Origin: Gammaproteobacteria bacterium
GTDB lineage: Bacteria > Pseudomonadota > Gammaproteobacteria > Arenicellales > UBA868
Assembly: GCA_022451485.1 (NCBI GenBank)
Contig: JAKUQS010000013.1
Span: 1 to 64,000 of the forward strand
Direction of reading: 5' to 3'
DNA length: 64,000 bases
The translations under genes and the position numbers were made by a program. This document shows, in pieces, positions 1 through 64,000 of this stretch (the first letter of the stretch is position 1; each line of letters begins with the position of its first letter). The notes under the pieces are model-generated. The model searched no databases, had not been told where the DNA came from, and saw only the letters and a program-made list of their open reading frames with translations.

Positions 1-934
1 CATCAACAAAAAGTAGGCCGGTAACAATCTGACCTTTGTCTTGATGCTGGCGTATATACGAGACTACTGATCCGCGATCAGATGGATCATAGTCCGGGTC
101 GACGGTGCGTAGATGAATCTGACTGCCGTCGTGCAGAGTGACCGGTGTGATGTTCGTGTCTATGTTCGCTGTAATTTCATCACGTATCGGAACGAAATCA
201 GCATACACCGCGGTCTGTTCAAATTCTCGTGTATGCAGATAACTTTTGGTGGAACCTTCATGATCATTGAATGTGACACAAGGCGAGATAACATCGAGCA
301 GCGCAAAGCCCTCGTGAAGAATGGCTGCTTTAATTAGTGGCACGAGCGTGGTCTTGTCACCAGAAAAGCCTCGGGCGACAAATGAGCAGCCAAAATTGAT
401 GGCAGTAAGGATCGGATCAATAGGTGGAATTTCGTTGGTGGCGCCCCCCTTGCGGGCTGAGCTGCCGACATCGGCTGACGCCGAAAACTGGCCTTTTGTG
501 AGGCCGTAGACGCCATTATTTTCGATTACATACAGCATATTGACATTGCGTCGAATGGCATGACAAAACTGGCCAAGGCCAATGGAAAGAGAATCGCCAT
601 CGCCTGAGATGCCGATGTAGTGGAGGTCACGATTGGCGGCGTTTGCTCCGGTCGCAATCGATGGCATGCGTCCATGCACTGAATTGAATCCGTGTGCGGG
701 GCGCAGAAAGTAGGTCGGCGTTTTGCTTGAGCAGCCAATCCCAGACAATTTAGCTACTCGGTGAGGCTCGATAGCGAGCTCGTAGTAGGCCTGGACAATG
801 GCAGTGGATACGGAATCATGGCCACAACCCGCGCACAGGGTGGACATCGCGCCTTCGTAGTCTTGTATCGTAAGCCCAACGGCGTTGGTATCCAGGCCTG
901 GGTGGTTAATGCGGGGTTTCTTAATAAAACTCAC
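1..934 (-). CDS. korB: 2-oxoacid:ferredoxin oxidoreductase, beta subunit (partial)
   Basis: TPP- and iron-sulfur-binding subunit of a 2-oxoacid:acceptor oxidoreductase, most likely acting on 2-oxoglutarate to give succinyl-CoA and reduced acceptor. The 311 visible codons show CAGCGHD near residues 34-40, a further cysteine in GIGCSS, a GDGDSLSIG TPP/Mg motif followed by ENNGVYGLTKGQ, and a late cysteine in SPCVTF; together these give the cysteine set for one 4Fe-4S cluster. The start is a GTG at 934 that overlaps the TGA stop of korA (GTGA), so translation is probably coupled. The 3' end lies beyond the window edge. The substrate is inferred from the adjacent sucAB; pyruvate or branched-chain oxoacids are alternatives. 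Confidence 0.9.
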   Translation of the reverse strand, partial: MSFIKKPRINHPGLDTNAVGLTIQDYEGAMSTLCAGCGHDSVSTAIVQAYYELAIEPHRVAKLSGIGCSSKTPTYFLRPAHGFNSVHGRMPSIATGANAANRDLHYIGISGDGDSLSIGLGQFCHAIRRNVNMLYVIENNGVYGLTKGQFSASADVGSSARKGGATNEIPPIDPILTAINFGCSFVARGFSGDKTTLVPLIKAAILHEGFALLDVISPCVTFNDHEGSTKSYLHTREFEQTAVYADFVPIRDEITANIDTNITPVTLHDGSQIHLRTVDPDYDPSDRGSVVSYIRQHQDKGQIVTGLLFVD

Positions 935-2742
935 GCGGCTTTTCCTTGTTTGATTTCTTCCAAAATGATGTCAATGATATCCACCGATGATAGAGGTTCT
1001 CCACCGTAGTACAGCACGGGAACCAATCGATCCGCCGCGATGCCGGTTTCGTTCATTAGTAACGAGCGCAGTTGGGCATCTCGGTTCTGTTCTACGACAA
1101 AAACCCTCGAGTGTGAATCAATAAATGTGCGCACCTCATCACAGAAAGGAAATCCTCGTATCCGCAAATAGTCGCTGCTAAAGCCGTCGGCCGCGAGGCG
1201 ATCACGAGTCTCCTCAACGGCACCATGGCAGCTACCAAGTGAAACTATTGCTATATCAGCATTAGTTGTACGCTGAATAATTGGCTCAGGCACTAAGTTT
1301 GCGGCTGTATCAAACTTTCTACGTAGTCGATCCATGACTTCAATGTATTCGTCCGAGCGTTCGGTATAGGCGCCAGCTTTATTGTGTCCAGAGCCACGGA
1401 TCAGGTAAGCCCCTCGCGGATGATCACCGGGCAGTGACCGATAACAAATGCCATCGCCATCAACATCCAGGTAACGCTGAAAGTGTTCGAGGTCTCTGAG
1501 CTCATCAGCCCGGTAGACCTTGCCGTAATCTGGACGGTATGCGTCATCCCATCGCAGTTGGGGGCACGGCCAGTCGTTCATGCCGATGTCAAGATCCGAA
1601 AGCACGATTACAGGCGTTTGTAGGCGGTCTGCCAGGTCAAAAGCCTTGACAGCAAAGTCGAAACATTCGGCAGGATCAGAGGGAAATAGCAGGACATGTC
1701 GTGTATCGCCATGCGATGCATAAGCTGCGGCAAGAATATCGCTCTGTTGCGTGCGTGTAGGCATTCCAGTCGACGGCCCCACTCGTTGGATGTCGAACAA
1801 AACTAATGGGATTTCGGTGAAATAAGCTAAACCCAGGAATTCGGACATCAAGGAAATACCAGGACCACTAGTCGATGTGAATGCACGAGCGCCATTCCAT
1901 GCTGCTCCGAGCGCCATGCCAATGGCAGCCAGTTCGTCTTCCGCTTGGATGACGCAGTAATTTTGCGTGCCGCTTTTCTCATCGGTTCGAAATTTCTTGC
2001 AGAAGTCGCCAAACGCATCAAAAAGGGAAGTCGAGGGCGTAATCGGATACCAACTCCCGACGGTTGCACCGGCATAGATACAACCAAGTGCCGCAGCAGT
2101 ATTGCCGTCGATCATAATGTGGTCAGCTGTCTTATCAAGTCGACTAAGGCGGGTGGGCAGCGGGCATTCAAAGTGCTCGCGGGCATAGTCATAGCCGATT
2201 TGAATGGCCGTGAGGTTGGATTCGATTAGTGCTTTTTTGGTGCCAAAAGTTTCTTCGAGCAAATGTTTTAATGTATCGAGATCTATCTCAAGTAGGGCGG
2301 CCAAGGCACCAACGTAGGTGACGTTGCGCATCAGGATGCGTGTACGGGCACCGGTAAAGGCATTATTGGCAAGTTCCGAGAGGGGAATGGGGAGTACCGT
2401 GACATCCGTTCGAGTATGCAGTTCTTCACGTCGCCAGGTCGAATCGTAGATAAAAAACCCACCGGATTGAACACTGACCAGATCGTCTTTGTAAGTCTGT
2501 GCATTCATGGCGATCATGATGTCAATGTGTCCCGAACGTGACAAATAAGCGTCTTTAGTGACACGTATTTCATACCATGTCGGGAGTCCTTGAATATTTG
2601 ACGGGAAATAGTTTTTTCCGACAACGGGAATGCCCATGCGAAAAATCGCTTTCATGAGCAAACTATTGGCACTGGCTGAACCGGTGCCGTTTACCGTCGC
2701 AATTCGAATAACGAAGTCGTTTATGCGGTCTTCTGTTGCCAT
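931..2742 (-). CDS. korA: 2-oxoacid:acceptor oxidoreductase, fused gamma-alpha subunit
   Basis: Catalytic partner of KorB, 603 aa. Residues 1-190 form the gamma domain (glycine-rich NGTGSASANSLL near residue 18). From about residue 210 runs the pyrimidine-binding alpha domain with the hallmark YPITPST and a SGPGISLMSEFLGLA segment. This gamma-alpha fusion is typical of two-subunit KorAB enzymes such as those found in aerobes. The start overlaps the end of the upstream flavoprotein gene by 22 bp and the stop overlaps korB, so the three genes look co-translated. No separate ferredoxin gene is visible; the electron acceptor is presumably a ferredoxin elsewhere or the iron-sulfur domains of the upstream flavoprotein. 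Confidence 0.92.
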   Translation of the reverse strand: MATEDRINDFVIRIATVNGTGSASANSLLMKAIFRMGIPVVGKNYFPSNIQGLPTWYEIRVTKDAYLSRSGHIDIMIAMNAQTYKDDLVSVQSGGFFIYDSTWRREELHTRTDVTVLPIPLSELANNAFTGARTRILMRNVTYVGALAALLEIDLDTLKHLLEETFGTKKALIESNLTAIQIGYDYAREHFECPLPTRLSRLDKTADHIMIDGNTAAALGCIYAGATVGSWYPITPSTSLFDAFGDFCKKFRTDEKSGTQNYCVIQAEDELAAIGMALGAAWNGARAFTSTSGPGISLMSEFLGLAYFTEIPLVLFDIQRVGPSTGMPTRTQQSDILAAAYASHGDTRHVLLFPSDPAECFDFAVKAFDLADRLQTPVIVLSDLDIGMNDWPCPQLRWDDAYRPDYGKVYRADELRDLEHFQRYLDVDGDGICYRSLPGDHPRGAYLIRGSGHNKAGAYTERSDEYIEVMDRLRRKFDTAANLVPEPIIQRTTNADIAIVSLGSCHGAVEETRDRLAADGFSSDYLRIRGFPFCDEVRTFIDSHSRVFVVEQNRDAQLRSLLMNETGIAADRLVPVLYYGGEPLSSVDIIDIILEEIKQGKAA

Positions 2743-4520
2743 GTTGCTGTTTCTTCGTCAGCTGCGTAGGGGATCAGTAGGGTCGACTTGCGCATATCCC
2801 AAGCGCCGGTAGGGCACCGTTCCGCGCAAAGAGAGCAGTGCACACAGACATTCTCATCTTTAACCATGACCCGCCCGGTTTGTGGTAGCGCGGAAGAAAC
2901 ATAAAGGGGTTGGTCAGAGTTTTGGGCAGGTACAGTTAGCGCTGCTCGCAAGGCCGATTCATCGGTGTTAGCAGTAATGGTTAGGCAACGGACTGGGCAG
3001 ACATCAATACATGCATCGCATTCTATACAAAGGTCAGTACTGAAGACTGTCTGAATGTCACAGTTCAAACAGCGTTCAACCTCTACTGTGGTCTGTTCAC
3101 CAGAAAACCCCAGCTCGACTTCGATATCTAACTGATTAAAACGTTCCTTGAGATCAACATGGCGCATTTTTCTGCGGTTAGCTTCATCGTAGTCATTGCT
3201 AAAAGACCATTCGTGAATACTCATTTTTGTGCTGGTAAGGTTCATGCCCATAGGCAACCGATCGTGGATGGCTTCGTTACGGCAGTGTTTGTGAATTGAA
3301 ATAGCCGCCTGGTGACCGTGCTCCACCGCCCAGATGATATTCTCAGGCCCAAAGGCCGCGTCACCACCAAAAAAAACGCCGGCGCGTGTCGACTGATAGG
3401 TCGCCCGGTCGACTACTGGCTGATCCCAGTCATCAAAATCCAGGCCGATATCTCGTTCTATCCAGGGAAAGGCTGTTTCTTGGCCTATTGCCAGTATCAC
3501 GTCGTCACAAGGAAAAAATGCCTCGCCAACCAGTTCCTGTTGCAGTTTCCCATCATCATCAACGTGGTATTCAAATACGTCAAACTGCATACCGACCAGT
3601 TGACCATCATTAATAACAAACTCGCGGGGTGAATGATTGACCACGATTTCAACTTGTTCTTCCTCGGCATCATCCAATTCCCATTCGGACGCTTTAAAAT
3701 AACCGCGAGGTTTACGCGCCATGACCTTGACTTCCTTGCCGCCTAATCGGAGTGAGGTTCGACAGCAATCCATTGCTGTGTTTCCGACTCCAATAATCAG
3801 TACGCGCTCGCCAATTTTCTGTGTGTGTTCGAATGCAACTGATTCCAGCCAGTCGATACCGATATGAATGCGATCGCTGTCGTAGCGTCCAGGAATCTCG
3901 AGGTTTTTCCCTCTTGGTGCGCCCGTTCCAATAAAAACAGCATCGTAGTTTTCTTCCAGTAAATTTGCCAAGCTATCGATACGTTGATCTAATCTAAGAT
4001 CAACACCCATATCAATAATCATATTGAGTTCGTTATCAAGCACGGTCTCTGGCAAACGAAATGCAGGGATGTTGGTCCGCATGAGGCCGCCAGTTCGATT
4101 GAGTTGTTCGTAGACAACTATCTCGTAACCAAGCGGTAACAGGTCATTGGCGACGGTGAGTGATGCACAGCCTGCGCCAACACAGGCGATTCGTTTGCCA
4201 TTTTTTTCAACCGGAACGGATGGCAAGAGAGGCCGAATTTCATCGCTGAGATCGGCAGCAACGCGTTTCAGGCGACAGATTGCAACTGGCTTGTCTTCCA
4301 CTCGTCCGCGTCGGCAGGCCGGCTCGCAGGGGCGGTCACAGACTCGGCCGAGTATTGAGGGAAATACGTTAGAGGTTCGATTCAGAAGGTAGGCATCTGT
4401 ATAGCGGCCTTGGGCAATCATCCGGATATATTCTGGGACATCCGTGTGTGCCGGACAGGCCCATTGGCAGTCTACGACCCGATGAAAAAAGTTTGGGTCT
4501 AACGTATTGGTGGGTTGCAT
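2721..4520 (-). CDS. GltD-like FAD/NAD(P) oxidoreductase with C-terminal 2x[4Fe-4S] ferredoxin domain
   Basis: 599-aa electron-transfer flavoprotein. The N-terminus has the cysteine-rich dihydropyrimidine-dehydrogenase/GltD-type cluster region (CQWACPAH near residue 18, then CDRPCEPAC). Next come an FAD Rossmann motif (GAGCAS, where families usually have GAGPAG) and an NAD(P) Rossmann motif (GVGNTAMDCC). The last 130 residues carry two ferredoxin-like cluster motifs (CIECDACIDVCP and CVHCSLCAERCP). It lies between sucB (41 bp gap) and korA (22 bp overlap). The natural inference is that it moves electrons between the KOR-reduced ferredoxin centre and NAD(P). A glutamate synthase small subunit is less likely because no gltB is adjacent and the ferredoxin tail is extra. 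Confidence 0.85.
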   Translation of the reverse strand: MQPTNTLDPNFFHRVVDCQWACPAHTDVPEYIRMIAQGRYTDAYLLNRTSNVFPSILGRVCDRPCEPACRRGRVEDKPVAICRLKRVAADLSDEIRPLLPSVPVEKNGKRIACVGAGCASLTVANDLLPLGYEIVVYEQLNRTGGLMRTNIPAFRLPETVLDNELNMIIDMGVDLRLDQRIDSLANLLEENYDAVFIGTGAPRGKNLEIPGRYDSDRIHIGIDWLESVAFEHTQKIGERVLIIGVGNTAMDCCRTSLRLGGKEVKVMARKPRGYFKASEWELDDAEEEQVEIVVNHSPREFVINDGQLVGMQFDVFEYHVDDDGKLQQELVGEAFFPCDDVILAIGQETAFPWIERDIGLDFDDWDQPVVDRATYQSTRAGVFFGGDAAFGPENIIWAVEHGHQAAISIHKHCRNEAIHDRLPMGMNLTSTKMSIHEWSFSNDYDEANRRKMRHVDLKERFNQLDIEVELGFSGEQTTVEVERCLNCDIQTVFSTDLCIECDACIDVCPVRCLTITANTDESALRAALTVPAQNSDQPLYVSSALPQTGRVMVKDENVCVHCSLCAERCPTGAWDMRKSTLLIPYAADEETATWQQKTA

Positions 4521-4561
4521 AGTTGATGCAGTGATATCAGCGGGGTTTGGAAAATCGACGA

Positions 4562-5668
4562 TCAGATGTTCAGTAGTAACCTGGCTGGGTCTTCAAGGGT
4601 TTCTTTGACCTTCACAAGGAATCCGACAGCATCACGGCCATCAACCAGACGATGGTCATAGGACAGCGCTAGATACATCATCGGTCGAATGACGACTTCA
4701 TCACCCATGGCTATGGGGCGTTGTTGTATTTTGTGCATGCCAAGGATGCCGCTTTGTGGTGGATTGAGAATGGGTGTGGATAAAAGTGAACCAAATACAC
4801 CACCGTTGGTAATCGTAAATGTCCCACCCGTTAGTTCCTCCATCGCAAGACTACCGCTATTAGCTTTATTTCCGAAATCGGCAATTTCCTGTTCTATCTC
4901 AGAAAAACGCTTATCACTGGCATTCCGTAACACTGGCACGACCAGGCCGCGGGGAGAGGATACCGCAATTCCAATGTCAAAGTAGTCGTAATAGACCACA
5001 TCGGCACCATCGATCTGGGCGTTGACCAATGGGAAAGCTTGTAGAGCTTCTACACAGGCACGGACAAAAAACGACATATAACCGAGACGGACGTTGTAAC
5101 GGGTCTCAAAGGCCTCTCCATAGCGTCTCCGCAAGTCTATTACCCCGGACAGATCCACTTCATTAAACGTTGACAGAATGGCGGCGCTATGCTGCGCATC
5201 TAGCAAGCGATTGGCGATGGTTTGCCGCAGTCGACTCATGGGTTCACGTCGGATACCGCGTTCGCCAAGAGATGGGGTGGCCACGCTCGAGGTCTCGTGG
5301 GTCGTGGGTACCGCGGGCTGAACCGTTGGCGGAGGTAAATCCAAGCTTTCCGCTGGCTCGGGGTCCGGCGCTGTCGAGAGCGACGTTATCTCGGTCGCTG
5401 GTTCCGGTGCTGTGTTTTCAACTGCGATCTGTCCGGCTTCAAACAAACCCAGAATGTCTTCGCTGGTGACGACGGTCCCGCTTGGACAACGAATTTCGAT
5501 CAGTTTGCCATCGGCCGGGGCGGGAACCTCAAGCACGACCTTGTCAGTTTCCAGTTCAACGATGATGTCATCACGATGGATGGGTTGATCGATGCCGATG
5601 CGCCACTCGAGTACAGTGGCCTCAGCGACAGATTCCGGCAGCACGGGAACTCGAAGCTCCTGAGTCAT
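4562..5668 (-). CDS. sucB: 2-oxoglutarate dehydrogenase E2, dihydrolipoyl succinyltransferase
   Basis: E2 core of the 2-oxoglutarate dehydrogenase complex, transferring succinyl from lipoate to CoA. The N-terminal lipoyl domain (residues 1-78) has the lipoylation lysine K43 in [10 protein letters not shown]. The C-terminal catalytic domain (about 133-368) ends with [11 protein letters not shown], whose H339 and D343 are the acetyltransferase-type catalytic pair. The protein is 368 aa, about 37 shorter than E. coli SucB. The stretch between the two domains (about 80-133) is only a Pro/Thr/Glu-rich linker: the usual peripheral subunit-binding domain, which docks E3, is not visible. The start overlaps the sucA stop as ATGA. 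No lpd follows; the GltD-like flavoprotein gene follows instead. Confidence 0.95.
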
Positions 5669-8532
5669 GGGTTTGAGATGCCGCGGGAGATAGTTGCTTG
5701 ATTAGCCCCAATGTGGAGCGCGTGATTGACCAACGCCTCTTGTTGTTCAACATGTAATCGGTAAAAACCGACTGCCGGCGCCGCGGCAGATTCTCTACCA
5801 GCATAAACTAGAGTTTGATCTGGACTCAGACAATTCTGTAGATGGTGTCGTATTTGGTACCAACTACCCTGATTCCTGGGTTCTTCCTGGCACCAAACTA
5901 CTGTGTCAGCGTTAGAGTAGTGTGACAACATCGCACGAAGTTGTGTCAACGGAAATGGGTGTAATTGTTCGACGCGCAAAAGAACCGTTTGGGCGGGAAG
6001 TGCTTGTTGCGCATTTAAGAGGTCGAAATAAACTTTGCCTGAGGATAACACGACGCGTTCTATGCTTCTTGGATCGAGACCCTGTTGGTCATCAATCACG
6101 GCTTGAAACTCACCGCTGGTCAAGTCAGATAGTGAACTGACAGACCGTTTATGTCGCAGCAGACTCTTGGGAGTCATCAATATCAGCGGTCGTCGCAACG
6201 GTCTGATCATCTGGCGACGGAGGACGTGGAAAAATTGCGCGGGTGTTGTTGGCACACACACCTGGATATTCTGTTCAGCACACAGTTGGAGATAGCGTTC
6301 TAATCGAGCGGACGAATGCTCGGGTCCCTGGCCTTCGTATCCGTGAGGCAGAAACAAGGTTAGGCCGCACAACCGGCCCCATTTTGATTCACCGCTGCTG
6401 ATGAACTGATCGATGACTACTTGCGCTCCGTTGGCAAAGTCACCGAACTGGGCTTCCCAAATCACCAGTGCGCGGGGTTCAGTGGTGGCATAGCCATATT
6501 CAAACGCTAGCACTGCCTCTTCCGACAACAGGGAGTTGATGACAAGAAACTGGTTTGGATCAGCGCCAATGGAGCGCAACGGAACCAATGACTCGCGTGC
6601 GTTAACATTTTTGATGACCGCGTGCCGATGAGAAAAGGTGCCACGTCCGGAATCCTGTCCCGACAGGCGAACAGAGTATCCGTCTTCAATTAGGCTGGCA
6701 TAGGCAATGGTCTCGGCAAACCCCCAATCGATGGGCTGTGTGCCTGTTGCCATCCTATCCCGATCGTGAAACAACTTAGCGATCCGGGGGTGGATGCTGA
6801 ATCCGGGGGGTGTTTTTTGCAGTTGTGCATTCAGATGGCTAATACGTGCACTGGAAACGCGGGTGTCGCTCGCGTCGCTCCAGTGGCTGTCGAGATATGG
6901 ACTCCAATCAACACCGTCTAATGCATTATTGCCTGCCCTGACATGGGTGGCCACGATTTTCCCCGCATCTAGTGCAGCACGGTAATCCGTCATCATTTGT
7001 TCACTTTTGGTGCCGTCAATGATGCCATCTGCCATTAGGCGATCGGCATATTGTTCTCTCACGGTAGCCAATTTATCGATGCGGGCATACATCGTGGGCT
7101 GCGTTACGCTAGGTTCGTCGGCTTCATTGTGACCGAGACGCCGGTAGCCAATCAGATCGATCACCACATCTTTATCAAAAGTCGTGCGAAAGTCGTAGGC
7201 TAGTCGAACTGCAAACAGCACCGCATCAGGATCATCACCGTTAACGTGAAGAATAGGCGCTTGCACCATTTTGGCGACTTCAGTGCAATACAGTGTCGAT
7301 CGGGCGTCCAGCGGATTGCTAGTGGTGAATCCAATCTGGTTGTTGACAATCACGTGAATTGAGCCACCAGTCGAAAAGCCTCGGGTACTCGACATATTGA
7401 GAGTTTCCATGACGACGCCCTGTCCAGCAAAAGCGGCGTCTCCGTGAATCAGAACAGGCAGCACACGTTGTTTACCCTCGTCTCGACGGCGATCCATTGT
7501 TTCGGTACTGGCGGCAATATAGCGTTCTTGACGTGCTCGGACTGATCCTTCGACGACTGGACCGATAATCTCGAGGTGGGATGGATTAAACGCGAGTGCC
7601 AGGTGGACGCTCCCGCCAGAAGTCTCTACATCAGACGAAAAGCCCTGGTGGTACTTGACGTCGCCCGTGTCCGTGTTACCGCTGGCGCTGGTATAGCGGC
7701 CCTCAAACTCATCAAATAATTCTGCAGGAGATTTGCCGAGAATGTTCGCGAGAACATTGAGGCGACCACGGTGCGACATTCCGATGACGACTTCGCGCAC
7801 TCCGTTAGCCCCGGCACGTTGAATGAGTTCTGATAGCAAAGGTATCAGTGTCTCTCCACCTTCTAACGAAAAACGTTTCTGACCGACGTAACGAGTATGC
7901 AGATAGCGTTCAAGGCCCTCGGCAGCCGATAGTTGTTTCAGTATTTCGCAACGCACCTCGGGTGTCTCTGGGGGGCGTACAGGCATTGTCTCAAGACGCG
8001 CCTGGAGCCAGCGCTTTTCTTCCATCCGCGAGATGTGCATGTACTCAATGCCGATAGGTCCACAGTACACTGCGTCGCAAAAATCAATAATTTCTCGAAG
8101 CGTCATCTTCTGACGCACGGAGAGGGAGCCGGTGTCAAAGAGGGTATCGACGTCTTCGCTTGAAAGGCCCTGAAAACCAAGGTCGAAGTCGTCTGGTGGG
8201 TTATGGACCTCTAGTCGTAGCGGATCATTTCGCGCAATCAAATGTCCGCGGCTGCGATAAGCATTGATTAAGCGGAGCACAGCTGACTGTTTTCGTGCCT
8301 CTGTAGTACCCCACTGTTCATTGTGATACGTATAGTCGTTGTCGCTTGGTGAATCTTCGCGACTTGTCGTGATCGATACGGATCTCAGGGTGTCAAACGA
8401 TTGGCGCCAATCAGGAGCAACAGCCTTTGGGTTGTCTTTGTAACTCTTATATAAGGAGTCAAGATAGGCCGCATTGGTGCCGGTTAGATAGCTCTGATAC
8501 AGCGGCCAACGGCCTCTATCATCGGTGCGCAT
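5665..8532 (-). CDS. sucA: 2-oxoglutarate dehydrogenase E1 component
   Basis: 955-aa TPP-dependent E1o, close to the usual size of about 930 aa, decarboxylating 2-oxoglutarate and succinylating the lipoyl group of SucB. Visible landmarks are the N-terminal helix that binds E2 ([15 protein letters not shown]), [14 protein letters not shown], the TPP/Mg segment [16 protein letters not shown] and the downstream NNQIGFTT. It is the first gene of the sucA-sucB-flavoprotein-korA-korB run and overlaps sucB by 4 bp. A sigma70-like promoter lies just upstream (8591-8619). The start at 8532 (MRTDDRGRW) is the first ATG after that promoter and gives the expected N-terminus. Confidence 0.97.
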
Positions 8533-8590
8533 TGGCCAAACTTGTCCGTAGCTGCGGTAGGGTCAGAACAGAATCGGGAATCTGGGCCAG

Positions 8591-8619
8591 AGTATAAGGA
8601 AAATATCCGTTTTACCCAA
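8591..8619 (-). promoter_or_regulatory. Putative sigma70 promoter of the sucA-korB run
   Basis: Read on the minus strand: TTGGGT (8614-8619), a 17-bp spacer, then TATACT (8591-8596), about 60 bp before the sucA start codon. The -10 matches consensus at five of six positions. It is the only promoter-like site I see before the whole five-gene run. Confidence 0.55.
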
Positions 8620-8647
8620 CAGCCAAGAGGGTCTTGATATTCCGCAG

Positions 8648-9103
8648 TCAGCTCCGACCCGTATGTCCGAATCCCCCACTATCGCGGTCGCTAGCATCGA
8701 AAGAGTCAACAAGCTCAAACTTAGCTTGAGTAATCGGTACGAAGACCATCTGCGCAATACGGTCTCCTGGCTCGATGGTAAAAACCCGATCGCCCCGATT
8801 CCAGCATGACACCATGACCTCGCCTTGATAATCACTGTCGATTAGACCAACCAGATTGCCAAGAACAATACCGTGTTTGTGGCCAAGGCCTGACCGTGGC
8901 AGCAGGATGGCGGCCAGACTGGGATCGGCAATATGCATAGCGAATCCGGTGGGTATGAGGCAGCACTGGCCAGGTTGCACGGCTAACCTTTCCTTCAAAC
9001 AGGCCCTTAGATCAAGGCCTGCTGAGCCGCTGGTAGCATAAGTGGGCAGCCCGAATTCGCCCTTGAGGCGCGGGTCAAGTATTTGGAGTTGAATGTTTTG
9101 CAC
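8648..9103 (-). CDS. dut: dUTP diphosphatase
   Basis: Hydrolyses dUTP to dUMP, supplying the thymidylate precursor and keeping uracil out of DNA. All five trimeric dUTPase motifs can be read, including [31 protein letters not shown] and the C-terminal GGFGHTG arm. I place the start at GTG 9103 ([12 protein letters not shown]), which gives 151 aa as in E. coli. The reading frame stays open upstream to an ATG at 9190, but that would add 29 non-conserved residues. The gene overlaps the end of coaBC by 29 bp, the conserved gammaproteobacterial neighbour pair. Confidence 0.93.
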
Positions 9104-10292
9104 TATACCGTTGGGATATTTCAATGATGAGTTTTTGTGCCAATGCGCTCTTTGTGTCTCGACCAAGGTCCAGGTCGCTTTCTGCGTCAATAAGCATCAG
9201 ATGGTTATGGTCGCTGCCGAACGGGTTGTTGTCGCTGGTGACTGAATTAGCCACGATTAGGTCCAGTCCTTTGGCTAACAGCTTTTCCCGGGCGTTGTCT
9301 CGGGTTGCTTCCGTCTCAGCAGCAAAGCCAACTGTAAAGGGGCGATCAGCTCTGCCGGCGACGCTGGCTAGGATATCTGGGTTGCGGACAAGATCAAGAT
9401 GGATGGTTTCCTCGCCTTTTTTCAATTTCTTGTGACTGGCTACCGCCGGCCGATAGTCACTGACTGCCGCGACGCCGATAAAGATATTTGCACAAGCGAT
9501 TTGGGACTCTACTGTCGCCAACATTTCATTGGCAGTTTTCACTGAGTGAAGGGTGGCGCCCGCGGGCGGCAGTTCCGCACTGGGTCCGGACACCAGAATG
9601 ACATCGGCTCCCGCTTCAATCGCTGCGTGCGCTATGGCATAACCCATCTTGCCAGAGCTATGATTAGTCAGGGAACGAACGGGGTCTAATGGCTCCCAAG
9701 TCGGTCCGGCTGTGATGACAACCGTGAGGCCATGAAGCATACCGGTTGATGGAGACGCATTTAGGCATGACACGATGTCGGTGGGCGCGATCATGCGACC
9801 TTCACCAGTTTCTCCACACGCTTGTAGGCCACTATCAGGCCCAAGGATGTGGACCTTGCGACGGCTTAGGATGTCAATGTTGGCCCGGGTAGCAGGATTG
9901 TCCCACATGACCCGATTCATGGCCGGTGCCACGCTGAGGGGCGCTTCGGTTGCGAGGCATAGGGTGGTCAGTAGGTCATTGGCGAGTCCAGCCGCGAGAC
10001 GTGCGATGAAGTCGGCGGTCGCCGGCGCAATAATGACATGGTCTGCCCAGCGGGCAAGTTCAATATGCCCCATACCGGCCTCGGCCTGGGAATCCAGCAG
10101 TGCGTCACGAACCGGGTGACCACTTACCGCCTGTAGGGTAAGTGGTGTAATAAATTCCCGTGCTGCCTGGGTCATAACGACTCGGACGATAGCCTCCTGA
10201 TCAACCAGTCGACGAACCAGTTCGGCACTTTTGTATGCTGCGATCCCGCCAGTGACCCCAACGAGAACGTGTTTGCCCGCAAGCGAAGACAT
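9075..10292 (-). CDS. coaBC: Bifunctional phosphopantothenoylcysteine decarboxylase / phosphopantothenate-cysteine ligase
   Basis: Two successive steps of coenzyme A synthesis. The N-terminal CoaC flavodoxin-like domain has [14 protein letters not shown], the active-site region [19 protein letters not shown] with its histidine, APAMNRVMW, and the substrate lid with [13 protein letters not shown]. The C-terminal CoaB domain begins near residue 190 and carries [25 protein letters not shown]. The start at ATG 10292 ([12 protein letters not shown]) is preferred over the in-frame codon 69 bp upstream because the family begins right before the first beta strand. It is divergent from rpmB. Confidence 0.96.
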
Positions 10293-10355
10293 AGACCGAA
10301 GTGTAACGGTTACGCGCGAAAGGTTGAAATAACTTGGTTTCTGGCTTGGGAAATT

Positions 10356-10383
10356 TTGCAAAAGGGTTGGGATCTGGTATAAA
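10356..10383 (+). promoter_or_regulatory. Putative promoter of rpmB-rpmG
   Basis: TTGCAA (10356-10361), a 16-bp spacer, and TATAAA (10378-10383), 41 bp before the rpmB start, in the divergent space between coaBC and rpmB. Confidence 0.55.
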
Positions 10384-10423
10384 ACGTGCCCCCGAGAGCG
10401 CTATTTCTAATCGGATCGTAATA

Positions 10424-10660
10424 ATGTCGAAAATCTGCCAAATCACTGGCAAGACCACCATGTTTGGGAACAATGTCTCCCATGCGAATAATCGGACGAA
10501 GAGGACATTTAAGCCTAACGTTCATAATCGGCGATTTTGGGTGGAAACCGAAAATCGATGGATTCGCTTGACCGTCTCACGGAAAGGATTGAGGACCATC
10601 GATAAAAAAGGTATTGATGCTGTTCTCAAGGATATCCGCGGTCGTGGAGTCAAGGTCTGA
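10424..10660 (+). CDS. rpmB: Large ribosomal subunit protein bL28
   Basis: 78-aa ribosomal protein with the family start [11 protein letters not shown] and the basic HANNRTKR segment. The ATG at 10424 gives exactly the usual length; an in-frame ATG 90 bp upstream would add a non-homologous leader and overlap the promoter. It is followed 19 bp later by rpmG, the standard pairing. Confidence 0.97.
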
Positions 10661-10679
10661 ATCAGCAGGAGACACTCTT

Positions 10680-10835
10680 ATGCGTGACAAGATAAAACTC
10701 GTTTCAAGTGCTGGAACCGGGCACTACTACACCACGAACAAGAATAAACGGACTACACCGGATAAGATTGAAATGAAGAAGTTTGACCCGGTTGTGCGCA
10801 AGCACGTGATCTATAAGGAAGCTAAGATCAGGTAA
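10680..10835 (+). CDS. rpmG: Large ribosomal subunit protein bL33
   Basis: 51-aa protein of the zinc-free L33 type: [19 protein letters not shown] followed by [16 protein letters not shown], with no CxxC pairs. A good AGGAG ribosome-binding site sits 7-8 bases before the ATG at 10680, which settles the start against a longer in-frame option. It is co-transcribed with rpmB. Confidence 0.97.
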
Positions 10836-10866
10836 GTCGGTTGTTACCTTTGCACGTCGAGTTTGG

Positions 10867-12036
10867 TTATACCTCTACTAGGCGATAAGTTCGCAATCTT
10901 TCAGAGAATCCTTCGAGGGCCTGTATGCCTGAGTGTTCTGCTGCGTGACACCAATCTTCCAGTTGATGCACAAGCACGTCGCTTGAGTCCGTTGATCGCG
11001 TCCAGATACTCTGAAGTTGTTGTTTCATTTGATAAACGGTTTGTAGCCTCGGTGAGAGGGACAGGGCTTTTTTTAGTTGGTTGTCTGCGCGCGGGTTAAG
11101 TCCAAGAGTCTCGGTACGCATCAAATGGGCGGCCTGCCGTATCAGTTGTCGTCTTTCCCGATGAAACATGTGTAACCGTTCTTCATGCACCACATTGGAA
11201 ACAACGTGCTGTGCATATTCCGCCAGGATCTCAAAGCGATTTACAAGAAACGCTTGCAATGTGGCCTTGTCGCATCGGTGTGTGGCAAGACGCTTTTCCA
11301 TGATGGGTTGAACGCGGTGAATCTTGATCATCCGCAGTTGGTTCAATAGCTTTATGTATATCCAACCCAGATCGATTTCAAACGAGCGAGTGGAAAAACG
11401 GGCGGCCTGTGGGAAAGCGTGATGATTATTATGCAATTCCTCGCCCCCGACCAATAGGCCCCAGGGCACAATGTTGCGACTTGCGTCCGCAACCTCGTAG
11501 TTTCTATAGCCCAAATAATGACCGAGTCCATTAATTACTCCGGCTGCCCAGAACGGTATCCAGATCAACTGCACAGCGCAAATGATTGCGCCGGCCAGAG
11601 GTCCAAAAATCATCAGGTCAATCGCTAACATCAACGCGAGGCCGCAATTTGGAAAACGCGTATAGAGCATGCGTTCAATGCGATCATCCGGCGCATCGAA
11701 ACCATATTTGCGAAGGGTTTTGGGATCTCGAGCGGCACGTCGATACAGGAGCAGTCCGCCGAAAAGAACGGAGAGAATACCAACTTGTTGCGGACTGTGG
11801 GGATCGTCCCAACTTTCGACTCTGGCATGATGCTTGCGATGTACGGCGATCCATTCTCGGGTAATGATGCCGGTTGTTAACCAGAGCCAGGCCCGAAACA
11901 GATGGCTCAACGCAGGATGGATTGAAATGGCGCGGTGAGCTTTGTGTCGATGCAGGTATAGCGTGACAGAAACGATCGAAAGGTGGGTTAATAGGAAGGC
12001 GGCGAGTGTGTTTCCCCACCAGGGGAGGTGCAGCAT
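10867..12036 (-). CDS. Membrane acyl desaturase, delta-9 (stearoyl-CoA desaturase-like)
   Basis: Integral membrane di-iron enzyme inserting a cis double bond in fatty-acyl chains, affecting membrane fluidity. Three histidine boxes are clear: HRHKAH (residues 29-34), HRKHH (about 67-71) and HNNHH (about 190-194), set among hydrophobic helices. The 389-aa length fits bacterial DesC-like enzymes, with an added charged C-terminal tail of about 130 residues beyond the last box. It runs toward rpmG, the two ending 31 bp apart, and lies 41 bp after infA on the same strand. Confidence 0.88.
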   Translation of the reverse strand: MLHLPWWGNTLAAFLLTHLSIVSVTLYLHRHKAHRAISIHPALSHLFRAWLWLTTGIITREWIAVHRKHHARVESWDDPHSPQQVGILSVLFGGLLLYRRAARDPKTLRKYGFDAPDDRIERMLYTRFPNCGLALMLAIDLMIFGPLAGAIICAVQLIWIPFWAAGVINGLGHYLGYRNYEVADASRNIVPWGLLVGGEELHNNHHAFPQAARFSTRSFEIDLGWIYIKLLNQLRMIKIHRVQPIMEKRLATHRCDKATLQAFLVNRFEILAEYAQHVVSNVVHEERLHMFHRERRQLIRQAAHLMRTETLGLNPRADNQLKKALSLSPRLQTVYQMKQQLQSIWTRSTDSSDVLVHQLEDWCHAAEHSGIQALEGFSERLRTYRLVEV

Positions 12037-12077
12037 ATTGGTTCAGTCCACAGGGCTGGGGTGAGTGATCATGGGAT

Positions 12078-12296
12078 TCAACGAGCCCGGAATGTGATGC
12101 GCCCCTTGCTTAGGTCATAGGGTGTGAGTTGTACGGTGACGCGATCGCCTCGCAGAATACGAATATAGTGTTTGCGCATTTTCCCCGAGATATGGGCGGT
12201 GACGACATGGCCGTTGTCTAGTTCGACTCGAAACTGTGTGTTGGGCAGGTTCTCAAGAACCGTGCCTTCCATCTCAATATGTTCTTCTTTTGCCAC
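12078..12296 (-). CDS. infA: Translation initiation factor IF-1
   Basis: 72-aa S1/OB-fold protein that binds the 30S A site during initiation. The sequence [18 protein letters not shown] ... [19 protein letters not shown] ... GRITFRAR is canonical. Translation starts at GTG 12296; no upstream ATG fits. A TATACT -10-like hexamer lies about 40 bp upstream (12337-12342) without a good -35. Confidence 0.97.
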
Positions 12297-12458
12297 TGCG
12301 GTTCGCGTTTCCTCATTTAACTGTGAATGTAGTCAAAGTATAACGAACCGGGAGGGGATCATCTAGCGGTGACTCACGTGCATCATAGCAGTCATTGGCA
12401 GTGTTTTATTGCGTATGCTCGCACGAGCAGATTTGGGAGCGGAAACGCAGTGAGCAGA

Positions 12459-13844
12459 TCAGGGGGGGCTTGTTAGTACTGCTGGAAACGTTACACGCAC
12501 GGTAAGTCCTGGCCTATTGTCTGAAAGCGAAATCGTTGCGTTGTGCACGTTGGTTACGGCTCGCACTAGGCTCAGACCGAGTCCGTTTCCGGGAGTCGAG
12601 CGGCTCTGATCTAGTCGATGGAAGCGCTGGAAGACTCTTTCGTGTTCTGTTTGAGGAATGCCTGGCCCCTGATCGCTAATCTCAAAAAATGGGTTCGGCA
12701 CGGAGCCGACGTTTAGAACGACATGGCTTTCCGATGGGGCATACTTGATCGCATTGTCGATCAGATTGCTGAATGCTTGAAACAACATATCCCGGTCACC
12801 GGCAATCACGACGCCTTGGTTAGTGGGGCGAGACAGAGTCAGGCTCTTCTCTGTCGCTAGAGGTTCGTATAGATCGATCAGGTCCCGGGCCAAAATAGTC
12901 AGGTTAACGTGGTCAGTTGGCTGGATATGTGGACTGGCCTCGATTCGTGCAATCCGAAGCACCGCATTGAACATGGTCAACAGTTGGTCGGATTCGAGCA
13001 GAGCGACGTCGAGATCATGGCGGGTGGCAAGATCTTCGTGCCCTGATTGAACAAGCGTTTCCAGACGCGCGCGCAGTCGGGCGAGCGGGGTTTTCATGTC
13101 ATGGGCGATGTTGTCGGATACTCTGTGAATATCATCGAGAAGAGTTTCTATTTTGTCGAGCATTCGGTTGAGGTTCCGCGCCAGCTGATCAAATTCATCA
13201 TTGTCGCCACTCAACAGTACCCGCTGACTCAGGTCGCCATCCATAATGTGTTGGCTTGTCTCATTAATTACATCTAGGCGACGTAACAGTCGACCACTGA
13301 TGACAACCCCTCCCGCAATACCAAGAACCAGCGTGAAGACAAGACCCCAAGAGAGTGACTGGATGATTCGTGTTTTGGCGACTCGCAGCGTTTCGGTGTC
13401 ACGACCGACAAGCAGATGAAAGCCTCTTTGTAATAGAAAAGGTCTAGCGCGAGCCATATGTAGTTCATTGCCAGCAGTTCCCGCGTCTTCCAGCGTGAAG
13501 TCGATCCACCCATCATTCTCGCTGCCTTTCGGCCAACCGCTGATGTTCCCGACGATTGGTTGATAAGCAGGATCTGTCAGAAGGAAAATAGTGGTGCCGG
13601 TGGGATGCTGTCGCTGAACGCGTTCCACGATGAGTTGTCTAAGTGCACGGATGCCGCCTTTTTCGTAGCGCTCGGCAAGTGCCTGGATCTCAGCTTCGAT
13701 GGCGGTGTCTGTCTGTGTTGCCATGTAAGTTGCCGTTGACCAATAGATAAACCCGAAGATCACGATGACAGATAAGGAAAATAAACCCACGTACCAAATG
13801 GCGAGTTTGAACGTGGTGGTGGGGAAGAATCTAGCGGTCTTCAC
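12459..13844 (-). CDS. Two-component sensor histidine kinase
   Basis: Inner-membrane HAMP/HisKA/HATPase kinase, 461 aa from GTG 13844. It has an N-terminal membrane helix (AIWYVGLFSLSVIVIFGFIYW), a periplasmic sensor region of about 130 residues, a second helix near LVFTLVLGIAGGVVISG and then HAMP. The phospho-accepting H-box reads HDMKTPL; the N-box is SNLIDNAIKYAP, followed by DQGPGIP and GNGLGLSLV. The GTG overlaps the end of the response-regulator gene by 14 bp; an in-frame ATG at 13904 is possible but would overlap it by 74 bp. With the linked protease degQ and regulator it probably senses envelope stress (inference). Confidence 0.9.
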   Translation of the reverse strand: MKTARFFPTTTFKLAIWYVGLFSLSVIVIFGFIYWSTATYMATQTDTAIEAEIQALAERYEKGGIRALRQLIVERVQRQHPTGTTIFLLTDPAYQPIVGNISGWPKGSENDGWIDFTLEDAGTAGNELHMARARPFLLQRGFHLLVGRDTETLRVAKTRIIQSLSWGLVFTLVLGIAGGVVISGRLLRRLDVINETSQHIMDGDLSQRVLLSGDNDEFDQLARNLNRMLDKIETLLDDIHRVSDNIAHDMKTPLARLRARLETLVQSGHEDLATRHDLDVALLESDQLLTMFNAVLRIARIEASPHIQPTDHVNLTILARDLIDLYEPLATEKSLTLSRPTNQGVVIAGDRDMLFQAFSNLIDNAIKYAPSESHVVLNVGSVPNPFFEISDQGPGIPQTEHERVFQRFHRLDQSRSTPGNGLGLSLVRAVTNVHNATISLSDNRPGLTVRVTFPAVLTSPP

Positions 13845-14508
13845 TGATGACGTATCCCGCGCCTCTGACAGTGTGTAGTAACGGTGAATCAAAGTCTCGA
13901 TCAATTTTTGATCGAAGTCGGGATATGTGAACGTCGATCACGTTGGTTTGCGGGTCAAAATGGTAGTCCCATACAGTTTCCAGCAGCATCGTTCGGGTGA
14001 CTACCTGGTTAGCGTGCTGTACCAAATAGAGCAGCAGTCGATACTCGCGGGGTTGTAGTGAGATCAACTGATTTGCCCGTCGCACTTCGCGAGATAGTAG
14101 ATCAACAGTCAGATCTCCCACCTGCAGTGTCGTTGTTACAACATCCTGTTGGGTGCGTCGCTGTAGCGCTTCGACTCTAGCCAGCAGTTCACTAAAGGCG
14201 AATGGTTTCGCCAGGTAGTCATCTCCCCCGGCCTTTAATCCCGCGACTCGATCATCGGTGTCACCAAGTGCGCTAAGAATAAGAATGGGCAGGCGCTGAT
14301 TTGTCTCGCGCAGGGATTTGATCAGTGAAATTCCATCGCGGCCAGGTAGCATTCGATCAACGATGACGACGTCGTAATGCTCTGTGAGTGCTAGACCAAG
14401 GCCATCGTTGCCATTGTCCGTGTGATCCACGACGTGCATCGACTCAGCCAGGCCGCGCTGCACATGTCGTGCTGTATCCGGATCATCTTCAACCAATAAT
14501 ATGCGCAT
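13831..14508 (-). CDS. OmpR/PhoB-family response regulator
   Basis: 225-aa transcription factor paired with the downstream kinase. The receiver domain starts MRILLVEDD, has the phospho-acceptor aspartate in VIVDRMLPG and the conserved lysine in LAKPFAFSEL; a winged-helix DNA-binding domain follows (QPREYRLLLYLVQHAN ... VIDVHISRLRSKID). I use ATG 14508 because the receiver fold begins there; the frame stays open for ten more codons. Its likely target is the 11-bp periodic GTAAT array upstream of degQ (16154-16191). Confidence 0.94.
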   Translation of the reverse strand: MRILLVEDDPDTARHVQRGLAESMHVVDHTDNGNDGLGLALTEHYDVVIVDRMLPGRDGISLIKSLRETNQRLPILILSALGDTDDRVAGLKAGGDDYLAKPFAFSELLARVEALQRRTQQDVVTTTLQVGDLTVDLLSREVRRANQLISLQPREYRLLLYLVQHANQVVTRTMLLETVWDYHFDPQTNVIDVHISRLRSKIDRDFDSPLLHTVRGAGYVISEDR

Positions 14509-14557
14509 CGAGGCAGCCAATGAGTCCCGTGCAGGCAATGTCCGAAATTCTAACCAG

Positions 14558-14593
14558 TTGACGAGGAGCCGAATAGTGTTCGGTCCTCGTCAA
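14558..14593 (-). repeat. Intercistronic hairpin between degQ and the response-regulator gene
   Basis: Inverted repeat TTGACGAGGA (558-567) / TCCTCGTCAA (584-593), extended inward by CCGAA/TTCGG around a five-base loop with one bulged base, about 15 paired positions in all. No strong U-run follows, so it is more likely an mRNA-processing or stability element, or a partial attenuator, than a full terminator. Confidence 0.6.
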
Positions 14594-14600
14594 CATTTTG

Positions 14601-16103
14601 TCAGGCAAGCTTAAACGGTACAAAGCGAGTAGCGTGTTGCCGAAGAATTAGAAAGACCATGGCGCGTTGACCGGTGTCTCGCGCATGCGTGATCTGATTG
14701 ATGACATCGCCAGGTGTGATGACAACGGTTGTGCCGATGCGCATGATGACATCACCGGCTTGGAGTCCCTTGCGCTCCCCGGGACTATTCGCTGCGACAT
14801 GCTGGATCAGGACTCCTTTGGTGCTGGCGCTTATTCGATGCTGACGCCGGGCGTCGTCGTCTATGGTCGCAAGCTCAATTCCCCATCGTTCCAGTTTTTC
14901 AGTTAATGCCGGTACAGTAGAGGCCATGTTCATATCGGTCGGCATTAAGGTCACAGTTGTCGTTAAACGGATCTTTTGGCTTGCGCGCCAGACCACTATG
15001 TCTACTTCAGTCCCCGGTAGAGTGCGAACAACCTGATGTTGCAATTGTCGTGGTCGCTGAGTCTCTATGTCATTAAAACTCATTATGATATCTCCAATCT
15101 CAATTCCCGCGCGGGCAGCCGGGCTGTCGGGATTAACGGCTGATACCAGGACACCACCGGCCTCGTTGCGGTTAAAGCTTTCCGCGATAGCGGGCGTGAC
15201 AGGTTGAATCTGAATGCCGAGCCACGCACGCTGCACCTTTCCGTGGATTTCCAGGGAAGCAACAATCTCAGTCACCACGTTGGCAGGGATGGCAAAGCCT
15301 ATGCCTACATTGCCACCATTCGGTGAAAAGATCGCCGTATTAACGCCAATGACTTTGCCCTTGGTGTTGAATAAAGGTCCCCCAGAGTTGCCTTGATTGA
15401 TCGGGGCATCCACCTGAATGTAGTCGTCGTAGGGACCGGAATTAATATTGCGGCCTCTGGCGGAAATAATACCGGAGGTTGTTGTGCCACCCAGGCCAAA
15501 GGGATTGCCGATGGCAAGTACCCAGTCACCGACTCGCGCTAGGCTCGAGTCCCCAAATTCGACGTAAGGGAAAGGTTGACCATTCGCCGCATTAATTTTC
15601 AGCAGGGCGAGATCTGTCTTGTCGTCTTCGCCCTGAAGCACTGCAGGGAACGAGCGCCCGTCATCGAGAACCACAGTGATTTCGCTGGCATCTTTGATTA
15701 CATGGCGATTAGTGACAATGAGTCCCTGTGCATCGATGAGAAATCCTGATCCTAGCGAACGCCGGGCACGGTCTCTCGGGTGAGTCGGTGCTGAATCGAA
15801 GAATCGACGCATAAATTCATTCATGTCTGCAGGACCGCCAGGCAATCGTGGGGGCGTGGAGCGCGGGTCCAGGCTCTTTCGCCCACCCGGCACTGCGCGA
15901 GCCTGTGACCTTGTCGAGATATTGACCACAGCGGGTTTGACTCGCGTCACGAGATCCGCAAAGCCGTTGAGCGGAACGGTTTCTAGCGTTTCCTTGACTG
16001 TTGGAGGAAGGGTGGTAGCTGCGTTTGAAGTTGCCCCGCCAAAAAATAAAAACCAAAGTGCAATGGGCAGAGCGGTCAAGGTAAGGAGTCTTTTCCTACG
16101 CAC
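14601..16103 (-). CDS. degQ: Periplasmic Do-type serine protease (DegP/DegQ/MucD family)
   Basis: Envelope protease/chaperone, 500 aa, with a signal peptide (MRRKRLLTLTALPIALWFLFF ... SNAA). The chymotrypsin-like triad is visible as His in TNRHVIKD, Asp in DKTDLALLKI and Ser in QGNSGGPLF. Two PDZ domains follow (from about residues 290 and 400). Translation starts at GTG 16103 with GGAG ten bases upstream. It is first in a run with a response regulator and kinase, an arrangement that suggests stress-regulated, self-controlled expression. DegP, DegQ and MucD cannot be separated with confidence by eye. Confidence 0.94.
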   Translation of the reverse strand: MRRKRLLTLTALPIALWFLFFGGATSNAATTLPPTVKETLETVPLNGFADLVTRVKPAVVNISTRSQARAVPGGRKSLDPRSTPPRLPGGPADMNEFMRRFFDSAPTHPRDRARRSLGSGFLIDAQGLIVTNRHVIKDASEITVVLDDGRSFPAVLQGEDDKTDLALLKINAANGQPFPYVEFGDSSLARVGDWVLAIGNPFGLGGTTTSGIISARGRNINSGPYDDYIQVDAPINQGNSGGPLFNTKGKVIGVNTAIFSPNGGNVGIGFAIPANVVTEIVASLEIHGKVQRAWLGIQIQPVTPAIAESFNRNEAGGVLVSAVNPDSPAARAGIEIGDIIMSFNDIETQRPRQLQHQVVRTLPGTEVDIVVWRASQKIRLTTTVTLMPTDMNMASTVPALTEKLERWGIELATIDDDARRQHRISASTKGVLIQHVAANSPGERKGLQAGDVIMRIGTTVVITPGDVINQITHARDTGQRAMVFLILRQHATRFVPFKLA

Positions 16104-16136
16104 GGTAATATCTCCGTTTAAGAATAAGGAAAAGGA

Positions 16137-16191
16137 AGTATCGTGGAGCTCGCATTACGACGAGATTACGGTTGGATTACAAGATCGTAAT
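16137..16191 (-). promoter_or_regulatory. Periodic operator and activator-type promoter of the degQ operon
   Basis: On the minus strand, GTAAT recurs at 176-180, 165-169 and 154-158 (offset 16000) with an exact 11-bp period, and an inverted copy (ATTAC) sits one further period upstream at 187-191. Eleven bases after the last copy is GATACT (16137-16142), a -10-like hexamer with no matching -35. Direct repeats one helical turn apart ending just before the -10 are how OmpR-family activators such as PhoB, PhoP and CpxR bind. The cognate regulator encoded downstream is the likely binder. Confidence 0.6.
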
Positions 16192-16208
16192 GTGGGCTCA
16201 GTCAAAGT

Positions 16209-17357
16209 TCAGGATAATAAGCGGATCAGCATGTTTTCGTAGATCTCAGACAAGAGGTCAAGATCATGAAGATTGACTTGTTCATCAATGCGATGAATCG
16301 TGCGATTAATCGGCCCGAGTTCGATGACCTGCGCACCAGTGGGTGCGATAAATCGACCATCAGATGTGCCTCCGTCGGTTGACAGGCTAGGTGGGTCATT
16401 TGTTACGGACTCAACGGCCCCGATGACCGCGCCTATCAATTCTCCTTCGCCAGTCTGGTACGGTAAGCCAGACAAGGACCAGTCGATTGTGTAATCAGCG
16501 CCGCTCGCCTGACACAGAGTTTCCACCCTGGATTTTAGCGATTTCACGCTGGATTCAGGTGAAAAACGAAAGTTGAACATCACTTTGGTCTCAGAGGGAA
16601 TGACGTTGGTGGCACCTGTGCCAGATTGAATATTGGATATCTGAAATGTGGTGGGTGGGAAATTGGCGTTACCGTCATCCCAGCGTTGTTTTTCCAGGAC
16701 GGCCACGATATTAGCGGTGCGGTGGATGGGGTTATCGGCAAGGTGGGGGTAGGCCACGTGACCCTGAATGCCACTAACGACCAGTGTTCCGTTGAGCGAG
16801 CCGCGTCGTCCATTCTTAATAGTGTCGCCGAGTCGATTTTGACTGGTGGGCTCCCCAACGACGCACCAGTCGATTCGCACGTTTCGATCCGCAAGTGTGT
16901 CTAGTACTCGTACCGTGCCGTCTCTTGCGGGTCCTTCTTCATCACTGGTGATCAGCAGTGCGATCGATCCCCGGTGTTCGGGATGTTGTTTGACAAATCG
17001 TTGGCAGGCAGTGGCCATGGCTGCAAGACTGCCTTTCATGTCAGCGGCACCCCGACCGTGCAGAATATCGCCGACGATATCGCCGGCAAACGGGGGGTGA
17101 CCCCATTTCTCATCGCCACCGGTTGGCACGACATCGGTATGCCCGGCAAAGACAAAGAGGGGAGCTGTTTCCCCGCGACGTACCCATAGGTTGCTGACAT
17201 CGCCAAAGCGCAAATACTCGCCCTGGAAACCAGAGCCCTCGAGTTGTTCAAGGAGTAACGGCTGGCAGCCCGCGTCATCAGGCGTAATCGAGGCTCGACG
17301 GACCAACTGCGCGGCCAATTGTCCTGTCGGCGAGAGGGTTGGGTCAGAGGCGTTCAC
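16209..17357 (-). CDS. dapE: Succinyl-diaminopimelate desuccinylase
   Basis: Zinc-dependent M20 hydrolase of the lysine/meso-diaminopimelate pathway, 382 aa. Metal ligands and active-site residues appear in FAGHTDVVPTGG, GRGAADMKGSLAAM and TSDEEGPARDGT; the C-terminal TDGGTSDGRF and IHRIDE motifs are also present. It starts 7 bp after the art-type permease gene, so it seems to be the last gene of that importer operon. That may hint that the transported basic amino acid feeds or replaces lysine/DAP metabolism (inference). Confidence 0.95.
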   Translation of the reverse strand: MNASDPTLSPTGQLAAQLVRRASITPDDAGCQPLLLEQLEGSGFQGEYLRFGDVSNLWVRRGETAPLFVFAGHTDVVPTGGDEKWGHPPFAGDIVGDILHGRGAADMKGSLAAMATACQRFVKQHPEHRGSIALLITSDEEGPARDGTVRVLDTLADRNVRIDWCVVGEPTSQNRLGDTIKNGRRGSLNGTLVVSGIQGHVAYPHLADNPIHRTANIVAVLEKQRWDDGNANFPPTTFQISNIQSGTGATNVIPSETKVMFNFRFSPESSVKSLKSRVETLCQASGADYTIDWSLSGLPYQTGEGELIGAVIGAVESVTNDPPSLSTDGGTSDGRFIAPTGAQVIELGPINRTIHRIDEQVNLHDLDLLSEIYENMLIRLLS

Positions 17358-17364
17358 AGTAGGT

Positions 17365-18138
17365 TTATTGTGTGCTCAGGAGTGGACGAGGGCGAAGATG
17401 GGCTAACCAACGATTTTCCCACCATCGAAAGCCTCGGCTGATAATGAAAACGAGAATCATGTAAAAAATCATTGCGGTAATGAACCCCTCATAGGCGAGA
17501 TAGTAGCGCCCATTCAACCATCGGCCAACGCCGAGAATATCCTGGATCGTAATGGTGCTGAGCACAACTGAACTGTGCAGCATAAAAATCACCTCGTTGG
17601 AGTAAGCGGGTAACGCCCGCCGAAACGCGCTGGGTAGGACGATACGCCACAGAAGAGTCAGGCGTGACATGCCGCAGGCGCGGGCCGCCTCTATTTCTCC
17701 GCGTGGAGTATTTTCTATGGCGCCTCGAAGAAATTCGGTGGTGTACGCGGCTGTGTTCAAGGTAAATGCAATTAATGCACACCACCATGCTTTCGACAGG
17801 ATAGGGTCCCAGAGAAAACTCTCACGAATAAACTCGAACTGGGCCAAGCCATAATAAAAGAGGTAAGTCTGCACCAGCAATGGGGTCCCACGAAAAAAAT
17901 AGGTAAAGCCAAATATGACGCCATTGAGGCCCCGTTGCCGTTGTGCTCGTGCGATCGCTAGCGGAATTGCCACTAAACCACCGATCAACAGGGACAAGGC
18001 AGTAATCTCAAGTGTTATCAGGGTGCCATAAAGAAACTTGTCCAGGTGATCGGAAATCAGTACGAAATCAATGGGTGAATGGTTCTCACTGACATGCGCC
18101 AGATAGTCCCATAAGGTTCTTTCGCTCGTGTTTGACAC
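17365..18138 (-). CDS. artM: Polar/basic amino-acid ABC transporter, permease 2
   Basis: 257-aa HisM/ArtM-type inner-membrane permease. The EAA loop is readable as PRGEIEAARACGMSRLTLLWRIV, embedded in about five hydrophobic helices. The start lies 2 bp after the stop of the paired permease gene. The gene order ATPase, binding protein, permease, permease matches artPIQM; the symbol is by analogy and the substrate (arginine, ornithine, lysine or histidine) is not resolved. Confidence 0.85.
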   Translation of the reverse strand: MSNTSERTLWDYLAHVSENHSPIDFVLISDHLDKFLYGTLITLEITALSLLIGGLVAIPLAIARAQRQRGLNGVIFGFTYFFRGTPLLVQTYLFYYGLAQFEFIRESFLWDPILSKAWWCALIAFTLNTAAYTTEFLRGAIENTPRGEIEAARACGMSRLTLLWRIVLPSAFRRALPAYSNEVIFMLHSSVVLSTITIQDILGVGRWLNGRYYLAYEGFITAMIFYMILVFIISRGFRWWENRWLAHLRPRPLLSTQ

Positions 18139-18140
18139 AG

Positions 18141-18830
18141 CTAAGCGGGTCGCACGCCCGCGCTATATCGACGATCTAGCCAGCGCAGACCAATATCGGA
18201 TATCGCGGTCAATGCGAGATAAATCAATAGCACCGCAAACATGAAGGTAAACGGTTCCCGCACGGAGCGACCCGCCGTCGACGCATTCCAAACAACATCG
18301 TGCAGGCCAATAACGGAGACCAGCGCCGTTGCCTTAATCAGCACAAGCCAATTATTGGTGAAGCTGGGTAACGCGTGACGCACCATCTGCGGCCAGGTGA
18401 TTCGGCGAAATATAGTTAAGTTCGTCATGCCGCAGGAAATACCGGCTTCTATTTGGCCACGTGGAATGGCCAGAATCGCACCGCGGAAGGTTTCTGTCAT
18501 GTACGCACCAAAGACAAAACCGATAGATCCAATGCCCGCAATGAATTGATCGATTTCCAGGTAGTCCCACCAGCCGGTGACGGTACCCAGATCGTTAACG
18601 ATTTGTTGTCCGCCGTAAAACAGCAACATCATCAGCACCAAATCTGGAACGCCGCGAACCAGTGTCGTGTAGGCTGATGCCAAGCGATTCGAAACGGGGT
18701 TACTAGCTAGTTTGGCCGATGCGCCTGCCAGACCCAGAACTACCGATAAGATTAGTGAGCCTACCGCCAGCTGCACCGTGACAACAGTGCCGTCGAGCAA
18801 CAGATAACGATACTCCCAGATGGATTCCAT
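18141..18830 (-). CDS. artQ: Polar/basic amino-acid ABC transporter, permease 1
   Basis: 229-aa HisQ/ArtQ-type permease, with the EAA loop at IPRGQIEAGISCGMTNLTIFRRI. It pairs with the downstream permease to form the heterodimeric channel. It is separated from the binding-protein gene by 76 bp containing a strong GC hairpin (18853-18883), consistent with stepped-down expression of membrane components relative to the binding protein. Confidence 0.86.
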   Translation of the reverse strand: MESIWEYRYLLLDGTVVTVQLAVGSLILSVVLGLAGASAKLASNPVSNRLASAYTTLVRGVPDLVLMMLLFYGGQQIVNDLGTVTGWWDYLEIDQFIAGIGSIGFVFGAYMTETFRGAILAIPRGQIEAGISCGMTNLTIFRRITWPQMVRHALPSFTNNWLVLIKATALVSVIGLHDVVWNASTAGRSVREPFTFMFAVLLIYLALTAISDIGLRWLDRRYSAGVRPA

Positions 18831-18852
18831 CGGCAGTAATTAGAGCGAGTGC

Positions 18853-18883
18853 GGGCGGGCCCGGGAAAAACTTGGGCCCGCCC
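18853..18883 (-). repeat. GC-rich hairpin after the artI-like gene
   Basis: Perfect ten-base inverted repeat GGGCGGGCCC (18853-18862) / GGGCCCGCCC (18874-18883) around an 11-base loop, 23 bp after the binding-protein stop codon. There is no U-run on the minus-strand 3' side, so it is probably a 3'-end-stabilising or partial-termination element. Confidence 0.65.
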
Positions 18884-18906
18884 TGATTGGGATCGAATGT
18901 AGTCGA

Positions 18907-19683
18907 TCAGCTGCCGTAGACGTCGATTTCGAAATACTTGTCGTTAAGCTTTTTATATGTTCCATCAGCTCGAATGTCGCCGATTGCCTTGCTCAATGCA
19001 TCACGTAGGGTTGTGTCTTTCTTGCGCACCGCAAATCCAGCACCAATGCCTTGGCACTGTGGATCGTCGATGGCTCCGCCAAGAAAGTCGAATCCTTTCC
19101 CAGCATCAAGCTTGAGAAAGCCTTCGAGTGCCTGTAGCGAGTCCGACAACTGAGCATCGAGTCGGCCGGCAGCGAGATCCTGCCAAACTTCTTCTTGCGT
19201 TGCGTAGAGCACAATTTCTGCGTCGGGATACAGTTTTTCCGCAGAACACTGATGGGTAGTTGCGCGTTGTACACCAACGCGTTTGTACTTGAGTCCATCG
19301 GCTGTGTCATCGAATCCCGGATTCTTCTTGGCAACCAGCATGGCCGGCGTGTTGTAGTACTTGACGGTAAAATCAACTTTCTTTTTACGCTCTTCGGTAA
19401 TAGACATTGATGCAATGATGGTGTCGAATTTTCTTGCCAGCAGGGCAGGGATCATTCCGTCCCATTCTTGTTCAACGAGCACGCATTTCTTGTTTAGGCG
19501 TTGGCACACTTCATGAGCAAAGTCGATATCAAACCCTTTGAGTGTTCCGTCGGCTTCCTTCCACGAAAATGGTGGGTAAGCTCCTTCTACGCCGACTCGT
19601 AAACTGTCGCCGGCGTACGTTACTGCGCTGCTCAACATAAATATTGTTGTGAGCAAAGGTAAGAGCAATTTTTTCAATGGCAT
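18907..19683 (-). CDS. artI: Periplasmic basic/polar amino-acid-binding protein
   Basis: 258-aa family 3 solute-binding protein with a signal peptide (MPLKKLLLPLLTTIFMLSSAVTYAG). The mature chain opens DSLRVGVEGAYPPFSWKEADGTLKGFDID, the typical lobe 1 of lysine/arginine/ornithine/histidine-binding proteins. The ATG at 19683 is chosen because GGAGG stands about nine bases before it; a longer in-frame ATG lacks the signal context. It is second in the artP-artI-artQ-artM-like operon. Confidence 0.88.
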   Translation of the reverse strand: MPLKKLLLPLLTTIFMLSSAVTYAGDSLRVGVEGAYPPFSWKEADGTLKGFDIDFAHEVCQRLNKKCVLVEQEWDGMIPALLARKFDTIIASMSITEERKKKVDFTVKYYNTPAMLVAKKNPGFDDTADGLKYKRVGVQRATTHQCSAEKLYPDAEIVLYATQEEVWQDLAAGRLDAQLSDSLQALEGFLKLDAGKGFDFLGGAIDDPQCQGIGAGFAVRKKDTTLRDALSKAIGDIRADGTYKKLNDKYFEIDVYGS

Positions 19684-19757
19684 GGGTTGAAACCTCCTCC
19701 GGTGTTGTTGTGATGACAAAAGTGGTGCATGACAGACTGACTCCCTTAAGGCGACAT

Positions 19758-20534
19758 TCAGTGCAGTGTATTCGACAGAAATTGTCGAAAGCGGTCAGAT
19801 TCTGGATTACTGAACATAGCTTGCGGTGTTCCCTCTGTTTCAATCAGCCCTTCATGAAGAAAGATTACTCTGTTAGACACGTCCCGCGCGAATCCAATTT
19901 CGTGGGTGACGACGAGCATCGTTCGACCTTCGTCTGCCAGAGTCCGCATGACTTTGAGTACTTCGCCCACTAGTTCTGGATCCAGCGCCGAAGTGGGTTC
20001 GTCGAACAGCATCACCGCAGGTTCCATGGCGAGGGCACGGGCGATGGCCGCCCGTTGTTGTTGTCCCCCAGAAATGTGAGCGGGATAATAGTCACGTCGA
20101 TCCGACAGGCCAACCTTTTCGAGGGTGGCTTGAGCGCGTTCATAGGCTTCTATCTTCGATAGTTTCAACACATAAATCAGTGCTTCGGCCACATTGTCAA
20201 GTACTGTCATGTGTGACCACAGATTGAAATTCTGAAACACCATGCCAAGCTGGGCGCGAAGGCGGACAACTTGTCGCATGTCCGCTGGCGCCGGGTTGCC
20301 GGCACGGTCTGTCGTCATGTGGATCGTTTCGCCTCTAACGGTAACGGAGCCACTATCTGGAATCTCAAGCAAATTGATACAGCGCAGGAATGTGCTCTTG
20401 CCCGAGCCCGATGCACCCAGCATGGAAATGACATCACCTTCGTTGGCGTTAAGAGAGAGGCCTTTGAGCACTTCTTCCAAGCCGAACCTTTTACGTAGGT
20501 TGTCTACAACAAGGGCCGGGGGGTTTTTTTCCAT
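19758..20534 (-). CDS. artP: Polar/basic amino-acid ABC transporter, ATP-binding protein
   Basis: 258-aa ATPase: Walker A GASGSGKST, Q-loop VFQNFNLWSHMTVLDN, signature SGGQQQRAAIARAL, Walker B VMLFDEPTSALDP and the switch histidine in VVTHEIGFA. It is closest in pattern to HisP/GlnQ. It begins only 17 bp after the upstream potC-like permease gene, so the polyamine-type and amino-acid-type importers may share a transcript. Confidence 0.9.
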   Translation of the reverse strand: MEKNPPALVVDNLRKRFGLEEVLKGLSLNANEGDVISMLGASGSGKSTFLRCINLLEIPDSGSVTVRGETIHMTTDRAGNPAPADMRQVVRLRAQLGMVFQNFNLWSHMTVLDNVAEALIYVLKLSKIEAYERAQATLEKVGLSDRRDYYPAHISGGQQQRAAIARALAMEPAVMLFDEPTSALDPELVGEVLKVMRTLADEGRTMLVVTHEIGFARDVSNRVIFLHEGLIETEGTPQAMFSNPESDRFRQFLSNTLH

Positions 20535-20551
20535 CCGTTGGTCGGTCGACG

Positions 20552-21436
20552 TTAGCCAGGGCTGACGCCACGCAGTCGTTCAGTGCGTCGTCGTAACAAC
20601 TCGACAGTAGTTAGTAGGAGAATGGACAAGATCACTAAGATGGTCGCAACGGACAGGATAGTTGGACTGATTTCCTGACGAATCCCTGACCACATTTGTC
20701 GCGGCAGCGTAATCTGATTTTGTCCGCCGATAAAGAGGACGATGACCACTTCATCAAAAGATGTAATAAAGGCGAACAGTGCACCAGAAATCACGCCTGG
20801 TGTGATCAGAGGTAGTTGTACTTTGAAAAAACTACGCACCGGTGTACCGCCGAGGCTGGCCGCGGCCTTCATCAAATTGGTGTCAAAGCCGACCAGCGTT
20901 GCGGTCACAGTGATCACGACAAAGGGTAATCCAAGCACGGTATGCGCCAGGATCATTCCGGTAAACGTTGACACGAGCTGCCATTTCGCGAAAGCGAAGA
21001 ACAGACCCGATGCTGTGATGATCAAAGGAACAATCAGGGGAGAGATCATCAGCGCCATGATGCCTTTGCGAAATGGCATATGTGGCCGGCTCAGACCGAG
21101 TGCACATAAAATCCCAAGCGTGGTTGCCAGAATGGTTGCTGCGAGACCAATTCTCAGGCTGTTCCAGGCACCGTCTTTCCAACGGTCAGAGCAAACCGTT
21201 GTGATGCCCGGGTCGGAACAGTCGCCCATCATTATGCGGTACCAGCGCAGTGAAAATGCATCGGGATCAAGCGCGAGTAATTCCGGTGTAAAGTGTAGGA
21301 ACGGTGATTTTGAGAAGGACAGCGGAATGACCGCAATCAATGGCATCACCAGAAAAAACAAAACGATCGCGCAGATCGCAAGGTAGGTATAGTGCCACAA
21401 ACGTTGGGGCAGAGTTGCGTAAGCGGGTAATGCCAT
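20552..21436 (-). CDS. potC: Spermidine/putrescine-type ABC permease (PotC-like), system 1
   Basis: 294-aa inner-membrane permease with six hydrophobic segments and the EAA-type loop KAAASLGGTPVRSFFKVQLPLITPGV. It forms the channel with the PotB-like protein encoded 4 bp upstream. The assignment is to the polyamine/2-aminoethylphosphonate/iron-type permease superfamily; polyamines are the commonest substrates, but this cluster's substrate is not proved by the sequence. Confidence 0.85.
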   Translation of the reverse strand: MALPAYATLPQRLWHYTYLAICAIVLFFLVMPLIAVIPLSFSKSPFLHFTPELLALDPDAFSLRWYRIMMGDCSDPGITTVCSDRWKDGAWNSLRIGLAATILATTLGILCALGLSRPHMPFRKGIMALMISPLIVPLIITASGLFFAFAKWQLVSTFTGMILAHTVLGLPFVVITVTATLVGFDTNLMKAAASLGGTPVRSFFKVQLPLITPGVISGALFAFITSFDEVVIVLFIGGQNQITLPRQMWSGIRQEISPTILSVATILVILSILLLTTVELLRRRTERLRGVSPG

Positions 21437-21440
21437 CAGA

Positions 21441-22706
21441 TCAGTTCATGCGCATGTTGTCGATGCCAACGATGCGGTCATATACCCAGTAAAGGAGCAA
21501 AATGGCCGCTAAAAGGAGGGTTCCCATGGCGGCCGCAAGGCCCCAGTTAAGTGATTTCTGCATGTGGTAGGCAATCATGTTGCCGATCAGTTGTCCATCT
21601 TTCCCACCCACGAGTTCAGGTGTGATGTAGTAACCGATGGCTACAATAAAGACGAGAATCACGCCTGCGCCTACGCCGGGAAGCGTTTGGGGCAAGTAAA
21701 CTTTTAAAAAGGCCAGCGAAGGCGGTGCGCCGAGATTCTGAGCTGCGCGCATGTAACTCGGCGGGATCGTTTTCATAACGCTGTAGATGGGCAGAATCAT
21801 GAAGGGCAGAAGGATCTGAATCATGACGATAACGGTACCCGTAAAGTTGTACATCATGGGCAAACGATTTTCGTCATCGAGAATACCGCTCCAGACCAGC
21901 GTGCTGTTGACCACGCCGTTGTTTTGTAACATGACCATCCACGCCACGATCCGGACGAGTAGTGATGTCCAAAACGGCATCAATACGCAGATCATCAGCA
22001 GGTTAGAGTAGCGCAGGGGTAGCGTTGCCAGCAGGTGTGCGACAGGATAGGCCATCGCTAGACAACCGACCGTGACGATCAGGCTCAGAAGAAGTGTTCG
22101 CCACCACAGCATGACGTAGACTCGGCGCTCCTTCTCTTTCATAACGACATGTTTGTTAGCGTCGTATTGACGATCCACGGCATTTAAGAAATAGCCTAGC
22201 GTCTGCGGATCTTTCATCGCACCAAGCGTCTGCCAGAAGGTGACATCACCCCATCGCTTATCGATTTTGATCATCGCATCGCGATAAGGCGGGCCTTTGA
22301 TTTTTTTCTTGAACTTTCGCCCGGACTTCTTGATTAAACTTCGCCAGCCGGGTTTTTCATAGTTCATTCGAGTGGTGGCTTTCCCGACCGTATATTTGTC
22401 ACCCGTCGTGATGTCCAGAAAGATCGCTTCGAACATTGCTTCTTCGGGCAAGGATTGGCGATCCCAGGACTCAAACGCCACAAAGGTTCTGGGCAACGCG
22501 CTATTGACTAGCGTGTCATCCACACTGCGTGATAACAGGTTAAAAATGGGGACAACGAAAATAATAATGAGAAATAACAACGCGGGCAGGACCAACAAGA
22601 TGCCGCGTAACTTGCTGCGCCGAAGAGAGCGGCCCAGGCTGACCTTAAGCGGGGTTCCATCTGCGGTCAGCAGTGGCCCAGATGCCGTGTTCTCTACTGT
22701 GGCCAT
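21441..22706 (-). CDS. potB: Spermidine/putrescine-type ABC permease (PotB-like) with long insert, system 1
   Basis: 421-aa permease, about 120 residues longer than E. coli PotB. After the first membrane helix (about residues 33-57) comes an extra-membrane insert to about residue 195, rich in lysine and aromatic residues (KKSGRKFKKKIKG), before the transport domain begins at WWRTLLLSLIVTVGC. The EAA loop reads RAAQNLGAPPSLAFLKVYLPQTLPGV. Similar inserts occur in PotB-like proteins of other proteobacteria as far as I recall. It follows a strong hairpin and precedes the potC-like gene by 4 bp. Confidence 0.85.
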   Translation of the reverse strand: MATVENTASGPLLTADGTPLKVSLGRSLRRSKLRGILLVLPALLFLIIIFVVPIFNLLSRSVDDTLVNSALPRTFVAFESWDRQSLPEEAMFEAIFLDITTGDKYTVGKATTRMNYEKPGWRSLIKKSGRKFKKKIKGPPYRDAMIKIDKRWGDVTFWQTLGAMKDPQTLGYFLNAVDRQYDANKHVVMKEKERRVYVMLWWRTLLLSLIVTVGCLAMAYPVAHLLATLPLRYSNLLMICVLMPFWTSLLVRIVAWMVMLQNNGVVNSTLVWSGILDDENRLPMMYNFTGTVIVMIQILLPFMILPIYSVMKTIPPSYMRAAQNLGAPPSLAFLKVYLPQTLPGVGAGVILVFIVAIGYYITPELVGGKDGQLIGNMIAYHMQKSLNWGLAAAMGTLLLAAILLLYWVYDRIVGIDNMRMN

Positions 22707-22749
22707 TACGCTCTGCCCGTTGGTCGTTTGGTCAGGTAGCCAGGAAAGG

Positions 22750-22780
22750 GCTGGACCGGGTGTTAAACACCCGGTCCAGC
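22750..22780 (-). repeat. Perfect hairpin after the potD-like gene
   Basis: Thirteen-base perfect inverted repeat GCTGGACCGGGTG (22750-22762) / CACCCGGTCCAGC (22768-22780), loop of five bases, between the binding-protein stop and the permease start. The minus-strand 3' flank (CCCTTTCC) is not a proper U-tract, so 3'-end stabilisation or partial termination is more likely than full termination. Confidence 0.7.
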
Positions 22781-22807
22781 AGTCTAGCTAGGCAATGAAT
22801 AACTGGA

Positions 22808-23902
22808 CTATTGACCCATCCAGGCTTTGAAACGCTCTGAGATTGAGTCGCCGTTATCAGCCCACCATTCCGGGTTGGCAAATACCGCATTCTTCACAGC
22901 GTCACCCGCATTGGGCATATGCTCCATGATATTGACACCCGTGTTAAACCACGGCTCACCGGCTTCGATAATGGCCAGTGCGGATTTTCTCATCGGACCG
23001 TAGTTGATCCACTTGGCCTGTCCGGCTTGTTGTGCAGGGGCCGAGGCATGAACCATAAACTCAAGGGCTTCTTTCTTGTTCTTGGTTCCCTTGAGCATCA
23101 CCAGCCACTCTTCCTCGAGAACCTGGCCATCCCAGTTGGTCACAAACTTAGCGCCTTCACTGAGCACGGCAGCCCCAATGCGGCCGTTGTAGGCCAATGC
23201 CATCGAGACCTCGCCACTGCTGACAAGTTCAAGGGGTTTTGAGCCTGATGACCAGAAAACCGCATGGTCCTTGATGGTATCAAGTTTCGCGAAAGCGCGG
23301 TCAATGCCCGCTGCGGTATCCATGACCTTGTAGACGTCTGCTGCAGCTACGCCATCAGCCATCAGCGCCATTTCAATCAGCGCATTGGCCCAGGTGTGGA
23401 TTCCACGTTTGCCAGGGAACTTCTTGACATCGAAGAAGTCACCGATGGTTTTGGGATTGCCCGCGGCATTTCCATCAAAGGTACCCTCTTGATAAAACGG
23501 TACATAAGACCAGAAAATTTGCGGTACGACGCAGTTATTAGGTACTGGCACCATGGTGTCGTCATCCATGGAGGTGCCGTCTGCTGCCGGGGTGAACGCA
23601 TCGCGTGGCAATTCTTCGAAAAGACCTTCGTCGCAACCGACTCGCGCCTCGTGAGGCAGTACATCGACGATATCCCACTGGATATTGCCAGCTTCGACCT
23701 GGGTGCGTACTTCGCCTAGGCCACCGTTGTAGTTAACAAAGTTAGCTTTGCCGCCTTTCCATGTGTCAGCGTAGGCCTTCTGCTGGCTCATAGTATAGGC
23801 ACCACCCCACGATGCAACTGTTATATCAGCTGCAGCAGGTAGTGCCAGGGCGGCACCGACCATAGTCGAAACCATGGTTGAAAGTAGCAGGGATTTCCTC
23901 AT
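22808..23902 (-). CDS. potD: Periplasmic solute-binding protein (PotD/family 1-like), system 1
   Basis: 364-aa extracellular solute-binding protein with signal peptide MRKSLLLSTMVSTMVGAALA ending near ALPAAAD. The mature start DITVASWGGAYTMSQQKAYADTW is typical of the family that carries polyamines or related cations. The start at ATG 23902 is supported by GAGGA eight bases upstream; a longer frame exists but precedes the signal peptide. It lies between the potA-like and potB-like genes of the same importer. The substrate could be spermidine, putrescine or another small cation. Confidence 0.85.
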   Translation of the reverse strand: MRKSLLLSTMVSTMVGAALALPAAADITVASWGGAYTMSQQKAYADTWKGGKANFVNYNGGLGEVRTQVEAGNIQWDIVDVLPHEARVGCDEGLFEELPRDAFTPAADGTSMDDDTMVPVPNNCVVPQIFWSYVPFYQEGTFDGNAAGNPKTIGDFFDVKKFPGKRGIHTWANALIEMALMADGVAAADVYKVMDTAAGIDRAFAKLDTIKDHAVFWSSGSKPLELVSSGEVSMALAYNGRIGAAVLSEGAKFVTNWDGQVLEEEWLVMLKGTKNKKEALEFMVHASAPAQQAGQAKWINYGPMRKSALAIIEAGEPWFNTGVNIMEHMPNAGDAVKNAVFANPEWWADNGDSISERFKAWMGQ

Positions 23903-23970
23903 TTGCTGATTCCTCGCTCTTGGTGAATGGAGCCGCGTCATGCGGCGGTATATGCCATCAGGCCGCGTGT

Positions 23971-25098
23971 TCAGGCGCCCTGGTAGACATCCAGTGCCCG
24001 GCAGTCCTCAGCGGACCAGCCGAATTTGACGCTATCCCCGGCTTGGAGGACGGCGTGTTCTGATGCATTGGGGATCTTGACGATAAAGTCGGTTTGGCCG
24101 CAAACAGAGGCGCGGGTGCGAATGTGATCGCCAAGGTAAATGAGTTCTTCCACGCGGGCATCGAAAACGTTAGGGAACTTGCCGGGCTCCGGATTCACTT
24201 CGACGCGCTCCGGCCGCAAAGACAGCGTTGTGCGGTCCCCGCTGGCGTCTACGTTAACTTTGAGCGCCTCGACAGTGGCACCGCCATCGGTCTGGACCTG
24301 ACAGTGGTTACCGTTAACCGAGGTCACTTGTCCAGGCAGCGTGTTGTTCTCACCAATAAATTGCGCAACGAATGCGTTGTTGGGTCGCTCGTACAGATCT
24401 GTTGGAGAGGCCAGTTGTTCGATGATGCCTTCATTGAATACGCAGATGCGATTAGACATCGTGAGTGCTTCAGATTGATCGTGGGTGACGTAGACCACCG
24501 TGACTTCAAGATTATCGTGGATATGTTTTATCTCGTATTGCATTTGTTCACGAAGCTGTTTGTCAAGCGCACCCAGGGGCTCGTCCATAAGAACCAGTTT
24601 GGGATCAAATACCAGTGCGCGTGCGACCGCGACCCGTTGTTGTTGGCCGCCGGAGAGTTGGCCGGGCCGGCGAGCACCGAAGTCACTGAGGCGAACCATA
24701 TCTAATGCACGTTTGATACGAGATTCAATTTCATTCTTGTTCATGCGGCGAACCTGGAGCGGAAATGCAAGGTTTTCATTAACCGTCATGTGTGGAAAGA
24801 GGGCATAGTTCTGAAAGACCATACCAATCCCTCTGCGATGTGGCGGGACAGCATTAATCGGCCGAGCATCCAGATAGATTTCGCCATGGGTTGCAGGCTC
24901 GAAGCCTGCAAGCATCATCAGACAGGTGGTTTTACCTGAACCGGAAGGACCGAGCAGCGTCAGAAACTCACCGCGCGCAACGTCAAGATTAAGGTCTTTT
25001 ATGACGAGCGATTCGCCGTCGTAACTTTTCTGGACCGCATCGAAACGCACATAGTTGTCTGTCTCCGCTGTGACGGATGACATTGAATCGCTATTCAC
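23971..25098 (-). CDS. potA: Spermidine/putrescine-type ABC ATPase (PotA-like), system 1
   Basis: 375-aa ATPase with Walker [11 protein letters not shown]-loop [17 protein letters not shown], signature [15 protein letters not shown], Walker [13 protein letters not shown] and H-loop [12 protein letters not shown], followed by a C-terminal TOBE-type OB domain (from about residue 290), as in PotA. It starts at GTG 25098 with GGAGG twelve bases upstream; an in-frame ATG at 25083 is the alternative. It is the first gene of the nine-gene minus-strand run potA-potD-potB-potC-artP-artI-artQ-artM-dapE. Confidence 0.9.
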
Positions 25099-25310
25099 AA
25101 CTCGCCATTTCCTCCAGCCGTATCGCTTGTTATCCGCCTTAAATGTGCTGGCGGGGGCATTCGCTAGCTCGTCGGTTGACGGATAGCGTTAATTTGCCCG
25201 TAAATTGTAATGTTAACCTTAGTCTAGGATATGTATCGCAAGGAAAACAACAGATCCTTTACCCAACCCATAGCAGGATGATAACGCATGTTTTTCGAAG
25301 TGAACCAAAT

Positions 25311-26252
25311 ATGAACCAAGTTAAACCCGTATTGCTAGTAAAGCGTGACCTCGACGTTGCGACTTGGGTCCAAGCACTTAACCAACAGATGCCGGCTCTT
25401 GAAGTGCGAATCTGGCCGGAACTGGGAGACCCATCAGAAATCCAGTTTGCACTCTTGTGGATGCCTCCCCCCGAATTGTTTACACAACTCCCTAACCTGG
25501 AGGTGATTTTTTCCGTTGGCGCCGGGATCGATCATTTGGTCGCGTGCCCATCGCTACCACGCAACATTCCTATCGTTCGTATGGTTGATCCTGGGCTAAC
25601 CTCCGGCATGGTTGAATATGTGCTCTATAACGTATTGCGATTTCATCGGGGGATGGATCGCTACGATGCGCAGCAGCGGGCTGCGCACTGGTCAGCGCTT
25701 CCCCAGATATCAGCGGAGGCACGTGCGATCGGAATCATGGGTTTGGGAATAATCGGTCAAGCGGTTGCAGAATTACTCGTCACGATGGGATTTAAAGTCC
25801 ATGGCTGGAGTCAAACACCAAAGGTTTTGAAGGGTGTGAAGAGTTGCGTTGGTGAAGCAGAACGCGACGCTTTTCTTCAAAACACAGAGATTCTGGTTGC
25901 GCTGCTTCCTTCTACTGTGGCGACGGTAGGTTTGATCGATGCCCGCTTCTTAACACAACTACCGCGTGGCGCATTCCTCATCAATGCAGGTCGAGGTGAC
26001 CTCATTCGCGAAGGGGATCTGCTCGACGCGTTGGACAGGGGGCATCTCGCCGCTGCCGCATTGGACGTTTTCTCGCAGGAGCCGTTACCAGTAGGGCACC
26101 CGTTCTGGCGTCATCCGAGGGTGTCGATTACGCCGCATGTTGCGAGCACCACGCAGGCGGATACGGCGGTTGGCCATGTGGTTACTAACATCGGTCGCTG
26201 GCAGGCGGGCCAGCCGTTGGGTCACGTCGCCGATTTGGAGCAAGGTTATTGA
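25311..26252 (+). CDS. ghrA: Glyoxylate/hydroxypyruvate reductase (D-2-hydroxyacid dehydrogenase)
   Basis: 313-aa NAD(P)H-dependent reductase, the same length as E. coli GhrA. Visible are the Rossmann motif GLGIIG, the substrate/cofactor arginine in INAGRGDLI, the catalytic glutamate region DVFSQEPLP and the catalytic histidine in ITPHVAS. The start MNQVKPVLLVKRD at 25311 is preferred for family length; an ATG at 25278 is in frame. Its stop codon overlaps the stop of the convergent L,D-transpeptidase gene by 7 bp, leaving no room for a terminator between them. Confidence 0.9.
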   Translation: MNQVKPVLLVKRDLDVATWVQALNQQMPALEVRIWPELGDPSEIQFALLWMPPPELFTQLPNLEVIFSVGAGIDHLVACPSLPRNIPIVRMVDPGLTSGMVEYVLYNVLRFHRGMDRYDAQQRAAHWSALPQISAEARAIGIMGLGIIGQAVAELLVTMGFKVHGWSQTPKVLKGVKSCVGEAERDAFLQNTEILVALLPSTVATVGLIDARFLTQLPRGAFLINAGRGDLIREGDLLDALDRGHLAAAALDVFSQEPLPVGHPFWRHPRVSITPHVASTTQADTAVGHVVTNIGRWQAGQPLGHVADLEQGY

Positions 26253-27484
26253 ATGTGCCGGCGCTCCGCCATCACCTGCCAGTTTTTGTTTGCATCATGT
26301 TGCCAATACTGATTGATGATCAGACGTGAGCCATCGGCGTTTTTAAATGTCAATCGTGCAAGAAATGTTTCAATTGAGTGGGGATAACCCATCAATTCGA
26401 TGTCAGGAATAGTGGGGTAATTCCAATCTGCCGTTAGCGGCGACAGCGGTCGTTCCTGGCTGGGGTTGCGTAAGGCTTCTTCAAGATGAGCCGCATTCAT
26501 GGCGCGGTAAACCTTGGCGAGTCCCGCCTTATCAATCCTGAGCCAGCTGCTGTGCCACTGTTGCACTGCGGCGATGGCATTCGCCCGGCGCTTTGGCAGA
26601 TCCTTTCGGGTAAGCCAGACAGGCGCATGATCCAGAATAACGGGAATATCGGTGGCGTTACCAGTAATTTCCCGCAGATGCTCGAACTCATGGTTAGACA
26701 GAGTGACGCACCCATCGCTGGCGTAGGGCCCGCGATTCACGTAGCCGGGTTCAGTGCCATGCAGCCAGATTCCATAGCCGGTCCGCTGTGTCATGCGATC
26801 GATCGAATTGGGATAATCGATAGGGAGAGCGCCTGGACCATACCGTGGTGGCAATTCCGCATCGGGAATAAAGGAAGTGATGCGATAGACCCCAACGGGA
26901 GTTTTACGATCACCCTCAATCTGTTTACCGATACCGTTTTTTCCGATGGTTACGTAATAGTTATGCAGGTGAATTAATCGACCTTTCTGGTGACGGTAGA
27001 CGTAGAGCCGGGATTCGGGAAGATCCACATAGATCAGGTAGTGTGTGTCTCGACCGGGCAACAGCAACCGGGAAGGCAGCAGATTGTCATTGGGTTTGGA
27101 TTGACTAGATTGGTAGCGCCAGCGAACCTGCAATTGGTTTTGGAGGTCATCAAGTGCGGCGCGCTCTCGGGTATGAATCGTTCGTTCACCGAGAGGTAGA
27201 CGTCCGCCTTGTGTGGCCAGAATATCCGCATAGAGTAATTTGGCAGTGCGGCTGTGTGGGTAATCAGTCAGCAGTGATTCGACCAGTATCCGAGCTGGAT
27301 CAAGATGACCATTTTGCATCGTTTCAATGACGCGCAACAAAGTGCTTTCATAAGTTGTCGGTTCTGCAGCAGCCAAGCCATGACCCGGTACGCTAACAAA
27401 AACCAACGACCAGAAGCTTATTTTGAGCGCCCTGTATGCCTTGTTTGGTTGAGCCAACTTGATGCGCTCCAATGATTGCTTCAC
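26246..27484 (-). CDS. L,D-transpeptidase (YkuD domain) family protein
   Basis: 412-aa exported protein with a hydrophobic N-terminal segment (KISFWSLVFVSVPGHGLAAAE). The central YkuD domain starts near HYLIYVDLPESRLYVY and has the catalytic motif HGTEPGYVNRG ... SDGCVTLSN, with the nucleophile Cys in DGCV. About 100 further residues resemble the small NTF2-like tail found on some of these enzymes. Expected role: 3-3 peptidoglycan crosslinking or attachment of proteins to peptidoglycan in the periplasm. It overlaps the upstream Sel1-repeat gene by 4 bp, so the two are coupled. Confidence 0.85.
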   Translation of the reverse strand: MKQSLERIKLAQPNKAYRALKISFWSLVFVSVPGHGLAAAEPTTYESTLLRVIETMQNGHLDPARILVESLLTDYPHSRTAKLLYADILATQGGRLPLGERTIHTRERAALDDLQNQLQVRWRYQSSQSKPNDNLLPSRLLLPGRDTHYLIYVDLPESRLYVYRHQKGRLIHLHNYYVTIGKNGIGKQIEGDRKTPVGVYRITSFIPDAELPPRYGPGALPIDYPNSIDRMTQRTGYGIWLHGTEPGYVNRGPYASDGCVTLSNHEFEHLREITGNATDIPVILDHAPVWLTRKDLPKRRANAIAAVQQWHSSWLRIDKAGLAKVYRAMNAAHLEEALRNPSQERPLSPLTADWNYPTIPDIELMGYPHSIETFLARLTFKNADGSRLIINQYWQHDANKNWQVMAERRHIQ

Positions 27485-29844
27485 TGGAGCGGGCTCATCA
27501 TGTCAAATGCCTGCAACGCAATAGCTTCTTTCTTAGCAGGCACATTTTTATCCTTGGCGCCATCGATAGCTTGTCGATAAATTCTTGATGCTCGATGAAT
27601 CAGTAGCGAACCAAGATTTTTTCTCAAGAGTCTGTATCGATCGTCCAGTTCGAGTCCCTGCCGAAGCAATGACTCAGCGCGCTCTAGATTGCCAAGCGAT
27701 GCAAACACGCTCGCGAGATTATTATAGGGTTGCGGAAACTGTGGAAAAGCTTTGATCAGTCCCTCATAGACAGCGATTGCCTCATCGGGTCGGCCTTGAG
27801 TCATCAGTGTGAGCGCGTTATTGAAGTTGTCGATAGCCTCCGCGGACGGTGTGGAGCGTTCCGGCTGTGAATCGGGTTGAGTTAAGGGCTGTTTCGTCGC
27901 GCCCGACTCGTTAGCCTTCGCCACTGATGCAGCCGCTTGTTTCTCGAACAATTGGACTCTATTGATCAGACTGATGTTTTCAGTTTCCAACAGTTCCGCA
28001 CTGAGCCGTTGCTGATCGAGAGTCTGTTCCAGCAGCACCTTTTGAGCGGTGAGTGTCTTTTCCGATGCGATGATTTCCTGTTGACGCTCCTTTAGTCGGT
28101 CAATTTGTGTGGCTAGGGCAGCCGTGCTGGCTTTGCTTTTCTCTAATAGACTCTGCAGATCGTCGTTGCGAGTTTGTAGCATTTTCTTTTTTTCAATCAG
28201 TGAGATGTTGGTTGTTTCTAGTGCTTGATGAGTTTTGGTGAGTGTGGCAATTTGCTCGTTGAGGGTTGCCCTGTCGTTGTCTAACCGAGTCTGAAGTTCG
28301 GTTATGCGAACATGTAATTCATTTTTCTTCTGATTCAGCTCCGTTTTTTCATTGGTTTGTATGGCGAGTTGTTGCGTTAAGCTCTTCAGATTGGTGGTTA
28401 GAACCAATTTCTCATTCAATATTGCTTTGTTGGTATCTTCTAACGCGTTGTAGGCGGTGGTTAAATTCTCTAGTTGCAGATTCAGCGAGACTTCATCTTT
28501 TTCTTCTTGTGCGCGTTGTTGTTGGAGCGTGGAGTCCCGTCTAGACAATGCTTTGTTTTCATTTACCAAAGCCGCGTTAGTTGCGTTGGCCGCTGCTACA
28601 GTCGCGGTTAGTTTTTGATATTGTTTTTCCAGTGTTTGGGTGGCGGCTTTTGCGACCATGAGTTCTTGGCGAAGTTGTGTGCCGCGTGCAGTCGCGGTGG
28701 CTAGTTTCTTTGAAAGCGTTTTGTTTTCCTCGACTAACGTGGTGTTAGTCGCTTTGACTGTTGTTAGGCTGTTGTTCAGTTGCTTGCGTTGTTGTTCGAG
28801 TGCGTGATTTGTGGTTGCTGCAGTGTCTAATTGTTTCCTTAGTTCGACATTCAATGCATTGGCGGTGGTTAGTTTGTTTTGAAGTTGCCGCATCGCTTCA
28901 GGTTCATCTGCAGCAGCTTGTTCTGTTTTTGCTTGAGGTGAGGCGTCGTCAGGTGTTTTTGTCGTGGCCACTGGTTGTTGACTAGTCATTCCAGCCCCAC
29001 TGATCGCAATGGATTCATGACGTGAGGTTTCAAGAGCTGCAATTCCGCCTGCTACAGCATCATCGCCTGGTCGAAGGTGCAGGCCGCCGATTAGCATGCC
29101 ACGTTGCATCAGGCCTAGTGCACTACGCGCACCCAGATAACCATTGGTTTCGGCCATTTGAATCCAAAAAGTGGCTTGAGCTGCATTACGGGCTACGCCG
29201 CGTCCAAAGTAATAAGCTAGCCCCAAGTTGAACTGTGATGCTGGATCGCGTTTCTCTGCTGCCCGATTCCACCAGTAAACTGCCATGGTCGCATCTGCGG
29301 TGGTGCCGATGCCTTCCCAGTACATTCCGCCTAGATTGAACATGGCTGCAGTGTTACCGGCTTTAGCAGCGATCTTGAACCATTGTAGTGACTGCTTGGC
29401 ATTACTTTTAACGCCTTGGCCTTTTAGCAGGACCAGCCCAAGAGCATATTGCGCGTCGGTTGTTCCTCGTTCAGCCCCGCGTTTCCACAGAGTAACTGCT
29501 GTGTCGAATGCCCCCGCCTGGTAAGCGACTAACGCCTGGGCCAGTCGGTGCCCGGACTTAGCGGCCATCTGGAACCAGCGCATGGCTTTGCGCGGGTCGC
29601 GAGCTATTCCATGGCCTTTAAGGTAAGCGACGCCGAGAGCGTACTGAGCATCGGGGTTATCATTTGCGGCGAGTTTTCGCCAGATCTTGATAGCGGCGGG
29701 ATAATTACCGTCGCGGTAGGCTTGCAAAGCAGCATCGGTCTCACCAGAGGCCCACGCAGCTTGTCCTGCCAGAGCGCAGGCCATAAATACTGCAATGAGC
29801 GCGGTGCGTATTACCGACGAATGCTGGCCCGGGCCCTGGACCAT
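27481..29844 (-). CDS. Sel1-repeat / coiled-coil / TPR periplasmic protein
   Basis: About 787 aa from ATG 29844 (start uncertain; the frame is open to 29940 and overlaps the upstream gene). Signal-like helix VIRTALIAVFMACALAGQAAWAS. Then about six Sel1 repeats (DAQYALGVAYLKGHG..., MFNLGGMYWEG..., SQFNLGLAYYFGRG), followed by a coiled coil of roughly 340 residues full of LxxxNxxL heptads (residues about 315-660), and a C-terminal TPR pair (FPQPYNNLASVFASLGNLERAE). I do not recognise a named family. The architecture suggests a periplasmic scaffold spanning some distance, linked by position to the L,D-transpeptidase. Confidence 0.8.
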   Translation of the reverse strand: MVQGPGQHSSVIRTALIAVFMACALAGQAAWASGETDAALQAYRDGNYPAAIKIWRKLAANDNPDAQYALGVAYLKGHGIARDPRKAMRWFQMAAKSGHRLAQALVAYQAGAFDTAVTLWKRGAERGTTDAQYALGLVLLKGQGVKSNAKQSLQWFKIAAKAGNTAAMFNLGGMYWEGIGTTADATMAVYWWNRAAEKRDPASQFNLGLAYYFGRGVARNAAQATFWIQMAETNGYLGARSALGLMQRGMLIGGLHLRPGDDAVAGGIAALETSRHESIAISGAGMTSQQPVATTKTPDDASPQAKTEQAAADEPEAMRQLQNKLTTANALNVELRKQLDTAATTNHALEQQRKQLNNSLTTVKATNTTLVEENKTLSKKLATATARGTQLRQELMVAKAATQTLEKQYQKLTATVAAANATNAALVNENKALSRRDSTLQQQRAQEEKDEVSLNLQLENLTTAYNALEDTNKAILNEKLVLTTNLKSLTQQLAIQTNEKTELNQKKNELHVRITELQTRLDNDRATLNEQIATLTKTHQALETTNISLIEKKKMLQTRNDDLQSLLEKSKASTAALATQIDRLKERQQEIIASEKTLTAQKVLLEQTLDQQRLSAELLETENISLINRVQLFEKQAAASVAKANESGATKQPLTQPDSQPERSTPSAEAIDNFNNALTLMTQGRPDEAIAVYEGLIKAFPQFPQPYNNLASVFASLGNLERAESLLRQGLELDDRYRLLRKNLGSLLIHRASRIYRQAIDGAKDKNVPAKKEAIALQAFDMMSPLQ

Positions 29845-31454
29845 TTCTCTGTCCATTCGGCAGTCACTGTGTCGAGTATGTCCAATTGGTCGCGCCGCAT
29901 CCAGCCGGCGACTGAGTCCAGTGCTCGCAGCCGCGTCCATTCGCCTTGCCGACTGATAATCGATATTTTCTGACCCTTTCGCAACTGGCCGAGCACTCGC
30001 GAATCTGCGCCAGTTGAAGGCATTGAACGGGCGCGAACATTCGGGGTGTTAACGACGGCGATTTTCCCCATGTCTTTAATCAGCTTTCCGTAGACCCATA
30101 CCGCAAGCCCATTTGGGATTTGAACTGACACATATGCGCCACGTTCGCTAAGAACACGAACCGGTGTGCCTCGAGTGATGAAAGCCAATATCGGCGCATT
30201 TGAGCGGGCCGTGCCGAGCACTTCGCTGGAGGGAGACCGAACCAACGCGGCGCGCGGTTTCTGGCCGGTCTTGTCATTATCGAGTTTGTCAGCCACTGGT
30301 GCTGTTTTCGCTGACGGCTGGGGCGATCGTTTACTGTCTTCGATTCTGCTTTGACTGGCGCTGGCCCAGCGCGCCTGCCAGGATTTGGTAGGTGCATCAA
30401 GTACTTCAAAGTCACTGGTCCGCACCCAGGTCTTGATCGAAGTTGCAATCAATTTCCATTTTCCTGCTGTCTCAATCACTCGAACACGTTCGCCAGCCTT
30501 GAGCTTGGTGATCACAGTTGAGCTAACCCCGGTGCCTGGTTTTGAGCGTGCCCGCACTCCGACCCCGCGAATGGTTGCTCGGTCAGCATTACCTTTAACG
30601 TACTTGCCAAACACCCAAGCCAGAGAACCTGCAGGCACGTCTACCTGAGCCCAGTCATCCGTTGCTGAGACGATCTTGATCGGTGTGCCCAGTGTCAGCG
30701 TGTCGAACACAGTGGCAGAATGTTTCGGTGCAATTCGAAGAGAAGCTGTCTCAGCGCTAATGATGCCTGCGGTGTAATGCTGCGCATCGTCAGCAGTGGC
30801 AGTTTCGGTGGCGTGGGTGTTCGCTACATTCGACTTCGAAGGTTCGCTGGCGGTGGTCGTCGAGGCTGTAACTTTGTTTTCAGTCTGTGTCTCGCTGGTG
30901 CCAACCCCGGCCGAGGGGGTGGATCGGGTTGCGATGCGGTTCTGAAGTGCGGGCAGCGCACGTCGGGCGTCCGCATGACCGCTATTGGCCGCCGAGGTAA
31001 GCAGTGCTTGGGCTTTATCGTCGTCCTGTTCTGCCCCTTTGCCTAGGGAGTAGGCGAGGCCAAGGTTGTACTGGGAAGCGGGGTCACCTTTGGCGGCCGC
31101 TTTCTTCCACCACTTTACCGCCGTGGCATAGCTTTTAGGTAGTCCTTTCCCCTCCCATGCAGCCACACCTAGATTAAACATGGCGTCTGGATGACCGTGA
31201 TCAGCCGCTTTCTGAAACCACTCGAGTGCTGTCTCTAGTTCTTTGCGCACGCCCTGGCCTTTGTAATGGATAACGCCGACGGCATACTGCGCGTCACGAT
31301 CGCCTTCCTCAGCGAGGCGCTGCCAGATGGACAGTGCCGCCGTGTAATCTTCGTTTCGATAGGCTTCAGTCGCCATCTTCCACTCGTCGGCTGAAACTGA
31401 GCCAGATACCAGCAGCAGTAGTAAAGCGAGAACCAGGGGGGCAGTTTTGGACAT
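29811..31454 (-). CDS. Sel1-repeat protein with SH3b domains
   Basis: 547-aa exported protein with signal peptide MSKTAPLVLALLLLLVSGSVSA. Residues 23-170 hold about four Sel1 repeats (YAVGVIHYKGQGV, FNLGVAAWEGKG, YNLGLAYSLGKG). After a Ser/Thr-rich linker come two blocks, about 225-345 and 405-535, each with a pair of bacterial SH3-like domains (SLRIAPKHSATVFDTLTLG; GVGVRARSKPGTGVSS; NVRARSMPSTGADSRV). SH3b domains commonly bind peptidoglycan. It is first in a coupled trio with the coiled-coil Sel1 protein and the L,D-transpeptidase, which points to cell-wall organisation (inference). Confidence 0.82.
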   Translation of the reverse strand: MSKTAPLVLALLLLLVSGSVSADEWKMATEAYRNEDYTAALSIWQRLAEEGDRDAQYAVGVIHYKGQGVRKELETALEWFQKAADHGHPDAMFNLGVAAWEGKGLPKSYATAVKWWKKAAAKGDPASQYNLGLAYSLGKGAEQDDDKAQALLTSAANSGHADARRALPALQNRIATRSTPSAGVGTSETQTENKVTASTTTASEPSKSNVANTHATETATADDAQHYTAGIISAETASLRIAPKHSATVFDTLTLGTPIKIVSATDDWAQVDVPAGSLAWVFGKYVKGNADRATIRGVGVRARSKPGTGVSSTVITKLKAGERVRVIETAGKWKLIATSIKTWVRTSDFEVLDAPTKSWQARWASASQSRIEDSKRSPQPSAKTAPVADKLDNDKTGQKPRAALVRSPSSEVLGTARSNAPILAFITRGTPVRVLSERGAYVSVQIPNGLAVWVYGKLIKDMGKIAVVNTPNVRARSMPSTGADSRVLGQLRKGQKISIISRQGEWTRLRALDSVAGWMRRDQLDILDTVTAEWTEKWSRARASIRR

Positions 31455-31541
31455 TAGTCGAGCGTGCGGATAATGCGATGTGGACGATATGGGCAGGGTG
31501 TTAATGCCACAGGGTAACGAAACTTGGGTGACTTGGCGACA

Positions 31542-32159
31542 TCAGTATGGCCAGACATCTAGAAAGTCGTTAATTTCTTTGGTCCCCTCCCAGATCATGA
31601 TGGCGGCAACATGGAGAATTATCGCAAAACCAACGTAACCGATCCAACGATGATTCACCAGCAGTCGTGCCATGAGGCTGGCTCCCACCGCCATTAAGGC
31701 GATCGAAAGGCCTAGCCCTATCACCAAGATTACCGGGTGATGACGAGCAATGCCGGCGATAGCCAGTACGTTATCGAGTGACATCGACAGATCCGCGATG
31801 ATAATCCGGATGATGGCTCGGCTCATCGATGTCGAGCTTGATGGCGAATTCTCGAGCGCGGATCGGTCAGGGCTTGGCGGTTGCCTAAGATTTCGCCACA
31901 GATGCCAGCAGACCCACGATAGTAGCAGGCCACCGATTAACAGAAGCCCAGGCACCAGAAGTAACTGTGCAGTTACCAGTGCAAATGCGATTCGGGTGAC
32001 TGCAGCAAACGCAATCCCGATCAGGATCACGCGTTGACGCATGGCGGCCGGCACTGTCGCGGCGAAAAGACCAATGACAATAGCGTTGTCGCCAGCCAGG
32101 ACGAGATCAACGAGTATTACTTGTGCCAATGCACCTAGTTCGTCAATGGTCACAAACAT
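31542..32159 (-). CDS. TerC-family integral membrane protein (YjbE type)
   Basis: 205-aa protein of about seven hydrophobic helices with the two family signatures: VDLVLAGDNAIVIGL near residue 17 and ADLSMSLDNVLAIAG near residue 121. Their acidic residues within membrane helices suggest metal-ion handling, and TerC relatives include manganese exporters. The substrate is not resolved here. The promoter has a TATAAT flanked by an inverted repeat (32206-32233). Confidence 0.88.
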   Translation of the reverse strand: MFVTIDELGALAQVILVDLVLAGDNAIVIGLFAATVPAAMRQRVILIGIAFAAVTRIAFALVTAQLLLVPGLLLIGGLLLSWVCWHLWRNLRQPPSPDRSALENSPSSSTSMSRAIIRIIIADLSMSLDNVLAIAGIARHHPVILVIGLGLSIALMAVGASLMARLLVNHRWIGYVGFAIILHVAAIMIWEGTKEINDFLDVWPY

Positions 32160-32205
32160 AGATAGACAGGGTTCTTTAAAGATTGCGCTGTATGATTGAG
32201 TCGGC

Positions 32206-32233
32206 TGCCAATCTCAAATTATACCGATTGGCA
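32206..32233 (-). promoter_or_regulatory. Operator-like inverted repeat around the terC-family -10 box
   Basis: TGCCAATC (32206-32213) / GATTGGCA (32226-32233) flank a perfect TATAAT (32218-32223, read on the minus strand), 59 bp before the TerC-family start codon. No good -35 is visible. A dimeric repressor bound here would block the promoter; a 3-wavelength-free simple hairpin is the alternative reading. Confidence 0.45.
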
Positions 32234-32383
32234 CGCAGACTTTTAGTAGACCAGAAAGTGGTGGCTGTTTTGACTGAAAGTTTGCTTGACTGGACTGGCA
32301 TTGGAGTGGAGAGTTCTGTTCCATGGAGTAGGTGTTGTTAATGTGTGCTTGATTGCGCGAAATCGATGGAGACCAAATAAGAA

Positions 32384-33571
32384 ATGAATAATTCGACCCG
32401 TGTCGAGTTCGACTGGAGTGATCCGCTGTTGTTGGAACGTGCTCTGAGCGAGGAAGAGCGACTGGTGCGCGAGACTGTCCAAGCATATTGTCAGGACAAA
32501 TTGATGCCGCGCATTCTCAAAGCCCACCGGGAGGAGCACTTTGATCGAGAGATTATGCAGGAAATGGGAAGTCTCGGGCTTCTGGGAGCAACCATTCAAG
32601 GATATGGATGTGCGGGCATGAGTTACGTGTGTTACGGCTTGATTGCGCGGGAAATTGAGCGAGTCGATAGTGGTTATCGGTCGGCCATGAGTGTTCAGTC
32701 GAGCTTGGTGATGTACCCTATTTACGCTTATGGAGATGAAGCACAACGGGAACGCTACCTCCCGAAATTAGCCACCGGGGAGTGGGTTGGGTGCTTTGGA
32801 TTAACTGAACCCGATCACGGGTCGGATGCGGGTAATCTGGTTACCCGTGCCGAAGCGGTGGCGGGCGGCTACCGACTGACCGGTGCCAAAATGTGGATTT
32901 CGAACTCTCCGATTGCCGATGTGTTCGTGGTCTGGGCGAAAGACCGTGGCAGTGTGATCCGCGGCTTTATCCTAGAGAAAGGCATGAATGGGCTCAGTAC
33001 GCCAAAGATTGAGGGCAAGTTTTCCCTTCGAGCCTCGGTAACGGGTGAAATTGTGATGGATAATGTTTTCGTTCCGGATCATCAGTTACTGGCTGGCGTC
33101 GAGGGGATCAAAGGGCCATTTGGATGTCTTAATCGTGCCCGTTACGGGATCGCCTGGGGCAGTATGGGTGCGGCTGAATTTTGTTGGCATGCTGCACGAA
33201 GCTACACCCTGGAGCGAAGTCAATTTGGTCGACCGCTTGCCGCCAATCAGTTGGTGCAGAAGAAATTGGCTGATATGCAGACAGAAATTACGCTCGGTCT
33301 ACATAGTTGTTTGCGCCTTGGTCGGTTAATGGATGATGGACTTGCGGCACCGGAGGCAGTGTCTTTGTTGAAGCGGAATAACTGTGGCAAGGCATTGGAC
33401 ATTGCCCGAACCGCACGGGATATGCACGGTGGTAATGGGGTTGCCGACGAATATCACGTGATTCGACATATGATGAATCTCGAAGCGGTGAATACTTACG
33501 AAGGGACTCACGATATCCACGCTTTGATACTGGGGCGGGCGCAAACTGGTATCCAGGCATTCACAACCTGA
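32384..33571 (+). CDS. gcdH: Glutaryl-CoA dehydrogenase-like acyl-CoA dehydrogenase
   Basis: 395-aa FAD enzyme that dehydrogenates and decarboxylates glutaryl-CoA to crotonyl-CoA, as in lysine and tryptophan breakdown. FAD/substrate segments [15 protein letters not shown] and [21 protein letters not shown] are clear. The catalytic glutamate is in [20 protein letters not shown], close to the GcdH consensus. GGAG stands about a dozen bases before the ATG. The next gene, 9 bp on, is a family III CoA-transferase, the usual partner that would make glutaryl-CoA from glutarate. Confidence 0.9.
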
Positions 33572-33580
33572 GGGTGCAGC

Positions 33581-34831
33581 ATGGCTGGTGCCTTAGCCCA
33601 TATTAGAGTGTTGGACCTCTCACGAATACTCGCGGGACCCTCGAGCACCCAAATCTTGTGTGATCTTGGTGCTGAAGTCATCAAGATAGAACACCCTGAG
33701 CGTGGCGATGACACGCGGGCTTGGGGGCCCCCTTTCCTTAGCAACCCGGCGAAAGGTGGTGCCCCGGAATCGGCTTATTTGCTGGCGGCCAATCGAGGTA
33801 AGAAATCCGTTGCAGTGGATATCACGTCAACTCGTGGTAGTGCTCTTGTTCAACAGTTAGTAAAACAATGCGATATTGTTGTGGAGAACTTCAAGGTCGG
33901 TGGCCTGAAAAAATATGGTCTTGACTACGAATCTCTTTCGGCTATTAAGCCTGATCTCATTTATTGCTCGATTACCGGGTTTGGTCAGACCGGGCCCTAT
34001 GCCCACCGCCCAGGTTACGACCTTATGGCACAGGCGCAGGGCGGGTTAATGAGTATCACGGGTGAGCGTGATGATCAGCCCGGGGGAGGACCTCAGAAGG
34101 TCGGTGTTGCCGCTGCTGATTTGATGACAGGGATGTATGCGTGTGTTTCGATTCTGGCCGCGCTAGCCCATCGCGAACAGACTGGAGAGGGTCAACATAC
34201 TGATTTAGCGTTACTTGATTCACAGGTTGCAATGTTGGCAAACCAGGGCATGTTCTATCTCGTGTCTGGAGAATCTCCAGGTCGTAGCGGTAATGCACAT
34301 GCAACGGTTGTTCCCTACGGTACCTTTCCCGTTGCTGATGGAGAAATCGCGCTCGCTATTGGTAATGACAGTCAGTTTCAACGTTTTTGTAAAGTGGCTG
34401 GACTGGTTGAGACTGGAAAAGATGACCGGTTTCTGCACAATCGTGACCGCGTGGCGAATCGGGACCTACTGCTAGAGCAAATGGGCGCGGCACTTGTCAC
34501 GCGAACGCGTGCTGAATGGCTAATAGCATTGGAAGAGGTGGGCGTACCGTGTGGGCCAATTAACAGCGTTGGCGAAGCGTTTTCAGATCCCCAGGTACAG
34601 TCTCGTGGTATGTGTTGGGAAGTCGATCACCCGTTTCGATCGAAACTGCAACTGGTGGCTAATCCCATTCATATGTCGCGCACCCCGCCGATGCCCCAAG
34701 GTCCGCCGCCGTTACTGGGTCAACACACTGCCGCGGTACTTAGCGATCTTCTGAGTTTTGGGGAGTCAGAGATTGACGAACTCGTTACCCAAAAGGTGGT
34801 TTTCTGCAACCCAGTTGTTGTTACATCCTAA
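33581..34831 (+). CDS. CaiB/BaiF family (family III) CoA-transferase, probably glutarate-specific
   Basis: 416-aa enzyme that moves CoA between carboxylic acids. It begins IRVLDLSRILAGPSSTQILCDLGAEVIKIEHPERGDD, and the catalytic aspartate is in GYDLMAQAQGG. It is directly downstream of gcdH in the same orientation, which makes succinyl-CoA:glutarate CoA-transferase the most likely role. Formyl-, carnitine- or itaconate-type transferases share the fold and cannot be excluded from the sequence alone. Confidence 0.87.
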   Translation: MAGALAHIRVLDLSRILAGPSSTQILCDLGAEVIKIEHPERGDDTRAWGPPFLSNPAKGGAPESAYLLAANRGKKSVAVDITSTRGSALVQQLVKQCDIVVENFKVGGLKKYGLDYESLSAIKPDLIYCSITGFGQTGPYAHRPGYDLMAQAQGGLMSITGERDDQPGGGPQKVGVAAADLMTGMYACVSILAALAHREQTGEGQHTDLALLDSQVAMLANQGMFYLVSGESPGRSGNAHATVVPYGTFPVADGEIALAIGNDSQFQRFCKVAGLVETGKDDRFLHNRDRVANRDLLLEQMGAALVTRTRAEWLIALEEVGVPCGPINSVGEAFSDPQVQSRGMCWEVDHPFRSKLQLVANPIHMSRTPPMPQGPPPLLGQHTAAVLSDLLSFGESEIDELVTQKVVFCNPVVVTS

Positions 34832-34874
34832 AGTTTAAGTTCGTAATACTATGTCAGGGCGGTATCAGCTGTAT

Positions 34875-36386
34875 TCACGTCTTAGACTTCAATCGAAAGT
34901 TAATTGGGATTTGATCTGATCGAGTCACAGGCAGCGCGTCTTCGGGGAGAGGTTCATATCTCCAGTGTCGGACAGCATCCATCGCAGCGCTGTCCAGCAG
35001 TTTAAAACCGCTGCTGCGTTTCAGTGTGACCCTGTTGACAGCCCCGGTGGGTTGGATGCTAACAGTCAAGATTACATCGCCTTGCAGGCGTTTTTTGATC
35101 GCAAGACGTGGGTAAACTGGTTTGGGGTTCCCGGCGATGGGCTGCGGTTGATGATTTGATGAGGCATCCCCCGGGGGTGCAGAAGTAGTTACGGTCATTG
35201 TCGCCTGGGTTGTTGAAGTCTGGCGATCACTGGTGGTTACGGTAAGTTGTTTTTCTAAACGCTTGATTTCTGTTCTTAGGTTTTTTTCGATAATTCCTGC
35301 GCGATGTAACTGTGCGGTCGTTTGTTGTTTGTGGTCCCGCAATTGTTTGTTTTCGGTGTGGGCGCGTTTTAGCTGCATACGAGCCGCGTCGCGCTCCGCG
35401 GTTCGATTCAGTTGATCGCGTTTAATTTCGGCACGCAGCCTGTCAGTGAGTTGGGTTGCCGTTGTATGGCGCTCCCTCAGGAGATCGGCTTTCCTTATTG
35501 TTTGTTCAAGCGCATTCTTGTGGCGTACCTGTTCCTGTTTTGAGGCGGCCGATATAGCGGCTACCTGCTCGCGCAGAGTGCTGTTCTGTCTGATCCTTTC
35601 AGCAGCATCATCCACCAGCATCTGTTTCTGGGATTCTAGTTTCTGTGTGGTATTGCGCAGACGTTGGTTGGACGTCTCGAGGATAGCCACTGTTTCTGTT
35701 AGACGGGTATGGTCGAGTTTGATCAGCGTCTCTCGCTCCTTCGCAGCCGCAATTTGATCAGCCTGACTTAGCGTTTGATTCTTCAACTTTTGATTTTCAT
35801 CGACCTGTAGCTTGTGGAGCTGCTGTTGCTGGTCGCTCGTTTGATGGAGGCGTGTGTTCTGTGCAAGTGATGTCTTATATAAGCGAGTCAGCTCCTTATG
35901 TTGGGCTTGAAGAGCTTCCTGGGATTGAGTCTGGCGCGTGATTTCAAGACGTAATCCCAAGTTGTCCCGGGCCATTGTTACCCGCTCCCGCTGCAGGTTT
36001 TCGATCCTTCCCACCTGTCGTTGGCTGTGCTGTTTCATGACGACTATTTCTTGAGTCTGTCTATCTACCGCTTTACGCAGTCGTTTGTAGTGTGATTGCA
36101 TCGCCGACAGCGCGGGTTCTAATGATTTACTGTGGGATGCCGCTGCTGCACGAGTGATTTGGCTACCTATGACCTGGTCTTCGATGGTAATAATGGCCTG
36201 CAGATCAGCGGTGAGTGGAAGAGGAATAGGAACGGACGGACGGAGTTGATCAGCGCCAGAAAACAGCGCGGCATGGAGACCTGTCGAAAGCACCAAACTC
36301 CAGACGATCGGATGTTTTACCGTTCGCCACGTCCCGGGCAAACTTACAGCCGCAGAGTGTGCAGTTCTGGTTGTGTCAGACTTCAT
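34875..36386 (-). CDS. TonB-like energy transducer with a long coiled coil, B12-linked
   Basis: About 503 aa from ATG 36386 (alternatives: ATG 36470 or GTG 36500, the latter at the riboswitch edge). The N-terminus has one membrane anchor (HPIVWSLVLSTGLHAALFSG). Residues of roughly 95-345 form a long Gln/Glu/Arg-rich coiled coil in place of the Pro-rich spacer of ordinary TonB. The last 85 residues are a TonB C-terminal domain (PVYPRLAIKKRLQGDVILTVS ... SSGFKLLDSAAMDAVRHWRYEP). It is preceded by a cobalamin riboswitch and divergent from btuCD, so it probably energises the B12 receptor encoded nearby. ExbB/ExbD are not in the window. Confidence 0.85.
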   Translation of the reverse strand: MKSDTTRTAHSAAVSLPGTWRTVKHPIVWSLVLSTGLHAALFSGADQLRPSVPIPLPLTADLQAIITIEDQVIGSQITRAAAASHSKSLEPALSAMQSHYKRLRKAVDRQTQEIVVMKQHSQRQVGRIENLQRERVTMARDNLGLRLEITRQTQSQEALQAQHKELTRLYKTSLAQNTRLHQTSDQQQQLHKLQVDENQKLKNQTLSQADQIAAAKERETLIKLDHTRLTETVAILETSNQRLRNTTQKLESQKQMLVDDAAERIRQNSTLREQVAAISAASKQEQVRHKNALEQTIRKADLLRERHTTATQLTDRLRAEIKRDQLNRTAERDAARMQLKRAHTENKQLRDHKQQTTAQLHRAGIIEKNLRTEIKRLEKQLTVTTSDRQTSTTQATMTVTTSAPPGDASSNHQPQPIAGNPKPVYPRLAIKKRLQGDVILTVSIQPTGAVNRVTLKRSSGFKLLDSAAMDAVRHWRYEPLPEDALPVTRSDQIPINFRLKSKT

Positions 36387-36500
36387 CCCACCAACGTGCG
36401 TTTCATATCGGAACCAGTCATTGTTTCGACGATACGCCGCCAGATGGGTTTTGACCCACACCCCGGACATGTCCCGGCCCCGGGTGAGCGACGCGGGCAC

Positions 36501-36661
36501 TGGCAGGTCTCCTGGCTTGCGGATCGGGGCGGACTGATTGGCCTTCCCGGCGTGACGCCAGTGGTTATCATAATCTTCCGCTAGCCGCTTACAGTTGCGG
36601 GTACAGCCCGGACTACCGTCAGTGTGGACGTTTCCGGTTCCCTATTAACCCCAGTTGGGGG
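36501..36661 (-). ncRNA. Cobalamin riboswitch upstream of the tonB-like gene
   Basis: Minus-strand 5' leader. In order: AATAGGGAACC (near 36647), GGCTGTACCCGCAACTGTAAGCGG (core near 36588-36607), the B12 box CCACTGGCG (36556-36564), CGGGAAGGC (36541-36549) and the terminal GCCAGGAGACCTGCC (36502-36516). This order and spacing are those of the AdoCbl-type element. A GC-rich inverted repeat downstream (36459-36486) contains the ATG at 36470 and could be part of the expression platform. Adenosylcobalamin binding should lower expression of the downstream gene. Confidence 0.9.
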
Positions 36662-36677
36662 CCATTGCCTAGGGTTT

Positions 36678-36706
36678 AGTAAAAGCGAAAAGGTAGCAGA
36701 ATTCAA
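36678..36706 (-). promoter_or_regulatory. Putative promoter of the tonB-like riboswitch leader
   Basis: Minus strand: TTGAAT (36701-36706), 17-bp spacer, TTTACT (36678-36683), placed so that transcription would start just before the riboswitch. Confidence 0.5.
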
Positions 36707-36794
36707 GCCCGGTTACACACGATTATGGAGCGCAGCGAGAACATCTAGCTATACTGCTCTTCTTCCTTTTTGATCCCCCTATCTTGCCCTACTT

Positions 36795-37778
36795 ATGCGT
36801 ACTCGACGTGCCTATTTCTTGCCGTTGCTTTTCTTGGGGACCCTGGTAGCAGCCGGATTCTCTCTTGCAATCGGCACCATCGAGGTGGATTGGCAGCAGG
36901 TCTATCAAGGGATTGTAGCGGGACGGCCGAGCCTACACTATGAAGTTGTCATGGGAATTCGTTTACCAAGAGCGTTGAATGCTTTTCTAGTCGGTGGAAT
37001 GCTTGCGGTGGCTGGAGCGCTGATGCAGGTTCTTTTGCGAAATCCTTTGGCTGACCCATATGTGTTGGGCGTGTCTGGCGGCGCGTCAGTCGGGGCGCTT
37101 CTCGCCCTCACGTGGGGTTGGGCCGAGGCTGGGGTATCTGGAGCAGCCGCTGTTGGTGCGTTGTTTTCACTGTTTATCGTATTCGGTTTAGCGCGTGGTG
37201 CGGGTCACTGGTCTTCAACTCGGTTGCTTCTGACCGGAGTGGTGATGGCGGCGGGATGGGGTGCGATGGTGAGTTTTTTGCTGGCAATCAGCCCAGAAGC
37301 ACACCTTCGCGGTATGTTGTTCTGGTTAATGGGTGATTTGACCGAACGTTTGCCAGGTGGTTTTCGAGTGGGTTTGTTGGCACTCGGCTTGGGCGTTAGT
37401 GTTTATGTTGCCAGAAGTCTTAATTTGTTAGCGACCGGTGAGCAGCGCGCGGCGAGTCTGGGCGTTAATACCGTGTCATTGCGCTTGATCCTCTACTTCA
37501 CGGCGGGTGTGCTCACGGCGAGTGCCGTGACATTGGCGGGGGCGATCGGTTTTGTGGGTTTGGTGGTGCCCCATATCGTTCGGCTCGTGATCGGTGCGGA
37601 TCATCGTTTGGTTGTTCCTGGCTCTTTGCTCGCTGGCGGTGCATTGCTCATCGTCTCAGAGTTGGTTGCGAGAACTATCATGGCTCCCAATGAATTGCCT
37701 GTTGGGATAGTGACTGCGTTTATCGGCGTTCCTACCTTTCTGTTTTTGTTACGACGTAGTGCAACCTCGCGATCATGA
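36795..37778 (+). CDS. btuC: Cobalamin ABC transporter permease (BtuC/FecCD family)
   Basis: 327-aa permease with about ten hydrophobic helices. Family landmarks: [47 protein letters not shown] and, near the C-terminus, GAIGFVGLVVPHIVRLVIG. BtuC and siderophore permeases share this family; B12 is assigned because btuB, btuF, cobT and cobS surround it. It overlaps btuD by 4 bp (ATGA). A lone TATACT (36750-36755) is the only promoter-like element seen upstream, and no riboswitch faces this gene. Confidence 0.88.
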   Translation: MRTRRAYFLPLLFLGTLVAAGFSLAIGTIEVDWQQVYQGIVAGRPSLHYEVVMGIRLPRALNAFLVGGMLAVAGALMQVLLRNPLADPYVLGVSGGASVGALLALTWGWAEAGVSGAAAVGALFSLFIVFGLARGAGHWSSTRLLLTGVVMAAGWGAMVSFLLAISPEAHLRGMLFWLMGDLTERLPGGFRVGLLALGLGVSVYVARSLNLLATGEQRAASLGVNTVSLRLILYFTAGVLTASAVTLAGAIGFVGLVVPHIVRLVIGADHRLVVPGSLLAGGALLIVSELVARTIMAPNELPVGIVTAFIGVPTFLFLLRRSATSRS

Positions 37779-38542
37779 CGCAATTAAGTACACATGATCT
37801 GCGCATTGAGATCGGAGATGTAGTTGTTTGCCGCGATTTGTGCACGACATTTTTGCCGGGGCAGGTATGGACGATTTTGGGCCCCAACGGAGTAGGCAAA
37901 TCGACTCTGCTCAGAACTTTGGCAGGCCTTTATCAACCCATTGCGGGTCAAGTGTCTTTTGATGGGCAGCCGCTTGTTGATATACCGCGACGCAAAAGGG
38001 CGCGGCAGATTGGAATCTTATTCCAGGATCACGCCGATGTATTTCCTTTGACGGTGATGGAAACAGTACTAACCGGAAGGCATCCGTGGTGTTCCCCGTT
38101 GCAGGGAGAAAGCGCCCTGGATCTGGAGCGAGTAGATCAAGTACTTGGCCAAGTGGGGCTCAATGGTTTCCAGGACAGGAATCTTTTTTCCTTGTCAGGT
38201 GGGGAGCGTCGGCGAGTTGATCTGGCGGCATTGGCTGTCCAGGATTCGGCCGTAGTCTTATTGGATGAGCCCAGTAATCACCTCGATCCCCGTCATCAGG
38301 TCACATTGCTCGGAGGCATGATAGATAAATGGCGTCGTGCGCGTCGCACGGTGGTCATGGTGTTGCATGATATTAATTTAGCCGTGAGGTTCAGTGACTA
38401 TCTGGTCTTTCTCTACGGTGATGGCAAGGCATCCCATGGTTTAGTAGCAGAAATGGCTACTGAGGGTCATTTTTCAAGACTCTACGATCAGCCGATGGGC
38501 CGTTATCAAGCGAACGATCGTGATCTCTTTTTCCCGCTTTAG
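37775..38542 (+). CDS. btuD: Cobalamin ABC transporter ATP-binding protein
   Basis: 255-aa ATPase: Walker A GPNGVGKST, Q-loop LFQDHADVFPLTV, signature LSGGERRRVDLAAL, Walker B VVLLDEPSNHLDP, H-loop VVMVLHDINLAV. It pairs with BtuC through the ATGA overlap. The substrate assignment rests on the B12 gene neighbourhood. Confidence 0.88.
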   Translation: MTQLSTHDLRIEIGDVVVCRDLCTTFLPGQVWTILGPNGVGKSTLLRTLAGLYQPIAGQVSFDGQPLVDIPRRKRARQIGILFQDHADVFPLTVMETVLTGRHPWCSPLQGESALDLERVDQVLGQVGLNGFQDRNLFSLSGGERRRVDLAALAVQDSAVVLLDEPSNHLDPRHQVTLLGGMIDKWRRARRTVVMVLHDINLAVRFSDYLVFLYGDGKASHGLVAEMATEGHFSRLYDQPMGRYQANDRDLFFPL

Positions 38543-38658
38543 TTGACGCGCTGATAAACAGTGTTTCCTAACCCCAGGGAATTAGGGTTGACAGTCACTG
38601 AGGTGACGGCGTAACGTCGAAATTCTCGATGTGGGTACCGTGTGACGTCTCAGCCGCA

Positions 38659-38831
38659 CGGTGAAACGGGAAGCCGGTGCGCTAAAGACGTCGATGTCTG
38701 CAAGGCCGGCACTGCCCCCGCAACGGTAAGTGGTACGGGTTCAGCATATTGCCACTGCGGCACTGGCCGTGGGAAGGCGCTGAATTCTTGGCCAGCTACG
38801 CGGCCTGACCACGAGTCCGGAAACCGGTCCA
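38659..38831 (+). ncRNA. Cobalamin riboswitch upstream of btuB
   Basis: Full AdoCbl-type element in the leader between btuD and btuB: CGGTGAAACGGGAAGCCGGTG (opening strand), GGCACTGCCCCCGCAAC (about 38708-38724), the B12 box GCCACTG (38751-38757), GGGAAGGC (38771-38778) and GAGTCCGGAAACCGG (38813-38827). It lies about 115 nt upstream of the btuB start, leaving room for the expression platform described separately. Together with flanking sequence it accounts for the 402-bp gap between btuD and btuB. Confidence 0.95.
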
Positions 38832-38882
38832 TATCGAAACCATTTAGTTGCCGCGGTGGGCGGTGGCTGGGGTTTTCGTTAG

Positions 38883-38940
38883 AACTCCTCAGAACCACTC
38901 ATCTCGCATGAACCGCGCACGGGTGGTGCGCTAAGGAGTT
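38883..38940 (+). promoter_or_regulatory. btuB expression platform: anti-Shine-Dalgarno and hairpin
   Basis: The btuB ribosome-binding site lies in AGGAGTT (38934-38940). An exact seven-base complement, AACTCCT, lies at 38883-38889. Between them, GCGCAC (38915-38920) and GTGCGC (38926-38931) form a hairpin ending just before the binding site. There is no U-run. This layout suggests translational control, with B12-bound RNA hiding the ribosome-binding site. Confidence 0.65.
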
Positions 38941-38944
38941 AGAA

Positions 38945-40759
38945 ATGCTTTCTATGAAGTGCTGGCGTGGTGTCCCATTGGTTGGATTACTGATGTTGGC
39001 GTGCCCGGTTTACGGTGCTGAAACTGTCATTGTGACCGCAACTCGAACTGCGGAAATGGTCGACGAGACGCTGGCGCCAGTTACCGTTATCACGCGCGAC
39101 GATATTGACAACCTCCAAGCCAGCAGCGTTGCTGATGTTTTGCGTACTGCCCCCGGAGTTATTCTTACAAACAACGGTGGTCTGGGTCAGGCAACGTCGC
39201 TGCTTCTGCGTGGTACCAATTCTGGTCACGTTACTGTCTTGGTCGACGGCGTGCGTGTCGGTTCGGCGACCCTTGGGACCACGCCTTTTGAACTCATTCC
39301 ATTGGCACAGGTGGAGAAGATAGAGGTAGTTCGTGGTCCGCGATCCAGTTTATATGGAGCAAACGCTATTGGCGGCGTGATTCAGATTTTTACCCGGCCT
39401 GATGCAGAAAACAAAACAACGTCTGTATCGTCGCGTTTGGGAACTGACGGTTTTCGAGAATTGAACGCGGGTTTTGTTTCGAATCCAAATGTTGGAATTA
39501 GTGTTCGGTTTAGTCATCTTGGTAGTGATGGTTTTGATGCCTGCACCGGGGCCGCGGGTGGTTGTTACGTGGACGAGCCTGATCGGGATGGGCATGAAAA
39601 ATCTGCGTTGGCTGTGCGGTTCGATCGCCAGTTATCGGAAAGCGCTGAACTCGGGTTGCATTTTATGTATTCGGATGCCGATACCGACTATGACGGCAGT
39701 TTTTCCAATCAAACTGAGACCACAATGCGTGTAATCGGTGGTCGTCTCGTCTTGGATCCAAGCGCCAGCTGGCGATCGACCGTCGCCGTTGGCCAGAGTC
39801 TGGATAAGGCCGAAGACTTCAAGGATCAGGTCTTTAGTAGCCGTTATGAAACCCTTCGAAATTCACTGTCGTGGCAGAACGACATGTCATTGGGCAGCAC
39901 AGGATTGCTGACTGCTGGCATCGATTATCAAAATGACACAGTGGACAGCGATACCCTCTATTCTGTGACCTCGCGTGATAACACCGGAGTATTTGTCCAA
40001 TATCAAAAAGACATTGAGCAATACGGTGTCCAATGGGCACTGCGGTATGACGATAACGAACAGTTTGGCGACTACACCACGGGTAACGTGACACTCGGTG
40101 TTGACACCGGTAAGGACCAACGGGTAACTGTATTTTACGGTACCGCTTTTAAAGCGCCGACTTTCAATGACCTGTACTACCCAAATTGGGGGAGTTCTGT
40201 GTTGGATCCAGAGGAGTCGAATACCGTCGATCTGGGTTATCGAGTGTCGATGCCTGACGGACGCTGGACTGTGAATGTTTTCAAAACGAACATTGATAAA
40301 TTAATAGCTTACGATCCCATTTCCGCAGGTCCGGCTAACATAGATGAAGCGCAGGTGCGTGGCGTTGAAATGGGTGTGGCGATGAGCCGTGACGTCTGGC
40401 GATGGTCTGCTGCTCTGACTGTGCTCGACGCGGAACAAAAGAGTGGTAGCAACCAAGGATTGGAGCTGCCGCGTCGACCAAGCGAGGCTCTTGCTTTGAA
40501 TATTTCTCGAAGTTTTGGTCGATACCGTGCGGGCATTGGGGCAAGATTAAATGGTAAAACCTATGATGACCTCGCTAACACGACTTTGCTGGATCGTTAT
40601 GTTGTCGTTAATCTGATTGGCGAATGGAGTATTACGGATAATTGGTCGTTAAACGGTAAGGTTGAGAATGCGTTTGACGAGGACTATGAGACAGCCGCTC
40701 ATTATCGGCAACCGGGTATCGGATTCTTTGTTTCTGTTAGTTATAACAAGCGTGAGTAG
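38945..40759 (+). CDS. btuB: TonB-dependent outer-membrane cobalamin receptor
   Basis: 604-aa outer-membrane receptor: signal peptide ending near YGAE, then the TonB box ETVIVTATR and a plug domain (VTVITRDDIDNLQASSVADVLRTAPGV ... LLLRGTNSGHVTVLVDGVRVG ... VVRGPRSSLYGANAIGGVIQIFT). The beta barrel fills the remainder. The specificity is assigned from the upstream cobalamin riboswitch and the following cobT and cobS genes. The start has AAGGAG six bases upstream; an ATG three codons later is in frame. The final residues NKRE extend past the usual terminal aromatic residue. Confidence 0.94.
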   Translation: MLSMKCWRGVPLVGLLMLACPVYGAETVIVTATRTAEMVDETLAPVTVITRDDIDNLQASSVADVLRTAPGVILTNNGGLGQATSLLLRGTNSGHVTVLVDGVRVGSATLGTTPFELIPLAQVEKIEVVRGPRSSLYGANAIGGVIQIFTRPDAENKTTSVSSRLGTDGFRELNAGFVSNPNVGISVRFSHLGSDGFDACTGAAGGCYVDEPDRDGHEKSALAVRFDRQLSESAELGLHFMYSDADTDYDGSFSNQTETTMRVIGGRLVLDPSASWRSTVAVGQSLDKAEDFKDQVFSSRYETLRNSLSWQNDMSLGSTGLLTAGIDYQNDTVDSDTLYSVTSRDNTGVFVQYQKDIEQYGVQWALRYDDNEQFGDYTTGNVTLGVDTGKDQRVTVFYGTAFKAPTFNDLYYPNWGSSVLDPEESNTVDLGYRVSMPDGRWTVNVFKTNIDKLIAYDPISAGPANIDEAQVRGVEMGVAMSRDVWRWSAALTVLDAEQKSGSNQGLELPRRPSEALALNISRSFGRYRAGIGARLNGKTYDDLANTTLLDRYVVVNLIGEWSITDNWSLNGKVENAFDEDYETAAHYRQPGIGFFVSVSYNKRE

Positions 40760-40910
40760 AGACCATGTTGCTGGCCCCTTGCCCTTTGGCTATGTGAGTC
40801 CGTTAGGTTACTGATTAGATGGATCTGCTTGATCATCGTATTTCTACAGTAGCTAATCGAGTCGCTACTCTGGGTTCTTTGATTAACAGTAACGTTCACA
40901 GGAACCTCTG

Positions 40911-41984
40911 TTGAAAGCCTGGGATAAGTTTCGTGTTCCGGCTGCTGTGCCAAGCGATAAGTTTCGCAAGAGAGCCATAAAGAGGCAGGCCAGTTTGACC
41001 AAACCGTTAGGGGCGTTGGGTCGGGTTGAAAATTTAGCGGTTCAGTTGGCAGCCCTGCAGTGCACGGAGACTCCGCAGGCGCGGCCATGCTGTATTAGCA
41101 TTTTTGCTGGTGACCACGGCGTTGCGGTCGAAGATGTGTCGGCGTATCCACAGTCGGTAACAGCCCAGATGGTGCACAACGTTGCTGTCGGCGGAGCGGC
41201 AATCAGCGTGTTAGCAGACAGGCTCGGGTTGACGTTGGAAGTTATCAATCTGGGGACAGTTGGACACCATGATAGCCATCCGCGTATTGTTTATTCGCCT
41301 ATTGCCTCGAGCACAGCCAACTGCTTAAAGCACGCGGCGATGACTAAGTCGGAATTATCTCAAGCCCTCGAGGTGGGACGAAAGGCGGCTGTTCGTGCAC
41401 GCGACACAGGAATGTCATTATTCATCGGTGGTGAACTGGGGATAGGCAATACCACTGTCGCTTCGGCTATGGGTAGTGCTTTAACTGGTCTTTCCCCCAC
41501 CCAAATGGTCGGCCCCGGCACTGGTTTGGATGCTGAAGGTGTCACGGCCAAGGTTGGCGTTGTGAGCGCCATATTGTGTCGGCATGGCCATGCGATTGAT
41601 GACCCAATGGAACTGACACGCCGTCTCGGAGGTTTTGAAATAGCAGCACTGGTTGCCGCATTCATTAGCTGCAGCCAGTTTGGAATCCCAATTTTGGTTG
41701 ACGGATTTATTTCGACAGTCGCTGCCTGCGTCGCGGCTCGAATATGTTTTGGGTCGACTGCTTGGATGATTCATTCTCATTCTTCGGCAGAGCCAGGCCA
41801 CAAGCATCTTCTGAAGGCTCTGGGGGCCGAACCACTGTTTTCGCTGTCTTTACGACTTGGGGAAGGGAGCGGGGCTGCCCTTGCGTGGCCATTGATGGAT
41901 CTCGCCTGTGCCTTACACAACGAAATGGCAACATTTGAGTCAGCCGGTGTATCCGGCAGCTCACTCGAGTCAACTTCCGTATGA
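40911..41984 (+). CDS. cobT: Nicotinate-nucleotide-dimethylbenzimidazole phosphoribosyltransferase
   Basis: 357-aa enzyme making alpha-ribazole phosphate for the lower ligand of B12. Motifs: SLTKPLGALGRVE, FAGDHGVAVEDVSAYP, GELGIGNTTVASA, GPGTGLDAEGV, and the catalytic glutamate region LRLGEGSGAALAWPL. It starts with TTG at 40911; AGGAA stands a suitable distance upstream and there is no nearby ATG. Its last codons overlap cobS by 4 bp. Confidence 0.95.
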   Translation: MKAWDKFRVPAAVPSDKFRKRAIKRQASLTKPLGALGRVENLAVQLAALQCTETPQARPCCISIFAGDHGVAVEDVSAYPQSVTAQMVHNVAVGGAAISVLADRLGLTLEVINLGTVGHHDSHPRIVYSPIASSTANCLKHAAMTKSELSQALEVGRKAAVRARDTGMSLFIGGELGIGNTTVASAMGSALTGLSPTQMVGPGTGLDAEGVTAKVGVVSAILCRHGHAIDDPMELTRRLGGFEIAALVAAFISCSQFGIPILVDGFISTVAACVAARICFGSTAWMIHSHSSAEPGHKHLLKALGAEPLFSLSLRLGEGSGAALAWPLMDLACALHNEMATFESAGVSGSSLESTSV

Positions 41985-42763
41985 CTACCGACGTCCATAG
42001 TCAATTACTTCGTGAAGTACGGCGTCTCAGGATTGCGTTGATGTATTTCACTCGTATACCCGTGGGAGGTCTATCGGTATGGACTCCTAGCGAATTGAAT
42101 AACGCGATGCGTTATTTCCCATGGGTTGGGATTTTGGTAGGGCTTGCTTGTTCAGGAATTTTCCTGCTGTTGATTCCTTGGTTACCAGTGCAGGCCGTGA
42201 TCGTCCTTGTATTAGTGTCCCATTGCCTGCTGACGGGGTGTTTCCACGAAGACGGTTTAGCTGATGTGTGTGATGGATTTGGGGGCGCATTTGATCGAAG
42301 CGAGAAGATGCAGATTATGAAAGATTCCCGAGTGGGAACTTATGGGGTAGTGGGGTTGTGGTCAGTCTTGATGCTTAAGTTTGCCTTACTGAGCGCACTG
42401 CCGATTGCGATGATTCCACCGCTACTGTTATTGGCGCACGGGTTATCCCGGCTTGTCCCGCTTTCGGTGATGTGTCTGCTTTCTTACGTAGGAGATCCAG
42501 AAGAAAGTCGTGTTAAGCCGGTAGCTGAATCGATTACCTCGATTGATTTGTCTGTTGCGGGATTGGTTGTAGTGCCTTTGTTATGGTTCTGGCCAATAGC
42601 AACATTGGTTATGCTGTTTACTTTATTACTATTGATTATAGTTTTGTGTCAGTTAGCGAATCGTCAGATCGGTGGTTATACCGGTGATTACCTAGGGTTT
42701 TCGCAACAGATCAGTGAGGTTGTGGTCTATATAGTCGGAGTAAGCTTATGGATATCTGCCTAA
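41981..42763 (+). CDS. cobS: Adenosylcobinamide-GDP ribazoletransferase (cobalamin synthase)
   Basis: 260-aa integral membrane enzyme joining alpha-ribazole (phosphate) to adenosylcobinamide-GDP. The signature HEDGLADVCDGFGGAFDRSEKMQIMKDSRVGTYG is unmistakable, with hydrophobic helices on either side. It overlaps cobT by 4 bp and the phosphatase gene by 16 bp. No cobU/cobP (cobinamide activation) gene is in the window, so that step must be encoded elsewhere or be absent. Confidence 0.95.
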   Translation: MTTDVHSQLLREVRRLRIALMYFTRIPVGGLSVWTPSELNNAMRYFPWVGILVGLACSGIFLLLIPWLPVQAVIVLVLVSHCLLTGCFHEDGLADVCDGFGGAFDRSEKMQIMKDSRVGTYGVVGLWSVLMLKFALLSALPIAMIPPLLLLAHGLSRLVPLSVMCLLSYVGDPEESRVKPVAESITSIDLSVAGLVVVPLLWFWPIATLVMLFTLLLLIIVLCQLANRQIGGYTGDYLGFSQQISEVVVYIVGVSLWISA

Positions 42764-43314
42764 TTCGTCATACTCGACCTCAGGTGGAGAAGGGGGTTTG
42801 TTATGGCCGGCTTGACCTTGATGTCGCAGAGACTTTTGAGCAAGAAGCCGTGATATCCGCGAATTTATTACCTCACAGTTTCGACTATACCTACTCCAGT
42901 CCATTGCGACGTTGTCGCAAATTAGCGAATTTTTTCGGTTCCAACTATGTGTTGGATGATCGTCTACAGGAAGTTGATTTTGGGGCTTGGGAAGGTCGAC
43001 TGTGGACGGACATCGGTGAATCTGCTTTGGACATGTGGATGGCCAATATTGAATCGTTTATTTTCCCAGGCGGCGAAGCCTTCGCCCAATTTCAGGTCCG
43101 GGTTGAGCAATTTCTCGCTCAGCTTCCTGTTGGTCGAGTGCTGCTCATTACCCACGCTGGCGTCATAAAAATAGCTTACGGCATCTTGGCTAACAAGTCG
43201 CTGAGCGAGTCAGTCAGTTTTTCGGTTGACTATGGACAATGCCTTCGCGTTGTAGATGGTCTCCCCGAACTACTAACGACACCGAAGCAAACATTGTTGT
43301 CTCGGTCAGAATGA
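42748..43314 (+). CDS. cobC: Histidine phosphatase, probable alpha-ribazole phosphatase
   Basis: 188-aa phosphoglycerate-mutase-like enzyme. The catalytic histidine motif is LIRHTRP near residue 8, followed by CYGRLD, the conserved DFGAWEGRLW segment, and the second histidine in LLITHAGVIK. Placed after cobT and cobS with overlapping ends, it probably dephosphorylates alpha-ribazole-5'-phosphate or cobalamin-5'-phosphate. The motif is RHT rather than the commonest RHG, as in many CobC proteins. Confidence 0.88.
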   Translation: MDICLIRHTRPQVEKGVCYGRLDLDVAETFEQEAVISANLLPHSFDYTYSSPLRRCRKLANFFGSNYVLDDRLQEVDFGAWEGRLWTDIGESALDMWMANIESFIFPGGEAFAQFQVRVEQFLAQLPVGRVLLITHAGVIKIAYGILANKSLSESVSFSVDYGQCLRVVDGLPELLTTPKQTLLSRSE

Positions 43315-43327
43315 CAACATACAGACA

Positions 43328-44242
43328 TTAGTACTTTAATTGACGCTGACGGGCTTGTTCAATGAGCTCACACAAGCTTTGCATGCCGGTGAGAATTCTA
43401 GGTGTTGGTCGATTAATCAGATCTGGGTCAATCGTAAACAGGTTTTGATCCTTAACTGCTCGAATGCTAGGCCATCGCTGCCACGCGGCTAGCCATGCGT
43501 GTGCGGTTGATACAGGTCCTGCCGCAATAATTATCTCAGGATTAGCGCCAATGACCGCTTCCCGTGATACCGTTGGTGCGAGTGACACTAAATGTTCGAA
43601 GATGTTTTTTCCTCCGCAATGACTGATCAGTCGATTGATGAGGTGTTCCCCATTTAAGGTCATAAGTGGGTTTTGCCACACTTGATAGAAGACTCGCACT
43701 GGAGATCGACCACTGTACTTGGCTAATAATCTTGCTGTGTCTTTGCGAAATAGGTTTGATAATCGATAACCGCGATCGTTGGCCCCGGTTAATTGGCCCA
43801 GACGTTGTAGTGTTGTGGCGATGTCTTCAAGTCGCCGTGGTTCAGAAAGGAAAACGGGGATACCGAGTTTAATGACGCGAGCAAGTTCGGCGGTCGAAGT
43901 GCCACTGTGCCAGATAAGCCCTAGGTCTGGTTCGAGTCCGATAATCGCCTCGAGGTTGAATTTTTGATGAGAGCCCACTCGGGGAAGCAATTTTGCCTTG
44001 GCCGGGTAATTGCTATAGTCCACTGTACCCACAATCTGGTCGTCGACGTTTAGGTGAAATAGGTATTCTGTAAGGTGTGGAGAAAGACTGATGATGCGTT
44101 GGGCGGGCGCCGGCAGAATTACTCTGGCTCCAGTATCGTCTTGAACGACTATTGAATTGTCCGCATTGCTTGCCCCTAGCGAGAACAGCAACAACAGGGC
44201 TGTAAAACCGGTGAGAATAGGCCTTTGCATCGCCTTGAACAA
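43328..44242 (-). CDS. btuF: Periplasmic cobalamin-binding protein
   Basis: 304-aa helical-backbone binding protein with signal peptide (ILTGFTALLLLFSLGASNA). Typical BtuF/FepB-type features are RIISLSPHLTEYLFHL, VGSHQKFNLEAIIGLEPDLGLIW and the long central helix. It delivers B12 to BtuCD. It is encoded convergently with cobC (13 bp between stops) and 19 bp after coq7, so it is transcribed apart from the other B12 genes and no riboswitch precedes it directly. Confidence 0.88.
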   Translation of the reverse strand: MFKAMQRPILTGFTALLLLFSLGASNADNSIVVQDDTGARVILPAPAQRIISLSPHLTEYLFHLNVDDQIVGTVDYSNYPAKAKLLPRVGSHQKFNLEAIIGLEPDLGLIWHSGTSTAELARVIKLGIPVFLSEPRRLEDIATTLQRLGQLTGANDRGYRLSNLFRKDTARLLAKYSGRSPVRVFYQVWQNPLMTLNGEHLINRLISHCGGKNIFEHLVSLAPTVSREAVIGANPEIIIAAGPVSTAHAWLAAWQRWPSIRAVKDQNLFTIDPDLINRPTPRILTGMQSLCELIEQARQRQLKY

Positions 44243-44261
44243 AGACCGACTACTCAGAGTG

Positions 44262-44933
44262 TTAAACCCGGTAGGCGGTAGCTGTCATGACTCGGCTAGC
44301 AAGGTGCATGATCGATCGGATTGGTCCCGGTAGGGTAGTTGCACCGGCACAGCGCGCCATGCGAGCGTGGCGTTGCTCGTCTAAACGCATTTGGTGCAGA
44401 ATGGCGCGGCTTTTATGGTCAGAATGTGGCAATCGTTTAAGGTGGTTGTCGAGATGTTTCTGAACCTGCTGTTCTGTTTCTTCGACGAAACCGAGGTTGG
44501 TGCTGTCTCCCATTGCCCCCGCGACTGCACCTATCGCAAATGCACCGCTGTACCACAGGAAATTCAGGCGGCTCTCTCTGCCTCCAAGTGTGTCGATACG
44601 GTTTTTGCACCATTTTAGATGATCATTTTCTTCTATCGATGCCTTGTGTAAGGCTCGCCGCACCGTTTCGTTACGTGAGGTCAGTGATTGTCCCTGGTAC
44701 AAAGCCTGTGCACAGATTTCACCGACGTGATTGACTCGCATCAATCGTGCAGCCTCCTCCCGTTCAGATGGGGTTAGGGTGTCTTGTTTCACGCTGTCGG
44801 CTGGATTTGCACGTCCGCTACCAGTAGGTGTGCCGGCCACTGTATTGAGGGCGTTGTCTAGTGTGGTCAAAAGACGGTCAAGCGGTGTCGGGTAGTTATA
44901 GGGAGTTTTCAAAGTCGAATGTCTCGCGATCAA
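44262..44933 (-). CDS. coq7: 3-demethoxyubiquinol 3-hydroxylase (Coq7-type)
   Basis: 223-aa di-iron hydroxylase of late ubiquinone synthesis. Ligand motifs are visible: LMRVNHVGEICAQALYQGQ (first Glu), IEENDHLKWC (Glu and His) and the late LDEQRHARMARC. A conserved hydrophobic stretch (WYSGAFAIGAVAGAMGD) suits interfacial membrane binding. It overlaps the upstream ABC-2 permease gene by 4 bp (ATGA), an unusual partner for a quinone gene. Confidence 0.93.
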   Translation of the reverse strand: MIARHSTLKTPYNYPTPLDRLLTTLDNALNTVAGTPTGSGRANPADSVKQDTLTPSEREEAARLMRVNHVGEICAQALYQGQSLTSRNETVRRALHKASIEENDHLKWCKNRIDTLGGRESRLNFLWYSGAFAIGAVAGAMGDSTNLGFVEETEQQVQKHLDNHLKRLPHSDHKSRAILHQMRLDEQRHARMARCAGATTLPGPIRSIMHLASRVMTATAYRV

Positions 44934-45709
44934 ATAATCAGTCGCCGTCTAATAAGGATAACAGTTACCCAGGTGGCCACGGTACCAAAAGCGATCAGTG
45001 CAAGCAGGTGCTGGAGCGGTGCAATCAGTTCCTGACCGGTTACCAGCGGTCTCACTAAGGCAACAGCGTGGGTGAGCGGAAGAAACTGTATCACTTGCTG
45101 CATTCCTTCGGGCAAAGAAGTTGTGGGATAGAAGACACCGCATAGTATGAACATGGGTGTGATCACCAGGGTAATGTAGTAACTAAAGAATTCGTAGCCA
45201 TTGGCGAGTGCCGTAACGATCATTGCTAGGGCTCCAAAACAGAAACCGATGACAAACAGTAATGGAATGGATAGTAAGGCGGACAGGTCGCTGACGGCAC
45301 CGAGAAAAACGGCAACAATGAGGATGGCGCATCCAGCTATTGTGCTTTTGGTTGCACACCAGAGTAACTCACCAACAACAATATCATCGACTTCAATAGG
45401 TGTTGCTAGCAGAGCTTCATAGGTGCGTTGCGGTACCATTCGTGTATATACCGACCACATTGCTTCGAAACTGGCGGTGTTCATAGCAGAGGAGGCGATA
45501 AACCCGGACGCTAGAAAAGCCAGATAGGGCATGCCTGCCATCTTTCCAATAAATAGGCCAAGGCCATAACCTAGCCCGAGCAGATAAATTAACGGCTCGC
45601 CGAAGTGGACCACCAGGCTAGGGGCAATCAGCTTTCGCCAGACGAGGAAATTCCGCTGCCACACAGCAAGGGCTTGACGACGGACGAGCGGTTGCCATGG
45701 ACGGTTCAA
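44930..45709 (-). CDS. ABC-2 type transporter permease (NodJ-like)
   Basis: 259-aa exporter permease with about six hydrophobic helices, including SKPLIYLLGLGYGLGLFIG-like and FVIGFCFGALAMIVTALANGYEFFSYY segments typical of the NodJ/ABC-2 family. It forms an exporter with the ATPase encoded immediately upstream (4 bp overlap). The exported compound is unknown. Confidence 0.85.
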   Translation of the reverse strand: MNRPWQPLVRRQALAVWQRNFLVWRKLIAPSLVVHFGEPLIYLLGLGYGLGLFIGKMAGMPYLAFLASGFIASSAMNTASFEAMWSVYTRMVPQRTYEALLATPIEVDDIVVGELLWCATKSTIAGCAILIVAVFLGAVSDLSALLSIPLLFVIGFCFGALAMIVTALANGYEFFSYYITLVITPMFILCGVFYPTTSLPEGMQQVIQFLPLTHAVALVRPLVTGQELIAPLQHLLALIAFGTVATWVTVILIRRRLII

Positions 45710-46665
45710 TCTCGAATACCTCGGCCGGTTAGGCGAAGAAATACGTCTTCAAGAGTGGCGTGACGGTGAAGCACTTGTTCTAATTTCAAGTCATCTATTG
45801 CGGTGGCCAGTCTTGTCGAATCACTTGTATAGGCATAGGTGGTATCACCACTGTATTCAAGTCGGGTTGCCACATGCTCTATGGCTTGTTTTTGCAATGG
45901 ATTCAGTGTGTCCCTTATTTCCACTACTGCTTTTTCACAATGTGTCGCAATTAGTTCTTTGGTGCTCCCGCGGGCGACGGCATGACCGTGATCGATGAGA
46001 ACAAGGTTGTCACACAGTCGTTCCGCTTCTTCCAGGTAATGGGTGGTTAGGATGATCGTTTTGCCCGATCGTTTTAGGCCGTGGATTAAGGCCCATACGA
46101 GGTGGCGTGCCTGTGGATCAAGCCCCGTGGTAGGCTCATCAAGCACTAGGAGTTCAGGATCATTGACTAGCGCTCGCGCAATCGTGAGTCGCCGCTTCAT
46201 TCCCCCAGATAACGTACTCACGCGACTGTGGCGGCGATCACTCAGTTCGACCAGGTTCAGCAATTCCTCGATTTCGTGCTGCATAACATCTGGGCGCAGT
46301 CCAAAATAACGGGCATAGATAGTGATATTCTCGATCACACTGAAATCCGGGTCGAGTGTGTCAGCCTGGGGTACAACGCCAGTCCGTGCACGAATGTCGC
46401 GACCGTGGCGACGAATATCTTTGCCGAACACTTCAAGGACACCGTCGCTCGGAGGTGACTGACCCAATATCATTCGTAGGGTGGTTGATTTTCCCGCACC
46501 GTTCGGTCCGAGTAATCCGAAACAGGTGCCTGCCCTAATGGCCAGATTGAGATCATGTACAACAGTTAATTTTCCGAAGGACTTACACAGCCCTTTGCAT
46601 CTGATGAGAGCATCGCCAACAGAACAGGTTGGTGTTTGTGCGTCGACGTTGGTCTTTGACAACAT
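45706..46665 (-). CDS. ABC-2 type transporter ATP-binding protein (NodI-like)
   Basis: 319-aa ATPase from ATG 46665 (an ATG at 46695, inside the preceding gene, is also in frame). Walker A GPNGAGKST, signature LSGGMKRRLTIARAL, Walker B LLVLDEPTTGLDPQARH, H-loop TTHYLEEAERLC, followed by the C-terminal extension common in NodI/DrrA-type exporters. It is coupled to the permease gene downstream. Substrate unknown. Confidence 0.87.
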   Translation of the reverse strand: MLSKTNVDAQTPTCSVGDALIRCKGLCKSFGKLTVVHDLNLAIRAGTCFGLLGPNGAGKSTTLRMILGQSPPSDGVLEVFGKDIRRHGRDIRARTGVVPQADTLDPDFSVIENITIYARYFGLRPDVMQHEIEELLNLVELSDRRHSRVSTLSGGMKRRLTIARALVNDPELLVLDEPTTGLDPQARHLVWALIHGLKRSGKTIILTTHYLEEAERLCDNLVLIDHGHAVARGSTKELIATHCEKAVVEIRDTLNPLQKQAIEHVATRLEYSGDTTYAYTSDSTRLATAIDDLKLEQVLHRHATLEDVFLRLTGRGIRD

Positions 46666-46667
46666 GG

Positions 46668-47456
46668 TTAGGATGGGAATGTCTCTCGATACCATGCAGG
46701 CAGGGCGCCAATCGACGGCAGCTCCCAGTCGCTGTCTACCGGGGTCGGCGCATCGGCATTGGCACCACTTCGAACAAACAATGTTTTTAGACCCATTGAG
46801 CGGGCACCGCGGATATCCGCTTCCAGGCTGTCTCCGATCATGATGGTATGTTCAGGATCAAATCCTGATTTAGCCAACGCCAATTGAAAGAATCCAGCGT
46901 TGGGTTTGCCGATGGTGGTAATCGGGATATCAGTGACCGACTCTAGCGCTGCGACGATACCGCCAAGTCCGAGACGCATGATGCCCCCGTCTGGAAACGT
47001 TGGGTCCCGGTGCATAGCTATCGGCTCGGCGCCGCCTTCGATTAAGTGCCAGGCAGCATCGAGCTGCCCAAAATCGGGCCATTTGCTGATTCCCATCACG
47101 ACGACATCGGCATCGCGTGGCGAGGCATCCTGAATGACCGTATGACCGGCCTGCCGAAACATATCCTCAACCGAGCTATCGGTGATTAGGAAACAGCGGG
47201 CTTTGTCATAATGGCGGGTCACATAGTCGACCGTCGCTTGAGAAACCGCAAAAATTTCTTCACCGGGGATGTCATAGCCGAATGTGGCAAGTTGCTCTTC
47301 CACTCGGCTGACCGACATGCGTGTCGTGTTGGTGACCAGCAAAATCTGGCCACGGATACTGCGGATGAACCGAATCGCCTCTGGTCCACCTTCGATCGGG
47401 AGGTTGCCGTCGTACAAGACGCCGTCAATGTCGATGAAAAAGTCAAAATGAGGCAA
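46668..47456 (-). CDS. HAD-superfamily phosphatase, subfamily IIA (NagD/LHPP-like)
   Basis: 262-aa hydrolase. The nucleophile motif is FIDIDGVLYDG near residue 7, motif II LLVTNTTR, the IIA cap lies in the middle, motif III is the lysine in IGKPNAGFF, and motif IV is MIGDSLEADIRGA. This family dephosphorylates small metabolites; the substrate is not evident. It lies 36 bp after the second potC-like gene and is followed by the ABC-2 exporter genes. Confidence 0.87.
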   Translation of the reverse strand: MPHFDFFIDIDGVLYDGNLPIEGGPEAIRFIRSIRGQILLVTNTTRMSVSRVEEQLATFGYDIPGEEIFAVSQATVDYVTRHYDKARCFLITDSSVEDMFRQAGHTVIQDASPRDADVVVMGISKWPDFGQLDAAWHLIEGGAEPIAMHRDPTFPDGGIMRLGLGGIVAALESVTDIPITTIGKPNAGFFQLALAKSGFDPEHTIMIGDSLEADIRGARSMGLKTLFVRSGANADAPTPVDSDWELPSIGALPAWYRETFPS

Positions 47457-47492
47457 GGTCAGAGTCCTTGTCTGTACTACGGAAGCCCTAGT

Positions 47493-48440
47493 CTAACGAT
47501 GACCGGGTCGTTCAGGTGTCCCCATATCCACTTGGTGTCGATGTATGTCGCCAGATTGGTCGCGCGAGTGGTGATTTTTGTCGTTGAACGGGGATACGCT
47601 GGTGTTACCTGTCCCTGCTATCTGTAGATCGCGATCCCGCTGCTGCTGTTGACGCAGAAGCAGCCAGCCGGCGATGAATACCCCTATTGCGACGACTAGA
47701 ATAATAATCGTCGCGAGTGCGTTGATGTCGGGCCGAAGACCCAGGCGGACCCTCGAGTAAATCAACATAGGCAATGTATTCGACCCGGGCCCGGAGACAA
47801 AACTCGCAATCACCAGGTCATCCAGCGACAGGGTAAAAGCGAGCAACCAACCTGCTATAAGGGCCGGTGCCAACAGGGGGAGGGTGATGTCCAGAAGCAC
47901 TCGAAAAGGCTTTCCCCCAAGGTCCTGCGCAGCTTCTTCGAGATGTTGACCAATGCCGGAGAGGCGTGCGCGGATGATGATCGCAACATAGGCCATAGAA
48001 AAAGTGATGTGCGCGATGGTGATTGTTGTCATTCCTCGCTCACTGGGCCAGCCGATGATACTGTTTAGAGAAATAAAGAGCAGGAGAAGTGACAGGCCGG
48101 TAATGACTTCAGGCATTACCAGAGGCGCAGTAATCATTCCCGTGAATAGGGTTCGCCCTTTGAATTGACCAATGCGAGCCAGAGCCAGGCCCGCCAGCGT
48201 GCCCAGTATCGTGGCGAAGGTCGCGTTAAGGAACGCAATCTTCAGACTTAGCATGAGAGCTGACCAGACCTCCTCGCTTTCAAAGAGTACGCGGTACCAG
48301 CGCATGGAAAAGCCCCCCCAGACAGGGACCAGTTTTGAGTAATTAAATGAGTAGACCACTAGCATGGCCATAGGAACATAAAGAAACGCGAGCCCAAAAC
48401 AGAGCATTGAGAAGAGAAATACGGAAGGCTTCTTGCCCAT
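47493..48440 (-). CDS. Putrescine-type ABC permease (PotC/PotI-like), system 2
   Basis: 315-aa permease with six hydrophobic segments and EAA loop EEAAQDLGGKPFRVLLDITLPLLAPAL. A hydrophilic tail of about 55 residues follows the last helix (RQQQQRDRDLQIAG onward), longer than usual. It starts 3 bp after the stop of its partner permease gene. It belongs to the PotFABC-type system read away from the Rieske oxygenase gene. Confidence 0.87.
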   Translation of the reverse strand: MGKKPSVFLFSMLCFGLAFLYVPMAMLVVYSFNYSKLVPVWGGFSMRWYRVLFESEEVWSALMLSLKIAFLNATFATILGTLAGLALARIGQFKGRTLFTGMITAPLVMPEVITGLSLLLLFISLNSIIGWPSERGMTTITIAHITFSMAYVAIIIRARLSGIGQHLEEAAQDLGGKPFRVLLDITLPLLAPALIAGWLLAFTLSLDDLVIASFVSGPGSNTLPMLIYSRVRLGLRPDINALATIIILVVAIGVFIAGWLLLRQQQQRDRDLQIAGTGNTSVSPFNDKNHHSRDQSGDIHRHQVDMGTPERPGHR

Positions 48441-48443
48441 GAG

Positions 48444-49370
48444 CTACCCGTTGTTCTCTTTTGATTGAATGCGTTGATACAGCATCATGGGAATCACTAA
48501 AACCAGAAGCAGAACAATGGCGACCGCCGATGCCACAGGCCAATCGTGGTTGGCGTTAAATTCGTTGTACAGCACACGACCGATCATCAACACATTGCCA
48601 CCGCCAAGAAGGTCGGGTATTACAAATTCGCCGGTCGCTGGGATGAAAACCAACAGTGAGCCAGCCATGATGCCGGGGGTTGTCAGGGGTAAGGTGACGG
48701 TGAAAAATGTCGTAAAAGGTCGAGCACCAAGGTCGGCCGCGGCCTCGTGAATTGTGTGATCCAACTTTTCCATGTTGGCGTAGAGCGGCAGAATCATGAA
48801 CGGCAGATAGGAATAGACAATGCCGATATGTACCGCGAATTCGGAGTACATCAAACGGATGGGCCGATTGATCAATCCGAAATAAATCAGAATATTGTTG
48901 ATCGTGCCTTGATCGGCAAGAAGACCCATCCAGGCATAAATTCGCAGCAGAAAGGATGTCCAAAAGGGCAGGATGATCAACATGAGGAGCACGAAGCGTG
49001 TTGTCGGTGTTGATCGGACTATTGCATAAGCAATGGGATAACCAAGTAGCAAACAGAGGATGGTCGAGATTGTTGAAATTCTGATTGAGTTGACATACGT
49101 CTTGATGTAGAGCGAGTCTTCCCACAGATAAGCGTAATTGTCGAATACAAGGTGTACCGATAGCGCGCCGTTCTGAGCGATGTCAAAAAGTGGGGAGAAC
49201 GGTGGGCTCGCAATCAAAGACTCAGCGACACTGATTTTGAAAACGATAACAAAGGGTGCCAGGAAAAAAATCAGAAGCCAGTAAAACGGAACCGCAATGA
49301 TGACGCCGTTTAACGAAAACTGTAGTTTTTGGGTTAACCGGGTCATTCGGTGCGGTAACGCCTTTGCCAT
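48444..49370 (-). CDS. Putrescine-type ABC permease (PotB/PotH-like), system 2
   Basis: 308-aa permease of standard PotH length, without the long insert seen in the PotB-like protein of system 1. EAA loop EAAADLGARPFTTFFTVTLPLTTPGI. Located 28 bp after the ATPase gene and 3 bp before the second permease gene. Confidence 0.88.
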   Translation of the reverse strand: MAKALPHRMTRLTQKLQFSLNGVIIAVPFYWLLIFFLAPFVIVFKISVAESLIASPPFSPLFDIAQNGALSVHLVFDNYAYLWEDSLYIKTYVNSIRISTISTILCLLLGYPIAYAIVRSTPTTRFVLLMLIILPFWTSFLLRIYAWMGLLADQGTINNILIYFGLINRPIRLMYSEFAVHIGIVYSYLPFMILPLYANMEKLDHTIHEAAADLGARPFTTFFTVTLPLTTPGIMAGSLLVFIPATGEFVIPDLLGGGNVLMIGRVLYNEFNANHDWPVASAVAIVLLLVLVIPMMLYQRIQSKENNG

Positions 49371-49398
49371 CGGTTCCGCCCCGCGAAGATTCTGCTGA

Positions 49399-50556
49399 TC
49401 ATTCGGTCAGTAACACCGAGTCAGCTGAGGTCCAGTGAAGGTAAACGGTGTCACCCCAATCAGCAATCAGCTGACTGCCCCGTGAACGACTCTGATTCGG
49501 ATGAGTTACTTCAACAATGTCGCCGTGTTGTGTCTTCACACGATAGGTCGAAAGATTGCCCGTGTAAGCAATGTCATCGACAGTACCGATCAGCTGGTTC
49601 ATTTTCTCACTGGCTGTGGGTGTTCTGGAGATTGTGATTTTTTCCGGTCGCACCGCCAGCCAAATCGAGCTTCCATTATCAAGGTGTTGCGTATGTTCGA
49701 CCTGACATTGAAGGTCATGTTTTTTCAATGCGATGGTGTAGAGGTCATTATTGTGCGTAAGCGCGCACCCAGCGAAGAGATTGACGGATCCGATGAAGCT
49801 TGCAATAAACCGGTTATCCGGATTCTCGTAGAGATCAGTGGGTGGCCCGACCTGAATAAAGCGGCCTTCATCCATTACAGCAATTCGCGTAGCAAGAGTC
49901 ATTGCTTCTTCCTGGTCATGGGTAACGACGATAAAGGTCACTCCGAGTTGCTCCTGAATGCGCATCAATTCGAATTGAGTCTGTTCGCGTAGTCGTTTGT
50001 CGAGCGCAGCCAGGGGTTCATCAAGGAGCAGCACCTTGGGACGTTTGACGAGGGCTCGGGCAAGTGCCACGCGTTGCCGTTCTCCGCCGGAAAGTTGATG
50101 TGGTTTTCGTTTGGTAAATCCCGAAAGCTCTACCATCGTGAGTATCTGGTCAACGCGTTCGCTAATTTCCTCTTTTGGGGTGCCGTCACGTTTGAGTCCG
50201 TAGGCCACATTCTGTGCCACGTTCATATGTGGAAAAAGTGCGTACGATTGGAACATCATGTTCACGGGGCGTTCGTACGCGGGCATCTGCGTCATGTCAA
50301 CACCATCGATCCACACCTTGCCAGATGTCGGTGTCTCAAGCCCTGCAAGAATGCGGAGAAGCGTAGTCTTTCCGCAGCCAGATGCTCCCAGTAGGCAGAA
50401 AAGCTCACCACGAAAAATCTCTAGATCAACCTGATCAACTGCGGTGAATGCACCGAATGTTTTGGTGATCCCATCTACCTTTATAAAGGGCACAGTGTCT
50501 GGATCAAGCCAGGGTTGATCCGAGGGGTCAAGGGCGTTGGACATGCGCTGGCTCAA
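49399..50556 (-). CDS. Putrescine-type ABC ATPase (PotA/PotG-like), system 2
   Basis: 385-aa ATPase: Walker A GASGCGKTT, Q-loop MFQSYALFPHMNVAQNV, signature LSGGERQRVALARAL, Walker B LLLDEPLAALDK, H-loop FIVVTHDQEEA, then a TOBE-type C-terminal domain (about residues 290-380). It is separated from the upstream potF-like gene by 80 bp containing an intrinsic terminator, so it is expected to be expressed by read-through or at a lower level than the binding protein. Confidence 0.9.
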   Translation of the reverse strand: MSQRMSNALDPSDQPWLDPDTVPFIKVDGITKTFGAFTAVDQVDLEIFRGELFCLLGASGCGKTTLLRILAGLETPTSGKVWIDGVDMTQMPAYERPVNMMFQSYALFPHMNVAQNVAYGLKRDGTPKEEISERVDQILTMVELSGFTKRKPHQLSGGERQRVALARALVKRPKVLLLDEPLAALDKRLREQTQFELMRIQEQLGVTFIVVTHDQEEAMTLATRIAVMDEGRFIQVGPPTDLYENPDNRFIASFIGSVNLFAGCALTHNNDLYTIALKKHDLQCQVEHTQHLDNGSSIWLAVRPEKITISRTPTASEKMNQLIGTVDDIAYTGNLSTYRVKTQHGDIVEVTHPNQSRSRGSQLIADWGDTVYLHWTSADSVLLTE

Positions 50557-50585
50557 GTCAGGCAGTGGTGTGGATTGTGATCAAT

Positions 50586-50620
50586 AAAAAGGGGTGCCAC
50601 CACGTCGGTGGTGACACCCC
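50586..50620 (-). terminator. Intrinsic terminator between the potF-like gene and its ATPase gene
   Basis: Minus strand: near-perfect stem with GGGGTG and CACCAC pairing GTGGTG and CACCCC (50591-50620), one mismatch pair and a short loop, followed directly by TTTTT (50586-50590). It sits 17 bp after the potF-like stop codon. Confidence 0.85.
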
Positions 50621-50636
50621 AGCAAAAGGCAGTGCG

Positions 50637-51755
50637 CTAGTTTCCAGACTTGAACTTGACCCATGCCCGTGTCCGAGCTTTTTCAACCTTCGGAGGAACG
50701 ACGGCCAGGGTATACATTTGTGCGACCGCGTCTGCCGGTGGATAGGCAGCCGTGCTGCCTGTGACTGCCGGGTCCACCAGCGACAAGGCACCCTGGTTGG
50801 CGGTGGCGTACCAGGTGTAGTTACTGTCATTGGCGGCGACTTCCGGTCTCATCATGTAATTTAGAAAGAGATGGGCATTCTCGACATTCTTGGCATCTGC
50901 TGGGATAACCCAACCATCGATCCACACATTGGCGGCGCCGGGTCCGGGGGGCGAAAAGAAATCCAATACAACGCCCGTGTTGGCTTCTTCAGCACCAGAC
51001 ATGGCAAGCAGTCCGTCTGGCCCCCACGTGACGGCCAAGCAGAATTCTTTCTCTGGCATTTTCTGATAGGCGTAATTATCGAACGTTTTTATGTACGGCC
51101 GTATCTTCAATAGCATGTCGGCTGCTTTGGCGTAATCTGCAAGGTCTTTGGAGCTTGGATCGAGTCCCAGGTAGGCTAAAGCCATAGGAATGATGTCGGT
51201 CGGAGAATCAAGAAAAGCAACGCCACACTGCGCGAGTTTTTCCATATATTCGGGTTTGAAGATTAAATCCATTGAGCCAATTGGAGCATTCGGTAAGACA
51301 CTACGAACCAGTTCTTCGTTATAGGTCACACCGTGGGTGCCCCACATAAAAGGAATCACATATTGGTTGCCTTCATCCCAATTGCTCGCCAGTTGCCCCA
51401 TGACATCCGTCCGCATATGTTTGAGATTCGGCAATTTCGACTTATCAAGAGGCTGCAGAATGTTGCCAGCTGGAATCAATCGTCCGATGGCTGAGCCACT
51501 GTGGCTGACAACATCGTAACCGGAGCTTCCCGCTAGGAGTTTTGCGTCTGCGGTTTCCACCGAGTCGTAATTGTCGTAGGTCACTTTGATACCAAATTCT
51601 TTCTCAAAATCCGCGATGGTGGTTTCGCCGATATACTCAGCCCAGTTGTAGACGTTGAGTGTTCCAGCGGCGAATACTGGCACCGTGATCAGACTGACTA
51701 CCAGTGTCAACACACTGGTCAGGGTGAATTTAGCTGTGAGGGAAAAAACTTTCAT
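50637..51755 (-). CDS. potF: Putrescine/polyamine-binding periplasmic protein (PotF-like), system 2
   Basis: 372-aa binding protein; signal peptide ends near VFAAG and the mature chain starts TLNVYNWAEYIGE. By my alignment from memory with E. coli PotF, several amine-binding residues are kept: W38, W244, D247, D280, Y316, with F276 becoming W278, D39 becoming E40 and the ligand Glu185 replaced near TDII. Retained carboxylates and aromatic residues imply a cationic amine ligand, while the changes imply one different from plain putrescine. ATG 51755 has GAGGAAGG just upstream. It is divergent from a Rieske oxygenase gene across 331 bp. Confidence 0.88.
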   Translation of the reverse strand: MKVFSLTAKFTLTSVLTLVVSLITVPVFAAGTLNVYNWAEYIGETTIADFEKEFGIKVTYDNYDSVETADAKLLAGSSGYDVVSHSGSAIGRLIPAGNILQPLDKSKLPNLKHMRTDVMGQLASNWDEGNQYVIPFMWGTHGVTYNEELVRSVLPNAPIGSMDLIFKPEYMEKLAQCGVAFLDSPTDIIPMALAYLGLDPSSKDLADYAKAADMLLKIRPYIKTFDNYAYQKMPEKEFCLAVTWGPDGLLAMSGAEEANTGVVLDFFSPPGPGAANVWIDGWVIPADAKNVENAHLFLNYMMRPEVAANDSNYTWYATANQGALSLVDPAVTGSTAAYPPADAVAQMYTLAVVPPKVEKARTRAWVKFKSGN

Positions 51756-51832
51756 GGTCCTTCCTCGGGTTAGTCCTATGTTTGTTGGTAAAAACATCGT
51801 GCACCTACCGGGGTTGGCAGGAGCCCTCTGGT

Positions 51833-51847
51833 TCGATAGTGTATCGA
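51833..51847. promoter_or_regulatory. Palindrome in the divergent potF-like / Rieske intergenic region
   Basis: TCGATA-GTG-TATCGA is a perfect 15-bp palindrome between the two divergent genes. In the same gap ATGTTTGTTGG occurs twice as a direct repeat (51778-51788 and 51847-51857). These could be regulator sites for the uptake and catabolic genes; no regulator gene is adjacent. Confidence 0.3.
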
Positions 51848-52086
51848 TGTTTGTTGGCCCGTGTGCAGATACGAGTACTGATGCTAGTGTGAGATATGAA
51901 CAGTCACGCTAATTGTTGATTTGGCAGGGGAAAGGTGCTGACCGGTCGTGATCAACACGCCACTATATACGTCCTCAGGCCCATTAAAGTAACAATAGAT
52001 CAGTTGAGCGCACCCAAATGTTTAAAGAAAAGCGGCCGAAAAATGAAGCAGGAAGTGATATTCCTGACAAGGGTTCGGGAGCAGAT

Positions 52087-53229
52087 ATGCTGGCACCTTG
52101 GACCTATCGTTCGGAAGAACTAACAGCCCTCGAGTTGGAAGCACTATTTCTTAGTGATTGGTTGTTGGCAGGTCATGTGAGCGAGATTCCAAACAGCGGG
52201 GACTACACCACCTTTAACATTGGCGGCGAGCGAGCCGTCTTGATCCGTGACGAAGAAGGACGAATCGGGGCATTTCATAATGTTTGTCGTCATCGAGGGA
52301 GTCGAGTGGTTGGCGCAGACCGTGGACACTGTCGGCGCACCATGGTTTGTCCGTTTCACGGTTGGACCTATCATCTGGATGGTCGACTGAAACAGGTCCC
52401 ATCACCAGGCACGTTCGACCAACTGGAAATCGGGTCGAACGGACTAATACGGATCGAACTCGAAATGTGGCATGGATTTCTTTTTATTCGTTTTCGGTCG
52501 GGTGGGCAGTCGCTCGCTGAACGATTGGCTGCAGTTGAAGAAAAGGTTACGCACTATCGCTTGAGCGAACTGCTGCCGCTTGGCAGTCGGAGTGTTGTCG
52601 AGTTGCCCTATAACTGGAAACTGATCCACGACGTCGATAACGAAGGCTATCATGTCCCAACTGCCCATCCGTCGTTGCACTCGCTGTATGGCAGAGATTA
52701 CCGGGATGCATTGATGGGCGATGTGCCGATCTCAGTCGCTCGGGTGGATAAAGATGTATCACCGTTTTGGAGTGTTGATTATTATAAGAAGCTGCTGCCA
52801 TCGTTCGATCATTTGCCACAATCAGAACAGCGTGTTTGGTTTTACTTTGCGGTGTTCCCGAATCTTGTTTTTGTACTGTATCCCGAAATGGTGGAGTTCT
52901 ACATGACCGTGCCTGTGTCGGCGGGCAAGTCATTGGTGATTGGGCAATGCTTCGGGCTGCAGGACAGCCGTCGGGAGACACGAGCCGTGCGTTATCTCAA
53001 TCAAAGGATTAATGAGCGAACTGTGCGTGAGGACGAAAATCTAGCCCTCTGGTTGCAGGAGTCTTTCGCTAGTAGCGTTTATCCTCGTGACAACCTGTCG
53101 ACTCTGGAATTCGGGGTTGCTTATTTCCATCAGCAACTGAAGGTAAAGTTGCCGGTGTTAGATTTGGAGATGGCGCCGCAGATAGGTCATTTGGCTGTAC
53201 TCAATCAGAAAATGTTGAATAACGCATGA
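52087..53229 (+). CDS. Rieske non-heme iron oxygenase, alpha subunit (quaternary-amine demethylase type)
   Basis: 380 aa from ATG 52087, chosen because GGGAG precedes it by five bases; the in-frame ATG at 52018 adds 23 non-conserved residues and has no ribosome-binding site. Rieske cluster ligands C67, H69, C88, H91 (CRHRG ... CPFHGW). Mononuclear iron site in NWKLIHDVDNEGYHVPTAHP: H189 and H194, with D182 at the position that bridges to the neighbouring Rieske centre. Relatives oxidise N-methyl groups of glycine betaine, stachydrine or carnitine. It is translationally coupled to a trimethylamine-dehydrogenase-like flavoprotein gene. No reductase gene is adjacent. Confidence 0.9.
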   Translation: MLAPWTYRSEELTALELEALFLSDWLLAGHVSEIPNSGDYTTFNIGGERAVLIRDEEGRIGAFHNVCRHRGSRVVGADRGHCRRTMVCPFHGWTYHLDGRLKQVPSPGTFDQLEIGSNGLIRIELEMWHGFLFIRFRSGGQSLAERLAAVEEKVTHYRLSELLPLGSRSVVELPYNWKLIHDVDNEGYHVPTAHPSLHSLYGRDYRDALMGDVPISVARVDKDVSPFWSVDYYKKLLPSFDHLPQSEQRVWFYFAVFPNLVFVLYPEMVEFYMTVPVSAGKSLVIGQCFGLQDSRRETRAVRYLNQRINERTVREDENLALWLQESFASSVYPRDNLSTLEFGVAYFHQQLKVKLPVLDLEMAPQIGHLAVLNQKMLNNA

Positions 53230-55292
53230 CAGAGCGTGACTCTCGTTTCGATTGTTTATTCGAATCAGTTCCGATTGGTCCAGTAACCTCGAAAAATCGT
53301 TTTTATCAAGTGCCTCATTGCAATGGCATGGGGCACGCGATGCCCAATAGTGTCGCGGCCATGCGCGGAGTAAAGGCAGAAGGGGGTTGGGGGGTCGTGT
53401 CAACGGAGGAGTGCGATATTCATGCTTCCACGGACGTGTTGCCGTATCCCGAAGCACGACTATGGGATGCAGAGGATGGGCGACGCATGGCGTTGATGGT
53501 CGACGCAGTGCATGCCCACGGAGCGCTGGCAGCAGTCGAGTTAGTTCACAATGGACATGCAGTGTCTAATCGCTACAGTCGACTTCCGGTGATGGGGGTT
53601 TCTGATCTCCCGGTGGCTGCGTTGGAGCCGAGCCAGGCATGCGCGATGACTCGGCGTGATATCGCAGATGTCCGGCGTTGGCATCGGAAAGCGGCGTTGC
53701 GGGCACGTGATATTGGCTTCGACATTGTATATGTCTATGCAGGTCACGATTTGACACTGGGTATGCATTTCCTGAGCCGGCGTTACAACCGTCGTGTTGA
53801 CGAATACGGTGGTTCGTTGACTAATCGACTGCGTTTGACGCGAGAACTGTTGGAAGACACCCGAGAGGCGGTAGGTGACCGTTGTGGTATTGCATTTCGT
53901 TTTGCTGTGGACGAGCTTCTTGGAAACGAGGGTTTGTCTTGTGAGGCTGAGAGTCGTGATGTTGTGGAGATGCTCTCAGAACACCCGGATTTATGGGACG
54001 TGAATCTAAGCGATTGGCCGAACGATTCAGTTACTGCAAGGTTTGGAGAGGAGGGCGCTCAGGAGCCCTATGTGAAGTTTGTTAAACAGGTCACCAGCCG
54101 TCCGGTGGTCGGCGTGGGTCGATTTACATCACCCGATGTCATGGTATCGCAGATCCAGCGTGGAATACTGGACATGATCGGGGCAGCGCGACCGTCTATT
54201 GCTGATCCTTTTCTACCACGAAAGATTGAAGAAGGACGTTTAGACGATATCAGAGAGTGTATTGGTTGCAATATTTGCGTGACGGGGGATTGGACCCATA
54301 CGCCGATTCAGTGCACACAAAATCCCACGATGGGAGAGGAATGGAGACGAGGGTGGCATCCGGAGAACATGAACCGAAAGGGACATTCCAATCGAGTTTT
54401 GGTGGTGGGGGCTGGGCCCGCGGGTTTAGAAGCCGCCATGTCTCTTGGTCGGCGCGGCTATGAGGTAGCACTTGCTGACACCAATGAAGGTGGGGGTCGA
54501 GTCATCAAGGAAGCTGGACTTCCTGGCCTTTCTGTTTGGCGCAGGGTGGTTGACTATCGACTCGGTCAGATCGAGAAACTAAACCAGGTAACGTTTTATC
54601 CGGGCAGCCATATGGATCGGGACAGTATTTTGTCGTACGGTGCAGAGCATGTTGCGATCGCGACTGGTTCGCGTTGGCGGCAGGATGCCCTTGGGCGTGC
54701 AAACTGGGAGCCGTTAGAGGGAATTGCAGATCATGGAAGTGTATTCACCCCAGATGACATTGTGGAGGGTAATCTGCCAGTAGCGGGGCCTGTGGTGGTC
54801 TATGATGACGATCATTACTATATGGGGGGGATCATTGCACAGATGTTGGCGCAGGCAGGATTATCTGTCACGTTGGTAACCCCAGGGCCGGAAGTGTCCC
54901 ACTGGACCCGTTACACAATGGAACAACCATGCATTGAGGCACTACTTCGGCGGTTGGGTGTTCATCTTGAAGTCAATCATAAGTTGACCGGTGTGTTTCC
55001 GGATCGGGTTGTTGCTATATCAAACCTCACGACCGACGTGCAGTCCATCGATGCAGTGTCTCTGGTGCTGGTGACTGCACGTGACCCCGCTAGCACCCTG
55101 TATTTTGAGATGGCCGGTATCGAAGAAGAGAAGCGGGAAGAATTGCCATTTACGCTCGAACGAATTGGAGATTGTTTGGCACCATCGACCATTGCGGCAG
55201 CGGTGTATCACGGTCATCGTTATGCCCGTGAACTCGACCTTGATATAGACAGGGATGGTGTGCCGTTTCGTCGAGAGTATGCGGTGATCTGA
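53226..55292 (+). CDS. Trimethylamine/histamine dehydrogenase-like FMN, [4Fe-4S], nucleotide-binding oxidoreductase
   Basis: 688-aa three-domain enzyme. The TIM barrel (1-370) has C32 in NRFYQVPHC, the counterpart of the 6-S-cysteinyl-FMN cysteine, and the catalytic Y171/H174 (VYAGH) and D267. The 4Fe-4S ligands are C345, C348, C351 and C363 (CIGCNIC ... QCTQN). The C-terminal half has VVGAGPAGLEAAMSLGRRGYEV. Of the substrate aromatic bowl of trimethylamine dehydrogenase, W264 is kept but Tyr60 is E62 and Trp355 is D355, a pocket closer to histamine dehydrogenase. This suggests oxidation of a secondary/tertiary amine carrying a second positive charge. It overlaps the Rieske gene by 4 bp. Confidence 0.9.
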   Translation: MTERDSRFDCLFESVPIGPVTSKNRFYQVPHCNGMGHAMPNSVAAMRGVKAEGGWGVVSTEECDIHASTDVLPYPEARLWDAEDGRRMALMVDAVHAHGALAAVELVHNGHAVSNRYSRLPVMGVSDLPVAALEPSQACAMTRRDIADVRRWHRKAALRARDIGFDIVYVYAGHDLTLGMHFLSRRYNRRVDEYGGSLTNRLRLTRELLEDTREAVGDRCGIAFRFAVDELLGNEGLSCEAESRDVVEMLSEHPDLWDVNLSDWPNDSVTARFGEEGAQEPYVKFVKQVTSRPVVGVGRFTSPDVMVSQIQRGILDMIGAARPSIADPFLPRKIEEGRLDDIRECIGCNICVTGDWTHTPIQCTQNPTMGEEWRRGWHPENMNRKGHSNRVLVVGAGPAGLEAAMSLGRRGYEVALADTNEGGGRVIKEAGLPGLSVWRRVVDYRLGQIEKLNQVTFYPGSHMDRDSILSYGAEHVAIATGSRWRQDALGRANWEPLEGIADHGSVFTPDDIVEGNLPVAGPVVVYDDDHYYMGGIIAQMLAQAGLSVTLVTPGPEVSHWTRYTMEQPCIEALLRRLGVHLEVNHKLTGVFPDRVVAISNLTTDVQSIDAVSLVLVTARDPASTLYFEMAGIEEEKREELPFTLERIGDCLAPSTIAAAVYHGHRYARELDLDIDRDGVPFRREYAVI

Positions 55293-55359
55293 GCTTTTCG
55301 GGTATCGTGAATAGCTGGGTCCAGCGACTATCCTAACGAATGACACAGGAGCGGAAACC

Positions 55360-56760
55360 ATGGAGCGCGACGACGCTTTAAGTGTATTAACCGATGAGAT
55401 TCTGCGTATGGATGAGCAGGTGGTTCATCCGTGGGAAAGCTTTGATCTCCCTGGCGAGAACCGCATGGTGGTTGACCATGGGTCAGGTATCTATGTGCAA
55501 GACAGTAATGGCAATCGTTTGCTCGATGCGCCCGCGGGAATGTGGTGCGTGAATGTCGGCCACGGGCGACGGGAAATTATCGACGCGATCGTGCAGCAAC
55601 TATCACGGCTAAGTTATACCAGTCCGTGGAGCCATCCAACAGAGCCCGCAGCACGACTTGCAGATCGCTTGGGCCATTTGTCGCCGGGCGATTTAAACCA
55701 TGTGTTCTATACCACCGGCGGATCGACCGCGGTCGATTCTGCGCTTCGATTTGTAGGGTTTTACAACAACGTGCGAGGCCGGCCAGAAAAAAAACATATC
55801 CTCTCGCGGCACGATGCGTACCATGGGAGTACTTATCTTGCAGCATCGGTATCCGGGAAAACCCGAGATCGAAATTGGTTTGATTTTGAAACCGGTACGA
55901 TTCATTACCTGGCCTCCCCCAACCCTTATCGTCGAGAGGCCGGCCTCAGTGAACAGACATTCCTGGCACAGTTGCTTACCGAGTTGGAGGAAAAAATTCT
56001 CGAGATTGGAGCCGATCGAGTCGCTGCGTTTATTGCCGAACCTGTGCTCGCCTCTGGCGGTGTGGTTGTGCCACCTGATGGTTATCACGCGGGCTGTCTG
56101 TCGGTATGCCGGCGTTACGATGTACTTTACATATCAGATGAAGTGGTCACAGGTTTTGGCCGTCTTGGACATTGGTTTGCGTCGGAAGATGTGTTCGGTG
56201 TTGTGCCTGACATTATTACTACTGCCAAGGGAATCACCTCGGGATATCAACCGTTGGGCGCTGTTCTGATTTCAGACAGACTCATTAGAGAGGTTGGCGG
56301 TGATACAGAGCGGGCGGCGGTTTTTGCCAATGGATTTACTTACTCTGGTCACCCGGTTGCTTGCGCGGCGGCATTGGCCAATCTAGACGTGATCGAGAGC
56401 GATAACTTGCTGGAACACGTACGGGAAGTCGGTCCTTATTTCCAAGATCAATTAAAAACGTTAAATGATCTACCGATTGTTGGCGATGTCCGTGGCATTG
56501 GGTTGATGGCCTGTGTTGAATGTGTGGTGAGCAACGGAAGTCGGCAACCACTGGAAATAGATTATGCTGTGGGGAAACGTATAGATGCCCACTGTCAGTC
56601 AATGGGTCTTATTATTCGCCCCTTGATCAACATGTGTGTTCTGTCACCGCCTTTGATCATCAAACGGGCTGAAATCGACCAGATGGTTGGCATATTGCGT
56701 CGGGGGATCGAGAAAACAATGAACGACTTGCGGTCTGAGGGCATAGGGGATTTTGACTGA
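55360..56760 (+). CDS. Class III (omega) aminotransferase
   Basis: 466-aa PLP enzyme that moves an amino group from a primary amine to a keto acid. The PLP lysine is K290 in TTAKGITSGYQPLGA, the aspartate is in ISDEVVTGFGRLG, and the N-terminal MWCVNVGHGRREI and YTSPWSHPTEPAARLA fit putrescine/beta-alanine:pyruvate transaminases. AGGAG precedes the ATG. It is third in the operon after the Rieske and TMADH-like genes, so it may deaminate the product of demethylation. Taurine, beta-alanine or polyamine substrates cannot be told apart by eye. Confidence 0.9.
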   Translation: MERDDALSVLTDEILRMDEQVVHPWESFDLPGENRMVVDHGSGIYVQDSNGNRLLDAPAGMWCVNVGHGRREIIDAIVQQLSRLSYTSPWSHPTEPAARLADRLGHLSPGDLNHVFYTTGGSTAVDSALRFVGFYNNVRGRPEKKHILSRHDAYHGSTYLAASVSGKTRDRNWFDFETGTIHYLASPNPYRREAGLSEQTFLAQLLTELEEKILEIGADRVAAFIAEPVLASGGVVVPPDGYHAGCLSVCRRYDVLYISDEVVTGFGRLGHWFASEDVFGVVPDIITTAKGITSGYQPLGAVLISDRLIREVGGDTERAAVFANGFTYSGHPVACAAALANLDVIESDNLLEHVREVGPYFQDQLKTLNDLPIVGDVRGIGLMACVECVVSNGSRQPLEIDYAVGKRIDAHCQSMGLIIRPLINMCVLSPPLIIKRAEIDQMVGILRRGIEKTMNDLRSEGIGDFD

Positions 56761-56827
56761 AGCGGTCCGCAATGGTGAAGGCTTCAATCGGTCTAAACAA
56801 GTGTGGCGTGCCTAGGCTGTTAGCGAA

Positions 56828-57709
56828 ATGAGGCTACGAGGACTGGATTTGCCAGTGTCGTTTGCTGCGCAATACCGATCAATTGAGATGCCGCCCTGGG
56901 GCGGTGTGATCGATCGAAAGTGGGAGAGAGTTCTGACGTCAGATGCCAAGCAGGAGTGGCGTCAATTGATTAATCAATCGCTTTCTTCGCGGCCATTTAA
57001 TCAGCACGAACGGGGCCGGCGTTATCTCTTCTCCAAAGTTTATGAATCACGCGGGATTTGGTTTAAGTCTTATCCGAATGTTAGTCTGAGTCAGCGCATT
57101 GCCCGATTGCTGGGTCGAAACAAGGCGAGTAATGCATGGCGCAATGCATGGTTTCTAATTCAGTGTGGTATTACGACTCCCCGACCTGTCTTGGCATTGA
57201 ATACTCTTTGGTGGCGACGCCAACCCGAATGGGTGGCATTCGAAGATTTTGCGAATGCGCAAACATTTACCCGTTGCTACTTAAATCAGATCGCCAGTGG
57301 ACGCAGCATGCAGCAATTGCTTATAGCGGTTGGTCAATTTGTTGGTCAGTTGCACGAATCACGCTGGTGGCATCGTGATCTCAATGGCAGTAACTTATTG
57401 GTTAGAGCAAGCGCTGATTCAACATACAAGTTTTGTATCGTAGATATCAACCGGATGCGGCGCACTCGTCGCATGAATCAATACAAACGAATCCACGATT
57501 TAGTTCGGCTGGGCGTTTCTCGTGCTGATTATGAGACATTGCTCAAGTCGTATGCTGATGTCACGGATATCGTTGTCGATGCGAATATGTTGCGTAGAGC
57601 GTTGGACCATAGTCAACAACTGCATGCGGCACGTCAGGCGAGATCCTACCTGCGTTGGTGGCTCAAGGTGAGTTATCAATTAGGCAAGATTCGCAATCTT
57701 GGGATATGA
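56828..57709 (+). CDS. Lipopolysaccharide core kinase-like protein (KdkA/WaaP family)
   Basis: 293-aa protein-kinase-fold enzyme. The catalytic loop is H182-R-D184 in WWHRDLNGSNLLV and the metal-binding segment is VDINRMRR (DIN where protein kinases have DFG). An N-terminal lysine in YLFSKVYESRG and the basic FKSYPNVSLSQRIARLLG are typical. Family members phosphorylate Kdo or heptose of the LPS inner core on the cytoplasmic side. Next to a methyltransferase gene, with which it nearly overlaps. Confidence 0.8.
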   Translation: MRLRGLDLPVSFAAQYRSIEMPPWGGVIDRKWERVLTSDAKQEWRQLINQSLSSRPFNQHERGRRYLFSKVYESRGIWFKSYPNVSLSQRIARLLGRNKASNAWRNAWFLIQCGITTPRPVLALNTLWWRRQPEWVAFEDFANAQTFTRCYLNQIASGRSMQQLLIAVGQFVGQLHESRWWHRDLNGSNLLVRASADSTYKFCIVDINRMRRTRRMNQYKRIHDLVRLGVSRADYETLLKSYADVTDIVVDANMLRRALDHSQQLHAARQARSYLRWWLKVSYQLGKIRNLGI

Positions 57710-57713
57710 AGTG

Positions 57714-58349
57714 ATGAGCCGAGAACTGGATCAAGCAAGTTATCTGCGAAGGCGTTACAGAGGATCGCAGGCAATAATCGACCGGCGGGAAAGAAAAATA
57801 GTAGGGCAGTTTCTAAAGCGCCTCGGACCACAGATCGGTGGTGTGCTGGATGCGCCAAGCGGTGTCGGGCGGTTTACCGCCCAGTTACGGCGGATCGCCA
57901 CGGAAAGGTTGGTTTGTGGCGATTTATGGGGTGAGACCCTACAGGCGTTACGGCGGGCGGAGCATCACGATGGCATGGCAATCGAAACCAAGGAAGTTGA
58001 CCTTTACCGGACGTTACCGTTCGCGAGAGGTGAATTTGATTTAGTGTTCAACTTTCGATTTTTTCATCATATTCGGAGCGCTGAACAGCGTAATCACGTG
58101 GCTGCTGAGTTAGCCCGTGTTACATCCCGCTATTTAATCGTGTCGTACTATGCGACTTCGTCTATTCACGCGTGGCAAAAGCGCATATGGCGGCGTAAGG
58201 GGCATGTTCGTTCGCTGCCAATGATCCCACTTAGCGAGTTCCACCAATTGTTTGTTCGACAAGGTATGCGGGTGGTTGAAGATCGATCGGTCTTGCCGCT
58301 ACTTCACGCACACCACATTGTGTTGTTTGAGCGCCAGCTGGGTTGGTAA
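57714..58349 (+). CDS. Class I SAM-dependent methyltransferase
   Basis: 211 aa from ATG 57714, four bases after the kinase-like gene ends; a TTG at 57699 inside that gene is in frame. SAM-binding motif I is VLDAPSGVGRFTAQL, motif post-I GDLWGETL, and FDLVFNFRFFHHIRSAEQR is motif IV with the following helix. The C-terminus resembles small-molecule methyltransferases. Coupling with the LPS-kinase-like gene suggests a role in modifying a surface glycolipid (inference); the substrate is unknown. Confidence 0.82.
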   Translation: MSRELDQASYLRRRYRGSQAIIDRRERKIVGQFLKRLGPQIGGVLDAPSGVGRFTAQLRRIATERLVCGDLWGETLQALRRAEHHDGMAIETKEVDLYRTLPFARGEFDLVFNFRFFHHIRSAEQRNHVAAELARVTSRYLIVSYYATSSIHAWQKRIWRRKGHVRSLPMIPLSEFHQLFVRQGMRVVEDRSVLPLLHAHHIVLFERQLGW

Positions 58350-58414
58350 GGCAGCAATTGGGCAGAAAGCCGAGTCAATCACCGACGCGTATCAATACAC
58401 ATGGTCGATGATGG

Positions 58415-59038
58415 CTAGCGTTCACCTTGCGCTTTGGCGGCAAGGTGATTGATCAGGTCGATCAATTCATTGGGGCCACCAGCCATTGATACTTTTGTTT
58501 GATAGGTGCCATCCACGATGATGGTGGGGACGCCGTTGGTCTGGTAGCGTCGTGTCATATCGCTAGCATAGGTCACCTTTGCGCTGACACCAAAAGATGT
58601 GAATGTCTCAAGCACTGTCTGTCGCTCAGCGCCATGGGTAGCCGCCCAATCAGCAAAGTGTTCTGGTGTAAAGATACGCTTACGCTCCTCGTGAATTGCA
58701 TCGAAGTACGCGTCGTGAAGCAGTTTGGTGAGTCCAAGGGCTTCCATTGTGTAAAACGCGTGTGCATCAAAAGCCCAACTATCGTTAAGGATGGCTGGCA
58801 TGCGGAGATACTCAACATTGTCCGGCTTATTCTTGAGCCAACGTTTAAGATAGGGTTCGAGTTTGTAGCAGTGGGGGCATTTGTACCAGAACAGTTCTAA
58901 TACTTCGATTTTTTCGCCTGTCTGAACCGATTGCGGTTCGGAGAGGCGAACGAAGTTAACGCCCTCTGCTACTTCCTGCGCAGAGGCAGGTAGAGAGAGT
59001 AAGCAGAAGGCCAGGCATGTGAACAAGATTCGCTTCAT
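58415..59038 (-). CDS. dsbA: Periplasmic thiol:disulfide interchange protein DsbA
   Basis: 207-aa oxidase that forms disulfides in exported proteins. Signal peptide MKRILFTCLAFCLLSLPASA, active-site C54-P-H-C57 in FWYKCPHCYKLEPYL, and the cis-proline loop GVPTIIVDG. The helical insert between them is of normal size. It is monocistronic by appearance, 31 bp after mpl on the same strand. Confidence 0.95.
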   Translation of the reverse strand: MKRILFTCLAFCLLSLPASAQEVAEGVNFVRLSEPQSVQTGEKIEVLELFWYKCPHCYKLEPYLKRWLKNKPDNVEYLRMPAILNDSWAFDAHAFYTMEALGLTKLLHDAYFDAIHEERKRIFTPEHFADWAATHGAERQTVLETFTSFGVSAKVTYASDMTRRYQTNGVPTIIVDGTYQTKVSMAGGPNELIDLINHLAAKAQGER

Positions 59039-59069
59039 GACAAATATCTCCTGTCGAAAAATGCCGAGA

Positions 59070-60443
59070 TCAGTTAGCTGTTCTCAATTGGTTAATCAGT
59101 CGGGTGGCAAGTCCGTCAAAGTCTCCGTTACTCATCAACACTATTTGATCCCTCGGATTGATTGTCGTACGCAGCAGTTCTAGTATGGCTTCCACTGAGT
59201 TACACACTTCTAGTGTAGTCCTGTTGTTGGGAATGGCAAGTTCAGCTGGATCCCAGGTCAGGTCAGGTCGACGCCAAATGATGACGCGATCGGCAGCGCT
59301 TAGGGCTTGTCCCAATTGACCCAGGTGGTGTCCCAGTTTCATTGTGTTTGAGCGCGCTTCGAGTACCACAATCAGGCATTGTTGGGGGTGTTTTCTCCGC
59401 AATGCATCAAGCGTTGCCGTGATGGCAGTGGGGTGGTGTGCAAAATCGTCATAGACACCTAGTCCATTGTGGTTTCCAAGGTGCTGTAGTCTCCGCTGCG
59501 GTGGTATGAAGGACGACAAAGCGGTGCAGGCATCAGCGGGCTTGACTCCAATAGCATTCGCAGCAGCAATGGCGGCGAGCGCGTTTGCCATATTATGCTG
59601 ACCAAACAATGACCAAGTGATTTGACCTACAGTGTTTCCCCGGTAACAGATGGAGAATTTTGAGTAATCACGGGTCTGAGGGCATACCGTCCACAGCGCG
59701 GCGGCGTCAGGGCGGGCATCAAACCACTCAAGTTGACTCCAACATCCCATTTCGATTACACGGGTGAGGTTTGTATCGGCCTGGTTGACGATCAGGGTGC
59801 CGTTCGCCGACACCGTTCGAACGAGATAATGAAATTGCCTGATGATCTCTTCTATCGACGAGTAAATGTCGCCGTGATCAAACTCAAGATTGTTGAGTAT
59901 GGCGACGTGTGGGTGGTAGTGGACAAACTTGGGCCGTTTGTCGAAGAAGGCGCTGTCATATTCATCTGCCTCAATCACAAAATATTTACCCTGGCCGCAG
60001 CGGGCGGAGGCTGAAAACGTGCTGGGTACTGCGCCGATCAGGAATCCTGGTTGTTGCCCACACCGATCGAGTAGGTGGGCGAGCATGGCACTGGTGGTGC
60101 TCTTTCCGTGCGTGCCGGCGACGGCCATCACGGTGCGAGTACTAAGGACTTCCTTGGACAACCATGCTGGGCCAGATTGGTAGTCGAGGCCGCTGGTCAT
60201 TGTGGCCTCAACGGTCAGGTTGCCACGCGATAGCGCGTTGCCGATCAATATACAGTCCGGAGGGGGGGCGGGCAGTGCTCCGGTATAGCCTTCGGTTAGG
60301 CTGACACCTTGTTCGCTAAGCAGGGTGCTCATTGGGGGATAGGTGCCCGCATCGACGCCTGTTACCTCGTGGCCGAGTTCTCGGGCGATCAGGGCTATAC
60401 CGCCCATGAAGGTTCCGCTAGCGCCAAGGATGTGTAGATGCAC
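59070..60443 (-). CDS. mpl: UDP-N-acetylmuramate:L-alanyl-gamma-D-glutamyl-meso-diaminopimelate ligase
   Basis: 457-aa Mur-family ligase that recycles the murein tripeptide. It opens MHLHILGASGTFMGGIALIARELGH, carries the ATP P-loop AVAGTHGKSTTSAMLAHLL near residue 110, the EADEYDSAFFDKRPKF segment, HIAILNN-type residues (HVAILNNLEFDHGDIY) and the C-terminal VYDDFAHHPTAI loop. The dinucleotide-like N-terminus distinguishes Mpl from MurC. It ends just upstream of dsbA. Confidence 0.96.
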   Translation of the reverse strand: MHLHILGASGTFMGGIALIARELGHEVTGVDAGTYPPMSTLLSEQGVSLTEGYTGALPAPPPDCILIGNALSRGNLTVEATMTSGLDYQSGPAWLSKEVLSTRTVMAVAGTHGKSTTSAMLAHLLDRCGQQPGFLIGAVPSTFSASARCGQGKYFVIEADEYDSAFFDKRPKFVHYHPHVAILNNLEFDHGDIYSSIEEIIRQFHYLVRTVSANGTLIVNQADTNLTRVIEMGCWSQLEWFDARPDAAALWTVCPQTRDYSKFSICYRGNTVGQITWSLFGQHNMANALAAIAAANAIGVKPADACTALSSFIPPQRRLQHLGNHNGLGVYDDFAHHPTAITATLDALRRKHPQQCLIVVLEARSNTMKLGHHLGQLGQALSAADRVIIWRRPDLTWDPAELAIPNNRTTLEVCNSVEAILELLRTTINPRDQIVLMSNGDFDGLATRLINQLRTAN

Positions 60444-61274
60444 GGGACAGGAAATTGCTGTGTCGTAGTTGCGTTACATTAGAATATTCAAGATCATTAT
60501 CCACAACGGGAACAGTACCACTGAGTAGCCCATGACAATGGTGAATGCGATCCAAAGTGATATCTCGATCGCATCTCGGAGGATTGAAGACTGAATGCAT
60601 GGAGCCTAAATAGCTATTGCCCATGTCATTTAGTAGGCTATGGAGAGTTGGATTACTGAGGTAGGATGATCGATTATTCCGCATTGATGACCTCCATCAG
60701 TTCACCTGCCCTTTCCTCAATGCATTGTTTGTCCTTTCTTACTCGTGAGGTCAATGGCCAACAATTGAGTTTGGTCAATGCCAGTGTCCGGAAAAGTCCT
60801 GTTGTGGTTTGTCGCCAGCGTTCAGTCACGCCATTGCTTTTTAGAACGATCAGCAAAATGGTACCAAGAAGCATTGCCCATAGGGGGTATGTGAATGTTT
60901 TTGCGGGCAAAGAATAACTACTGTTGTAGAGGTGGCTGTCGCTGAGGACACAAAACAGCACAAGCACAACCGCAACCGCAACCGCGGTGCCTAGAGGTAA
61001 GTTATTTGAGGTCGGGATATTCTCAGTACGTTGTCGGAAAAGACAAAGGTGAGCAAAGATTCTAAGCGTTGGCGTTGTACACATGAAAACTCGAATACAG
61101 GGTGTAGTGTCTAGGATCGAATGGTGTCTAGGTAGTGATGATATCATCGGCGTTCTGGTTATTTGCGGGAAACGAGTGTCGTTCAGGATAGCAGTTAAGT
61201 TGATGCTGATTTAGGTGCTGTTGACGTTTCGTGTTAATTACATTACTCCCTTTTGATCGTTTATTGACTTCGTC
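60444..61274. other. Weakly coding intergenic stretch between mpl and rnd
   Basis: 831 bp with no gene I can identify. On the minus strand 60674-61147 is open for 157 codons with two hydrophobic segments. A separate 43-codon stretch (60477-60605, minus, different frame) also reads as strongly hydrophobic (LWIAFTIVMGYSVVLFPLWI) but has no start near its upstream end. It could hold a small membrane protein broken by frameshift, or simply non-coding DNA. Confidence 0.4.
60674..61147 (-). CDS. Hypothetical small membrane protein (doubtful)
   Basis: 157-codon frame with no family I recognise. Two membrane-like segments are visible (LGTAVAVAVVLVLFCVLS and FTYPLWAMLLGTILLIVLKS), followed by a basic stretch and an acidic end. 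The first 45 residues look non-protein-like, so if real the start is probably internal (for example 61084). No convincing ribosome-binding site was found. It may be a decayed or chance frame. Confidence 0.3.
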   Translation of the reverse strand: MISSLPRHHSILDTTPCIRVFMCTTPTLRIFAHLCLFRQRTENIPTSNNLPLGTAVAVAVVLVLFCVLSDSHLYNSSYSLPAKTFTYPLWAMLLGTILLIVLKSNGVTERWRQTTTGLFRTLALTKLNCWPLTSRVRKDKQCIEERAGELMEVINAE

Positions 61275-62390
61275 ATGACTGATTTAATTCAGTGTCAGGA
61301 TGAGCTCGCTAGATTTTGTCAGAGCGCGTTGCGAGCGCCGTGGTTGGGTCTTGATACTGAATTTGAACGAGTTCGAACCTACTACCCACGCCTGTGTTTG
61401 CTTCAGTTGTCTACGCTGGAGCGGACTGTGTGTGTTGATCCGTTGCAAGGCCTTGATCTGGATCCGTTAGCGCAGTTAATTACTAATTCTCCCATCACGA
61501 TATTGCACGCGGCGCGCCAGGATCTTGAGGTGCTTCAATATGCTTTACAGGTGTCCCCCCAACGAGTTTTCGATACCCAGATAGCAGCGGCATTGTTGGG
61601 TCACGGCGAACAGGTGGGTTATGCCAGCTTGGCGAAGGCACTTTGTGGCGTGGATCTGGCCAAGCAGCAAACGCGAAGCGATTGGACTCGGCGGCCCCTA
61701 AGCGATGCGCAGATTAGTTATGCGCTTGATGATGCGCGTTATCTGGGTTCGTTCTATGAGCATTTTTTCAAGGAACTTGATAGTCGACAAAGACTGGGGT
61801 GGGTTATCGAGGACTGCGCTGCTTTGGTCCAACGCGATTTATTGAGGGAGGCTGCCGACAGTGCCGTGATGCGAACCCATACCCGCTCCCGTCGACTTAC
61901 GCATGAGCAGCAGAGTGTGGTTTTGGCGCTGGCTCGCTGGCGTGAGCGCACGGCGCAGGAGAGCAATCTTCCACGTGGCTGGGTTTTGACCGACAGCGCG
62001 GTATTGGACATCGCCCGTGAAATGCCTGGCAATGCCAATGCCCTGGGTTCTATCGAGGGCGTCTCTTCTAAGTTGAGGGCGCGTTGGGGAGAGGTTTTGA
62101 TGGGTGTTATTGATGACGGGCGTCGGAATAAGAACAAAATTAAACCATTGCTTGTGGAAGTGCGGCCAGCACGTGAGACGAAGCAGTTGGCTGACCGGTT
62201 GTGGGCTCAATTAAAGTCGCGGTGCGCTGATGAGGGCATCGCAACTAGTGCGGTTGCGCGACGGGAACAAATGATAGCGCTGGCATCCGGCCAGGACAGC
62301 GTGGCGCTACTCAGTGGGTGGCGAGGGCGTTTTATTGGTTGTGAATTCAAGCATTTTTGCGATGACGTCTTGTCGCACAGGAGTTGCTAG
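61275..62390 (+). CDS. rnd: Ribonuclease D
   Basis: 371-aa 3'-5' exoribonuclease for tRNA 3' maturation. DEDD catalytic residues: D27 and E29 in LGLDTEFER, the aspartate in ILHAARQDLEVL, and the DDARYL motif (YALDDARYL). An HRDC domain follows (about residues 205-285: LALARWRERTAQESNLPRGWV). Length matches E. coli Rnd (375 aa). Confidence 0.95.
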   Translation: MTDLIQCQDELARFCQSALRAPWLGLDTEFERVRTYYPRLCLLQLSTLERTVCVDPLQGLDLDPLAQLITNSPITILHAARQDLEVLQYALQVSPQRVFDTQIAAALLGHGEQVGYASLAKALCGVDLAKQQTRSDWTRRPLSDAQISYALDDARYLGSFYEHFFKELDSRQRLGWVIEDCAALVQRDLLREAADSAVMRTHTRSRRLTHEQQSVVLALARWRERTAQESNLPRGWVLTDSAVLDIAREMPGNANALGSIEGVSSKLRARWGEVLMGVIDDGRRNKNKIKPLLVEVRPARETKQLADRLWAQLKSRCADEGIATSAVARREQMIALASGQDSVALLSGWRGRFIGCEFKHFCDDVLSHRSC

Positions 62391-62444
62391 AATGAGGCGT
62401 GAAAGTAACATTTATTACGTTCTTATTGTGGGCAGGAGGTCGTG

Positions 62445-63299
62445 ATGACAATGATTAAGTCAATTCTGTTGCCGTTCAATAATGTATTGCCAACTGCAGT
62501 TGCTATCAATGCCGCGAGAACACTCGGTCGGCACTTTGAGAGTTATATAGAAGGGGCATTTTGCCGTCAGTTGCTGCCGGTGATCGCAGGTGAGGGCATC
62601 ACTTTGCCCGGAGACTATCTGGCGGAGTTTGAGGAGGAGGGGCGCCGACAGAGCGAAGAAGCGCGCGATGTTTTTTTTCAACTAATCGGTGAGGCAGATA
62701 TCCCAGAAGCTGATCTCGAGGAAGCCACAGTCGGTCTGCGCGCCGGGTGGACTGAGATGGTGGGTACTGGCACTGGCGGTGTCGCCGAATATGCCCGACT
62801 TTTTGATCTGAGCATCATTGCCCGTCCGGACGACGAAGTAGCCGTGGAATGGAAATCGACGATCGAGGCGTTACTTTTTGAAAGTGGTCGCCCAATATTG
62901 CTGGTTGGTGATGAGGTGCCAAGCGTAGTGGGTGATCGGGTAGTGGTTGCCTGGAATGGAAGCGTTGAAGCAGCGCGGTCTGTGGCGATGAGTGAGGCGC
63001 TGTTGCTAAACAGCAGTGAGGTGGTGGTCGTTACTGTTGCGGGAGCCACTGTTCCAGGTCCTTCGGCTAAACAACTAGTAGCCCAAATGTGCGCGCGTAA
63101 TATCCCTGCGCGAGCTGAAACCATTGAGCGTGGTGAAGCCACGGTTGGGGGTGCGTTTCTTGACTATGTGGAGGACTTTGACGCGGATCTGCTGATTAAG
63201 AGCGCCTTTACCCAAAGTCGTTTTCGTCAGTGGGTGTTTGGCGGAGCCACCAAGGAGATTATTTCAACCGCATCGATACCTGTGTTCATGTGTCATTGA
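62445..63299 (+). CDS. Universal stress protein (tandem UspA-like)
   Basis: 284 aa from ATG 62445; AGGAGG stands five bases upstream, whereas a GTG directly before it (62442) is too close. The protein covers two Usp-like halves: the first (ILLPFNNVLPTAVAINAARTLGRHF) is degenerate, the second begins VVVAWNGSVEAARSVAMS and ends FGGATKEIISTASIPVFMCH, resembling the Usp nucleotide-binding GGATxxI region. Role: stress adaptation, molecular function undefined. Confidence 0.85.
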   Translation: MTMIKSILLPFNNVLPTAVAINAARTLGRHFESYIEGAFCRQLLPVIAGEGITLPGDYLAEFEEEGRRQSEEARDVFFQLIGEADIPEADLEEATVGLRAGWTEMVGTGTGGVAEYARLFDLSIIARPDDEVAVEWKSTIEALLFESGRPILLVGDEVPSVVGDRVVVAWNGSVEAARSVAMSEALLLNSSEVVVVTVAGATVPGPSAKQLVAQMCARNIPARAETIERGEATVGGAFLDYVEDFDADLLIKSAFTQSRFRQWVFGGATKEIISTASIPVFMCH

Positions 63300-63318
63300 G
63301 GTAATAAAAAAATAATGA

Positions 63319-64000
<682 letters not shown>

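Follow-up and report, generated by a model that had tools for sequence, protein, structure and literature searches.

TonB of E. coli and other Proteobacteria (PF03544, TIGR01352) has an S-x3-H pair in the membrane anchor, a strand region after the anchor and a C-terminal domain, with BtuB as an expected partner, and all this it has in common with the protein described here, where the strand region is a candidate. Its domain II, however, is a Pro-rich segment of about 100–130 residues, whereas here domain II is helical and almost free of proline, and the gene is preceded by a cobalamin riboswitch. In a published survey of TonB proteins, domain II has a median length of 113 residues and a maximum of 245, and that of TolA spans 110–335 residues (PMC12204202). 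Helix-dominant TonBs, e.g. that of A. avenae, are already described in the survey, thus a Pro-rich spacer is not a defining trait; coiled coils and riboswitches do not come up in its main text. A natural helical domain II is shared by these proteins and the one considered here, and what stands out is the length of the rod, beyond the longest TonB spacer of the survey: domain II has 379 residues here and 177–465 in the family.

TolA (TIGR02794) is similar in that a long helical domain II carries force to the outer membrane, but its C-terminal domain, partner and locus all differ. HasB of Serratia (PMC3602595) is a receptor-specific paralogue and thus a TonB tied to one uptake system; HasB coexists with a general TonB (PMC9008036), whereas here a single receptor was detected and tonB itself is under a B12 riboswitch. 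Riboswitch control of B12 uptake genes is the feature shared with the described cobalamin riboswitch regulons (PMC3766115), and tonB goes unmentioned in the main text of that study. How TonB transfers force across the periplasm, by pull or by rotation, through a stiff or a flexible link, in one copy or more, is unsettled.

The window, that is, the whole stretch of 64,000 nucleotides analysed here, comes from a gammaproteobacterium of the order Arenicellales. The tonB gene and its leader contain the following features.

36485..36681, minus strand: cobalamin riboswitch aptamer (RF00174) in the tonB leader; 99.8 bits against a gathering threshold of 31.5, E=9.3e-24, full model 1–189
36387..36484, minus strand: leader after the aptamer, a putative expression platform; pairing is possible between CCCAUC and a Shine-Dalgarno-like GGUGGG before the ATG
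34875..36386, minus strand: tonB coding sequence, 503 aa; PF03544 E=5.5e-22; dN/dS 0.35 against the congener G001
36252..36308, minus strand: membrane anchor, residues ~27–45, with S34/H38; hydrophobicity 1.49 over 19 residues
36180..36206, minus strand: candidate D-box/motor-box strand, residues 61–69, DLQAIITIE; aligns with LQATLIQ and LDVQIIE of relatives
35262..36110, minus strand: helical rod, residues 93–375, predicted coiled coil; AF2 helix, dominant hydrophobic period 3.51, heptad z=4.6, no proline
34878..35129, minus strand: TonB C-terminal domain, residues 420–503; AF2 fold with pLDDT mostly 82–88, dN/dS 0.15

The tonB start is most likely the ATG at 36386 (MKSDT...). An alternative GTG at 36500 was rejected, as it falls within the aptamer and there is little sign of coding upstream of the ATG: in the 28 codons 5' of it synonymous divergence is low, with pS 0.15 compared to 0.27–0.46 in the coding sequence, and dN/dS is 0.68. 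By these values the 28 codons look more like conserved leader RNA than like coding sequence. The riboswitch ends 99 nt before the ATG, on the same strand, and the leader is nearly identical in four congeners. The CCCAUC:GGUGGG helix forms in the minimum free energy fold of the window leader, and in that of G001 it is shorter, with fold energy not clearly better than in shuffled sequences. Since the scan of the leader region yielded no minus-strand terminator-like site, and GGUGGG is pairable with CCCAUC, the weak fold suggests that the tonB riboswitch probably acts at translation.

The C-terminus scores 78.5 bits with PF03544 (TonB_C, cut-off 24.6), and the protein scores 64.7 bits with TIGR01352 (cut-off 27.1). 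As modelled, the C-terminal domain has a normal TonB fold. The anchor sequence is IVWSLVLSTGLHAALFSGA, and its S-x3-H pair is unchanged in 16–17 members of the family alignment, although of the full SHLS motif neither the L nor the second S is clear. Compared with the published D-box/motor-box pattern (PMC10907165), the hydrophobic/hydrophilic alternation is exact in some relatives but only partial in the window protein. The sequence-only reading had described an anchor, a coiled coil of about 250 residues and a TonB C-terminal domain behind a cobalamin riboswitch leader; all four are borne out, the predicted coiled coil being somewhat longer than proposed.

In the better AF2 model, residues 93–375 form one uninterrupted helix of 283 residues with pLDDT about 90 over most of it, while the shallower one has two helices, 90–203 and 210–383, with a break at 204–209; both are monomer models, built from 16 and 4 sequences, respectively, with pTM 0.25. 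Apart from lacking proline, the rod contains only three glycines. In a register-tracking heptad test against shuffled sequences its z-score of 4.6 compares with 6.3–10 in seven relatives; a simpler sliding-window measure is weaker for the window rod (z about 2), and most relatives score above it in both tests. Used as a profile, the rod matches myosin, kinesin, tropomyosin and Smc. The claim that a rod stands in place of a Pro-rich spacer holds as well: proline makes up 2.9% of domain II, as against medians of 25% proline and 130 residues obtained by the same measurement for 28 TonBs across the class, these being the best C-terminal-domain matches to the family, not a random sample, with a few trimmed frames imperfect.

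The helix, if straight, would be about 42 nm long (0.15 nm per residue). A typical periplasm is 20–25 nm wide, so that the rod would fit only when tilted, bent, folded back or coiled. Given the hydrophobic heptads, it is plausible that it pairs with itself, probably as a dimer or by fold-back. A ruler-like role, with the rod precisely spanning the periplasm, is argued against by the variation of domain II length in the family (177–465 residues).

In the window, a Sel1-repeat/coiled-coil protein at 27481–29940 was tried as a relative of the rod, and a common origin was discarded, the similarity being not significant (E=0.22). This gene belongs to an adjoining pair on the minus strand (27481–31454, overlap 130 bp). 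Both products have Sel1 repeats, combined in the 819-aa one with TPR and a long coiled coil and in the 547-aa one with SH3 domains, and neither is linked by sequence to the TonB rod.

Around tonB lie the following genes and a second riboswitch.

36795..37778, plus strand: btuC-like permease, divergent from tonB; FecCD PF01032, top NCBIfam match BtuC, under cut-off
37775..38542, plus strand: btuD-like ABC ATPase; ABC_tran PF00005, NCBIfam equivalog cut-offs not reached
38616..38846, plus strand: second cobalamin riboswitch, upstream of btuB; RF00174, 107.3 bits
38945..40759, plus strand: btuB, TonB box ETVIVTATR; TIGR01779 (TonB-B12) E=1.9e-163, 545 of 600 bits, under cut-off
40911..43314, plus strand: cobT, cobS and cobC-like genes (lower-ligand/cobinamide salvage); cut-offs exceeded for TIGR03160 and TIGR00317 and narrowly missed for TIGR03162
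43328..44242, minus strand: btuF-like periplasmic binding protein; PF01497, top NCBIfam match BtuF, under cut-off

For some of these genes the name is that of the best family match, with a score below the NCBI equivalog cut-off. The btuB gene lies 2.3 kb from tonB, and the riboswitches of these two genes are the only cobalamin riboswitches in the genome. The btuC-btuD pair has none of its own in this genome. Apparently, judging by riboswitch positions, the outer-membrane step of B12 uptake is regulated and the inner-membrane step is not.

In the genome the Plug and the TonB-dependent barrel domain have one match each, and both matches lie in BtuB. With 92.7% completeness and 5.95% contamination, the assembly may lack a further receptor or TonB or contain a foreign one. 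A Plug match is present in 25 of the 33 family genomes, exactly one in 21 of these 25; the genomes are metagenome assemblies with completeness of 60–95%, so that receptors could be missing. Cobalamin riboswitches were found in 27 family genomes, and there are exactly two in each. At all 20 other loci inspected in this GTDB family, a riboswitch precedes tonB on the same strand; its distance to the estimated start is 86–157 nt in 19 of them, the start in the remaining one being hidden by Ns. The btuB gene is divergent from tonB at every inspected family locus with both genes on one contig. In one genome (G009) the TonB and the riboswitch are present and a receptor is absent; the contig with tonB stops just past btuD, where the family layout puts btuB, and the absence is probably an assembly gap.

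From this arrangement, the window TonB almost certainly acts on BtuB. More broadly, we consider it quite probable that the Ton system in this family serves essentially cobalamin, with a riboswitch-controlled, rod-spaced TonB energising BtuB. The suggestion that this TonB serves only the nearby BtuB survives insofar as BtuB is the sole receptor detected, but "dedicated" holds chiefly for lack of other TonB-dependent receptors in the genome. A sole TonB serving all receptors had been named as evidence against such dedication; this is largely the situation here, and the dedication to B12 stands since "all receptors" amounts to one.

The main competing explanation is that this is an ordinary general-purpose TonB, its B12 appearance reflecting small, nutrient-specialised genomes and its helical spacer being a product of neutral drift without special function. 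The single receptor fits it, as does the rod, which diverges faster than the C-terminal domain (64% against 85% identity) and is highly variable in length; further, helical and disordered domains II are interchangeable to a degree (PMC10666116, PMC12204202). However, riboswitch control is retained at every family locus inspected, heptads are preserved in the rods across the family, and dN/dS of 0.39 against G001, although higher than in the C-terminal domain, indicates purifying selection on the rod. Hence we regard this explanation as unlikely.

Far less probable still is that BtuB is energised by another protein and the window TonB has a different role. Other TonB_C proteins of the genome are TolA and a TonB-like protein on contig C53 beside yqgE/yqgF, a neighbourhood that presumably recalls Pseudomonas TonB3. 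Thus a second candidate does exist, but nothing seen at its locus points to B12; the window tonB, by contrast, is close to and divergent from btuB, and the family has matching riboswitches on both genes.

The notion that the window protein is a TolA-like envelope tether, prompted by the long helical domain II, a classic TolA trait, and by a weak match to a part of tolA_full (E=0.01, 15.1 bits against a cut-off of 59.45), has next to no probability and was rejected, as the genome encodes its TolA (TIGR02794 above cut-off) elsewhere, in a tolQRAB locus, the window gene lies in a riboswitch and BtuB neighbourhood, and a Foldseek search with the C-terminal domain model yields TonB domains first, including 2gsk (the E. 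coli BtuB:TonB complex), and TolA far lower. The TolA of this genome (G000 contig C69; L003, L082) has 203 residues, with about 94 between the anchor and the C-terminal domain, and a helical link of 46 residues, 67% of which are E, K or R. The usual spacer roles are therefore reversed in this genome, with a short TolA link and a long TonB rod.

For the B12-serving Ton system the following course of events may be proposed. When adenosylcobalamin is plentiful, the riboswitch would block translation of tonB through pairing of GGUGGG with CCCAUC; under scarcity, co-repression would be lifted and TonB and BtuB produced together. The S/H anchor and the strand after it would engage an ExbBD-type motor, either the exbB-exbD pair of contig C46 or TolQR: the genome has a stand-alone exbB/exbD-like pair on C46 and tolQR on C69, with the NCBIfam cut-offs for ExbB and ExbD unreached. 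The rod would then transmit force, and the C-terminal domain would bind the TonB box of BtuB. The rod may be viewed as a stiff link replacing the polyproline spacer, like the TolA helix, but a coiled coil with hydrophobic heptads and not a charged single helix; it would need a fold-back, tilt or bend to fit the periplasm. That a helical spacer can transmit force finds support in E. coli TonB chimeras with the helical domain II of TolA, which are functional (PMC10666116).

A more specific version, in which the rod is a parallel coiled coil and TonB an obligate dimer, its ~40-nm shaft linking BtuB to one ExbBD motor or to two, is doubtful. If true, it would provide, in a one-vitamin Ton system, a geometry of force transmission other than that of the polyproline model with one TonB per motor. 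In any case the family is a natural experiment, usually with one receptor, one TonB and one vitamin, in which the helical spacer differs more than twofold in length with the same type of receptor. Two TonBs of the same genus, those of G012 (L053) and G008 (L057), have spacers of 177 and 465 residues, about 290 apart, in the same btuB neighbourhood.

The view of this TonB as an unusual design is correct for the length of its rod and its B12 riboswitch, but with helical TonB spacers already published (PMC12204202) and TolA-helix chimeras of E. coli TonB functional (PMC10666116), a rod by itself is no novelty. In the open-licence literature we found no report of a cobalamin riboswitch controlling tonB, though earlier reports may exist. 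The energy transducer itself, and not the receptor alone, can come under the riboswitch of a vitamin.

The riboswitch-TonB pair is kept at all family loci inspected, and it is also present without the rod. Two other families of the same order, f11 (G055 and, less surely, G042) and f12 (G043), have riboswitch-preceded TonBs whose long spacers are acidic or rich in Pro/Ala. These spacers are apparently disordered, and no heptad signal was found in those of f11. Hence the rod and the riboswitch are separable. Among 369 genomes of the class, the family profile matched through the rod in the window genome only; other matches covered the C-terminal domain, a few with some flanking sequence. No cobalamin riboswitch was found within flanks of about 1.5 kb of the 29 closest non-family TonB C-terminal domains. 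The 583-aa TonB_C proteins of the f10 genomes were set aside, having a hydrophobic segment around residue 180 and a dissimilar middle part. Thus, as far as these genomes indicate, several families of the order have tonB under B12 control, and only in this one has the rod been seen so far.

Four loci of the wider comparison (L063–L066, in G042, G050, G055 and G060) encode TonBs with spacers of about 500–700 residues, mostly acidic and apparently disordered, which exceed the rod TonBs in length; some of them are preceded by a cobalamin riboswitch. At one more locus (L072, 2891–5463), a cobalamin riboswitch is followed by a TonB with a Pro/Ala-rich spacer and then by a gene that, by its translation, probably encodes a cobalamin adenosyltransferase.
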